Source: a virus
DNA length: 35,235 nt
IMG/VR virus record: IMGVR_UViG_3300025897_000033
Coordinates: 1 to 35,235 of that record
Reading direction: 5' to 3' (one strand)
In this document: piece by piece, positions 1 through 35,235 of the stretch
Layout: each line of letters opens with the position of its first letter
Position numbering within the stretch: position 1 is the stretch's first letter
Program-made: the position numbers and the translations under genes
Notes under the pieces: model-generated
What the model saw: the letters and a program-made list of their open reading frames with translations, nothing else
Databases searched by the model: none
Told to the model about the DNA's origin: nothing

Positions 1-17
1 AAAAGCAATATTATGAA
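1..17. repeat. Left copy of 17-bp terminal direct repeat
   Basis: The first 17 bases are identical to the last 17 (35219-35235). The repeat includes the start codon of the first gene, so the right end reads straight into that gene. This is what a circular or circularly permuted genome looks like after linearisation with a small assembly overlap. Confidence 0.9.
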
Positions 18-501
18 GAACACAATGTATAGCATAACGGAAGAGCATCAGAGAATGATGTTCGAAATAGAACAAGCAGAAGGAGAGTTGACCCCAGAAA
101 TGGAAGAGGCTCTCAGAATCAACGAAGGACAACTCCAGAGCAAATCAATAGCGTATTTGTCAGTCATCCGTTCAAAGGAGGCGTTCAATATGACGATAGA
201 CGATGAAATTAAACGATTACAACGACTCAAAAAGCAAAACGGTAATCTCATAACCCGATTAAAAGAAACGTTGTTAGGAGCCGTTAGAACGTTTGGAGCG
301 TTCGAAACAGAATTGCATAAATTCGGCACTCGAAAGTCAACAGTAGTTGAGGTAGATGATGTTAAGTTGTTACCAGTCAAACTCAGAGTTATCAAAATCT
401 CGGAATCCGCAGACAAAGTGGCGATAAAATCATTGTTAAAGAACGATGAAGAGATTGACGGTTGTAGATTAGTAGAGAAAACCAATTTAAAAATAGATTA
501 A
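13..501 (+). CDS. Siphovirus Gp157-like protein
   Basis: 162 residues, acidic and helical, with a long coiled-coil-like centre (about residues 45-90) followed by a short beta-rich C-terminal part. The layout (N-terminal helices with a TPEMEEAL segment, a central run ending in LKETLL, then a section resembling VxVxD) matches the Sipho_Gp157 family from lactic phages, whose function is not firmly known but which sits in replication/recombination clusters. It fits here: the ERF annealing protein lies two genes upstream across the genome junction and a replication initiator starts 1 base downstream. The alternative is an unrelated coiled-coil recombination accessory protein. The family call is from remembered resemblance. 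Confidence 0.65.
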   Translation: MKNTMYSITEEHQRMMFEIEQAEGELTPEMEEALRINEGQLQSKSIAYLSVIRSKEAFNMTIDDEIKRLQRLKKQNGNLITRLKETLLGAVRTFGAFETELHKFGTRKSTVVEVDDVKLLPVKLRVIKISESADKVAIKSLLKNDEEIDGCRLVEKTNLKID

Positions 502-502
502 C

Positions 503-1114
503 ATGGCGCAAGGCAAAAAGTCATTTTTGTTGTACGCAGACCAGATAGAGATTTTTGAGACCCTCCCAGACGATGTTGCTGGGAGACTCATTAAACACAT
601 ATTTCAGTATGTTAACGACACCGACCCAAAGAGTAAAGATGTACTCATAAACGTAGCATTTGCATCGATTAAAACTCAATTAAAAAGGGACTTAAAGAAG
701 TACGAATCCATACAAGAACGTAATAAGACAAACGGAAAGTTGGGTGGTAGACCTCCGAAACCCAAAAAACCCAGTGGGTTAATTGGAAACCCAAGAGAAC
801 CCAAACAAGCCGATAATGTTAATGTTAATGATAATGAGAATAAAAAGAAAAATGTAAAAAAGAATATCGAGGTACGAAAAGAAGCTTTTCGTCAATCAAT
901 CAAGGATTATCGTTTAAAAAACAAAGACCGATATCCCAAGCAATTGTACATAGATTTTGAAGGGTATTGGTCGGAAGAGTCTCCAGCAAAATCCAAGATG
1001 AGATTCGAATTAGAGAGAGCGTTTGGTTTGCCACAGAGATTAGCAACGTGGTTCAAGAGAGATTTAAACGGGACGTACGCATCAACCGTTAAAAAGTTAA
1101 ATACATTCGAATGA
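503..1114 (+). CDS. Putative replication initiator / helicase loader (DUF6291-like)
   Basis: 203 residues in three parts. The N-terminal part (about 1-75, KKSFLLYADQIEIFETLPDD) resembles the DUF6291-type domain of Bacteroidota phage replication proteins. A low-complexity Lys/Pro/Asn linker follows (about 76-125, beginning GGRPPKPKKP). A C-terminal helical domain (about 126-203) looks like the helicase-loading end of phage initiators. The gene ends 4 bases inside the next gene, a RecA-fold helicase, which supports an initiator/loader role by analogy with lambda O/P. The linker DNA carries repeated AAACCC motifs next to an AT-rich stretch, so the origin may lie inside this gene. Origin binding is inferred. 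Confidence 0.6.
   Translation: MAQGKKSFLLYADQIEIFETLPDDVAGRLIKHIFQYVNDTDPKSKDVLINVAFASIKTQLKRDLKKYESIQERNKTNGKLGGRPPKPKKPSGLIGNPREPKQADNVNVNDNENKKKNVKKNIEVRKEAFRQSIKDYRLKNKDRYPKQLYIDFEGYWSEESPAKSKMRFELERAFGLPQRLATWFKRDLNGTYASTVKKLNTFE
757..870 (+). other. Candidate replication origin inside the initiator gene
   Basis: AAACCCA or close variants occur in direct orientation at about 758, 767, 787 and 797, with an inverted copy (TGGGTT) at 775-780. A strongly AT-rich segment with repeated TTAATG/ATAATG words follows from about 811 to 870. Iterons plus an AT-rich unwinding region within the linker of an initiator gene is the lambda-type origin arrangement. The repeats also encode a Lys-Pro-rich linker, so coding bias is a real alternative. 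Confidence 0.35.
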
Positions 1115-2166
1115 AGAAGGGATTTGAGATAGTTAAACCCTCCCAAGTAGTGGAGGATTTAAAGAGACACAGAGACACGTACAACGAACGGGGTAAGTAT
1201 TTAGGTTTCCCCTCGCTGAATGATTTATACACCATGCAATTAGGCACGTGTACCGACTGGACGGGATTCCCCAGAAGTGGCAAAACGCAAGTATTAATGG
1301 AATTGCTTTTAAACACCTCGATTTATTACGGGTGGAAGCATTTAATATATTTCCCAGATGTAGGTTCGACGGTAGAAATTATTGCAGATTTATTGCATAA
1401 GAAAACGGCAAAGACATTCAATCCAAAGTATCAAAACGTCATAGACGATAAGACAATTTATAGAGAGACGGAATGGATATTAGAACATTTCAAAGTATTA
1501 ACGAAAAGAGAAATGAAAGCGAAATTAAGTCCATTCGAATTTTGGGACATGGCAGTAGAGATGAAAAAAGAAAAAGAATTGCATACCGCAAGTATTGATA
1601 GTTGGAAAGATATGTCACATCCATACGCAGAGTATGGAGGTTATGCCATGTATCTCGAAGCAGTTTTACCGTATAGAAATAAGATTGCCGAAGATAACAA
1701 TTTGCACCTCCACACGATAATACACCCAAAGTTAACCGAGAAATCCAAAGACGGGTCTCGGAAGCCACCGACCCCGTACGACCTCAAGGGAGGGTCAGAG
1801 TGGTTTAATAGTGGTCGAAACATGATAACGGTACACCGAGAGTTTTTAGACGGGGTATCGGCAGACATAGCCGTTCACAAAATTAAGCCAAGGTCATCAG
1901 GAAATGTGGGGATGACAAGTCTCCAGTTTGATATCGAAAGGTTTGTTTATTACACGTTGGAGCAGTCCGTAGGAGGTGTAATTAGACAGTATGCGAAACC
2001 CTCAAAACCCACGCCAGAAGAGACTCCGCAAGAAACCCGTAAGAAACCCGTAAACCCGTCAATTAGTTTCGAGAATAATATAAACAACAGAACGGAATCC
2101 AAAGCCAGTATAATTAAAACAGATTGGTTAGACGATTTAGATTTCGAAGAAGAATTTAAAATATAG
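1111..2166 (+). CDS. DnaB-like replicative helicase, RecA fold
   Basis: 351 residues. A Walker A motif GFPRSGKT is at residues 52-59, in a DnaB/Twinkle-type context. A downstream segment with a histidine (HTIIHPK) and the run GGSEWFNSGRNMITVHRE matches the GGS-x-W-x2-AD/GRN-x-I-x-V-x-R signature of DnaB and Twinkle helicase cores. There is no primase or TOPRIM domain at the N-terminus, so it is a helicase-only protein and would need host primase. The C-terminal 60 residues are an acidic, proline-rich tail. Overlap of 4 bases with the initiator gene implies co-translation. It probably unwinds the phage replication fork. No phage DNA polymerase is visible anywhere in the genome. Confidence 0.75.
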   Translation: MKKGFEIVKPSQVVEDLKRHRDTYNERGKYLGFPSLNDLYTMQLGTCTDWTGFPRSGKTQVLMELLLNTSIYYGWKHLIYFPDVGSTVEIIADLLHKKTAKTFNPKYQNVIDDKTIYRETEWILEHFKVLTKREMKAKLSPFEFWDMAVEMKKEKELHTASIDSWKDMSHPYAEYGGYAMYLEAVLPYRNKIAEDNNLHLHTIIHPKLTEKSKDGSRKPPTPYDLKGGSEWFNSGRNMITVHREFLDGVSADIAVHKIKPRSSGNVGMTSLQFDIERFVYYTLEQSVGGVIRQYAKPSKPTPEETPQETRKKPVNPSISFENNINNRTESKASIIKTDWLDDLDFEEEFKI

Positions 2167-2169
2167 ATT

Positions 2170-2502
2170 ATGGAATTAGATTACATATTATCAAAACAAG
2201 GATTGGTAATAATGATTGAGAAGGTATTATGCCACCAAGGAGCGTATAAAACGATGCTTACGCAAGATGATGCGTTGACGGGTGTCGTTATATCGGAACC
2301 AGCAAAAGAGTCCATTAGACGGCTCAAGGATGCGTTAAGCCAAATTAATAAATTGCACGACCTTTCGATAGAATATTCGAAGGAACTCCAAAACGTTAAG
2401 GCAGAGTTGTATAAGCAAGTAGTTGAGAATAGTAAATTGAAGATCAAAAATAATAAGTTAGAAATACAGAATCGAGAGTTAATTAAACATGTAAATTTAT
2501 AG
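2170..2502 (+). CDS. Hypothetical coiled-coil protein
   Basis: 110 residues, not recognised. From about residue 48 onward it is a continuous amphipathic helix rich in Lys, Glu, Asn and Leu, ending in repeated KLKIKNNKLEIQN-like heptads, so a dimeric or trimeric coiled coil is likely. It lies between the helicase gene (3-base gap) and the NinB-like gene (2-base gap) and so belongs to the replication operon. A second in-frame ATG at 2212 would remove the first 14 residues. No function is assigned. Confidence 0.7.
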   Translation: MELDYILSKQGLVIMIEKVLCHQGAYKTMLTQDDALTGVVISEPAKESIRRLKDALSQINKLHDLSIEYSKELQNVKAELYKQVVENSKLKIKNNKLEIQNRELIKHVNL

Positions 2503-2504
2503 AG

Positions 2505-2945
2505 ATGTTATTAGATTTAAGTAATCCATTTGAAGTGAATAAATTAAGAACCCAGTTAGAATACCTCATTAGTAAAAAGGCAAAAATTGACATTACGGAA
2601 AAGAAACCGCGAAGGAGTTCCAGACAGAACGCTTACCTCCATGCGATTTTTACAGTATTTGCCATGGAGTTAGGAGAACATCCCGAATACGTTAAGCAGT
2701 ATATCTTTAAACAACTCGTAAACCCAGAAATTTTTAAGAGCGATTTTGTCAATAAGAAAACGGGGGAAGTTCGAACGATGTGGCTAACAACGTCAAAGTT
2801 AGATTCGGCTCAAATGACTTTGGCAATCGAGAGGTTTAGAAATTTTGCATCCAGTCATGGGTGTTACATAATGAGTTCAGAAGAATACATAGAAAAACAA
2901 TTTTATTTTAACCAGTTGGTAGAACAACACAAAGAATTTATATGA
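2505..2945 (+). CDS. NinB-like recombination protein
   Basis: 146 residues. The stretch KKPRRSSRQNAYLHAIFTVF (about residues 34-53) has the Arg-rich, RxxQNAxLHA core of the NinB/Orf-like family, which binds single-stranded DNA and assists recombinases. The rest (KxxTGEVRTMWLTTSKLD, then AIERFRNFASSHG) resembles a version common in Bacteroidota phages. It is paired with NinG two genes downstream, as in the lambda nin region, and ERF elsewhere in the operon makes a recombination role coherent. Another small nucleic-acid-binding family cannot be excluded. Confidence 0.55.
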   Translation: MLLDLSNPFEVNKLRTQLEYLISKKAKIDITEKKPRRSSRQNAYLHAIFTVFAMELGEHPEYVKQYIFKQLVNPEIFKSDFVNKKTGEVRTMWLTTSKLDSAQMTLAIERFRNFASSHGCYIMSSEEYIEKQFYFNQLVEQHKEFI

Positions 2946-3058
2946 TGAAAGAATGCCCAGATTGTGAAGAGGGAACGGTGTACCTCAGTAATTACATAGC
3001 ACAAGTATGTGACACTTGCGAAGGAACTGGACAAATTGAGACTGATGCCACGTTGTAA
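2942..3058 (+). CDS. 38-residue DnaJ-like zinc-ribbon protein
   Basis: A short gene starting at ATGA, overlapping the previous stop, and ending 14 bases inside the NinG gene. It has two CxxC knuckles, C5-P-D-C8 and C23-D-T-C26 with CEGTG after the second, the CxxCxGxG pattern of DnaJ zinc centres. Zinc binding is likely. Its job is unknown, but tiny proteins of this type often lie beside replication genes in phages. An ATG at 2945 gives one residue less and is an equally good start. Confidence 0.65.
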   Translation: MMKECPDCEEGTVYLSNYIAQVCDTCEGTGQIETDATL

Positions 3059-3563
3059 AATCTGCAAAGACAAATATGAGTCTAAATATTTTCTGCAAAA
3101 AACTTGCTTAAACCCCTCTTGCATCTTAGAATGGAAAGACAAGGTTAAAGCGAGAGAATGGAGGGTCGAAAAGAAGAAAATTAAAGAGAGTCTCAAAACA
3201 CTCAAGGACTATCACAAGGAGTTGCAACCCGTATTCAATAAGTTCATTCGTCTACGAGACTCTAATCAGTCGTGTATCTCGTGTAGCAAACCGTTGACTG
3301 GTAAGGTTGATGCTGGTCATTATTTTCCAGTAGGCTCTGTACCTAATTTACGCTACCACGAATGGAATTGCCACTCTCAGTGTGTCTGGTGCAATCAGCA
3401 TCTGCACGGAAATTTAATAGAATACACAAAAAACCTACCTAAGAGAATCGGGGAAGTAAAATTTAATGTACTACTCCAGAAACGTAATGAAGAGAGGCAC
3501 TACACTATCCCAGAGGTTAAAGGATTGATAGTTTATTATAAAGAAAAAATAAAAAACTTCTAA
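3045..3563 (+). CDS. ninG: NinG-like recombination protein (Rap family)
   Basis: 172 residues from the chosen ATG. An earlier in-frame ATG at 3009 adds 12 residues that do not fit, because the family begins almost directly with its first zinc knuckle, here MPRCKICKDKY, followed by a second Cys pair (KTCLNPSC). The C-terminal half carries an HNH/Holliday-junction-nuclease-like cluster: CISC, DAGHYFPVGS, then CHSQCVWCNQHLHGN. In lambda, NinG (Rap) promotes recombination by cutting branched DNA. With ERF and NinB-like proteins it completes a single-strand-annealing recombination set. It is the last gene before a new promoter at 3571. Confidence 0.85.
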   Translation: MPRCKICKDKYESKYFLQKTCLNPSCILEWKDKVKAREWRVEKKKIKESLKTLKDYHKELQPVFNKFIRLRDSNQSCISCSKPLTGKVDAGHYFPVGSVPNLRYHEWNCHSQCVWCNQHLHGNLIEYTKNLPKRIGEVKFNVLLQKRNEERHYTIPEVKGLIVYYKEKIKNF

Positions 3564-3570
3564 AAAATGT

Positions 3571-3602
3571 ATTGCAAATTGAAACATTTATACATATATT
3601 CG
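3571..3602 (+). promoter_or_regulatory. Bacteroidota-type promoter for small early genes
   Basis: ATTG at 3571-3574 and TATATTCG at 3595-3602, 20 bases apart, fit the flavobacterial -33 TTG / -7 TAnnTTTG consensus with one mismatch in the -7 box. The sequence between resembles the early promoter at 33612-33642 (both contain TTGCA, TGAAA and CATTT before CATATATT). The first gene downstream starts at 3639. Confidence 0.6.
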
Positions 3603-3638
3603 CGTTATGTTAATATAAACCAATAAAAAACAAAAAAG

Positions 3639-3794
3639 ATGTATAGTTTAAAATGTAGTTATTTCGAAGAACAGTTTGAGTCAATTAATGAATTAATCCA
3701 GTATTGTATAGAAATGGGAATGGATGCGAATTATGAGATTACCGAAGACGGTCGTGGAATTGGCGAAAATGCCATAGATTTCATTCAAGCGTAG
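3639..3794 (+). CDS. Hypothetical 51-residue protein
   Basis: Starts with MYSLKCSYFEEQFESI, acidic, with a GRGIGENAIDF segment near its end; not recognised. It stands alone between a promoter (3571-3602) and a strong terminator (3802-3827), leaving a leader of roughly 30 bases with an A-rich start region. Such isolation suggests a highly expressed small early protein, perhaps one that acts on the host. That role is inference only. Confidence 0.7.
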   Translation: MYSLKCSYFEEQFESINELIQYCIEMGMDANYEITEDGRGIGENAIDFIQA

Positions 3795-3801
3795 TAGTGA
3801 G

Positions 3802-3827
3802 CGACCTCAAAATGGGGTCGTTTTTTT
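3802..3827 (+). terminator. Intrinsic terminator
   Basis: CGACCTC at 3802-3808 pairs with GGGGTCG at 3814-3820 (7 bp, one G-T), with loop AAAAT, followed by seven T. It lies 8 bases after the preceding stop codon. Confidence 0.85.
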
Positions 3828-3845
3828 ATCCAAAAAATCCAAAAA

Positions 3846-4070
3846 ATGAAAGAGTATTTAGTTAAGTCAAAAAAAGAAGCGATAGAGTTTAATGATTTCG
3901 TGAAATTAGAAAAGTACATGAATGAGTTGGCGAAAACGGGAATTTCAGAAGTGACAGTTAAGATGTACGAAAATCATTTCCTCAGATGCGAAATCAAGTA
4001 TATTTGGAATAGCGTAAGTTGGGAAATGATAGACAAGAAAATTAAAACCATGCGCAAAAATGCGTATTAA
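3846..4070 (+). CDS. Hypothetical small protein
   Basis: 74 residues, Lys/Glu-rich, predicted helix-strand mix, not recognised. It follows the terminator by 18 bases without a visible promoter, so it is either expressed by read-through or from a weak start not seen here. The start codon is preceded by an A-rich linker (AATCCAAAAA) that recurs in front of the genes at 4082 and 4219. Confidence 0.6.
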   Translation: MKEYLVKSKKEAIEFNDFVKLEKYMNELAKTGISEVTVKMYENHFLRCEIKYIWNSVSWEMIDKKIKTMRKNAY

Positions 4071-4081
4071 AATCCAAGAAA

Positions 4082-4222
4082 ATGAGTAACGAAAAGAAAT
4101 TAGAAGGTTGGGAGTTAGTCCAGTATTTAATGAGACGGTTCAATATGACAGAGCAAGAAGCATTAAATTCGTTAGCCGAAAATATCGGCAATGTAAAACC
4201 AATTAAAAATCCAAAAAAATGA
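4082..4222 (+). CDS. Hypothetical 46-residue protein
   Basis: Begins MSNEKKLEGWELVQYLMRRF and ends in a Lys/Asn/Pro tail. It overlaps the next start as ATGA. The leading A-rich context (ATCCAAGAAA) and the tight overlap support it as a real gene. Function unknown; it has no membrane segment or cysteine motif. Confidence 0.6.
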   Translation: MSNEKKLEGWELVQYLMRRFNMTEQEALNSLAENIGNVKPIKNPKK

Positions 4223-4434
4223 AAAGAACAGAATTAGCAAAGTGGCTCAGAGCCACGCGAAAAAAAGTAGAGAAACTCGAATGTAGATTAACCATATTCC
4301 CAGAAGATAATGAGCGTATGGTAACGGTGTATTCGACCAAGAATTTAGGTTTACCAGATGAAGCCGAGAACGTTCACATAGGAGCAGTCAACCAGTCGGC
4401 AATAGTAGTATTTAGAATTAGTTTAACAGATTAA
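4219..4434 (+). CDS. Hypothetical small basic protein
   Basis: 71 residues. A basic N-terminal helix (RTELAKWLRATRKKVEKLE) is followed by alternating strand-like segments (CRLTIF, VTVYS, AIVVFRIS). The layout would suit a small nucleic-acid-binding or inhibitor protein, but no family is recognised. It is coupled to the upstream gene by a 4-base overlap. Confidence 0.6.
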   Translation: MKRTELAKWLRATRKKVEKLECRLTIFPEDNERMVTVYSTKNLGLPDEAENVHIGAVNQSAIVVFRISLTD

Positions 4435-4446
4435 AAAAGAGAAGTT

Positions 4447-4722
4447 ATGAGAATATCGAAAATCCAGTTATTTGTGTTATTACAAGACACAGTATGTCAT
4501 ATCCAAACGGGTAGACATTTAGCAAGAAATTACCACCACGTCAAGCAAGAAGTGTTAGGAGCATTTGGATATCCAAAGAATACTCCCAGCCTCAAATTAT
4601 TAGTGGCAATAGGACACGTTTATTGTGAAGTCGTAAATGACAGAGATACATTTGAAGATTACATTCAAAAGAATGAATTAGTGGAAAAGTACAACAAAGA
4701 GTTAGACAGAATATTAAGATAA
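4447..4722 (+). CDS. Hypothetical protein
   Basis: 91 residues, largely helical, with His residues spread along the first half (CHIQTGRHLARNYHHVKQE) and an acidic C-terminal helix. Not recognised. Part of the run of small early genes between 3.6 and 5.9 kb, all on one strand with gaps of a few bases. Confidence 0.65.
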   Translation: MRISKIQLFVLLQDTVCHIQTGRHLARNYHHVKQEVLGAFGYPKNTPSLKLLVAIGHVYCEVVNDRDTFEDYIQKNELVEKYNKELDRILR

Positions 4723-4735
4723 AAAAATAGAAATT

Positions 4736-5002
4736 ATGAGATTAAAGAAAGAAATAGTATTTATGATTCCCCAGCCGATTAGTGGGGAATGGATAACAGA
4801 AACAGAATCAATGTTAAGGTCAATGGGAATAGACACGTACATGTGGGATAGAGACTCAGAGAACACTCAAGTGGGCAGTTTTTTCGTTTCCGATACGTGG
4901 GAACTCGAGGAACTCCAAGACCTCGTAGAGCAGTTAGATGACATTTTGTTATTCGGTTCAATAGAAGATATGAAATTAGCATTAAAAGAATGGACGTTAT
5001 GA
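4736..5002 (+). CDS. Hypothetical acidic protein
   Basis: 88 residues, strongly acidic in the C-terminal half (WELEELQDLVEQLDDILLF). Not recognised. Strong net negative charge is common among DNA-mimic and host-takeover proteins of phages, but nothing specific supports that here. It ends in an ATGA overlap with the next gene. Confidence 0.65.
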   Translation: MRLKKEIVFMIPQPISGEWITETESMLRSMGIDTYMWDRDSENTQVGSFFVSDTWELEELQDLVEQLDDILLFGSIEDMKLALKEWTL

Positions 5003-5238
5003 GAGGTTTAAGGTCACAAAATAAGAAAAACAAGATTGTTATATTCCAGTTAGTGCAAGAAATGGGGTCACATACAGAGTTGATATCGTGGAGCAAAAAT
5101 AAAGAGGATATAATAGACGACATTAGAAATTACTCCAAGGTATTTCCATGGAGTAATTACGAGATTATCGAGGGGGTAGAGTTTATACAGTGCGGTTGCA
5201 AGAGTTGTGACGGCAGATTAACGGAAAGAATATTTTAG
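4999..5238 (+). CDS. Hypothetical protein with Cys cluster
   Basis: 79 residues from the ATG inside the ATGA overlap at 4999. An ATG at 4990 would add three residues, but the overlap start matches the habit of this genome. The C-terminus has a compact CGCKSC cluster that could bind a metal. The N-terminus is Lys-rich (SQNKKNKIVIFQLV). Not recognised. Confidence 0.6.
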   Translation: MRGLRSQNKKNKIVIFQLVQEMGSHTELISWSKNKEDIIDDIRNYSKVFPWSNYEIIEGVEFIQCGCKSCDGRLTERIF

Positions 5239-5240
5239 AA

Positions 5241-5438
5241 ATGAAAGAGATACAGATAAAAGTAACGTACAATGAGACCAAAAGGTTTCATGAAGTTTTG
5301 AGAAGAAGAGAATTTAGGGTGGCATACATTCAGTGGCTGGAGGACTCGGCAATATTTAGTATAGAGTGTCAAGACATAGATGAGATTGAGTCGTTAGAGA
5401 TGCTCAAGACAGAATTTAAGATAACCGAGATAATATGA
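5241..5438 (+). CDS. Hypothetical small protein
   Basis: 65 residues, beta-alpha pattern (KEIQIKVTY, then a basic helix RFHEVLRRREFRV, then a strand AIFSIEC and an acidic helix). Resembles a ferredoxin-like mini-fold, but that is only a guess from the strand/helix rhythm. It overlaps the next gene by 4 bases. Confidence 0.6.
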   Translation: MKEIQIKVTYNETKRFHEVLRRREFRVAYIQWLEDSAIFSIECQDIDEIESLEMLKTEFKITEII

Positions 5439-5737
5439 ATAGTCCATACGAAGAACGAGAGAAGATGTTAAGGCTCATTAGACAAGGTGTTAGCGATGAA
5501 GATATCAAGATGATAATGGGTTATAGCATCCAGACGATTAAGCACAATAGACGTTCCGTAGAAATTTATGACAATCGAGAGTTTATTGAGTATAAGCGAA
5601 AAAAGAAAATGTCAGAGCAGTGGAGTTCAGACGAAATGGATTACGGCACAGTTAACTCAGTGCATACCAAGTACACGTATTGCGAGTTATCGCAGTTAGA
5701 AAAAGCAATGTATAGAAATTTAAAGTCAAAGTTATGA
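5435..5737 (+). CDS. Putative helix-turn-helix protein
   Basis: 100 residues. Residues about 8-40 (EKMLRLIRQGVSDEDIKMIM followed by GYSIQTIKHNRR) have the spacing of a sigma-region-4/resolvase-type helix-turn-helix: a first helix, GVSDEDIKMIMG as turn plus second helix, and SIQTIKHNRRSV as a recognition-like helix. The rest is Lys/Ser-rich and ends in a helix with KAMYRNLKSK. It may bind DNA and regulate early or middle transcription. Overlaps of 4 bases with both neighbours show it is co-translated. Confidence 0.6.
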   Translation: MNSPYEEREKMLRLIRQGVSDEDIKMIMGYSIQTIKHNRRSVEIYDNREFIEYKRKKKMSEQWSSDEMDYGTVNSVHTKYTYCELSQLEKAMYRNLKSKL

Positions 5738-5913
5738 AAGAAGAATATCACAAAATCAGAAGATGTATTATGTCCATAAGCAACCCGTCTCAGTGTGAGG
5801 TATGCAATACCCTCATTCGAGGGTTTAGAGCCAAGTGGGGTCACGTAGGATACTCTCAGTCGGATGTGCTGAAAGGATTGTTAATGGGTATTTCCAGTGA
5901 AAGATTTAATTAG
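5734..5913 (+). CDS. Hypothetical 59-residue protein
   Basis: Begins MKEEYHKIRRCIMSISNPSQ. Contains C11, C21 and C24 in the pattern C-x9-C-x2-C, then a GFRAKWGHVGYSQSD segment. A partial zinc site is possible. It starts in an ATGA overlap and is the last gene of the early run, followed by a 127-base gene-free stretch holding regulatory elements. Confidence 0.6.
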   Translation: MKEEYHKIRRCIMSISNPSQCEVCNTLIRGFRAKWGHVGYSQSDVLKGLLMGISSERFN

Positions 5914-5920
5914 AAATTTT

Positions 5921-5948
5921 TTTGGTAATGTTAAAAGCATTACATTTG
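5921..5948 (+). promoter_or_regulatory. Possible promoter for a short RNA
   Basis: TTTG at 5921-5924 and a perfect TACATTTG at 5941-5948, 16 bases apart, which is slightly short for the consensus spacing. Transcription would start near 5954 and end at the terminator at 5996-6026. Confidence 0.4.
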
Positions 5949-5953
5949 GAGCG

Positions 5954-6026
5954 TTCTAAGTTTGGATTACTTCGAATGTTGCTCATAAGGAAAAGGAGTC
6001 TCACAAGTTGAGGCTCTTTTTTTTTT
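5954..6026 (+). ncRNA. Candidate short non-coding RNA
   Basis: About 70 bases between a TACATTTG box and an intrinsic terminator, with no convincing gene (the only ATG opens an 11-codon frame). Either a small RNA, or simply the leftover end of the early transcript with a chance promoter-like word. Confidence 0.3.
5996..6026 (+). terminator. Intrinsic terminator ending early transcription
   Basis: GAGTCTC (5996-6002) pairs with GAGGCTC (6010-6016), 7 bp with one T-G, loop of 7, then ten T (6017-6026). The 3' side of loop and stem also supplies the TTG of the next promoter. Confidence 0.85.
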
Positions 6027-6036
6027 ACTACATTTG
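6008..6036 (+). promoter_or_regulatory. Promoter fused to terminator, leaderless start
   Basis: TTG at 6008-6010 and a perfect TACATTTG at 6029-6036, 18 bases apart. The ATG of the sigma-like gene is at 6041, four bases after the -7 box, so transcription should begin at or next to the start codon. The same 15-base pattern occurs at 15237 and 26733. Confidence 0.65.
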
Positions 6037-6040
6037 CCTT

Positions 6041-6535
6041 ATGTCAGTTATCGAAACGATATACCGAGACCCGAAGTTCTACGGAGCGTGTAAGAAAATC
6101 GCTGGTAGACACGCTGATGATTTGTTTCAGCACGTTAATCTCAAAATTCTGGAAAAGGAAATGAATGGGACGTTTCACTACAATAAGTTACTGCAATACT
6201 ATTATTCTATTGCAAAGAGGGAGTACACATCCAAGACACATTCTTTTAGAAAAATACATTTTGGTAGAGTGGAAACAACTCCTTTAAATATCGATGTAGA
6301 AAATTTTATTGCAACTACATCAGAAAATTTTTATACCTTAGCCGATGAATTTGCGAGAACATCATCTGCCAACAAGAGTGAATGGTTTGTAAAACAAGTG
6401 TATTTAGAATGCACTTTACCAAACTTTAAGAGCATAGCAGATTTGAGCAATAGAACAAAAATAACAAAGCCGACATTGTATGGAGCACTTCACAGATTTC
6501 GAACTATTTATTACGATTATCTTGATACCGTTTAA
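6041..6535 (+). CDS. Putative sigma-factor-like transcription regulator
   Basis: 164 residues from ATG 6041. The open frame extends 11 codons upstream, but those lie in the terminator T-run and promoter, so 6041 is chosen. The N-terminal part (CKKIAGRHADDLFQHVNLKI, about residues 17-36) resembles sigma-70 region 2, where ECF factors have a DxxDLxQEV-type helix. The C-terminal part (about 132-163, FKSIADLSNRTKITKPTLYG) has helix-turn-helix spacing like region 4. It stands immediately before the long structural/modification operon behind its own promoter, which fits a late-gene activator or a phage sigma factor redirecting host RNA polymerase. Sequence is divergent, so the family call is tentative. 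Confidence 0.55.
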   Translation: MSVIETIYRDPKFYGACKKIAGRHADDLFQHVNLKILEKEMNGTFHYNKLLQYYYSIAKREYTSKTHSFRKIHFGRVETTPLNIDVENFIATTSENFYTLADEFARTSSANKSEWFVKQVYLECTLPNFKSIADLSNRTKITKPTLYGALHRFRTIYYDYLDTV

Positions 6536-6755
6536 TGCGTATGCTTTAAGCACCCTATCATTCGTAGTCTTTAATTTACCGACAGTATTCAAGTTCAAAC
6601 CATTCAACTGTTTCACTTGTTCGGTAACGTGGATAGGAGTCGTTCTAACGGCTCTAATACATACGGGTGTGTTACCAATACAAATACTAACAATAATGTC
6701 AACAGTGCTACTAGGATTCATCGTAGGATACATTGTGGACTCAAAATTTTATTAA
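6480..6755 (+). CDS. Small inner-membrane protein
   Basis: 91 residues with three hydrophobic stretches: about 8-32 (FELFITIILIPFNAYALSTL), 48-62, and 66-87 (ILTIMSTVLLGFIVGYIV). Between the first two lies KPFNCFTCSVTWIG, a KPFxCxxCxxxW motif seen in small membrane proteins of Bacteroidota phages. It starts 56 bases inside the sigma-like gene in another frame; no later ATG would leave a plausible protein. Function unknown. It could affect superinfection or lysis timing, but that is inference. Confidence 0.65.
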   Translation: MEHFTDFELFITIILIPFNAYALSTLSFVVFNLPTVFKFKPFNCFTCSVTWIGVVLTALIHTGVLPIQILTIMSTVLLGFIVGYIVDSKFY

Positions 6756-6756
6756 C

Positions 6757-7152
6757 ATGATAAACTTAAAACAATTTAAACAAGTATTACCAGATTGCGA
6801 AAACCCAGAAATGCTACATGAAGTATTTCGTATTTACGAAAAGCAAAAAACATTAAGACTGTTACACCCTCAAAAGGTTATATTGGAAAAGGCTCATAAG
6901 TATCTTGAGTTAGGTTCAATAAACAAATCGTGTGGTTCTTGTATAGCACATGCAGTTAAAAAAATGTCAAGAATTTTTGCTGAGAGATTTCCTAAAAAGA
7001 AAGTTAAACAAATAGATCAACAGTTAAAGAAATCGGTAGAGGACTTTCCAACTAATTACATGGCTCTCAAATCATTTGCAGAAAAAAGGTTGAACAAGAA
7101 ATATCCTAAGGGAACAAAATCGATTACAATATTAAAAGATTTGAAAGCATGA
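6757..7152 (+). CDS. Hypothetical Lys-rich protein
   Basis: 131 residues from ATG 6757, just after the preceding stop; an ATG at 6733 would add eight residues and overlap. Helical and basic, with a CGSC pair at about residues 58-61 and Lys-rich helices (KKKVKQIDQQLKK). Not recognised. It overlaps the first ParB-like gene by 4 bases, so it heads or joins the modification cassette and may be its first member. Its basic charge would suit a DNA-binding accessory. Confidence 0.6.
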   Translation: MINLKQFKQVLPDCENPEMLHEVFRIYEKQKTLRLLHPQKVILEKAHKYLELGSINKSCGSCIAHAVKKMSRIFAERFPKKKVKQIDQQLKKSVEDFPTNYMALKSFAEKRLNKKYPKGTKSITILKDLKA

Positions 7153-7685
7153 ATATAGAAAAAGTAAAAATATCAACGGTTAAGAATAACCCAGACAACC
7201 CAAGGGTAATTAACGATGCGAAATTCAAGAAGTTGGTTAACTCTATTAGGGAGTTTCCAGCGATGCTTGAGATACGTCCTATCGTAGTGGATAAGGACAT
7301 GACAGTACTCGGAGGTAATCAGAGATTAAAGGCGTGTACGGAAGCTGGATTAAAAGATGTTTTCATTATTAAAGCTGGAGGATTAACTAAAGAGCAACAA
7401 GACGAATTTATCTTAAAGGACAATACTAGCTTTGGAGAATGGGACTGGGAGAAATTATCTGTCTGGGACGAAAAGGTTTTACAAGATTGGGGGGTAATAG
7501 AAGATTTTTCTGGAGAAGAATACACTGCGATAATTGACCCGAATACTGACTATAAGGAATATTCAGAAGAGGACATGGCAAAAGCGAGAGAAGGAATGAG
7601 TGACTTCACGAATGTTACGTCAACTATCACAGTTACTTGCCCTCATTGTGCAGAGGATTTTGAAATTAAAAACCAGTCTAAATAA
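7149..7685 (+). CDS. ParB/sulfiredoxin-fold protein with C-terminal zinc knuckle
   Basis: 178 residues. Residues 1-90 form a ParB N-terminal domain: NPDNPRVIND, then RPIVVDKDMTVLGGNQRLKA, where GGNQR takes the place of the DGxHR motif of the family. The ParB/Srx fold includes nucleotide-binding and hydrolysing proteins and DNA-targeting subunits. The C-terminal tail has CPHCAEDFEI, a single zinc-knuckle half. It is the first of three ParB-like proteins in this cassette, coupled by ATGA at its start and TAATG at its end. In phages such stand-alone ParB domains usually sit beside DNA-modifying enzymes. Confidence 0.8.
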   Translation: MNIEKVKISTVKNNPDNPRVINDAKFKKLVNSIREFPAMLEIRPIVVDKDMTVLGGNQRLKACTEAGLKDVFIIKAGGLTKEQQDEFILKDNTSFGEWDWEKLSVWDEKVLQDWGVIEDFSGEEYTAIIDPNTDYKEYSEEDMAKAREGMSDFTNVTSTITVTCPHCAEDFEIKNQSK

Positions 7686-8260
7686 TGCTTGTAGATTTTT
7701 ACAAAAAAAAGAACATAAAGAAAATGGAGGGATACTCCCAAGAGGTTGCTGGAGAAGTTGATTTCTTAAAGAAGATAGTTAAATCAAGAGGGGTAGTTAA
7801 TGTAATGGAAATTGGCTTTAACGCTGGGCATTCAGCAGAGATATTCTTATCTTCGAATACCAAATGTAAGCTATGGAGTTTTGACATCGGTAGGTGGAGT
7901 TATGTTAATTTAGGTAAGGAGTTTATAGATGAGAATTTTCCTAATAGGCATCGTTTGATATTGGGGAACAGTTTAATTACTATTCCGAAATTTCCAACTC
8001 AGAAGTTTGATTTGATTTTTATAGACGGGGGTCACGCTTACAACGTGAGCAAATCTGATATAGAAAACTGCAAGAGACTTTCTCATAAGGAAACTATTAT
8101 TGTAATGGACGACACAATGAATAAGCCAGAGTGGGAGAAGTCTTGGAACAAAGGAGTAAACAAGGCCTGGAGAGAGTCAATCGATGAAGGTTTAATAGTG
8201 CAAAATGGATTTGAAGATTACGGAAAAGGAAGAGGTCTCAGTTGGGGTCGATACAAATAA
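7685..8260 (+). CDS. Class I SAM-dependent methyltransferase
   Basis: 191 residues. Motif I is VMEIGFNAGHSAE (about residues 40-52); the post-III acidic region LIFIDGGHAYNVSKSDIENC (about 111-130) is typical of the Methyltransf_24 group, whose members methylate sugars and small molecules on oxygen rather than DNA bases. No DPPY-type or PC motif of base methylases is present. The substrate is therefore probably a sugar or a modified nucleotide, consistent with glycosyltransferase-like neighbours. It is similar in layout to the methyltransferase at 10687-11220. Start is the TAATG overlap. Confidence 0.8.
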   Translation: MLVDFYKKKNIKKMEGYSQEVAGEVDFLKKIVKSRGVVNVMEIGFNAGHSAEIFLSSNTKCKLWSFDIGRWSYVNLGKEFIDENFPNRHRLILGNSLITIPKFPTQKFDLIFIDGGHAYNVSKSDIENCKRLSHKETIIVMDDTMNKPEWEKSWNKGVNKAWRESIDEGLIVQNGFEDYGKGRGLSWGRYK

Positions 8261-8262
8261 AA

Positions 8263-8550
8263 ATGAATAACATGACAAAAGAAGAGTTTGAAGAGTTTAT
8301 GACAAAAAGGGAGTTTAGATTTGCTAAAACAATGAAGGATATTCCACACGCTTACACGCATATTTTTAAAGAAAAAGACCCGTTGGTAAGAAGAAAATTT
8401 AAGGAGTCCGCAGTGTTTATTAGAGAGAACGGATATGAAGAAAGATTTTACAATAGAGTCTATACGTATTATGCCTTTAATGGATATAAGTACTGGCAAA
8501 TGGACGAAGAGCCTATGGACACAGTATTGATTAATCGAGCAGAACTATGA
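8263..8550 (+). CDS. Conserved phage protein, function unknown
   Basis: 95 residues from ATG 8263; an ATG at 8242 lies inside the methyltransferase gene and is less likely. The pattern REFRFAKTMKDIPHAYTH, then FIRENGYEERFYNR, then GYKYWQMDEEP and a terminal TVLINRAEL recalls a small protein that recurs in phages, often near methyltransferases, with conserved IPHxYTH, IRENG and KYWxM signatures. No activity is known to me. Histidines and aromatic residues conserved in those signatures suggest an enzyme or binding pocket. It overlaps the next gene by 4 bases. Confidence 0.7.
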   Translation: MNNMTKEEFEEFMTKREFRFAKTMKDIPHAYTHIFKEKDPLVRRKFKESAVFIRENGYEERFYNRVYTYYAFNGYKYWQMDEEPMDTVLINRAEL

Positions 8551-9119
8551 AAGTAATAATCCAAACATGTTCTGGAAGAGAACACTTTGTCAAATACTTA
8601 TTGAAAAGAATTCCTAACGCCATAGTTAATTTTGATGACTTCCCAGACGGAGGTAAGTTTGAATCGACTGCTTTCTTCAATTTTCAAAGAGGGATGAAGT
8701 TGGCTGGGAATGAGTCTCTCCTTTATTTAGAAGATGATATTATTTTAACCGATTCCTTTTTAAACAAAATAGAAAAAGCGAAGTTTGAGAATCCTAATAT
8801 GGTTATTCAGTTTTTTTCTATGCGAAAGAAAGATATTGAAATAGGAACTAGAGTAGAGAACGGGAGCAACTACATAATGATGCAGTGCACCTATTTCCCT
8901 AAAGGAGTGGCAAAAGGAATATACGAACATTCTTTAACGTACTGGGACGAAAACCACACAACAGCTCCTAACGACCCATGTGTAGCATCGTATCTTCAAA
9001 AGAACAAAATGAAGTATGTTATTTACGTTCCCAATTTAGTAGACCACCGAAGAGAAAAATCAGTAATTAATCCCAGAAGAAGTTCAAACAGAATCTCTAA
9101 AACATTTAAGCATGTATAA
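8547..9119 (+). CDS. Glycosyltransferase-like protein A
   Basis: 190 residues. LLYLEDDIIL has E62-D63-D64, the metal-binding xDD motif expected of a GT-A fold nucleotide-sugar transferase. It is followed by MMQCTYFPKG and by a C-terminal PNLVDHRREKSVINP segment with a histidine. The same three signatures in the same order occur in the proteins at 9112 and 11220, so the three are divergent paralogues. It overlaps the next gene by 8 bases. Acceptor unknown: DNA base, host or virion glycan are all possible. Confidence 0.65.
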   Translation: MKVIIQTCSGREHFVKYLLKRIPNAIVNFDDFPDGGKFESTAFFNFQRGMKLAGNESLLYLEDDIILTDSFLNKIEKAKFENPNMVIQFFSMRKKDIEIGTRVENGSNYIMMQCTYFPKGVAKGIYEHSLTYWDENHTTAPNDPCVASYLQKNKMKYVIYVPNLVDHRREKSVINPRRSSNRISKTFKHV

Positions 9120-9864
9120 GAATTTTTCAAAAGTTAGGATAGTTAATTGTATCGAGAGAGAGAAAGAGGGAATTGTGCAACAGAGACTATTGCAGAGGCA
9201 ATCTAAAAACGTTGATGTATCGATTGCTTTTGACCCCGAAATGTGGGGTGCATGGAAAACTTATAAAACTGCATTAGACGTATCCGATGAAAGCGACTGG
9301 CTTATAATGATGGAAGATGACGTATCGTTTCCAGTAGACATTCTAGCAAGAATGGATTTTATATTGGACTCAGCACCAAAGAATGCTTTTGTTTTCTTTT
9401 ACGTGCCGACAAACAATAAAATGAAGGATGCTTACGATAGTAACCACAAAATTGTTAAGACAAAATACAACTGGTGGATGCAATGTACGGCTATCCCCAA
9501 GAAGCATCGAGAAGGTCTTTTAAAAACAATAGATGAAATATGGCCTTTGGAGTCAGATAGTGGAGACGGCAGAGTAAAAAAATACATTCACGTAAACAAC
9601 GTAGAAGCGTATAATATTATGCCTAGTCTATATCAGCATTTAGGTACTTTCCGTTCTTCATTAGGACACTCTGGAATAATTAACGGGACTGCTAGGCAAT
9701 CGTTTTGTTACGAGCCTAATTCAAAGACATTTGAGATTGACTGGGAAAAGGAATTTGCAAACCCATTTTTTGATAAAAGCGCAAAAGGATTAATTGGATT
9801 CGAGGGATTAGAAAAAGGAATACCGTTAGAAAAATTCAACATGAAAAATGGCAAGAAAATATGA
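9112..9864 (+). CDS. Glycosyltransferase-like protein B
   Basis: 250 residues, the longest of the three paralogues. AWKTYKTALD then WLIMMEDDVSFP gives E68-D69-D70. WWMQCTAIPKKHREGL follows, then PSLYQHLGTFRSSLGH near residue 180. It begins with VRIVNCIERE, like the start of GT25-type transferases, where a similar EDD motif binds metal and nucleotide-sugar. The extra C-terminal 40 residues are unique to this copy. It ends in an ATGA overlap with the second ParB-like gene. Confidence 0.65.
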   Translation: MYKNFSKVRIVNCIEREKEGIVQQRLLQRQSKNVDVSIAFDPEMWGAWKTYKTALDVSDESDWLIMMEDDVSFPVDILARMDFILDSAPKNAFVFFYVPTNNKMKDAYDSNHKIVKTKYNWWMQCTAIPKKHREGLLKTIDEIWPLESDSGDGRVKKYIHVNNVEAYNIMPSLYQHLGTFRSSLGHSGIINGTARQSFCYEPNSKTFEIDWEKEFANPFFDKSAKGLIGFEGLEKGIPLEKFNMKNGKKI

Positions 9865-10307
9865 TTAAGCGAAAAGCGTTACTCGTTAAAGAGATTAGTA
9901 GTAAGAGACTTGTAATTGAGTACGTCAATCCATTAGACTTGATGCCTAACGAATACAATCCAAATTCTCATAGCACAAAGTCATTTGACTTATTACTAAG
10001 GAGTCTGGCTTTATTTGGTTTTACTCAGCCGATTGTAGTTGAAAAAAATACAATGACTATTGTGGACGGGGAACATAGGTGGAGGGCGTCTTGTGTGTTA
10101 GATTTAGAAGAAGTTCCAGTTTGCTTTATTGACTTAACTCCCGAGCAAATGAGAGTAGGCACTATCATCCATAACGAAGCGAGAGGTAAGCATTCAAAAG
10201 GCGCGATTGCTGACATTGATAATTACTTAGCTGAAAAGGGAATCAATCTGAAAGATGAACTTTTAACTAATCACGAAAACAAACATACAAAAACCGTTAG
10301 AGTATGA
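9861..10307 (+). CDS. ParB/sulfiredoxin-fold protein, second copy
   Basis: 148 residues. NPLDLMPNEYNPNSHS opens the domain, LLRSLALFGFTQPIVV follows, and VDGEHRWRA carries the DGxHR-type motif. NEARGKHSKGAIADI then matches the second ParB box (xNxARGxHxxxxL). It is closer to the IbrB-type protein at 12977 than to the one at 7149, since both share NEYNPNS/NDYNPNS, GxTQPIV and the ARGxH box. Probably a binding or nucleotide-processing partner of the adjacent enzymes. Coupled by ATGA at both ends. Confidence 0.8.
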   Translation: MIKRKALLVKEISSKRLVIEYVNPLDLMPNEYNPNSHSTKSFDLLLRSLALFGFTQPIVVEKNTMTIVDGEHRWRASCVLDLEEVPVCFIDLTPEQMRVGTIIHNEARGKHSKGAIADIDNYLAEKGINLKDELLTNHENKHTKTVRV

Positions 10308-10690
10308 TTATCTCAAGAGTCTTTCACAAAGATATCCCCGAATACTTTATTACTCTTGGCAGTAATGACGGAATGGATTTTCCTAAAGATAGATTCTACT
10401 TTGGAGCGTGGAAAAATAAACAGTTGATAGGAATAGTTGGGTGCAAAAGAATTAATGATTTTACGTATAAGTTAACAAGCGACTTTGTTGTGAAAAATTA
10501 CCGAGGAAACGGGGTTTACAGAAAGTTAAACGACCACCGAACTGGCTACCTACTATCCATAGGAGTCACTCTAATGAAGATTACTTGCACTCTCGACTCC
10601 ACACCCCTTCATAAAGGAAACGGAGCAGTAGAGACAAGGAAGTTTAAAAAGTGTACGTCATTTGAATATAGATATAAAAAGAGATTATGA
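10304..10690 (+). CDS. GNAT-family N-acetyltransferase-like protein
   Basis: 128 residues. FYFGAWKNKQLIGIVGCKRI is the central strand pair of the GNAT fold, and DFVVKNYRGNGVYRKLNDH is its acetyl-CoA-binding motif (RGNGVYRKL for R/QxxGxG/A). The Mu Mom protein, which modifies adenine, is a GNAT-fold enzyme, and GNAT genes recur in phage base hypermodification clusters, so a role in base or sugar acylation is plausible. The alternative is acetylation of a host protein. Coupled by ATGA to the genes on both sides. Confidence 0.7.
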   Translation: MIISRVFHKDIPEYFITLGSNDGMDFPKDRFYFGAWKNKQLIGIVGCKRINDFTYKLTSDFVVKNYRGNGVYRKLNDHRTGYLLSIGVTLMKITCTLDSTPLHKGNGAVETRKFKKCTSFEYRYKKRL

Positions 10691-11220
10691 AAAGAGAAGA
10701 AATAATACACACGTTCGGAGCGAAGAAAATCGCTGAGGTAGGAGTTTTGAGGGGTAGGTTTGCCAGTCACTTATTAAGTACGAATCCAGAAGAATTACAT
10801 TTAATAGATCCTTGGAGGGTTTTCGGAAAAGCAGTTTATCCAGACCACTCTCAAAAAACACAAGAGGACTGGGACAAAACACATGACTTTGTACAGAATA
10901 AATTCTCAAAAGATTACCGAGTAAATGTGCATAGAGGTACTTCGGAAGAGATTGCATCTAAGTTTCCAGACGGATATTTTGATTTAGTATACATAGATGC
11001 TAACCACACCTATGAGTTCTGTAAACTCGACATCGAGTTATGGCTTCCTAAAGTTCGTAAAGGAGGGATAATAGGAGGACACGATGCCGTGGAAGCACTG
11101 GGAGTTTTAAGAGCATGGACAGAAGCGTTCGGAAAAGATAACGTAAGGTTAACGACTGAGTATAACGAAAACACAACCCATAGAAAATATCCTAAGAGTT
11201 GGTTTTATAAGAAAAAATAA
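10687..11220 (+). CDS. Class I SAM-dependent methyltransferase, second copy
   Basis: 177 residues. KIAEVGVLRGRFASHLL is motif I (about residues 14-30); YFDLVYIDANHTYEFCKLDI (about 97-116) and the following LPKVRKGGIIGGHD match the Methyltransf_24 pattern. Like the copy at 7685 it lacks DNA-base methylase catalytic motifs, pointing to sugar or small-molecule O-methylation. Its start overlaps the GNAT gene by 4 bases and its stop shares one base with the next start (TAATG). Confidence 0.8.
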   Translation: MKREEIIHTFGAKKIAEVGVLRGRFASHLLSTNPEELHLIDPWRVFGKAVYPDHSQKTQEDWDKTHDFVQNKFSKDYRVNVHRGTSEEIASKFPDGYFDLVYIDANHTYEFCKLDIELWLPKVRKGGIIGGHDAVEALGVLRAWTEAFGKDNVRLTTEYNENTTHRKYPKSWFYKKK

Positions 11221-11861
11221 TGATAGTAACTATTCAAGCAGTACCTAGTCGAATGGATTACGTTACTTCATATTTGAAACCTATGTTTAAGTCGAGTAAT
11301 TTATTTGTTAATGTAGATTACGATTACACTGGATGCTTAAACAGTTGGAATGTAATGCTGGAGAAGTACACTTGTTTAAACGAGTACCGAGTCCATTTAC
11401 AAGACGATGCTATTTTATGCCATGATTTAGAGAGGTATCTTCCAGAGTTAATTAAAGAAATGGAATTTAACAAAATGGATTTCGTTTCTCTATTCGGGGT
11501 TCGGAAACCAGCTTATAATAAAGCGTTTGTAAAGGGGGAGAAGTACACTGAGATTAAAAATTTTTATGGATTACAAGCATGTGTTATGTCCCCACGCGCT
11601 CAGAGATTAATGCTAATGGACAAAGGAAAAAAACCCAAGAGTAATAAAGACGACATGGACGAAATGGACGACATCTTTGTTAGGTGGAGTTTAAGGAATA
11701 ATAAGATAACTCCTATGTTACACCTTCCAGTACTGGCTTGTCATAATTTAGAAATGGAATCTACAATAGAGCATTCCTTTACGTCCACGAAAAAAATGGT
11801 AAGTAATCTATTTGACATGAATTATGTAAGAAAAAAATATGAGGTTAATTCAGAAGCATAA
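11220..11861 (+). CDS. Glycosyltransferase-like protein C
   Basis: 213 residues. VHLQDDAIL places Q61-D62-D63 where the other two paralogues have EDD, so the first acidic residue is replaced. YGLQACVMSPRAQRLML corresponds to their MQCTxxPK segment, and LPVLACHNLEMESTIEHSF to their C-terminal P-x-L-x2-H block. The D-to-Q change leaves the metal-binding DD pair intact, so it may still be active. It overlaps the PAPS-reductase-like gene by 23 bases. Confidence 0.6.
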   Translation: MIVTIQAVPSRMDYVTSYLKPMFKSSNLFVNVDYDYTGCLNSWNVMLEKYTCLNEYRVHLQDDAILCHDLERYLPELIKEMEFNKMDFVSLFGVRKPAYNKAFVKGEKYTEIKNFYGLQACVMSPRAQRLMLMDKGKKPKSNKDDMDEMDDIFVRWSLRNNKITPMLHLPVLACHNLEMESTIEHSFTSTKKMVSNLFDMNYVRKKYEVNSEA

Positions 11862-12990
11862 TGTATTCGAGTCATCGTTAGATAGAATTAGGTATTTGTT
11901 CGATGAATTCCCTAATGTTATCGTTGGATTCTCTGGCGGTAAAGATTCTACTATTTGCTTACAATTATGTTTAAAGGTTGCAGATGAAAAGGGGAGGTTG
12001 CCACAGAAGGTTTTGTTTCTCGACCAAGAGGTTGAATGGCAAACCAATATTGACTACATTAGAACGGTAATGAATGACCCCCGAGTAGACCCAATGTGGA
12101 TGCAAGTGCCTTTAATGATGACTAACGAAACGTCTCATACAGAACACTATTTAGATACTTGGGCAGAGGGCAAGGATAATGAATGGATGCGAACAAAAGA
12201 GCCTAACTCCTACAAAGAGGACAAGTACAATTGTTATAAGTTTTCTGATATGTTCGAAAAGATTATAGGTGTCGAATTTCCAGATACACCAACTTGCTAC
12301 ATAGCGGGAATGAGAGCAGAAGAATCCCCTCCCAGAGCCGTTGCGGTTATGCATGGAGCGACCTATAAGCATATTACATACGGTAAGATACTCGACAAAA
12401 AGAAATTGCACTACACGTTTTATCCTATTTACGACTGGAGTTACATAGATGTGTGGAAAGCAATTGAAGATAACAACTGGCCTTATTGTGGGATATACGA
12501 TAGGATGTATCAACTCGGAATAGACATTCGTAATATGAGAATCAGTAACCTAAACCACGCAACTGCGTTAAACTCTCTCATGATGCTTCAAGAGATTGAA
12601 CCAGAAACGTGGGTAAAGGTATGCGAAAGGCTCCAAGGAGTAAACACAATAAAGCATTTATCCAAAGCATCTAATCAAGTTCCAAAAGAATGCCCTACGA
12701 TGTTTACTGGTGGGTGGAAGGAATATCGAGATTACTTACTAGAGAATCTCATAACAAATAAAGAACACCGAGAGATGTTTAGAGCGAGAATAGAGAGACA
12801 AGATAAATTATTCGATGTAATGTATCACAAGGAAAAATTGTATAAGGTTCAAGTACGCTCAATTATGATAGCTGATAAGGAAATGATACTGATGCACAAT
12901 TTCGAAAGAGACCCAGCAGTTTATGGATATATCAAATGGAAGACAAAAGGAATAGCGCCAACGCAAAAAAACAAGTATGTACATGGATAA
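11839..12990 (+). CDS. ibrA-like: PAPS-reductase-like ATP pyrophosphatase (IbrA/DUF3440 type)
   Basis: 383 residues. The PP-loop SGGKDS is at residues 32-37 after VIVGF, as in PAPS reductases, ATP sulfurylases and DndC. IAGMRAEESPPRA matches the R-x-E/D-ES-x2-R block of the family, and YPIYDWSYIDVWKAI the conserved FPIxDWxxxDVW block. The length and C-terminal extension fit the IbrA/YbdN group (DUF3440) rather than assimilatory CysH, and there is no C-terminal CGxH motif of CysH. The enzyme probably activates a substrate by adenylation. Its partner, an IbrB-type ParB protein, follows with a 14-base overlap, reproducing the bacterial ibrA-ibrB pair. Confidence 0.85.
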   Translation: MRLIQKHNVFESSLDRIRYLFDEFPNVIVGFSGGKDSTICLQLCLKVADEKGRLPQKVLFLDQEVEWQTNIDYIRTVMNDPRVDPMWMQVPLMMTNETSHTEHYLDTWAEGKDNEWMRTKEPNSYKEDKYNCYKFSDMFEKIIGVEFPDTPTCYIAGMRAEESPPRAVAVMHGATYKHITYGKILDKKKLHYTFYPIYDWSYIDVWKAIEDNNWPYCGIYDRMYQLGIDIRNMRISNLNHATALNSLMMLQEIEPETWVKVCERLQGVNTIKHLSKASNQVPKECPTMFTGGWKEYRDYLLENLITNKEHREMFRARIERQDKLFDVMYHKEKLYKVQVRSIMIADKEMILMHNFERDPAVYGYIKWKTKGIAPTQKNKYVHG

Positions 12991-13642
12991 GATTAGAACG
13001 GAAATAAACAAGGAACTCTCAATGGCAAAAGACCCCCTCGAGTTAATAGATAAAATTAAGGTGTACCTCAATAGTATATCTCCTATGAAAGAACAACCCG
13101 TAAATCTGGTTAGGTGGATTCCCATAGAAGATGTAACTCCGAACGACTACAACCCGAATAGCGTTGCTTCTAAGGAAATGGGTTTATTATACACCTCTAT
13201 TAAGCATGACGGGTACACCCAACCAATAGTAACGATATACGACAAGAAGAAAAAGAAGTATATTATCGTGGACGGATTCCATAGGTACTTTACATGTAAG
13301 AATAATCCCGATATATTAAAACTCAATAGAGGACGTTTGCCGATAGTTGTAATCCAAAAGGATATGAATGACCGCATGGCTTCAACAGTGCGCCACAATC
13401 GAGCCAGAGGTACTCACAGTGTAACGGGGATGTCAAGCATGGTATATCAAATGTTAGAAAACGGTTGGGCAGACCATGAAATTTGCAACGAATTAGGAAT
13501 GGAAGCAGAAGAGGTTTTGAGATTGAAACACATTACTGGGTTCAGCAAATTATTTAAGGATAAAGAGTATGGATTAGCGTACAAAAGTCCAGAACAAGTT
13601 AAACTGGAAAAAGAGCATGGAGTTTTGGGTATAGCAAAATAA
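12977..13642 (+). CDS. ibrB-like: IbrB-type ParB/sulfiredoxin-fold protein
   Basis: 221 residues. RWIPIEDVTPNDYNPNSVAS, YTSIKHDGYTQPIV, VDGFHRYFTC (DGFHR at 99-103) and DRMASTVRHNRARGTHSV follow the IbrB/YbdM sequence closely. The C-terminal part (ICNELGMEAEEVLRLKHITG, about 169-188) is a helix-turn-helix-like segment in the same family. In E. coli the ibrA/ibrB pair affects expression of eib genes, and the biochemical activity is not established to my knowledge. Last gene of the modification cassette. An ATG at 12983 would shorten it by two residues. Confidence 0.85.
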   Translation: MYMDKIRTEINKELSMAKDPLELIDKIKVYLNSISPMKEQPVNLVRWIPIEDVTPNDYNPNSVASKEMGLLYTSIKHDGYTQPIVTIYDKKKKKYIIVDGFHRYFTCKNNPDILKLNRGRLPIVVIQKDMNDRMASTVRHNRARGTHSVTGMSSMVYQMLENGWADHEICNELGMEAEEVLRLKHITGFSKLFKDKEYGLAYKSPEQVKLEKEHGVLGIAK

Positions 13643-13668
13643 GTTAACAGAGGACAAAACAGAGAGAA

Positions 13669-14094
13669 ATGGCTAACGAAGAGAATTTGATACCGTTTAA
13701 AAAAGGAGTGTCGGGAAACCCGAAAGGGAGACCTATTGGCACAGAGAGAATCCTAAAAGAATTGTTCTTGAATGAGTTTAATTTCAAATTGAATAAACAC
13801 CAAGCACAAGACATAATAAAAAACATCTTGTCATGCACTCGAAAAGAATTAACAGACATGGCTAACAATGACGAATTGCCTTTCTGGATTTCCATAATAG
13901 CAAACAAGGCTCAGAAGGATTTTAAGAAGGGTTCAATGGAAGTCGTGAATATTTTGTTTAACAGAGTATACGGCACACCCACCGAGGAAGTACACCAGAC
14001 ATTTACAGAAGTTCCAATTTTTAAATCAATAGACATAAGTGTTTCAAAAGACAACGGCTCAAGGGAAGATATCGAGACTGCGGAAGAGGTATAG
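13669..14094 (+). CDS. Probable terminase small subunit (DUF5681-like)
   Basis: 141 residues. LIPFKKGVSGNPKGRPIGTE (about 7-26) is the FKxGxSGNPxGRPxG motif of DUF5681 proteins, which commonly sit directly before terminase large subunits. The centre is helical and basic, and the tail is acidic. Its gene overlaps the large-subunit gene by 56 bases. By position it should recognise the packaging site and regulate the large subunit. Confidence 0.7.
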   Translation: MANEENLIPFKKGVSGNPKGRPIGTERILKELFLNEFNFKLNKHQAQDIIKNILSCTRKELTDMANNDELPFWISIIANKAQKDFKKGSMEVVNILFNRVYGTPTEEVHQTFTEVPIFKSIDISVSKDNGSREDIETAEEV

Positions 14095-15235
14095 GGTTGT
14101 ACAAGGAGGGACGTCATCTTCTAAGACCTATACCATAATCCCGTTATTGATTGACTACGCGATAAAGAATCCACGCAAGGAAATTTCCATGGTGGCTGAA
14201 TCGCATCCTCATTTGCGTAGAGGGGTGGTAAAAGATTTTATCAAAATAATGACTGACATAGGAATATATCAAGACAGTCAATTCAACAGAGGTTCTTACA
14301 AATACGTTTTTAAGAATGGAGCGTACATCGAGTTTTTTTCTGCCGACAAGGAATCCAAACTGAGAGGTGCAAGAAGGGATGTGCTTTTTGTTAATGAAGC
14401 GAATAACATAAAGTGGGAATCGTTTTACCAACTTGCTATTCGTACGTCTCAATTTATCTATATTGATTACAACCCCGTTGCAGAATTCTGGGCGCACCAC
14501 GAATTAATAGGGCAACCGAATACAGACCATATTGTATTAACCTACAAGGACAATGAAGCACTCGACCCGAATATCATAAAGGAACTAGAACATGCAGTAG
14601 AGAGAGCCAAGACATCTGACTACTGGAAGAACTGGTGCAACGTTTATGTTTACGGAAAAGTTGGACAACTACAAGGGACGGTTTACTCTGATTACAAAAT
14701 GATTGACAACGTTCCCGAGGATGCTAAGTATTATGGCATAGGACTCGATTTCGGTTATTCTAACGACCCTTCGGCTGGTATCGGTATGTGGGAGTGGAAC
14801 GGGCAAATAGTGTTCGATGAGGTTCTCTATCAAAAAGAGTTGACGAATAGGCAATTAGCAAAAATGATAGGCGAGTACATGGAGAAACACGAACTTTTCA
14901 GAAGACACGAAAATGTCGTTGCAGATTCGTCTGAGCCAAAATCAATTGCCGATATAAAATCTTACGGGGTTGATATTGAAGGATGCGAGAAAGGTGCTGA
15001 TAGTGTGAATTACGGGATAGGATTAATTCATGAAGGTGGGACGTTCTATGTAACCAAGAGGTCTGTTAATCTCATTAAGGAATTAAGGAACTACATTTGG
15101 AAAACAGATAAAACGGGAGCAACTACCAATAAGCCAATAGACTTATGGAATCATGGATGCGATGCTATGAGGTACGTTTATAACCAGAAGTACTCTAACA
15201 AATATTCGGGTAAGTATTCCGTATCAACTATTTAA
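14039..15235 (+). CDS. terL: Terminase large subunit
   Basis: 398 residues, usual length for the family. ATPase: Walker A QGGTSSSKT at 22-30, Walker B RRDVLFVNEAN at 112-122 with catalytic E120. Nuclease: YGIGLDFGYSNDPSAG (about 232-247) with the first metal-binding Asp, VVADSSEPKSI (about 293-303) with D296, and a late acidic site near DLWNHGCDAMRYV. It resembles PBSX-type terminases. The start is a GTG inside the small-subunit gene; no ATG lies between it and Walker A, so the exact start is uncertain, but it must be upstream of about 14090. It packages DNA into the prohead. Confidence 0.92.
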   Translation: MFQKTTAQGKISRLRKRYRVVQGGTSSSKTYTIIPLLIDYAIKNPRKEISMVAESHPHLRRGVVKDFIKIMTDIGIYQDSQFNRGSYKYVFKNGAYIEFFSADKESKLRGARRDVLFVNEANNIKWESFYQLAIRTSQFIYIDYNPVAEFWAHHELIGQPNTDHIVLTYKDNEALDPNIIKELEHAVERAKTSDYWKNWCNVYVYGKVGQLQGTVYSDYKMIDNVPEDAKYYGIGLDFGYSNDPSAGIGMWEWNGQIVFDEVLYQKELTNRQLAKMIGEYMEKHELFRRHENVVADSSEPKSIADIKSYGVDIEGCEKGADSVNYGIGLIHEGGTFYVTKRSVNLIKELRNYIWKTDKTGATTNKPIDLWNHGCDAMRYVYNQKYSNKYSGKYSVSTI

Positions 15236-15236
15236 C

Positions 15237-15244
15237 TATATTTG
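15237..15244 (+). promoter_or_regulatory. -7 box of a late, leaderless promoter
   Basis: TATATTTG is a perfect TAnnTTTG and stands four bases before the ATG at 15249, in TATATTTGCACTATG. It directly follows the terL stop codon. No TTG is visible 17-23 bases upstream, so an activator or an alternative sigma factor may be needed. Confidence 0.55.
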
Positions 15245-15248
15245 CACT

Positions 15249-15524
15249 ATGGCGTTATTCAAGACTTTATGGGGGTGGGTTAAAATAATCCCTTGGTTCT
15301 TTAAATGGGTTTATCAGAACATTATTCGGAAACCAGTAGAGCAAAACACAATTACAAGAGACGAAATATTAGCACACGTAGAAGGAAATACGAGGGTTAG
15401 AAATCAAGCACGTAAGCATTTGGCTCGAGAGGAAGAGAGTATCCGAGCAGAGAATAAAGCCAACCGTAAGAAAGTGTTAAAAAAGAAGCGACAAAAGAAC
15501 GCACGTAAAAAGCAACGGAAATGA
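15249..15524 (+). CDS. Small basic protein with amphipathic N-terminus
   Basis: 91 residues. Residues 3-25 are Trp/Phe/Ile-rich (LWGWVKIIPWFFKWVYQNII), enough for membrane association. The last 35 residues are extremely basic (KKVLKKKRQKNARKKQRK). Not recognised. First gene after a leaderless-type promoter and 4 bases overlapping the chaperone-like gene, so it is in the tail operon. It could be a virion or assembly protein, but nothing specific shows this. Confidence 0.65.
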   Translation: MALFKTLWGWVKIIPWFFKWVYQNIIRKPVEQNTITRDEILAHVEGNTRVRNQARKHLAREEESIRAENKANRKKVLKKKRQKNARKKQRK

Positions 15525-16153
15525 AACTGACAATCAAAACCAAACTAAAAGATTACTCGATTCAACAATGGAGTGACCTAATGAACATACTAGACGGCTA
15601 TAAGGAGAAACCCGATTCAGAGGTTCGAATAGAGGACAAGGTAGCAATCGTATCTATCATGGCGAAAGTGCCGTACAACACGCTCTTACAAGAGCCTATG
15701 GCAACGATTGAGAAAGCGTTTAAGTTTTGCGTTTCAACTATTAGTAGCCATACAAAATCTATTCCGCCAAAAGAAATTAAAATCCAAGGAAACACTTATG
15801 AGTTGATTGACTACGTAGGAGGGAAGGTTCAAGGTGGTTGGTTCGTGGACGTGGATTGTATGGCAAAGGACTTCAAAATAAACCCCTCTTTAATCCCAGC
15901 GTTAAACTATGTCGAAAAAGGCAAACGATATGCCGAAACAGACGATGAAGGAAATATAATAAACTCGGTTAAAGAGAGAGCCGAAATATTCAAAGATCAT
16001 TTCCCAGCAGATGTCTTTGTTGACCTATGCGTTTTTTTTTTGGAAGTATTCGTAGAATGGAGCAAGATTACTTCGACGCAAAAAATGAGTCAGATAGAGA
16101 GTCAACTGGAGAAGATAGCGAAGGAAATACCGTATACAACTGGTTCACTCTAA
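15521..16153 (+). CDS. Tail-assembly-chaperone-like protein (G-type frame)
   Basis: 210 residues. The N-terminal part resembles tail-tube/chaperone proteins that open with LKDYSIQQWSDLMNILDG. Near residue 150 NSVKERAEIFKDHFPADVFV resembles the VxERAExFxxxxPADxA segment seen in such proteins. A run of ten T (16032-16041) interrupts the gene near its end; a -1 shift there fuses it with the frame at 16027-16293, giving a product of 257 residues. This is the lambda G/GT arrangement. In the zero frame it continues to a 210-residue protein. It helps load the tape measure during tail assembly if the assignment is right. Confidence 0.6.
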   Translation: MKLTIKTKLKDYSIQQWSDLMNILDGYKEKPDSEVRIEDKVAIVSIMAKVPYNTLLQEPMATIEKAFKFCVSTISSHTKSIPPKEIKIQGNTYELIDYVGGKVQGGWFVDVDCMAKDFKINPSLIPALNYVEKGKRYAETDDEGNIINSVKERAEIFKDHFPADVFVDLCVFFLEVFVEWSKITSTQKMSQIESQLEKIAKEIPYTTGSL

Positions 16154-16293
16154 TACACCAATTAGCAAAAGAGGATTACACTAAATGGGACGTAATAACA
16201 TCATTGCCACTATTTAGATTCTTGTTCATAATATCATTTGAAAAGGAAAAGAATTACGAGAGGTTGCAACAAATAAGAGATAATAGGGTCTAA
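16027..16293 (+). CDS. T-type frame, probably expressed as a -1 frameshift fusion
   Basis: Up to 88 residues if read alone from ATG 16027, but that ATG lies in the upstream gene just before the slippery T-run, so fusion by -1 shift is more likely. After the shift the product reads FFGSIRRMEQDYFDAKNESD and ends in helical, charged residues. Downstream of 16153 this frame is the only open one, so the segment is coding. Free initiation at ATG 16027 or 16057 remains possible. Ends 6 bases before the next gene. Confidence 0.6.
   Translation: MRFFFGSIRRMEQDYFDAKNESDRESTGEDSEGNTVYNWFTLIHQLAKEDYTKWDVITSLPLFRFLFIISFEKEKNYERLQQIRDNRV
16032..16041 (+). other. Slippery run of ten T (frameshift or slippage site)
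   Basis: GTT TTT TTT TTG in the upstream frame. T-TTT-TTT satisfies the X-XXY-YYZ heptamer rule for -1 ribosomal slippage. A run of ten T can also cause RNA polymerase slippage; one added base gives the same frame. No downstream hairpin or pseudoknot was established by eye. Confidence 0.6.
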
Positions 16294-16299
16294 TACATA

Positions 16300-16881
16300 A
16301 TGGCAATTAACGAAGGAGATATAGTAAATAGTATTATCGGTGGTTTACCACAAGAGGTTTTTACTAAAACATCAGACGACCCCGTATTATCCACAACAAA
16401 AGCGTTCATAGAATTGCTTATAAAAGAGTTGGGGGATACGCTAGACAAAGAGGGGATTTCCGCAACGGGTGGATTAAAAGCCAGTATAAACCCTTCTAAA
16501 ATTAAAGTGACCTCTAAGGGAATCTCAATTGAGGTATCGGCAGACTCTTACGCAAAGTTTGTGGACGAAGGAGTTACGGGGTTTGTAACAAAGACGATAC
16601 GTTCAGATTTCTCCTTTAAGAGTTTGAAGGTCGCTCCGAGTATGGCAGAAGCAATTAGAGAATGGATACCAGCCAAAGGGTTATTTGCGAGAAGTGGACA
16701 ATCTTACGAGAGTATGTCTTACGCAATAGCAACTGGAATCAAAATGCATGGTGTAGAGCCGACTAATTTTATAGAAGAAACATTTAATTCAGATACAATA
16801 AAAGCATTCCAAAAGGCACTCTCGGAAGTTGTTGGTGGAAGCATAGCATTTCAATTTAAAGAGTATGGCAATAACAATTAA
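16300..16881 (+). CDS. HK97 gp10-like neck/tail completion protein
   Basis: 193 residues. SADSYAKFVDEGVTGFVTKT (about 80-99) matches the YAxFVxEG core of gp10-like proteins. AIREWIPAKGLFARSGQ, then AIATGIKMHGVEPTNFIEET follows the pattern of this family in Bacteroidota phages. Its job would be to join the tail to the head or terminate the tail. It begins 6 bases after the frameshift gene and overlaps the next start by 17 bases. Confidence 0.65.
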   Translation: MAINEGDIVNSIIGGLPQEVFTKTSDDPVLSTTKAFIELLIKELGDTLDKEGISATGGLKASINPSKIKVTSKGISIEVSADSYAKFVDEGVTGFVTKTIRSDFSFKSLKVAPSMAEAIREWIPAKGLFARSGQSYESMSYAIATGIKMHGVEPTNFIEETFNSDTIKAFQKALSEVVGGSIAFQFKEYGNNN

Positions 16882-18106
16882 TCAGACACCAGTACTTTAT
16901 ACTCCTACGTATAACGAAATGGTTTACATTCTTTCGTCTACTCAGACGGCTCAACCTAGATTCAAATATTTGGCTGACGTGTATATCAACGGAAGTGTAA
17001 CTAGAGCAGTACGTTTAAGGGTTGCAATAGAGCCGAATAACGCAAAGGGAATTATTAAACTTCAAGGCGAGATTGAAACTTTCTTGACTCAAGATGTAGG
17101 GAATCCAGAGGGACAAGTGGCAACGACTCCGAATAATAATAGCATACTAGATTACCTAGTTGAATTTGGAGAAGAGTACGAAGTGGCTGGAGTATTAACA
17201 CAATTTCCTAATGATGAAGCAGATACCTCTAGGTATGCTTTTAATGGATGTTTAGAATACTACAATTTTATTGACTGGAATTACATCGATTATCTTTTAG
17301 GGAGTAACATAGCACAATACATGACTAATGCACCTACCACAATCGACACGATGTTAACGAACTCTGGGTGGCTATATTTTATTGCAAATCCAACTGCTCC
17401 AGTAGATGTATTTCGAATAACTACAAAAGATGCTAACGGTGTAATTATCGGAGTCTGGGAAGTAAACAACACTTTGACGTTTGCAACTACTGGCGAAAAC
17501 TTTGGTAAGGTAGCATCGCATCCACACAATATAAACGCTCTACCGAACACTGAGTTTAATTTAGGCATCCAACCCGTATTCACTGGAGTAGAGGCTTCTT
17601 ATGACATCCAAGCAATCGAGTTGCCAACAAAACTAATGAGTGAGGTTAGAACCTTTAACATAATATCTCCTTGTAAATTCGAAAGGTGGAATATGATATT
17701 CCTATCTAGGCTTGGTGGTTTCGATTCATTTACATTCTCTCTGTTAAGTAGAGATGAAGATAAAATTACAAAAGAGTTCTATAAAAAAGAGCCGACACGT
17801 TTAGTCTCTAGTGGGTTTGCTACTGGGAGTTATACATGGAGTAGAGCCGACAGAGAGAAGGTAACTTTCTTTACAAAATCTAGCAGAACAAGAGAGTTGA
17901 ACTCTAACTGGGTTGACGAAGAGACTTACACATGGTTATCCGAGTTGGTATCGTCTCCAGTTGCATATTTAGAGGACGGTAGCAACAACTTAATAGCGGT
18001 TACCATACTCGACACCTCATTTACTTTTAAGAAACGTGTAAACGACAAATTGTTTAACTTAAAAATAACTGTTGAATTAGCAGATAATTACAGACAACGT
18101 GGATAA
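16865..18106 (+). CDS. Tail structural protein
   Basis: 413 residues, beta-rich, no signal peptide or coiled coil. Not assigned to a named family, though the combination of MAITINQTPVLYTPTYNEMV and a repeated alternating-strand pattern is common in Bacteroidota phage virion proteins that precede a large tail-tip protein. It lies between the neck-like gene and the 957-residue tail protein and overlaps the latter by 8 bases. A distal-tail or tail-tip component is the best guess. Confidence 0.6.
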   Translation: MAITINQTPVLYTPTYNEMVYILSSTQTAQPRFKYLADVYINGSVTRAVRLRVAIEPNNAKGIIKLQGEIETFLTQDVGNPEGQVATTPNNNSILDYLVEFGEEYEVAGVLTQFPNDEADTSRYAFNGCLEYYNFIDWNYIDYLLGSNIAQYMTNAPTTIDTMLTNSGWLYFIANPTAPVDVFRITTKDANGVIIGVWEVNNTLTFATTGENFGKVASHPHNINALPNTEFNLGIQPVFTGVEASYDIQAIELPTKLMSEVRTFNIISPCKFERWNMIFLSRLGGFDSFTFSLLSRDEDKITKEFYKKEPTRLVSSGFATGSYTWSRADREKVTFFTKSSRTRELNSNWVDEETYTWLSELVSSPVAYLEDGSNNLIAVTILDTSFTFKKRVNDKLFNLKITVELADNYRQRG

Positions 18107-20972
18107 TAGAAAGTTACTTATAGAAGGGATTGAAGTTCCATTATCTGAGGGGGTTAATATTCCAGTAAATAAATCCATTGTAGATATATCTGAGCCAGAT
18201 AAAAGGACATCGGATTTTACAAAGGAGTTTCTGATACCAGCATCGAAAGAAGCTAATCAAGTGTTCGGGCATATTTGGGACATTAATGTTGACTCTACAT
18301 TTAACCCTAATTTAAAACTTAACGCAACTTATTTAGAAGGTGGAGAGATAATAGTAGAGGGGTTTGTTAGGTTGCTAGATATTAAAGAAACCGACAGACA
18401 AGAGAAATTCTATCAGATACAATTACTCGGTTCATTATCTAATATTTTCAGAGAGTTAGGGGTTAAAGAAATCGATGACGCTGAAATGGAGTGGGAAGAC
18501 TTTAACCACGTTTATAGAAGGTTATACCAATCTAATAGTTGGGACACTTCTATTCAGTTTCAAGGACTTGGAAGTGGTGGTACTATTCCGTTTGAATTAG
18601 GTCGGGGATATGTTTACGGGATGATAGATTATGGAAGACATACATACTCTTCCATTTACGATGTTACGGATATGATTCCGCAAGTTTATGCTAGAGAGAT
18701 TCTATTAAGGATTTTTCAAAATGCTGGGTACACATGGAATAGTGTATTTTTGGATTCGACTGAGTTTAAGTCTATGGTGGTTACTGCAAACCAAACGGCA
18801 TCTTTTGGTATTAGTGATGCGGAAGTGATTGCTCGTTCTTTCTCCGCTAATGATGTTCAAATGGAAACGTCTGGTAATAATACGATTTCTGTACAACAAG
18901 CACTAAACTCTAATGGAGGTACGACAGATAAAATAATAAACCTTTTTTCAATTTTTAACCCTTCTGGAGCGTATGACTCGGTTACTGGTATTTGGACTTG
19001 CCCAACAACGGGATATTACGGTTTTAGACAAGAACTAGATATAACGGCTACATTAACTCCAGGTGCTGGAGGAGACCCTTTAATGACACTAAACGGGTCT
19101 GTGGCGGTTGTTGTAGCAGTTGAAAAATATAATTCGACGTTTGGTGCGTGGATTCCTATTTCATCAGAAGGGGTTTATATTGGTTCAAATTTAGTTCCCA
19201 CTGCTGGATTGACTACAACGGGAACTTCATATCCAGATAGTAATTATCAGACTGCTCCATTTTCTCTTAGTTATTCTGGGTCTAGTATTCTTTGGTCTGG
19301 AGGTAATGTTTATAACCATAACCCTCCTAAACAATTAGAGTCCCTATCCTTTTCATTTTCGACTCAAATAATCGCTGGGCAACAAGTTAGGGCGGTGGTG
19401 AAAACGTTATGGGAAAGAGAATTATTGAACGATTCTAACGGAGTGCCTTTTGCGGATTCAGACGGGTGGTTTATATCTCCTTTTGACAATACGAAAACAA
19501 CTGACGGAACAGTAACTCTTACCGTGAGTAACAGTCTTTTTAGGAATCAAGTGCTAAATGCTGGGTTAAATGCTGGGGATGTAATGGAAGTTCAAAACGT
19601 TATCCCCAAAAAGATAAAACAGAAAGATTTCTTTAAGGGTATAATTAACATGTTCAATCTCTTTTTGCAACCAGACCCAGACAATCCTAAGATTCTGAAT
19701 ATTGACCCTAGACCAGAGTTTTACAATACTGAGATAGAAGATTTTTCTGAGTTGTGGGCAAAAGATAAACCCATGAAAAGTGAGCCTATGGGAGCGTTAG
19801 ATGCGAGGACTTACGAGTACACATATCAGCCAGACAAGGATTATTATAATGAAGATTATTTAAAAGTATTTGATAGGGTTTATGGAAATAGGCAATTTGA
19901 CGTAGACAATGATTTTGAAACGGGAACTAAGAAAACAGAGGTTATTTTTGCACCTACCCCGTCTGCTGGTTACACGAATAACGATAGGGTTGTTCCTATA
20001 ATAATCAAATTAGACAATGCACAATCAATAGCGCCAATTGACTCTAAGATGAGAATTTTATATTATGGAGGGTTAAAGGCTTGTAACGAAAACTGGTTTC
20101 ACAGAGTGCATAACCAACAATTTGGCGAGTATGCAAGAAGCACCTACCCGTATGTAGGAATGTGGTCTGACCCCTACAACCCCGTAACAACTTTGGATTT
20201 TGGACTTCCCAGAAAGATATATTGGGACAATACATTTCAACCTATTAATGCTACGAATAATAATCTCTTTAATAGATTTTACAAACAGTACATTGAAGAA
20301 ATCATTGACCCTCAAAGCCGAATAGTTACTGGCTGGTTTTGGCTTTCTAGTAGTCAGATGCGGAAGATCGATTTCAAAAAACTTTATTGGTGGAATAACA
20401 CTTATTTTAGATTGAATCGAATTATTGATTATAAGAACAATCAGTTAACCAAATGTGAGTTTTTAAAGTTGAATTTTGCAGACCCGTTTGTTTTGAATAT
20501 AGTTCCTATTGGGGGTGGTAAAGACGAGTCAATAGGAGATGAAGTTGTTCCTATATTCAATGATAATGTTCAGCCAAACGTCAATTCCTTTAAACCAAAC
20601 AAGGGAAATGTTTTCGGTCAATACAACAATATATCTCCTACGGCTGAAAATATATCTGTTCAAGGAGATAGCAATACGATAGGGGGTAAGTCAACGAACA
20701 TCTTTATAATTGGGGAAAAGAACACTATCGCTCCTAACTTAAAGAACGTTACTCTAATAAATTCAAATGGAATTACAGTCGTTAAATCGAATACAACGTA
20801 TGTAAACGACAAGCTAATAAGTACTGGAGGGTTTTCTGATATTTACAGTGGAATAATGAGAGTTCCTTTAGAAGATACGGTAGAGATAATAGATAATAGA
20901 CAAATGATAAATTACGGGGGTCTTAAAATAGACGGGGTTCTCGATATAAAAGGAATGTTAATTTTAAAGTAA
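18099..20972 (+). CDS. Large tail-tip/tail-associated protein
   Basis: 957 residues, starting at a GTG inside the ACGTGGATAA overlap. The opening (EGIEVPLSEGVNIPVNKSIV, then KRTSDFTKEFLIPASKEANQ) is a signature I associate with large structural proteins of flavobacterial phages. The centre is Gly/Ser/Thr-rich and beta-like. Residues about 500-650 include a hub-like part (VIPKKIKQKDFFKGIINMFN). The last 150 residues contain GDSNTIGGKSTNIF and similar repeats reminiscent of a beta-helix. A tail-tip hub with host-contact parts is likely. A tail fibre is the alternative. Confidence 0.6.
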   Translation: MDNRKLLIEGIEVPLSEGVNIPVNKSIVDISEPDKRTSDFTKEFLIPASKEANQVFGHIWDINVDSTFNPNLKLNATYLEGGEIIVEGFVRLLDIKETDRQEKFYQIQLLGSLSNIFRELGVKEIDDAEMEWEDFNHVYRRLYQSNSWDTSIQFQGLGSGGTIPFELGRGYVYGMIDYGRHTYSSIYDVTDMIPQVYAREILLRIFQNAGYTWNSVFLDSTEFKSMVVTANQTASFGISDAEVIARSFSANDVQMETSGNNTISVQQALNSNGGTTDKIINLFSIFNPSGAYDSVTGIWTCPTTGYYGFRQELDITATLTPGAGGDPLMTLNGSVAVVVAVEKYNSTFGAWIPISSEGVYIGSNLVPTAGLTTTGTSYPDSNYQTAPFSLSYSGSSILWSGGNVYNHNPPKQLESLSFSFSTQIIAGQQVRAVVKTLWERELLNDSNGVPFADSDGWFISPFDNTKTTDGTVTLTVSNSLFRNQVLNAGLNAGDVMEVQNVIPKKIKQKDFFKGIINMFNLFLQPDPDNPKILNIDPRPEFYNTEIEDFSELWAKDKPMKSEPMGALDARTYEYTYQPDKDYYNEDYLKVFDRVYGNRQFDVDNDFETGTKKTEVIFAPTPSAGYTNNDRVVPIIIKLDNAQSIAPIDSKMRILYYGGLKACNENWFHRVHNQQFGEYARSTYPYVGMWSDPYNPVTTLDFGLPRKIYWDNTFQPINATNNNLFNRFYKQYIEEIIDPQSRIVTGWFWLSSSQMRKIDFKKLYWWNNTYFRLNRIIDYKNNQLTKCEFLKLNFADPFVLNIVPIGGGKDESIGDEVVPIFNDNVQPNVNSFKPNKGNVFGQYNNISPTAENISVQGDSNTIGGKSTNIFIIGEKNTIAPNLKNVTLINSNGITVVKSNTTYVNDKLISTGGFSDIYSGIMRVPLEDTVEIIDNRQMINYGGLKIDGVLDIKGMLILK

Positions 20973-20977
20973 AGACA

Positions 20978-21643
20978 ATGGCTAATATACAAATGGGTAC
21001 GGCAGACGGAAGTTCAATAGGTAATCCTCCAGTTGGAGACTTTTACATCTTTATTGACAGTAACAACTCGAACTCATATACTCTTAGGGATAGTGCAGGA
21101 ACGGATACAATACTAGGAAGTGCAAATCCTGCGACTCTATACGGGTTGTATGCGCAAACTTCTCTAAGCGCAACCATTACGGGTACTACGGAAACGTCAA
21201 TTATAGGGACGGGCGTAGGGAGTTTAACAGTACCAGCTAACTTCTTTTCAGTTGGCGATTCTTTCCATGCAAAGATAGGAGGTCTAATAGGGGACACCAG
21301 CAACGGAGATGACATTACGATAAGGATAAAGACTGGAGGGGTCATATTAGCATCTACTGGGTTGTTTACCTTAGACAATACTCAATCTATTGCATCTGGT
21401 GGGGAAGGCTGGGAGTGTGAATTAGATTTTACAATTGCCAGTTTAGGAGTTCTAGGCGAAATATGCACAAACGGTAATTTTGCATACACTAAGACTGGAG
21501 ATAAAAAAGTATCTGGTACGGTTTTCCAAGACGTTCAAAGAATAAACACAACTGTGGCAAATACATTAGATATAACGGTTGAATGGAATCAGACGGGTAC
21601 AGAAATATACAGTGCAAACTTTGTACTGCACAAAACTTTCTAA
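20978..21643 (+). CDS. Tail fibre or tip accessory protein
   Basis: 221 residues, beta-rich, low in charge, with Gly/Thr-rich turns. The N-terminal part (GDFYIFIDSNNSNSYTLRDS) looks like a short repeat unit found in phage fibres. The C-terminal domain (SGGEGWECELDFTIASLG, then TLDITVEWNQTGTEIYS) resembles small jelly-roll-type domains of phage appendages. It sits between the large tail protein (5-base gap) and the tape measure (3-base gap). Receptor binding or trimer formation is inferred. Confidence 0.55.
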   Translation: MANIQMGTADGSSIGNPPVGDFYIFIDSNNSNSYTLRDSAGTDTILGSANPATLYGLYAQTSLSATITGTTETSIIGTGVGSLTVPANFFSVGDSFHAKIGGLIGDTSNGDDITIRIKTGGVILASTGLFTLDNTQSIASGGEGWECELDFTIASLGVLGEICTNGNFAYTKTGDKKVSGTVFQDVQRINTTVANTLDITVEWNQTGTEIYSANFVLHKTF

Positions 21644-21646
21644 GAC

Positions 21647-23626
21647 ATGGCAGAAATTAAAGAAGAAGTAATAATTGGTTTAGAGGTAAACACTGGAGAT
21701 AGTGTTCAAGACGTTCTAGAGGTTCGAGATGCCGTAGAAGAAGTTGGAGAAGAGGTCGAGGAGGTCAAGGTAAAAGGTCAAGGTCTCGATTCGGCATTAA
21801 CCATATCTTCTGGGGTTGTAGCTGGATACGGTTCTTTTACGGGAGTTACGGCTCTACTCGGAGCCGAAAACGATGCTTTGGTTCAATCGATATCGAACGT
21901 TAAGAATGCTATGACCGTAATGAATGCGGTTCAGCAAACGAGAATACTTCTTGAAAAAGAGTCTGCATTTAGAACTGCGGTTAAATCTACGGTTGAAAAG
22001 GCTGGAGCGATTGCAACGGGTGTATTGTCTGGCGCTCAGGCAGTCCTAAATGCCGTTATGAGCGCGAATCCAATAGCTATAATAGTTATTGCCGTTACGG
22101 GGTTGATTGCTGGATTCGTTGCGTTAGGTGGCTCGATAATGGATTTGATAAAATTTGCCATGAAGCCTTTTCAATTTATTATTGACCTTGTTATTGACGG
22201 ATTACAAGCGTTAGGCATAATGGCAAGTGACGAAGCCAATGCACAAGTAGAAGCAGACGAAAAAATAATTGCTTCATCTCAAAAAAGAAGAGAAGAGTTA
22301 GATAAGTTAATGAGTGCGGAGAAACTTAGGAATGATGAAGTCTTAAAAGCGTTGGATTTTGAACTAAAGAAGCGGAAAATATGGGGAAAGGACACTAAGA
22401 AAATAGAAGAAGATACTCTTAACGCTCTGATTAAGTCAGCAAAGGTGCAACGTAGGTTGGCGGACGAAAAGGCAAAAGGTCTACTCGCAGAAATCCAAGC
22501 GAGAGTTCGACTAGGAGACGTAACCGAAGAAGAGTTAGAAGATTACAATCAGCAAGTTGAAGCCGTTAAGGAATTAATGCGTAATAATAAACTACTGGTA
22601 AAAGATGCTGAAATTAACTTGAAACTTTTCCGAGAGCAAGAAAAAGCCGATAGATTAAACGCCCAGAAAGAAAGAGATGAGCAAGAAGCTGCAGATAGAA
22701 TGCAATGGAATGCTGATGCTAAACAAGAAGCCGACAAAAGGAGAGCAAATGCTCAAAAATATAGGGAACAAGCACAAAGAGAAAAGGATAAAGCAGATGC
22801 TGAAGCACTAAGGAAAGAGAAAGAAGCTAGTGATTTAAAACGTGATTTAGAAGAGGAGATAGAAAATTTAAAAATTCAGAATATAAAGGATGAAAATGCT
22901 CGTGCTTTAGAAGAAATGATTTTGTCGCACCAAAGAGAACGTGATGCACTGGTCGAGAAGTACGGTCAAGACACTGAGTTGATAAAAGAACTTGAAACGG
23001 CACAAAAAACTGAACTCGATGATTTTTTCGCTGAAGTTGCAGAAGCGGAAGAGGAAGCGAGGTTAATGGAGGTCGAAAGATTACAAGGCATCCTTGACGA
23101 AGAAGAAGCATTGAAAGACAAAACACTAGCAGACAACTTAGATAGAATCGCAAAAGAAGACCAAGCGAGACAAGAACAAATAGACAGATATCAAGCTGGT
23201 GTAGATTTACTAAACTCCATTAATAATGCTTTTGTAAAAGACGAAAAGAAGAGAGAGAAAATCAGAAAAGCGTTGGCGGTAGTTCAACTCGGTATAGATA
23301 CTGCAAGGGCAATTTCGGGCGGTGTAGCATCTGCATCCTCTCTGCCATATCCAGCAAATCTTGTGGCTATTTTATCGACTGTTGCAACTGTAATAGCAAA
23401 TATAGCACAAGCCAAAAAACTCTTGTCAAGTGCTGGAGCGACTGGCGGAGGTACTGCCGTAAGCGGTTCTATTGAGGACGGTGGTGGTGGTAACGTAGCA
23501 TCCTTCAACAACAGACAAACTGAGTTTGATGACGAAGGAAGTCCGCAAAAAGTATTCGTGCTAAGTGACGATATTTCGAACCAACAGAACCTAGATTCGA
23601 AGGTTAAACTTGCATCAACAAATTAG
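21647..23626 (+). CDS. Tape measure protein
   Basis: 659 residues. Short N-terminal acidic part, a Gly/Ala-rich hydrophobic segment at about 140-165 (IAIIVIAVTGLIAGFVAL), a very long charged coiled coil (about 195-550, rich in Glu, Lys, Arg, Ala), and a second hydrophobic helix near 570-600 (NLVAILSTVATVIANIAQ). This layout is that of siphovirus tape measures. Using the usual rise of about 1.5 angstrom per residue, the tail would be near 100 nm. It follows the tip genes rather than the chaperone genes, so the usual chaperone-tape measure adjacency is broken by about 5 kb. Confidence 0.8.
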   Translation: MAEIKEEVIIGLEVNTGDSVQDVLEVRDAVEEVGEEVEEVKVKGQGLDSALTISSGVVAGYGSFTGVTALLGAENDALVQSISNVKNAMTVMNAVQQTRILLEKESAFRTAVKSTVEKAGAIATGVLSGAQAVLNAVMSANPIAIIVIAVTGLIAGFVALGGSIMDLIKFAMKPFQFIIDLVIDGLQALGIMASDEANAQVEADEKIIASSQKRREELDKLMSAEKLRNDEVLKALDFELKKRKIWGKDTKKIEEDTLNALIKSAKVQRRLADEKAKGLLAEIQARVRLGDVTEEELEDYNQQVEAVKELMRNNKLLVKDAEINLKLFREQEKADRLNAQKERDEQEAADRMQWNADAKQEADKRRANAQKYREQAQREKDKADAEALRKEKEASDLKRDLEEEIENLKIQNIKDENARALEEMILSHQRERDALVEKYGQDTELIKELETAQKTELDDFFAEVAEAEEEARLMEVERLQGILDEEEALKDKTLADNLDRIAKEDQARQEQIDRYQAGVDLLNSINNAFVKDEKKREKIRKALAVVQLGIDTARAISGGVASASSLPYPANLVAILSTVATVIANIAQAKKLLSSAGATGGGTAVSGSIEDGGGGNVASFNNRQTEFDDEGSPQKVFVLSDDISNQQNLDSKVKLASTN

Positions 23627-23884
23627 CAAAAAACAAAGAATATATTGCAAAATACTAACATTGTGTTAAGATTTCAACGCTCCACAACCCACGCCACCAC
23701 TGGTCTCGGCACTTCTCGAGTTTTCAATACCAACGTACCCGAGAGGGGTCTGCGTTCGTTAGAGAGCATTAGAGAGGGGTTAGGACGGTTGTTACAAATA
23801 GTTAAAAAACACTCAAAAAACACGCAAAAAAACGTCAGATATTTGACGAAAACTACCCATTAGGGTCTAATAAAAAAATGAACT
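23627..23884. other. 258-bp gene-poor region before the head genes
   Basis: Holds a stretch with composition unlike its neighbours (about 23675-23790, richer in C and G), repeats of TTAGAGAG and GAGAGGGGT, a perfect hairpin CGTCA-GATATT-TGACG (23833-23848) and a second ATTAG-GGT-CTAAT (23859-23871) followed by seven A. A 72-codon frame begins at a TTG (23645) but does not look like a protein. Probably a leader or regulatory RNA for the protease/capsid genes. Confidence 0.45.
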
Positions 23885-25066
23885 ATGTTACCTTTTTTTA
23901 AACTTGAATTATCCGATGACCCAGAGACTGGAGTCGACATGCTTGGGTTAGTTGATTTCCCAGCACACATGAAAGATTTTATTTCTTTTTCAGATGAAGA
24001 GAAAAAAGTAAAACATTATTTCAATGAAGACAAAATGATAGTTACTGGAGTCATGATGTCTGCCGACACTCCAATTTATAGAAACGACCCAGACATAGGA
24101 GAACACTATGTTCTTTTTGACCGAAGCACAATTGCAAAGGCTCAAATGAGATTCATGCAAAACTCTTATTTAAAGAATGTTAATTTAGACCACGACCCAA
24201 AGAAACCTATTGGAGACGGTATTTTTATGTTCGAGTCTTATATCGTTAATTCCGAGGAAGGAGTGAACGCTCCAGCCAAATTGAAACAGATCGTTAGGGA
24301 CGGCTCATGGGTAGCATCTTATAAAGTGACATCAGTAGAACTTTGGGAAAAAATTAAATTAGGAGTTGTAAATGGTTTCTCAGTAGAGGGTTTCTTCGAG
24401 AGAGTCCCAGTTACTGTAAAAGGAGATTTTACAAAATCGATTAAACAAGGTCTAACAACCGAAAGTAAATTACTTAAAAAACTCAAAATGAATTTAAAAG
24501 ACAAAATCATGGCTATTTTCATGGAAGAGGATGTTGCTGAAACACCTTCTGCGCCTACATCGAATACGGCTACCACCGAGAGTGGAGAAACATTATCTTA
24601 CAATGGCGAACTAGAAATAGGAACCGCAGTAACAATTGAAGTTGACGGGGTATCTATACCAGCACCAGAAGGTGTACATGTACTAACTGGCGAAATGGCT
24701 GGTGTTAGTATTGTTATTGATATTGACGGTATCGTTACAGACATTGTAAAGGCAGAAGAAGAAGCACCAGCAGTTGAAGAAGCACCAGCAGAAACGGTTG
24801 CACCAGCAGTTGAAGAGTTGGCAAAGCAAACTGCAAAGAAGTTGTTTTCTCTTGCTAAGTCTAATAAGGCGTTGGCTAAAAGAAACGAAATTTTATCTAC
24901 TCAAAACGCAGTGTTAAAATCAACTTTCGAATCTCAAATAAAAGGATTGACTGAGAGAGTTTTAAAAATTGAAAGAACCCCAGTGTCACAACCTAAAAAG
25001 AAACATAACAGAACAGAGCAGACACATACGGCTCTTTCTCAAAACTCAATAGTAAACGGTCTTTAA
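23885..25066 (+). CDS. Prohead protease-scaffold fusion (XkdF-like)
   Basis: 393 residues. Residues 1-185 resemble the XkdF-like S78-type protease: FPAHMKDFISF, GEHYVLFDRSTIAKAQ, NVNLDHDPK (candidate catalytic His) and GSWVASYKVTSVELWEKIKL followed by VVNGFSVEGFFE (candidate Ser in GFSVEG). Residues from about 200 form a low-complexity Ala/Glu/Pro linker and a C-terminal coiled coil (KLFSLAKSNKALAKRNEIL) ending in a basic segment, which looks like a scaffold. An ATG at 24488 could give the scaffold alone. It precedes the major capsid gene, as expected. Confidence 0.75.
   Translation: MLPFFKLELSDDPETGVDMLGLVDFPAHMKDFISFSDEEKKVKHYFNEDKMIVTGVMMSADTPIYRNDPDIGEHYVLFDRSTIAKAQMRFMQNSYLKNVNLDHDPKKPIGDGIFMFESYIVNSEEGVNAPAKLKQIVRDGSWVASYKVTSVELWEKIKLGVVNGFSVEGFFERVPVTVKGDFTKSIKQGLTTESKLLKKLKMNLKDKIMAIFMEEDVAETPSAPTSNTATTESGETLSYNGELEIGTAVTIEVDGVSIPAPEGVHVLTGEMAGVSIVIDIDGIVTDIVKAEEEAPAVEEAPAETVAPAVEELAKQTAKKLFSLAKSNKALAKRNEILSTQNAVLKSTFESQIKGLTERVLKIERTPVSQPKKKHNRTEQTHTALSQNSIVNGL
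24488..25066 (+). other. Possible internal scaffold start in the protease gene
   Basis: In-frame ATG at codon 202, preceded by CTCAAA and followed by MNLKDKIMAIFMEEDVAET. Initiation here would yield a 192-residue scaffold without the protease, as lambda Nu3 from C. Only context supports it. Confidence 0.35.
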
Positions 25067-25101
25067 ACAACCGTAACTAATAACCAAGAAAAACTAAGAA
25101 A

Positions 25102-26082
25102 ATGAATCTAGTTAAAAGAATAAAAATGGGTGCAGAGCGATTTAATTTCGACTTTGACACCGCTGGATTGTCTGCTTATGCCGACATGAACTCTGACGAA
25201 TTATTCAGAAGAGCAGTAACGACTGGTAGAACTTTATCATTAATCCGTATTCAAGACGGAGTAAAGGGAACTGAGAAGATCAAATTACTAAACGATAGTG
25301 TAACTTATCAGTTAGCTGATGACTGTGCTATGACGGCTGACGGCAACTCAACTATTTTTACTGATAGAGATTTGACGACATTGAAAATCGGATTTTACAA
25401 GCAATTTTGTCAAGATGATTTGGCTGGTTTCTGGACGCGGTTACAGTTAAAAGCTGGAGCAATGGCAGAAAACGAGACTTTAATTTTCGAACAAGAGTTA
25501 ATGGATTACATCCTAGAGATTCATGCTTTCGAATTAGAGAAAATGGTTTGGCAAGGAGATTCTTCATTGGTGGCTGGAAACTTACAGTTCATTGACGGAT
25601 TAGCAACTAGAATGTCGGCAGATGCTTCTGTTATTAATGGAAACCCATTAGGTGCTGGAGCAATGACAAGTTCAAATGCTTACACTGCTTTCTTATCGGT
25701 TGCTCGAAGCATCCCAAGTACTATTTACGACCAAGCAGACACGAAGATTTTTTGTGGAAGAGAGTATTTCAACTTTTTGAAAGATGATTTATTTGCTCAG
25801 AACCTATATCATGTACCAGTAGCAAGTCAAGAAGATAATACAATGGTATTACCAGCGACTGGGTTTACAGTTGAAATGGTGCAAGGTTTATCTGGATATG
25901 ACGCAATTTTTGCTGGACGTTCTCAAGATTTAATTTGGGGTACTGATTTAGCAACGGATTCTGGTTCAGTTGAATTATGGTACGACAAGGACAGTGATAC
26001 TATCAAGATTAGAAGTAAATTCTACGGAGGTACACAATATCCGTTTTCTGACCAGTTGGTTAAGTGGATACCTGTACCGTAA
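25102..26082 (+). CDS. Major capsid protein
   Basis: 326 residues, no predicted cleavage-type N-terminal delta domain of any length, as expected when a separate scaffold is present. Position after the protease-scaffold gene, length, and an ordinary soluble mixed alpha/beta composition support an HK97-fold shell protein. Regions such as ENETLIFEQELMDYILEIHA (spine-helix-like) and GGTQYPFSDQLVKWIP at the end (typical terminal strand) fit. It is followed by a hairpin at 26103-26125 that may tune expression downstream. Named by context more than by motif. Confidence 0.75.
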   Translation: MNLVKRIKMGAERFNFDFDTAGLSAYADMNSDELFRRAVTTGRTLSLIRIQDGVKGTEKIKLLNDSVTYQLADDCAMTADGNSTIFTDRDLTTLKIGFYKQFCQDDLAGFWTRLQLKAGAMAENETLIFEQELMDYILEIHAFELEKMVWQGDSSLVAGNLQFIDGLATRMSADASVINGNPLGAGAMTSSNAYTAFLSVARSIPSTIYDQADTKIFCGREYFNFLKDDLFAQNLYHVPVASQEDNTMVLPATGFTVEMVQGLSGYDAIFAGRSQDLIWGTDLATDSGSVELWYDKDSDTIKIRSKFYGGTQYPFSDQLVKWIPVP

Positions 26083-26102
26083 CAAAATAATTAATCGTAA
26101 AG

Positions 26103-26125
26103 GAGAGGGCGTTAAAAACCCTCTC
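26103..26125 (+). promoter_or_regulatory. Hairpin after the major capsid gene
   Basis: GAGAGGG (26103-26109) pairs perfectly with CCCTCTC (26119-26125), loop of nine. No T-run follows, so it is not a classical terminator. It may slow RNA decay or reduce transcription into the next genes. Confidence 0.55.
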
Positions 26126-26146
26126 TGATACACATTACAATAGAAT

Positions 26147-26671
26147 ATGAGTTGTGAAATAGATGCTGGTTATTCGAAAGGATGTAGAAATGGTAGAGGT
26201 GGAGTAAAATCCGTAATCTTTATTCAGATTGAACATGTAACATCTTTCGCCTTAACCGCAACAAACGAAGTCAGTGCAATAGTAATTGCTTCAACCTTTC
26301 AAGGTTGGCAGTTCAATTTGGAAATGAACTTGTCAACGTTTACAGACACTTTAACGGGGTCTCGAGAAAATGGTTCTTTATTTGCTGAACAATCGTTAAC
26401 TGCGATATTGAATGATAACCTCATTGCTACAAGAAACACATTGATGCTATTAGCACAAAATGACTGTGTTGCAATTGTACAATTAGCAAATGGAGATTAC
26501 GAGATGTTAGGTGCTACAAACGGTTTATCGGTTGTTACTGACACTAGAGACGTAGGTACTGTGAAAGCAGACAGAAACGGTCACACGATTGTTATGGCTG
26601 GACAAGAAGATGAATTAGCTTACAAGGTAGATTCTACTATTATTGCTGGTTTATTGACTCCAGCACCGTAA
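26147..26671 (+). CDS. Probable major tail (tube) protein
   Basis: 174 residues. MSCEIDAGYSKGCRNGRGGV at the start, with Cys pair and GGVK, then strands FALTATNEVSAIVIASTF and the helix-loop NLSTFTDTLTGSRENGSLFA. The pattern, C-x-IDAGY-x2-GCxxG-x-GG near the N-terminus, is a recurring opening in Bacteroidota phage structural proteins taken as tail tube proteins. It is followed by a strong terminator, which fits a highly expressed subunit. A head decoration or stabilising protein is the alternative. Confidence 0.55.
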   Translation: MSCEIDAGYSKGCRNGRGGVKSVIFIQIEHVTSFALTATNEVSAIVIASTFQGWQFNLEMNLSTFTDTLTGSRENGSLFAEQSLTAILNDNLIATRNTLMLLAQNDCVAIVQLANGDYEMLGATNGLSVVTDTRDVGTVKADRNGHTIVMAGQEDELAYKVDSTIIAGLLTPAP

Positions 26672-26696
26672 TCGAATAGACAATAAAATTAAACTG

Positions 26697-26731
26697 AAAG
26701 GGGTGGGTTATTTTGCCTTCCCCTTTTTTTT
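26697..26731 (+). terminator. Intrinsic terminator after capsid/tube genes
   Basis: AAAGGGG (26697-26703) pairs with CCCCTTT (26720-26726), with a short inner GG/CC pairing, followed by a run of eight T (26724-26731). The loop contains TTTTG, which also serves as the -33 element of the promoter downstream. Confidence 0.8.
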
Positions 26732-26740
26732 ATATCTTTA
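26712..26740 (+). promoter_or_regulatory. Leaderless promoter fused to terminator
   Basis: TTTG at 26712-26715 (inside the terminator loop) and TATCTTTA at 26733-26740 (one mismatch to TAnnTTTG), 17 bases apart. The -7 box is followed by CACT and the ATG at 26745, the same spacing as at 6029 and 15237. Confidence 0.6.
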
Positions 26741-26744
26741 CACT

Positions 26745-26939
26745 ATGAAATTGATTGAAAGTAAAATAGGTGGGAAGGTTTATGTTAAATCATTAAACCG
26801 ATTTTTGGAGGTAAGTCCAGAAAACATTTCGCTATTGTCAAAGTTAGGTTTAACAGAATATTTCGAGAAAGATGCAGATAATAATAAAGAACCAAGCAAA
26901 CCAACTGTGCGTAACCGTAAGCGAAAAGACAACTCTTGA
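26745..26939 (+). CDS. Hypothetical small structural-operon protein
   Basis: 64 residues from ATG 26745. A longer frame beginning 14 codons upstream would be read through the terminator T-run and is rejected. The sequence is MKLIESKIGGKVYVKSLNRF followed by a short helical part and a Lys/Arg/Asn-rich tail (TVRNRKRKDNS). Not recognised. First gene of the portal operon; starts on a predicted leaderless mRNA. Confidence 0.65.
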   Translation: MKLIESKIGGKVYVKSLNRFLEVSPENISLLSKLGLTEYFEKDADNNKEPSKPTVRNRKRKDNS

Positions 26940-27243
26940 ATCGCCTAATTATCTTTTTGTTTTTAAACATGAAGAAGAAAACGTAAACTACTCATGTATA
27001 CTGCCTAACACCAGTATCTGGGAACGTTATGGGTTATTCTCTTTTACAGAGGGAGTCGATGCTACTTTAAGATACACTGGAGATTATGTTCTAAAAGTGT
27101 ACGAACAGACAAGTCCTTCTAATCTCGACCCGTTGTTGGCTTACGGAATAGTACACGTTGAAGAATCTTTGCTTTTGAATACTCCTTTTGACTACACAGT
27201 TAATAACCCTAATGTAATTAGAGATATCAATGAAATCGAATAA
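26872..27243 (+). CDS. Conserved virion-associated protein
   Basis: 123 residues, predominantly beta. SEKTTLESPNYLFVFKHEEE, then YEQTSPSNLDPLLAYGIVHV: the YEQ(T/S)S-x-NLDP motif with a following G-I-V recurs in structural proteins of Bacteroidota phages, usually near the capsid or portal genes. Overlap with the preceding gene is 68 bases, but this start fits the family opening (MxIIIKNQ...) well. It overlaps the portal gene by 14 bases. Function is not known; decoration or connector is likely. Confidence 0.65.
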   Translation: MQIIIKNQANQLCVTVSEKTTLESPNYLFVFKHEEENVNYSCILPNTSIWERYGLFSFTEGVDATLRYTGDYVLKVYEQTSPSNLDPLLAYGIVHVEESLLLNTPFDYTVNNPNVIRDINEIE

Positions 27244-29053
27244 CTATCCAATACACGTATTTGCTAAAGAAGGTAAATTACCACAACCAGAAGAGAAAAC
27301 TCTAACGGGGCAACCATGGATATCTTGGGGGGACGACAACTTATACCCACAATGGTTAAATAGACTGTTCTACGAGTCTCCATATCAGTCTGGGATTATC
27401 AGACAGAAAGTGTTTTTTATTGCTGGAGGTGGTTATGAGATAGAATTTGAGTCGGAAGAGGATAAAGTCAAGTGGGATGAATTTGAATCGAACATGCCTA
27501 TGGGTTCTACGATTAAAGACTTAGTTTCCGATAATACTTTGGACTCAGAACTGTATAACGGTTTTGCTATTAAGGGAGCCAGAAACAAAAGTGGAGGTAT
27601 CTCATATTTGGAGTCTTTGGATTTTGACAAGGTTAGAACAAATAAGAAAGAGACTGCATATTACTATTCAGATGATTGGAGCGTTTCACGACAAGACGAT
27701 TCTATTAATTTTAAAGAATACAAGCCTTACAATCCGTTAAACATTGTAGACGATTTTATAATTTATTACAAGTATCCTTCAAAAGAATTTCGCAAAGCAA
27801 AACGAAGAACGGACATGGGACTATACCCTAAACCGTCATACTCTGGAGGGTTAAAGGATATCTCTACGGATATAGAAATGAGTTCTTACCATTTCCACGA
27901 AATACTAAACGGTTTGAAAACGGGTACTATCATCTATTTAGGTAATGGAGAGCCGTCAGACCCTACCGACAAATCAGCAATTGAAGAGCAAATTAAAGAG
28001 GGGTCTACTGGAGTAGAAACTACTGGAGGGGTTATCCTAATGTACGGTAAGGGAACAGACCAGAAACCAGAAGTATTACACTTGAACGGAAATGATCTTG
28101 ACCGAAGATATCTTATGACCGAAGAAGCCGTACAAAAGAAAATATTATTAGCTCATTCAGTCGTAACTCCAACTTTGTTTGGAATCCAGAAGGACGGTCA
28201 GTTAGGTAACGCCACGGAATTAGAAAATGGGTACAATATTTTTATTAAAACATACGTAAGAGCCAGACAAGAGGTGCTAGAAGATGCTTATACACACGTA
28301 TTAAATAAAGTGCTTAAAATCAAAGGCAAATTTATTTTAAAAGAAGGAGAATTATTAGATGAAAAAGAAGATTCTACTCCAGACGAAACCGTTAACCCTC
28401 TCGAACAAACAAAGCACTCAAAGGATTCAATACTAGACTCATTAAATGTTGCTGGAGTACCTAGAAAAGAGTTTTTAGTGGTTTCTCGAAAAGAGATGCC
28501 GTCAATTTTTAACTCAGAAGATGCTATTGGAGTAGAAATTAAGCATTGGCGAGAGGTAGATAAAGAGACTTATTATTTTGCAGAGTTACTTACGGATTTC
28601 CAATTAAAAGTACTAAACTCATTATCACAAGAGGACGAAGAATTTGACAAAACCGCCATTGCAAAACTATTAAAGACTACTGTTTCAAAAGTTGAGGAAG
28701 CATACGATGTTTTAAGAGAAAAAAACCTCATTAAGAAAAATAGTGAATTAACTGATAGGGGAGTTAGAGCGTTGGAATCGAGTCCAGCGAACGTGGAGAA
28801 ATTCGAAGTCCGTTATTCTTATGAGGAAAAGGCGAACGCTCTACCAACGAAGGACGGAAAGTCGAGACCGTTTTGTACTGCTCTTATGGGAAATCCTAGG
28901 ATGTACACTCGGCAAGAAATTGATTTAATAGCCACTGGAGTAAGGCGAGATGTCTGGGCTTATAGAGGTGGCTGGTATACGAATCCACAGACAAAACAAC
29001 ACACCCCGTTCTGCAGACACGTTTGGGTGCAAAATATAGTATTTAGACCATGA
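27230..29053 (+). CDS. Portal protein with extra C-terminal domains
   Basis: 607 residues. The N-terminal 400 residues have the portal layout: ISWGDDNLYPQWLNRLFYES, SGIIRQKVFFIAGGGYEIEF, SYHFHEILNGLKTG, HSVVTPTLFGIQKDGQLGNATE and NIFIKTYVRARQEVLEDAYT (long stem helix). A second part (about 455-510, FDKTAIAKLLKTTVSKVEEA) looks like a winged-helix module, and the C-terminus (NPRMYTRQEIDLIATG, then WAYRGGWYTNPQTKQHTPFC) is a domain that recurs at the end of Bacteroidota phage portals. The DNA gate of the procapsid. Overlaps the next gene in ATGA. Confidence 0.8.
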   Translation: MKSNNYPIHVFAKEGKLPQPEEKTLTGQPWISWGDDNLYPQWLNRLFYESPYQSGIIRQKVFFIAGGGYEIEFESEEDKVKWDEFESNMPMGSTIKDLVSDNTLDSELYNGFAIKGARNKSGGISYLESLDFDKVRTNKKETAYYYSDDWSVSRQDDSINFKEYKPYNPLNIVDDFIIYYKYPSKEFRKAKRRTDMGLYPKPSYSGGLKDISTDIEMSSYHFHEILNGLKTGTIIYLGNGEPSDPTDKSAIEEQIKEGSTGVETTGGVILMYGKGTDQKPEVLHLNGNDLDRRYLMTEEAVQKKILLAHSVVTPTLFGIQKDGQLGNATELENGYNIFIKTYVRARQEVLEDAYTHVLNKVLKIKGKFILKEGELLDEKEDSTPDETVNPLEQTKHSKDSILDSLNVAGVPRKEFLVVSRKEMPSIFNSEDAIGVEIKHWREVDKETYYFAELLTDFQLKVLNSLSQEDEEFDKTAIAKLLKTTVSKVEEAYDVLREKNLIKKNSELTDRGVRALESSPANVEKFEVRYSYEEKANALPTKDGKSRPFCTALMGNPRMYTRQEIDLIATGVRRDVWAYRGGWYTNPQTKQHTPFCRHVWVQNIVFRP

Positions 29054-29574
29054 GTGTAAGAGACCAGCAAATATTCGGCAAGGACGTATTCACACAACTG
29101 TCATACGTTGATTCTAACGTACAAGCATCTTTGTTACGTGTTGCAATAATACGAACGCAAGATAATACCATAGAACCAATCTTAGGTACTCCTTTGTATA
29201 AGAAGATTTTATCAGATATACAAGCGGATACTTTGACGGGGGTTTATGAGATATTGGTAAACGACTACATAGTGAGATACATGGTTCCTTTGGTAGAAAT
29301 TGAACTAGCACCTCATCTTAATTGGGAACTTAGAAACAAGGCGGTAGGGACATCGAGTGACGAAACCATTACTGCTGGAGACGAAAAGGCAGTTTATTCT
29401 CTAATGAAGCAAATTAATTTATCTACACACCGTTACAAGGATAGACTTATAGGATACTTATGCGACCAGTATAAAGCTGGGAATTTACCAGAGTATAAGC
29501 AACCGATTGTGGATGCAGAAGAAATTCGTCCAGACGGAGAAGTTGGAAACACATTAGGCTGGAGTTTTTTATGA
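29050..29574 (+). CDS. Head-tail connector (DUF6712-like)
   Basis: 174 residues. Begins SVRDQQIFGKDVFTQLSYVD; NTIEPILGTPLYKKILSDIQ is the I(E/H)PxLGxxLYxxL motif that opens DUF6712-like adaptor proteins, often found after the portal in Bacteroidota phages. A helical middle (DYIVRYMVPLVEIELAPHLN) and an acidic tail follow. It probably binds the portal ring and forms the first connector ring. It shares ATGA boundaries with the portal gene and with the tiny gene that follows. Confidence 0.7.
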   Translation: MSVRDQQIFGKDVFTQLSYVDSNVQASLLRVAIIRTQDNTIEPILGTPLYKKILSDIQADTLTGVYEILVNDYIVRYMVPLVEIELAPHLNWELRNKAVGTSSDETITAGDEKAVYSLMKQINLSTHRYKDRLIGYLCDQYKAGNLPEYKQPIVDAEEIRPDGEVGNTLGWSFL

Positions 29575-29696
29575 AAGAGGTAAGTAGCAAAACACTCGCG
29601 AAGTGGGATAAGTATAAGAGAAAAGATGTTAAAGACACTAAATCAAATAAAGGACGAGTTTCAGCTAATAGCGGAAAACCACAGACAAATAAATAA
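29571..29696 (+). CDS. Hypothetical 41-residue basic protein
   Basis: Starts in the ATGA overlap: MKEVSSKTLAKWDKYKRKDV, Lys-rich throughout, net strongly positive. The start context and overlap favour a real gene, but it overlaps the next gene by 71 bases, and it may be only a translation-coupling element. Not recognised. Confidence 0.4.
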   Translation: MKEVSSKTLAKWDKYKRKDVKDTKSNKGRVSANSGKPQTNK

Positions 29697-30102
29697 TTAT
29701 TACTGGGGGGATTTTTTGTCTGCTATGAAGCGAGAAGATGACAATGGTAGGAGATTGTACAAATACCTTATCGTTACACCTACGTCTACGGCTCATACAA
29801 TGGACTCTACGGCATTATCTCTATTAATTACGGTTTGTGATAAACAACTCAAAAATAATGACGACAGAGACGATATCCATAGTGATTGTGTTCAGATACT
29901 AAATGACATTTTCACGACCTTTTTAGAAGATAGGTGGCAAGAGTTCTGCGATGTATCAACCGCTTCTACAAACCTCTTTGTTGAAAAGAGTTTAGATGCC
30001 GTTGCTGGAGCAGTAATGAATGTTACTTTAAGAATATACTCAGAAGATAACGCTTGTGCTATTCCGTACGTTACGGATAGTCCATTAGTACCTAATAATT
30101 AA
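29626..30102 (+). CDS. Neck or tail-completion protein
   Basis: 158 residues. QIKDEFQLIAENHRQINNYY, then LSAMKREDDNGRRLYKYLIV and LLITVCDKQLKNNDDRDDIH have the look of a head-tail joining protein conserved in Bacteroidota phages in this position, two genes after the portal. The C-terminal half is beta-like (VAGAVMNVTLRIYSEDNACA). Exact family not recalled. Confidence 0.6.
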   Translation: MLKTLNQIKDEFQLIAENHRQINNYYWGDFLSAMKREDDNGRRLYKYLIVTPTSTAHTMDSTALSLLITVCDKQLKNNDDRDDIHSDCVQILNDIFTTFLEDRWQEFCDVSTASTNLFVEKSLDAVAGAVMNVTLRIYSEDNACAIPYVTDSPLVPNN

Positions 30103-30113
30103 TAAGAAAACAA

Positions 30114-30389
30114 ATGACAAATACTGGAGAATTAATAGCAAGTAACGGTGTAATAGTAGTAAACGATACCGTAGAAAAAGTAGTAAACGCTGACTCATAT
30201 TACGTGGCAGAAGATACTGTAATAGCCAGAATAGAAATCAATGGAGATGACACAACAGACGTGCTATCAAGTTATATTACCACTCCAGCAACGGCAGTAA
30301 AAGGAGGGGTTCTGATTACACCTCAGAACGGTGGTTACTTTAGTGCGATAACATTGACAAGCGGTAGCGTTGTAGCAATCTTAAAATAG
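30114..30389 (+). CDS. Small virion protein, decoration- or spike-like
   Basis: 91 residues, beta-rich, no charge clusters: MTNTGELIASNGVIVVNDTV, ending GGYFSAITLTSGSVVAILK. The phrase F(S/T)AIxLTSGxVxAxL is typical of small proteins that precede appendage genes in many phages. Location before the LamG gene suggests an attachment base or head fibre anchor. Function inferred only from context. Confidence 0.6.
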   Translation: MTNTGELIASNGVIVVNDTVEKVVNADSYYVAEDTVIARIEINGDDTTDVLSSYITTPATAVKGGVLITPQNGGYFSAITLTSGSVVAILK

Positions 30390-30394
30390 AGATT

Positions 30395-31891
30395 ATGTAC
30401 GGCTATGGATACAAATATACAAGCGGTCTAGTATTAGGTGCTGGAGGTGGTGCTCCTTTCGTTAATGCATATTCGTTAGATTTTGACGGAGTGGACGATT
30501 ATGTAGGCACTAATTCTAAAATAATTGGTTCAGATATTACTTTGTCGGGTTGGGTTAATTTCAATGGTGGAAGTTATACATCTTCTGTGGCACAATTTCC
30601 AATGTCCATAACCCCTTCAAATACTAGTGCACCCAATGAAACGATAGGAAGATTTTATAAAGTAGGTGTTAATATGCGTATCAGTATTCAATGCTTTGAC
30701 CAAAATGGAGCAAATTATTCTACCTATACTGTTCCAGGTTTAAATTTTGAAGGTGCGGGTTGGAATCATGTATGCTGGACATATAATGTAACTACCAGAC
30801 ATATTTATGTCTATATAAATGGAGTGGCTCAAAATTGGCTTAATTTTTCGGGGTCAGTAACTACACCTTATTTAACTGCAATTAGTGGTAGACTCTACGA
30901 AAGCGACTTAACTATTGGCAGACAGAAACCTACTACGCCTACGGGAACTTATTTAGGATTAGTAGATGAGGTAAGTACTTATGGTAGAATACTAACCCAA
31001 GAAGAAATAACAAGCATTTCAACAACACCTACAGACCTTTCAGACCTTAACCCTATTGCTTGGTACAGAATGGGAGATAACGGTTCTTTCAAGTCTCCAC
31101 AATGGTTAATACCTAACAATGAGAACAAGGACAAATTTTCTAATTATAGTTTTGAACTAGACGGGATAGGTGATTACGTTGATTTAGGAGATAGCGATGA
31201 CTTTAGCTTTGGCGATGGTGCAACAGATTCTCCATTTACCATTTCTGCTTGGATAAAAATGGATAGTACTTCGGGTTTTAGAATATTCAATAAATCTTTA
31301 GGAGCAACATCAGAGTATCAATTTGGTACTGGTGGTGGTGGCACTTTACAATTATACTTATTTGATAACACAAGTAATTTTATCTATAGAGCAAGAGTCT
31401 ACACTACGGTATTAAGTACGGGACAATGGTATCACGTAGCTACTACATATAGTGGAGTAGGTGGAACAAATGCTCAAGACGGTATAAAAATATATGTAGA
31501 CGGTGTAAGGGTTGATGACTCATCTGTAAGCGGTGGAACTTATGTGGCTATGGGCAACAAAACAACTCCCCTTTACATAGGGAAATTAGATTCAAGCTAC
31601 GCTAATGGAAGCGTCGATGAGGTAAGTGTTTTTGATTCTGAACTTTCTGCAAGTGAAGTAATGGACATTTACAACGGTGGTACTTCAAGCGGAGCAATAG
31701 CACACTATAAAATGGGAGAAGAGGCTACATTTAGCGGAGGAGTTTGGACTGTTCCAGATGCAGTAGGGAGCAATGACGGGACATCTAATGCAATGACAAT
31801 AGAAGATAGAATAGGAGAAGCATCAAGTTCAGAAAACAACGCTTTGAGTTATAATATGGACTTAGTGGATAGAGTAACAGACACACCTTAA
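30395..31891 (+). CDS. LamG (concanavalin-like) adhesin, probable receptor binding
   Basis: 498 residues with two laminin-G-like domains: about 25-215 (YSLDFDGVDDYVG, then SGWVNFNGG, RHIYVYINGVAQNW, LVDEVSTYGRILTQEEI) and about 245-450 (YSFELDGIGDYVDLGDSDDF, SAWIKMDSTSG, IKIYVDGVRVDD, SVDEVSVFDSELSASEV). Both end in the VDEVSxxxxxLxxxEV motif of the family. The final 45 residues (PDAVGSNDGTSNAMTIEDRI) are a recurrent tail in phage LamG proteins. LamG domains bind glycans, so a tail or head fibre recognising host polysaccharide is likely. Third-base use looks different from the adjacent genes. Confidence 0.8.
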   Translation: MYGYGYKYTSGLVLGAGGGAPFVNAYSLDFDGVDDYVGTNSKIIGSDITLSGWVNFNGGSYTSSVAQFPMSITPSNTSAPNETIGRFYKVGVNMRISIQCFDQNGANYSTYTVPGLNFEGAGWNHVCWTYNVTTRHIYVYINGVAQNWLNFSGSVTTPYLTAISGRLYESDLTIGRQKPTTPTGTYLGLVDEVSTYGRILTQEEITSISTTPTDLSDLNPIAWYRMGDNGSFKSPQWLIPNNENKDKFSNYSFELDGIGDYVDLGDSDDFSFGDGATDSPFTISAWIKMDSTSGFRIFNKSLGATSEYQFGTGGGGTLQLYLFDNTSNFIYRARVYTTVLSTGQWYHVATTYSGVGGTNAQDGIKIYVDGVRVDDSSVSGGTYVAMGNKTTPLYIGKLDSSYANGSVDEVSVFDSELSASEVMDIYNGGTSSGAIAHYKMGEEATFSGGVWTVPDAVGSNDGTSNAMTIEDRIGEASSSENNALSYNMDLVDRVTDTP

Positions 31892-31900
31892 AATAAAAAA

Positions 31901-32149
31901 ATGAATAAGAAAATTTACGCAATAATTGAAATAGCAGACATAGGCTTAATAGACTTTGGTCAAGTGGCTCAAAGTTCCGCATCCACAGTTCGCAAGAGTT
32001 TAGATAATACGAAATTTGTAGTTAAGTGGCAAGACGGATATGAACCTACTTTCGTGACAGACGGAACAGTTGTTCCTTTGCAAGTTTTAACTCATTCAGA
32101 AGCGTTGGATTTAATGTCTACCCCAGCATGGAGTGAAGAGATAGAGTAG
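31901..32149 (+). CDS. Conserved small protein of the appendage/lysis junction
   Basis: 82 residues, mixed alpha/beta: IYAIIEIADIGLIDFGQVAQ then NTKFVVKWQDGYEPTFVTDG. Similar small proteins follow LamG or fibre genes in flavobacterial phages. Not assigned. A fibre chaperone is a possibility because of its position. Confidence 0.6.
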   Translation: MNKKIYAIIEIADIGLIDFGQVAQSSASTVRKSLDNTKFVVKWQDGYEPTFVTDGTVVPLQVLTHSEALDLMSTPAWSEEIE

Positions 32150-32156
32150 TTGTGTT

Positions 32157-32471
32157 ATGAATGGAATGGAGCAGACTTTTATTTTAAAAGACGTAATCTA
32201 CATTGTAGTAGGCGTTGCTTCGGCACTTGGATTTTACTGGAAAATGGTAATGTCTAACAAGAGTCAAGATGATAAAATACGACAGATGAAAAAAGACATC
32301 GATAAGAACGAAAGTGTTATGTTCAAGAAATTCTCTGGCATCCATACACGTATGGACAAGAATGAAGAAAAAAACAAGACTGAACTTGACGCTATTAACA
32401 AGGAAATAAACGAGGTAAAAGTTGGCATTTCTAAAATCAATGGAAAGCTAGATATTTTAATAAACAAGTAA
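32157..32471 (+). CDS. Holin-like membrane protein with coiled coil
   Basis: 104 residues. One membrane helix near the N-terminus (IYIVVGVASALGFYWKMVM, about 14-32) followed by a charged coiled coil to the C-terminus (KKDIDKNESVMFKKFSGIHT). Topology and size are like XhlA-type phage lysis accessories. It is 1 base overlapping the endolysin gene, which supports a lysis role. An ATG at 32166 would remove three residues. Confidence 0.6.
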   Translation: MNGMEQTFILKDVIYIVVGVASALGFYWKMVMSNKSQDDKIRQMKKDIDKNESVMFKKFSGIHTRMDKNEEKNKTELDAINKEINEVKVGISKINGKLDILINK

Positions 32472-32905
32472 TGTATAGATTTAGTAGTAGAAGCATCGAT
32501 AGACTGAAATATGTAGACCCTATTTTAATAACCATATTAGAGGAAGGGATAAAGCATTCTCCTTTCGATTTCGGCATACCCAGAGACGGGGGGTTTAGAA
32601 CGGCTCATAGACAACAAGAGTTATATGCGAGGGGTCGGACTACCGAAGAGTTAATTGACAAGGGTATTATTGGAGTAGAGGGTAGACCAGACAAGAGTCG
32701 AATCACATGGACTCTAAAAAGCTATCACATGACGGGTAAAGCCTTCGACATCTACGCCTATGTAGAGGGTAGAGCGTCTTGGGACATGGACTACTTAGAG
32801 CCTATCGCAAGACACTTAATAAAAATAGCATCCGATTATGGCATTATCCTTCACTGGGGTTATGACCTCTGGAAGAAAGACGGAGCGCATTTTCAAATAA
32901 ACTAA
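32471..32905 (+). CDS. M15-family peptidase endolysin
   Basis: 144 residues. RDGGFRTAHRQQELYARGRT is the GYRTxxRQxxLYxxGRT opening of L-alanyl-D-glutamate peptidases, SYHMTGKAFDIY gives the SxHxxGxAxD zinc motif (H86, D93) and AHFQIN the terminal zinc His (H140). The catalytic acidic residue is expected near HWGYDLW, where only D132 is available. It cuts peptidoglycan stem peptides. No signal peptide is present, so a holin is needed. Placed between two small membrane proteins. Confidence 0.9.
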   Translation: MYRFSSRSIDRLKYVDPILITILEEGIKHSPFDFGIPRDGGFRTAHRQQELYARGRTTEELIDKGIIGVEGRPDKSRITWTLKSYHMTGKAFDIYAYVEGRASWDMDYLEPIARHLIKIASDYGIILHWGYDLWKKDGAHFQIN

Positions 32906-32916
32906 AACAAAAAAAA

Positions 32917-33096
32917 ATGGAACGATTATTTAAGACTGGAATAGTAACGACACTAATGGGATTAACTATCATAAGCATAGCCATAGCGTTGTACATTAGC
33001 AAAGAGCATAACGAAACAGAGGCTGGAGCAGTTGGCGCTTTGGGTATTTTGTTACTCAGAAGTAACGATTCTCTAATAGGTTTAAAAAAGAAATGA
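32917..33096 (+). CDS. Candidate holin
   Basis: 59 residues with hydrophobic stretches at about 9-27 (IVTTLMGLTIISIAIALYI) and 36-48 (AGAVGALGILLLR), a basic end (GLKKK) and the closing LLLRSNDSLIGL, similar to LLFRSKDSLIGL-type endings of Bacteroidota phage holins. Two membrane segments and the position right after the endolysin support class II holin. Its stop overlaps the next start as ATGA. Too short for many gene callers. Confidence 0.7.
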   Translation: MERLFKTGIVTTLMGLTIISIAIALYISKEHNETEAGAVGALGILLLRSNDSLIGLKKK

Positions 33097-33545
33097 GATT
33101 CATTGTCATTATATCAATGGCTTTTTTATTTGCTTGTAGTCCTCAGAAGAGATTAAACCGACTGGTAAGAAACCACCCCGAATTAGTTCGTACAGATACT
33201 ATCGTTATAAAAGACACGATTAGAGACACGATAATAACTAATACGGAACTGGTACACCTCGATACGGTTATCTCTGTTAAGGAGTTATCTGACACGGTTA
33301 CAATCGTGAAAGAGAACCTCACAATCAGATATTATTACGATACAATTCACGACAAGGTTTATCTGGAAGGTCAATGCGACACTATCTGGATTGAAGTGCC
33401 TTTCGAGAAGATCGTTGAATACAAAGTTCCATGCGACTCTGTTACTGCCGTAACCTCTCCTAAATGGGTCTTATGGATTATTATGACGGCAATAATACTT
33501 GCCCTCATTTGGTACGTGAAGATGACTCTAATGCGACCTAAATAG
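33093..33545 (+). CDS. Unimolecular-spanin-like lipoprotein
   Basis: 150 residues. The N-terminus is a lipoprotein signal (MRFIVIISMAFLFAC, lipobox LFAC with C15). The middle is a Thr/Asp/Ile-rich, beta-type stretch (DTIVIKDTIRDTIITNTELV) and the C-terminus has a membrane helix (about 124-142, KWVLWIIMTAIILALIWYV). An outer-membrane lipid anchor at one end and an inner-membrane helix at the other is the design of a u-spanin such as T1 gp11, which fuses the two membranes in the last step of lysis. It is the last gene of the late transcript. Confidence 0.75.
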   Translation: MRFIVIISMAFLFACSPQKRLNRLVRNHPELVRTDTIVIKDTIRDTIITNTELVHLDTVISVKELSDTVTIVKENLTIRYYYDTIHDKVYLEGQCDTIWIEVPFEKIVEYKVPCDSVTAVTSPKWVLWIIMTAIILALIWYVKMTLMRPK

Positions 33546-33568
33546 GTTAGTTCTACATATATCTAAAG

Positions 33569-33593
33569 AGACTCCATTCGTGGGGTCTTTTTT
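33569..33593 (+). terminator. Terminator of the late/lysis transcript
   Basis: AGACTCC (33569-33575) pairs with GGGGTCT (33582-33588), 7 bp including one T-G, loop ATTCGT, then a T-run to 33593. It separates lysis genes from the early promoter. Confidence 0.85.
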
Positions 33594-33611
33594 GTTTTAT
33601 GCAAATTTTAT

Positions 33612-33642
33612 TTTGCAGATATGAAAACATTTCATATATTTA
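33612..33642 (+). promoter_or_regulatory. Main early promoter
   Basis: TTTG at 33612-33615 and TATATTTA at 33635-33642, 19 bases apart, one mismatch in the -7 box. Placed between the late terminator and the first early gene. Its spacer shares TTGCA, TGAAA and CATTT with the promoter at 3571-3602. Confidence 0.65.
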
Positions 33643-33662
33643 CCGAAATCAAAATAAATTAT

Positions 33663-33875
33663 ATGAATATAAAGACAACAGTTACGGCAGTTGCATCGAT
33701 GCGTGGGTTATCAATATCCGCGCTTTCCAGAGCAACGACAAAATCAAGAGCAAACATAGAGGGTACTCTCAGACATGGAAACCCCTCGTTAAAGTTTCTC
33801 AAAGAAATGGCAGAAGCATTGAATGTAGATATTGCATTCATAGACAAAGAGTCGGGAAATCAATTTAAACTTTAA
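33663..33875 (+). CDS. Small XRE-type helix-turn-helix protein
   Basis: 70 residues from ATG 33663. The open frame begins at 33621, but that ATG lies between the -33 and -7 boxes and so upstream of the likely transcription start. GLSISALSRATTKSRANIEG (about 14-33) is a Cro/CI-type helix-turn-helix, and NPSLKFLKEMAEALNVDIAF (about 39-58) is its usual fourth helix. As first gene of the early operon it may be a Cro-like autorepressor. No opposing repressor gene or integrase exists, so lysogeny control is unlikely. Confidence 0.7.
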   Translation: MNIKTTVTAVASMRGLSISALSRATTKSRANIEGTLRHGNPSLKFLKEMAEALNVDIAFIDKESGNQFKL

Positions 33876-33886
33876 AAAATAGCAAC

Positions 33887-34204
33887 ATGAGAAGTAAACC
33901 AATGTGGATGCAAGTCCAAAGTTGTAAATACAACAGTAATAAATCGTTCGGAGCGTATGAAGATTGCAGATTAATTTCAAGTACGGGGTCGAGTAGTTCA
34001 AACAGTCATCAACTCGCAGACATCGAATGGAGTAAAAAGACGTATGACGAATTAATATGTTTCAATTTATACGTAGACGAAAAGTTAATTAAGCAAAACA
34101 TCCATTATAATATTAAGGGTAAGGCTGGAGAATTAATCAAAACGAAGTCAAACAGATTCGTAAATTCAAATAATATATCAACTTTTAAATTCAAAAAACA
34201 ATGA
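33887..34204 (+). CDS. Hypothetical early protein
   Basis: 105 residues, Ser/Asn/Lys-rich, with a serine run (STGSSSSNSHQ) around residue 32-42 and a Lys-rich tail (STFKFKKQ). Not recognised. It overlaps the ERF-like gene by 4 bases, so it is translated together with it. Confidence 0.6.
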   Translation: MRSKPMWMQVQSCKYNSNKSFGAYEDCRLISSTGSSSSNSHQLADIEWSKKTYDELICFNLYVDEKLIKQNIHYNIKGKAGELIKTKSNRFVNSNNISTFKFKKQ

Positions 34205-34692
34205 AAAAAATGTATCAGAAAATAGCCGAGATAAAAAAGCACATAGGTAAAATCTCAAAGGATTCAGAGAATCCATTTCACAAGTCAAAGTATTTTGACA
34301 TCAACAAATTATTAGAACACGTAGAGCCGTTGTTACAAGAGCATGGGTTGTTATTACTCCAACCGATAGAATGTAATTGCGTAGTGACTCGCATAATAGA
34401 TTTAGAGACTCAAGATTTTATAGTGTCATCAATAGAATTACCAAAGATAGATGACCCTCAGAAAATTGGTTCAGCCATAAGTTATTATCGTCGTTACTCA
34501 TTGACCAGTTTAATCTCGATTCAGTCAGAGGACGATGATGCTCAGAAAACGATGCAACCAGAAAAACCATGGTTAAACGAGGGTAAGCCAGAATGGACGG
34601 AAGCGTTAAAATTTATAGCAAACGGTGGGTCGGTAGCCGATATTAAGAAAAAATACCGAGTAAGTAAAAAATCAGAAGTAAAATTAGTTTAG
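34201..34692 (+). CDS. erf: ERF-family single-strand annealing protein
   Basis: 163 residues. NPFHKSKYFDINKLLEHVEP (about 24-43), LLQEHGLLLLQPIE, SSIELPKIDDPQKIGSAISY and YYRRYSLTSLISIQSEDDDA follow the ERF core, whose last part (DPQxxGSAxTYxRRYxLxxLxxIxxEDDDA) is very well conserved. The C-terminal 40 residues are a Lys-rich tail. ERF proteins anneal single strands during recombination. With NinB-like and NinG-like proteins it forms the recombination set, and it likely also circularises replicated DNA. Confidence 0.9.
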   Translation: MKKMYQKIAEIKKHIGKISKDSENPFHKSKYFDINKLLEHVEPLLQEHGLLLLQPIECNCVVTRIIDLETQDFIVSSIELPKIDDPQKIGSAISYYRRYSLTSLISIQSEDDDAQKTMQPEKPWLNEGKPEWTEALKFIANGGSVADIKKKYRVSKKSEVKLV

Positions 34693-34694
34693 TT

Positions 34695-35210
34695 ATGAGA
34701 AAGCAAAGAGCGACAAAAAAAGAAATGTTAGCGAGGTACAAAGAGTTTTTAAATGAGTTAATGTTTCAGATTGAAAAGTACGAAAAAGTAAATGTGCCAG
34801 ACATGATTAGAGCGCATCAGTTGAAACGTCAAGTCATAGAGGTTTTAGTTGGGTACAAGGTAATCCAAAACAACGGTAGAAATCGTTGGTCATGGAATCA
34901 GCAAATAACAAGTATCAGCGACACGATGTCAGAACGGTTGTGGTTAAAGACAAATAAGTTGATATTGAAAAGAACAAATGAGTCCAAGGAGAAAAGAAGG
35001 GAAATACAAGAAAATACAAGAAAATACAAGAAGGAAAATCCCGTTATTCAGCCAGAGTTACCACTCGATGAAGTTCAAAAAAATGTAGAGCCGAATCAGT
35101 TCGAAAAGGATTTGATTGAATCCAGAAGAGAGCCGAAACCATGCCCAGTAAAAGAGTCCCAGCCGAGAATGTCATTAAGCATATTTTGGGGATTAATCAG
35201 AATTAATTAA
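34695..35210 (+). CDS. Hypothetical protein of the early operon
   Basis: 171 residues, basic, helical. Residues about 30-75 (EKVNVPDMIRAHQLKRQVIE) could form a small helical bundle, and there is a Lys/Arg/Glu repeat segment at about 100-115 encoded by three copies of a 10-bp unit (35001-35030). The last 60 residues are Pro/Glu-rich. Not recognised. It reads on to the gene at position 13 across the junction with an intergenic gap of about 20 bases. Confidence 0.65.
   Translation: MRKQRATKKEMLARYKEFLNELMFQIEKYEKVNVPDMIRAHQLKRQVIEVLVGYKVIQNNGRNRWSWNQQITSISDTMSERLWLKTNKLILKRTNESKEKRREIQENTRKYKKENPVIQPELPLDEVQKNVEPNQFEKDLIESRREPKPCPVKESQPRMSLSIFWGLIRIN
35001..35030 (+). repeat. Three tandem 10-bp copies
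   Basis: GAAATACAAG once and AAAATACAAG twice in a row. The period is not a multiple of three, so the repeat codes differently in each copy. Recent duplication by slippage is the simplest reading. Confidence 0.8.
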
Positions 35211-35218
35211 ATTTATAG

Positions 35219-35235
35219 AAAAGCAATATTATGAA
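35219..35235. repeat. Right copy of 17-bp terminal direct repeat
   Basis: Identical to positions 1-17. It ends with the first five bases of the coding sequence that begins at 13, showing that the operon continues across the join. Confidence 0.9.

Follow-up and report, generated by a model that had tools for sequence, protein, structure and literature searches.

What does a phage modify with eleven consecutive genes for ParB-fold proteins, methyltransferases, glycosyltransferases (GTs), an acyltransferase and a PAPS-reductase-like protein, placed directly before its terminase genes? The original prediction read such a cassette in the virus record IMGVR_UViG_3300025897_000033 as one pathway that decorates phage DNA as a defence against restriction. 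Our analysis of the 35,235-nt window, which is the whole stretch of DNA analysed, together with its relatives in other phages supports part of this reading and changes its chemistry.

Organization of the cassette

In the ORF listing of the window, the cassette forms a compact run of eleven plus-strand ORFs (7149-13642), all of them where the original prediction had placed them. Pfam and PHROG profile matches also bore out its gene families, in the case of the PAPS-reductase-like protein for the family only. Overlaps had been expected at nearly every boundary and are present at nine of the ten junctions (in order -1, +2, -4, -8, -4, -4, -4, -1, -23 and -14 nt), and an upstream ORF (6733-7152) overlaps the cassette start by 4 nt. 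Between 6400 and 15300, a single terminator-like site was found, on the minus strand. The terminase genes follow directly downstream, and the window contains no tRNA gene.

7149-7685, +: G1, ParB_N domain with a C-terminal CPHC zinc-ribbon-like tail (Pfam ParB_N, E 8e-7; phrog_620, 2e-26)
7685-8260, +: G2, Methyltransf_24/O-methyltransferase-like (Pfam, E 2e-14)
8263-8550, +: G3, uncharacterised "U3" domain with near-invariant PH, YW and NR, called unknown in the original prediction
8547-9119, +: G4, predicted GT-A-fold glycosyltransferase, EDD motif (phrog_854, E 6e-8; AlphaFold pLDDT 94)
9112-9864, +: G5, second GT of the G4 family, MEDD (phrog_854, E 2e-4; falls in the G4 profile family)
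9861-10307, +: G6, small ParB, DGEHR, partner of G5 (Pfam ParB_N, E 3e-10)
10304-10690, +: G7, GNAT N-acyltransferase (Pfam Acetyltransf_1, E 1e-5)
10687-11220, +: G8, Methyltransf_24, COMT-like O-methyltransferase (Pfam, E 6e-19)
11220-11861, +: G9, third GT of the G4 family, LQDD (profile family shared with G4; weak phrog_854 match, 0.01)
11839-12990, +: G10, IbrA-type PP-loop ATPase, PAPS_reduct + DUF3440 (phrog_2302, E 6e-81; Pfam 2e-15 and 3e-9)
12977-13642, +: G11, IbrB-type ParB protein, DGFHR (phrog_2159, E 1e-70)
13669-14094, +: flank, terminase-small-subunit-like ORF, placed before TerL (phrog_15125, an unnamed family, E 1e-9)
14039-15235, +: flank, terminase large subunit TerL (phrog_2, E 2e-34), 48.5% to Flavobacterium phage Fpv5

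G1, with its CPHC at residue 164, has a 53% identical relative in IMG/VR. G2 and G8 are paralogues (28% identity, E 1e-7), the latter with profile matches to 3ntv and 6g7d. For G3, an ATG start at 8263 is preferable to the annotated 8242. Matches of the ParB proteins include the domain at the N-terminus of DNA methyltransferases (phrog_498; PADLOC MTase_II). No match to G5 or G7 was returned by tblastn against 50,697 phage records.

A recurring module beside the terminase

The cassette is not private to this virus: it corresponds to a mix-and-match set that many unrelated phages carry next to their DNA-packaging genes. Anchored IMG/VR scans returned the order ParB, U3, exchangeable decorating enzymes, IbrA, IbrB and terminase. 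A PAPS-like gene lies near 71 of 72 U3-anchored loci, and U3 occurs within 3.5 kb of PAPS (72/76), GT (51/53) and GNAT (29/31). By comparison, 215 of the 50,697 phage records have a PAPS homologue. The G7 GNAT family is present in 34 neighbourhoods. The original prediction had suggested searching other phages for this gene order; the cassette recurs as one module, and the notion that its homologues are never co-localised fails decisively.

With six decorators, the window has the highest count among 262 loci. Elsewhere the decorators include an AdoMet decarboxylase, a DpnA-like adenine DNA methyltransferase (match E 4e-9; N6_N4_Mtase in 15/24) and a cupin/2OG-oxygenase-like protein, named for its invariant HxD...H (Pfam Cupin_2, E 0.034; Asp_Arg_Hydrox, 0.14; no PDB match for the family). 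Since the AdoMet decarboxylase profile and that of the second GT group came to include U3 and PAPS, the original clusters were used for these. TerL is a frequent neighbour of the module in other loci.

As in a hypermodification island, several decorating transferases share one recurring cluster with DNA-directed enzymes. What stands of the one-pathway reading is the single module and the DNA-directed enzymes in its slots in relatives, namely the adenine DNA methyltransferase and ParB domains that are otherwise fused to DNA methyltransferases; DndC-like sulfur chemistry and blanket protection from restriction are partly contradicted. We consider it reasonably probable that the cassette is a combinatorial island for DNA hypermodification, linked to the terminase and built around an adenylating core of IbrA, IbrB and ParB.

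Decorating enzymes and their acceptor

Judged by its predicted structure, G4 is a GT-A-fold enzyme with a DxD/EDD metal motif (Foldseek E 4.5e-6; VIA Z 14.4 to GnT-I, 1foa, with 178 aligned at 3.1 A), and the E/Q-D-D metal motif is conserved across the GTs of its family. The next gene after the GT is oxygenase-like in 28 loci, a DNA methyltransferase in 14 and a GNAT in 14. A small G6-type ParB is found directly 3′ of a G5 homologue in four other distinct contigs.

Such decorators might act on a virion or host-surface glycan (capsid or tail glycosylation, O-antigen change), with the adjacency to IbrA/IbrB marking a cargo slot only. GT-A enzymes, sugar O-methyltransferases and GNATs are typical of surface glycans, the nearest solved GT folds are protein or polysaccharide GTs, and the broad Methyltransf_24 family of G2 and G8 occurs mostly in other contexts, with 6 of 78 in such islands. 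We nevertheless regard this explanation as unlikely: GTs of the G4 type hardly occur away from the IbrA module, a PAPS-like gene being nearby at 67 of 73 GT-anchored loci in IMG/VR, and for this GT type the slot is shared with the DNA adenine methyltransferase; moreover, GT and ParB genes are paired, and the locus is at the terminase rather than at tail or lysis genes.

The IbrA/IbrB core and U3

In the window and most relatives, a PAPS_reduct + DUF3440 protein adjoins a ParB-fold IbrB, as in an IbrA/IbrB pair. The G10 peptide alone gave no match in a scan of IMG/VR, and alignment-based queries were needed. The SGGKDS PP-loop motif is present in 101 of 102 G10 homologues, whereas the ECGxH reductase cysteine motif is present in none; G10 therefore belongs to the PAPS-reductase family without being a reductase by catalysis. 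The CxxC cysteine dyad of DndC occurs in one of the 102, no cysteine is invariant and no cysteine column is conserved above 0.55, which partly contradicts the predicted DndC-like sulfur chemistry. The PDB matches of G10, FAD synthase and CysD, are both adenylating. G10 resembles adenylating PP-loop enzymes, and we infer that IbrA adenylates its target.

The cassette might instead modify RNA, with a lysidine-like or acp/aminopropyl base, since tRNA modification often involves PP-loop enzymes, GNATs and AdoMet-derived donors. This is improbable in view of the ParB domains, the terminase linkage, the absence of a tRNA gene from the window and the sharing of the slot with a DNA methyltransferase of DpnA type. 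Only slightly better placed is the idea that IbrA/IbrB and the ParBs regulate late phage genes and modify no base: homologues are annotated "co-activator of prophage gene expression" (also in a table legend of PMC4490671), but neither the constant linkage to GT, GNAT, AdoMet decarboxylase and DNA methyltransferase nor the intact PP-loop active site would be explained. Phage PAPS reductases are often described as sulfur-assimilation genes (e.g. PMC5704599, PMC10434257), and the name PAPS_reduct invites the same reading, yet a cysH auxiliary metabolic gene is hardly credible here given the missing ECGxH and conserved cysteine and the constant ParB, GT, GNAT and DNA methyltransferase partners.

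U3, a further part of the proposed modification island, is a conserved domain of about 90 residues found in 72 of 122 neighbourhoods and elsewhere fused to class-I methyltransferase, SET, AdoMet decarboxylase or GNAT domains. Six closer sequences served as scan query, as an alignment of 31 was too diverse for scanning. For its AlphaFold model (pLDDT 95), PDB matches did not improve on Foldseek E 0.1 or VIA Z 3.4, which does not imply a new fold.

Comparison with known systems

The closest counterpart is Microbacterium phage Hendrix (genes 154-158 and 1-5), which carries two GTs (one 31% to G4), a GNAT, a PAPS-like protein (36%), IbrB (gp1, 47% to G11) and two more ParBs, followed by the terminase; its methyltransferase has an N-terminal U3 domain. 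Hendrix differs from the window in its actinobacterial host, in the number of GTs, which is two, in the downstream position of all ParBs and in its methyltransferase, which is single and belongs to another class. Our literature search found no study of its cassette.

Acyl- and glycosyl-type DNA decoration as such is familiar from the GNAT-type Mom of phage Mu and the T4 DNA glucosyltransferases. The latter are GT-B enzymes, unlike the GT-A enzymes of the window, and G7 returned general GNAT models and no match to the Mom family. Lysidine-like and AdoMet-derivative phage bases were reportedly predicted by Iyer et al. (NAR, 2013). The same IbrA family occurs in Flavobacterium, Streptococcus and Mycobacterium phages, with an adjacent IbrB-type ParB seen in Flavobacterium phages, where the pairs examined lack decorators, as in phages 1H and FCV-1.

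The 5-carboxymethylcytosine system CmoA/CmoX/CmoY of Synechococcus phage S-B43 likewise combines a phage DNA handle with ATP-dependent activation, and ParB-domain genes accompany CmoX/CmoY in many of its contigs (PMC12783734). However, the ATP-using enzyme of the window is a PP-loop ATPase, and neither of the CmoX/CmoY families (DNA C5 transferase with SPPC, AMP-forming ligase) was found among the cassette proteins. The ParB superfamily includes DndB and DpdB, which act as partners of enzymes that modify DNA (PMC12839542), and G10 is related to DndC (PADLOC E 7e-10, about 60 residues) in the phosphorothioation system DndBCDE; the window protein lacks the cysteine dyad, and the cassette proteins scanned gave no match to DndA, DndD or DndE. 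Serratia phage eta has a ParB and DNA reported as unmodified, but is no test of the module because a text search of PMC3918226 gave no PAPS or acetyltransferase genes.

Proposed function and restriction-site avoidance

In the proposed island, IbrA, as a PP-loop ATPase adenylating the target, would act on DNA with IbrB, a second ParB and U3, making or activating a base handle that exchangeable decorating enzymes would extend. Here the three GT-A enzymes would work with both COMT-like O-methyltransferases and the GNAT to produce a decoration that is O-methylated, acylated and probably made of several sugars, one of them brought to the DNA by the G5/G6 pair. The probable product of the window cassette is a sugar decoration carrying O-methyl and acyl groups; we infer that DNA is the acceptor, that the sugar is O-methylated and that the product makes some host nucleases less effective.

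No handle-forming enzyme (hydroxymethylase, TET, TGT, C5 transferase or oxygenase) was seen among the window proteins scanned, from a record that is possibly incomplete, and IbrA and U3 may take this role. The lack of a visible maker of a hydroxyl or amine handle, the G2/G8 family's occurrence mostly outside islands and palindrome avoidance speak against the island.

CCGG is absent from the genome (0 vs 40 expected), and GATC, GGCC and AGCT are also strongly avoided. Other cassette carriers avoid palindromes likewise, decorated loci being no less palindrome-poor than bare ones. Blanket protection by the product is therefore not supported, and the anti-restriction role originally predicted is in part contradicted.

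Implications

More tentatively, these loci may represent a previously unrecognised class of combinatorial DNA hypermodification, in which IbrA/IbrB/ParB and U3 install an activated handle and phages shuffle GTs, acyltransferases, AdoMet-derived donors, oxygenases and methyltransferases into a genome-specific decoration; the window would hold the most complex form of it, with an O-methylated, acylated oligosaccharide attached to DNA. If so, the PAPS-reductase-like gene read as cysH sulfur metabolism in viromes would, at least for the IbrA family, lie at the heart of a modular system of DNA modification with a wide distribution. U3 would become a defined domain, and isolated phages would be at hand in which the chemistry is directly measurable. 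The clustering of IbrA, stand-alone ParB, GNAT and small GT genes before the phage terminase would then have an orderly explanation.

Genes of the cassette

The eleven genes of the original prediction were all found on the + strand, and the near-universal start/stop overlaps claimed for them hold at nine of ten junctions (1–23 nt), the tenth being a 2-nt gap when gene 3 starts at ATG 8263 and not at TTG 8242.

6008–6535: short ORF before the cassette, resembling an HTH or sigma-factor-like regulator
6733–7152: uncharacterised ORF, sharing 4 nt with the first cassette gene
7149–13642, + strand: cassette, G1–G11 in order: ParB, Methyltransf_24, U3 (~90-residue domain), glycosyltransferase (GT), GT, ParB, GNAT, Methyltransf_24, GT, IbrA-type PP-loop protein (PAPS), IbrB
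25102–26082: virion structural protein (phrog_11320, phrog_1623)
30395–31891: protein of 498 residues; strong lectin domain, Laminin_G_3 (E 2e-37)

The family calls also agree, with three ParB_N (including the IbrB-type ParB), two Methyltransf_24, a GNAT and an IbrA-type PAPS_reduct plus DUF3440. The three GT-like genes match phrog_854 weakly (E 6e-8, 2e-4, 0.01), but were borne out by profiles seeded with G4, G5 and G9, each of which settled on 54 proteins across 46 loci, and by the predicted structure of G4 (pLDDT 94), which has a GT-A fold. This model matches GlcNAc-transferase I (VIA Z 14.4, 178 residues) and, by Foldseek, mimivirus R655 (E 4.5e-6) and archaeal-virus protein A197 (E 1.8e-5).

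The window record is a viral contig from IMG/VR (35,235 bases) and may be incomplete; its terminase large subunit (TerL) has its nearest relative in Flavobacterium phage Fpv5 (48.5%). The ORF at 6733–7152 had no homologue among the neighbourhoods examined and may extend the cassette operon in this genome alone, and a family match for the regulator-like ORF was sought and not found. A tblastn search with the structural protein against 50,697 phage records gave no match. Judged by its lectin domain, the 498-residue protein is likely an adhesin or receptor-binding part.

Recurrence of the module

The gene order was sought in other phages, and the module recurs, with its homologues co-localised, in the Microbacterium phage isolate Hendrix (actinobacterial host) and in IMG/VR neighbourhoods. 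One end of the Hendrix record carries GT, GT, methyltransferase, N-acyltransferase and PAPS-like genes, and the other IbrB, two more ParBs, one further ORF and TerL; identities are 31% (GT to G4), 36% (PAPS-like to G10) and 47% (IbrB to G11). The G3 domain lies within the Hendrix methyltransferase ORF. Scanning IMG/VR with IbrA and with IbrB as anchors, and adding phage records, yielded 121 more neighbourhoods, which share a plan: ParB – U3 – 1–3 variable enzymes – PAPS – IbrB – (ParB) – small ORF – TerL. U3, with 78 proteins, is present in 72 of the 122 neighbourhoods. Although roughly half of the examined DNA is more than 3.5 kb away from PAPS, the copies of U3 (72/76), GT (51/53) and GNAT (29/31) nearly all fall within that distance. 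Carriers are diverse (GC 0.29–0.69; 67% of TerL pairs without a BLAST match). On a Burkholderiales contig, GNAT – PAPS – ParB – TerL (L222, about 9301–13969) is probably a prophage bearing the module.

Independent scans, with queries drawn from cassette members and thus testing relatives of those subfamilies (some contigs recur between scans), found PAPS in 71 of 72 further viral locus records when U3 alone was the query and in 67 of 73 scoreable loci when the G4-type GT was, against a base rate of 215 phage records with a PAPS homologue among 50,697. The Methyltransf_24 family is generic, since PAPS was near just 6 of its 78 loci, all six among the closest matches.

Exchangeable decorators

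The slots beside PAPS hold exchangeable enzyme genes, here called decorators. Elsewhere they include a DNA adenine methyltransferase-like protein (motifs DPPW ... DPxCGxG; best PDB match DpnA, E 4e-9; Pfam N6_N4_Mtase 15/24), U3-fused SET and class-I methyltransferase domains, GNATs, GTs and AdoMet decarboxylase (Pfam E 3e-21), which suggests an aminopropyl-type decoration in those phages. The decarboxylase lies within the cassette, alone or U3-fused, in L007, L017, L041, L044, L053, L096 and other loci. A further slot protein with an invariant HxD...H is a candidate cupin/2OG-oxygenase, an identity that further checking did not confirm. The gene following the G4-type GT is oxygenase-like in 28 loci, a DNA methyltransferase in 14 and a GNAT in 14; hydroxylation followed by glycosylation would be a natural reading. 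Among 262 PAPS locus records, which are not all from different contigs, two decorators are present in 120 and none in 30. The highest number is six, in the window, followed by four. G5 and G6, a GT–ParB pair, have side-by-side counterparts in four further distinct contigs.

Proposed mechanism

In some of the virome and phage literature, the PAPS reductase of phages counts as a gene of sulfur metabolism. This reading is disfavoured for the IbrA-type family because the reductase cysteine is missing: ECGxH was found in 0 of 102 homologues (best cysteine column 55%), while the PP-loop SGGKDS is kept in 101. By sequence, IbrA has few relatives of solved structure, namely FAD synthase and CysD, a subunit of ATP sulfurylase; these adenylate an oxyanion. 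Given these relatives, the kept PP-loop and the absent ECGxH, we infer that IbrA would adenylate a group that a base carries or is to receive, in place of a sulfur transfer of the DndC kind. What weighs against the DNA-modification reading is that no handle-forming enzyme was visible among the window proteins scanned.

ParB-superfamily proteins such as DndB and DpdB accompany DNA-modification systems (PMC12839542), and ParBc genes accompany CmoX/CmoY (PMC12783734); the window ParBs match ParB domains fused to DNA methyltransferases (phrog_498; PADLOC MTase_II). The predicted structure of U3 (pLDDT 95), with near-invariant Pro-His, Tyr-Trp and Asn-Arg, gave no convincing solved relative by structure comparison. 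In cellular genomes U3 is mostly outside the module (L219–L231: Acidobacteria, Chloroflexi, Verrucomicrobia, Nanohalarchaeota, others), and in several of these loci inspection showed an HNH nuclease (L220, L227), type I methylase (L228) or GmrSD-like gene (a DUF262-like gene in L231) as its neighbour or fusion partner, company that fits a DNA-related role. As G2 and G8 resemble COMT-like O-methyltransferases and three GTs lie alongside, the simplest assignment is that they would O-methylate sugars.

Restriction-site avoidance and meaning

The anti-restriction role originally proposed runs against strong palindrome avoidance across window 1–35235 (observed versus expected: CCGG 0 vs 40, GATC 9 vs 92, GGCC 3 vs 27, AGCT 28 vs 92), with TCGA and GCGC not avoided. 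Individual palindromes are lost completely in other decorated loci too, and decorated and bare loci (those without decorators) do not differ clearly (p 0.07, towards more avoidance, and 0.43). Its carriers have therefore not escaped restriction through the cassette; the modification could be incomplete, confined to certain sequences or newly acquired, or its target could be other nucleases.

Phage hypermodification islands are already known; no description of this gene combination, the modular plan or U3 was found in the literature searched. We interpret the cassette as a DNA-modification-type island of this known kind, whose product would be modified DNA.
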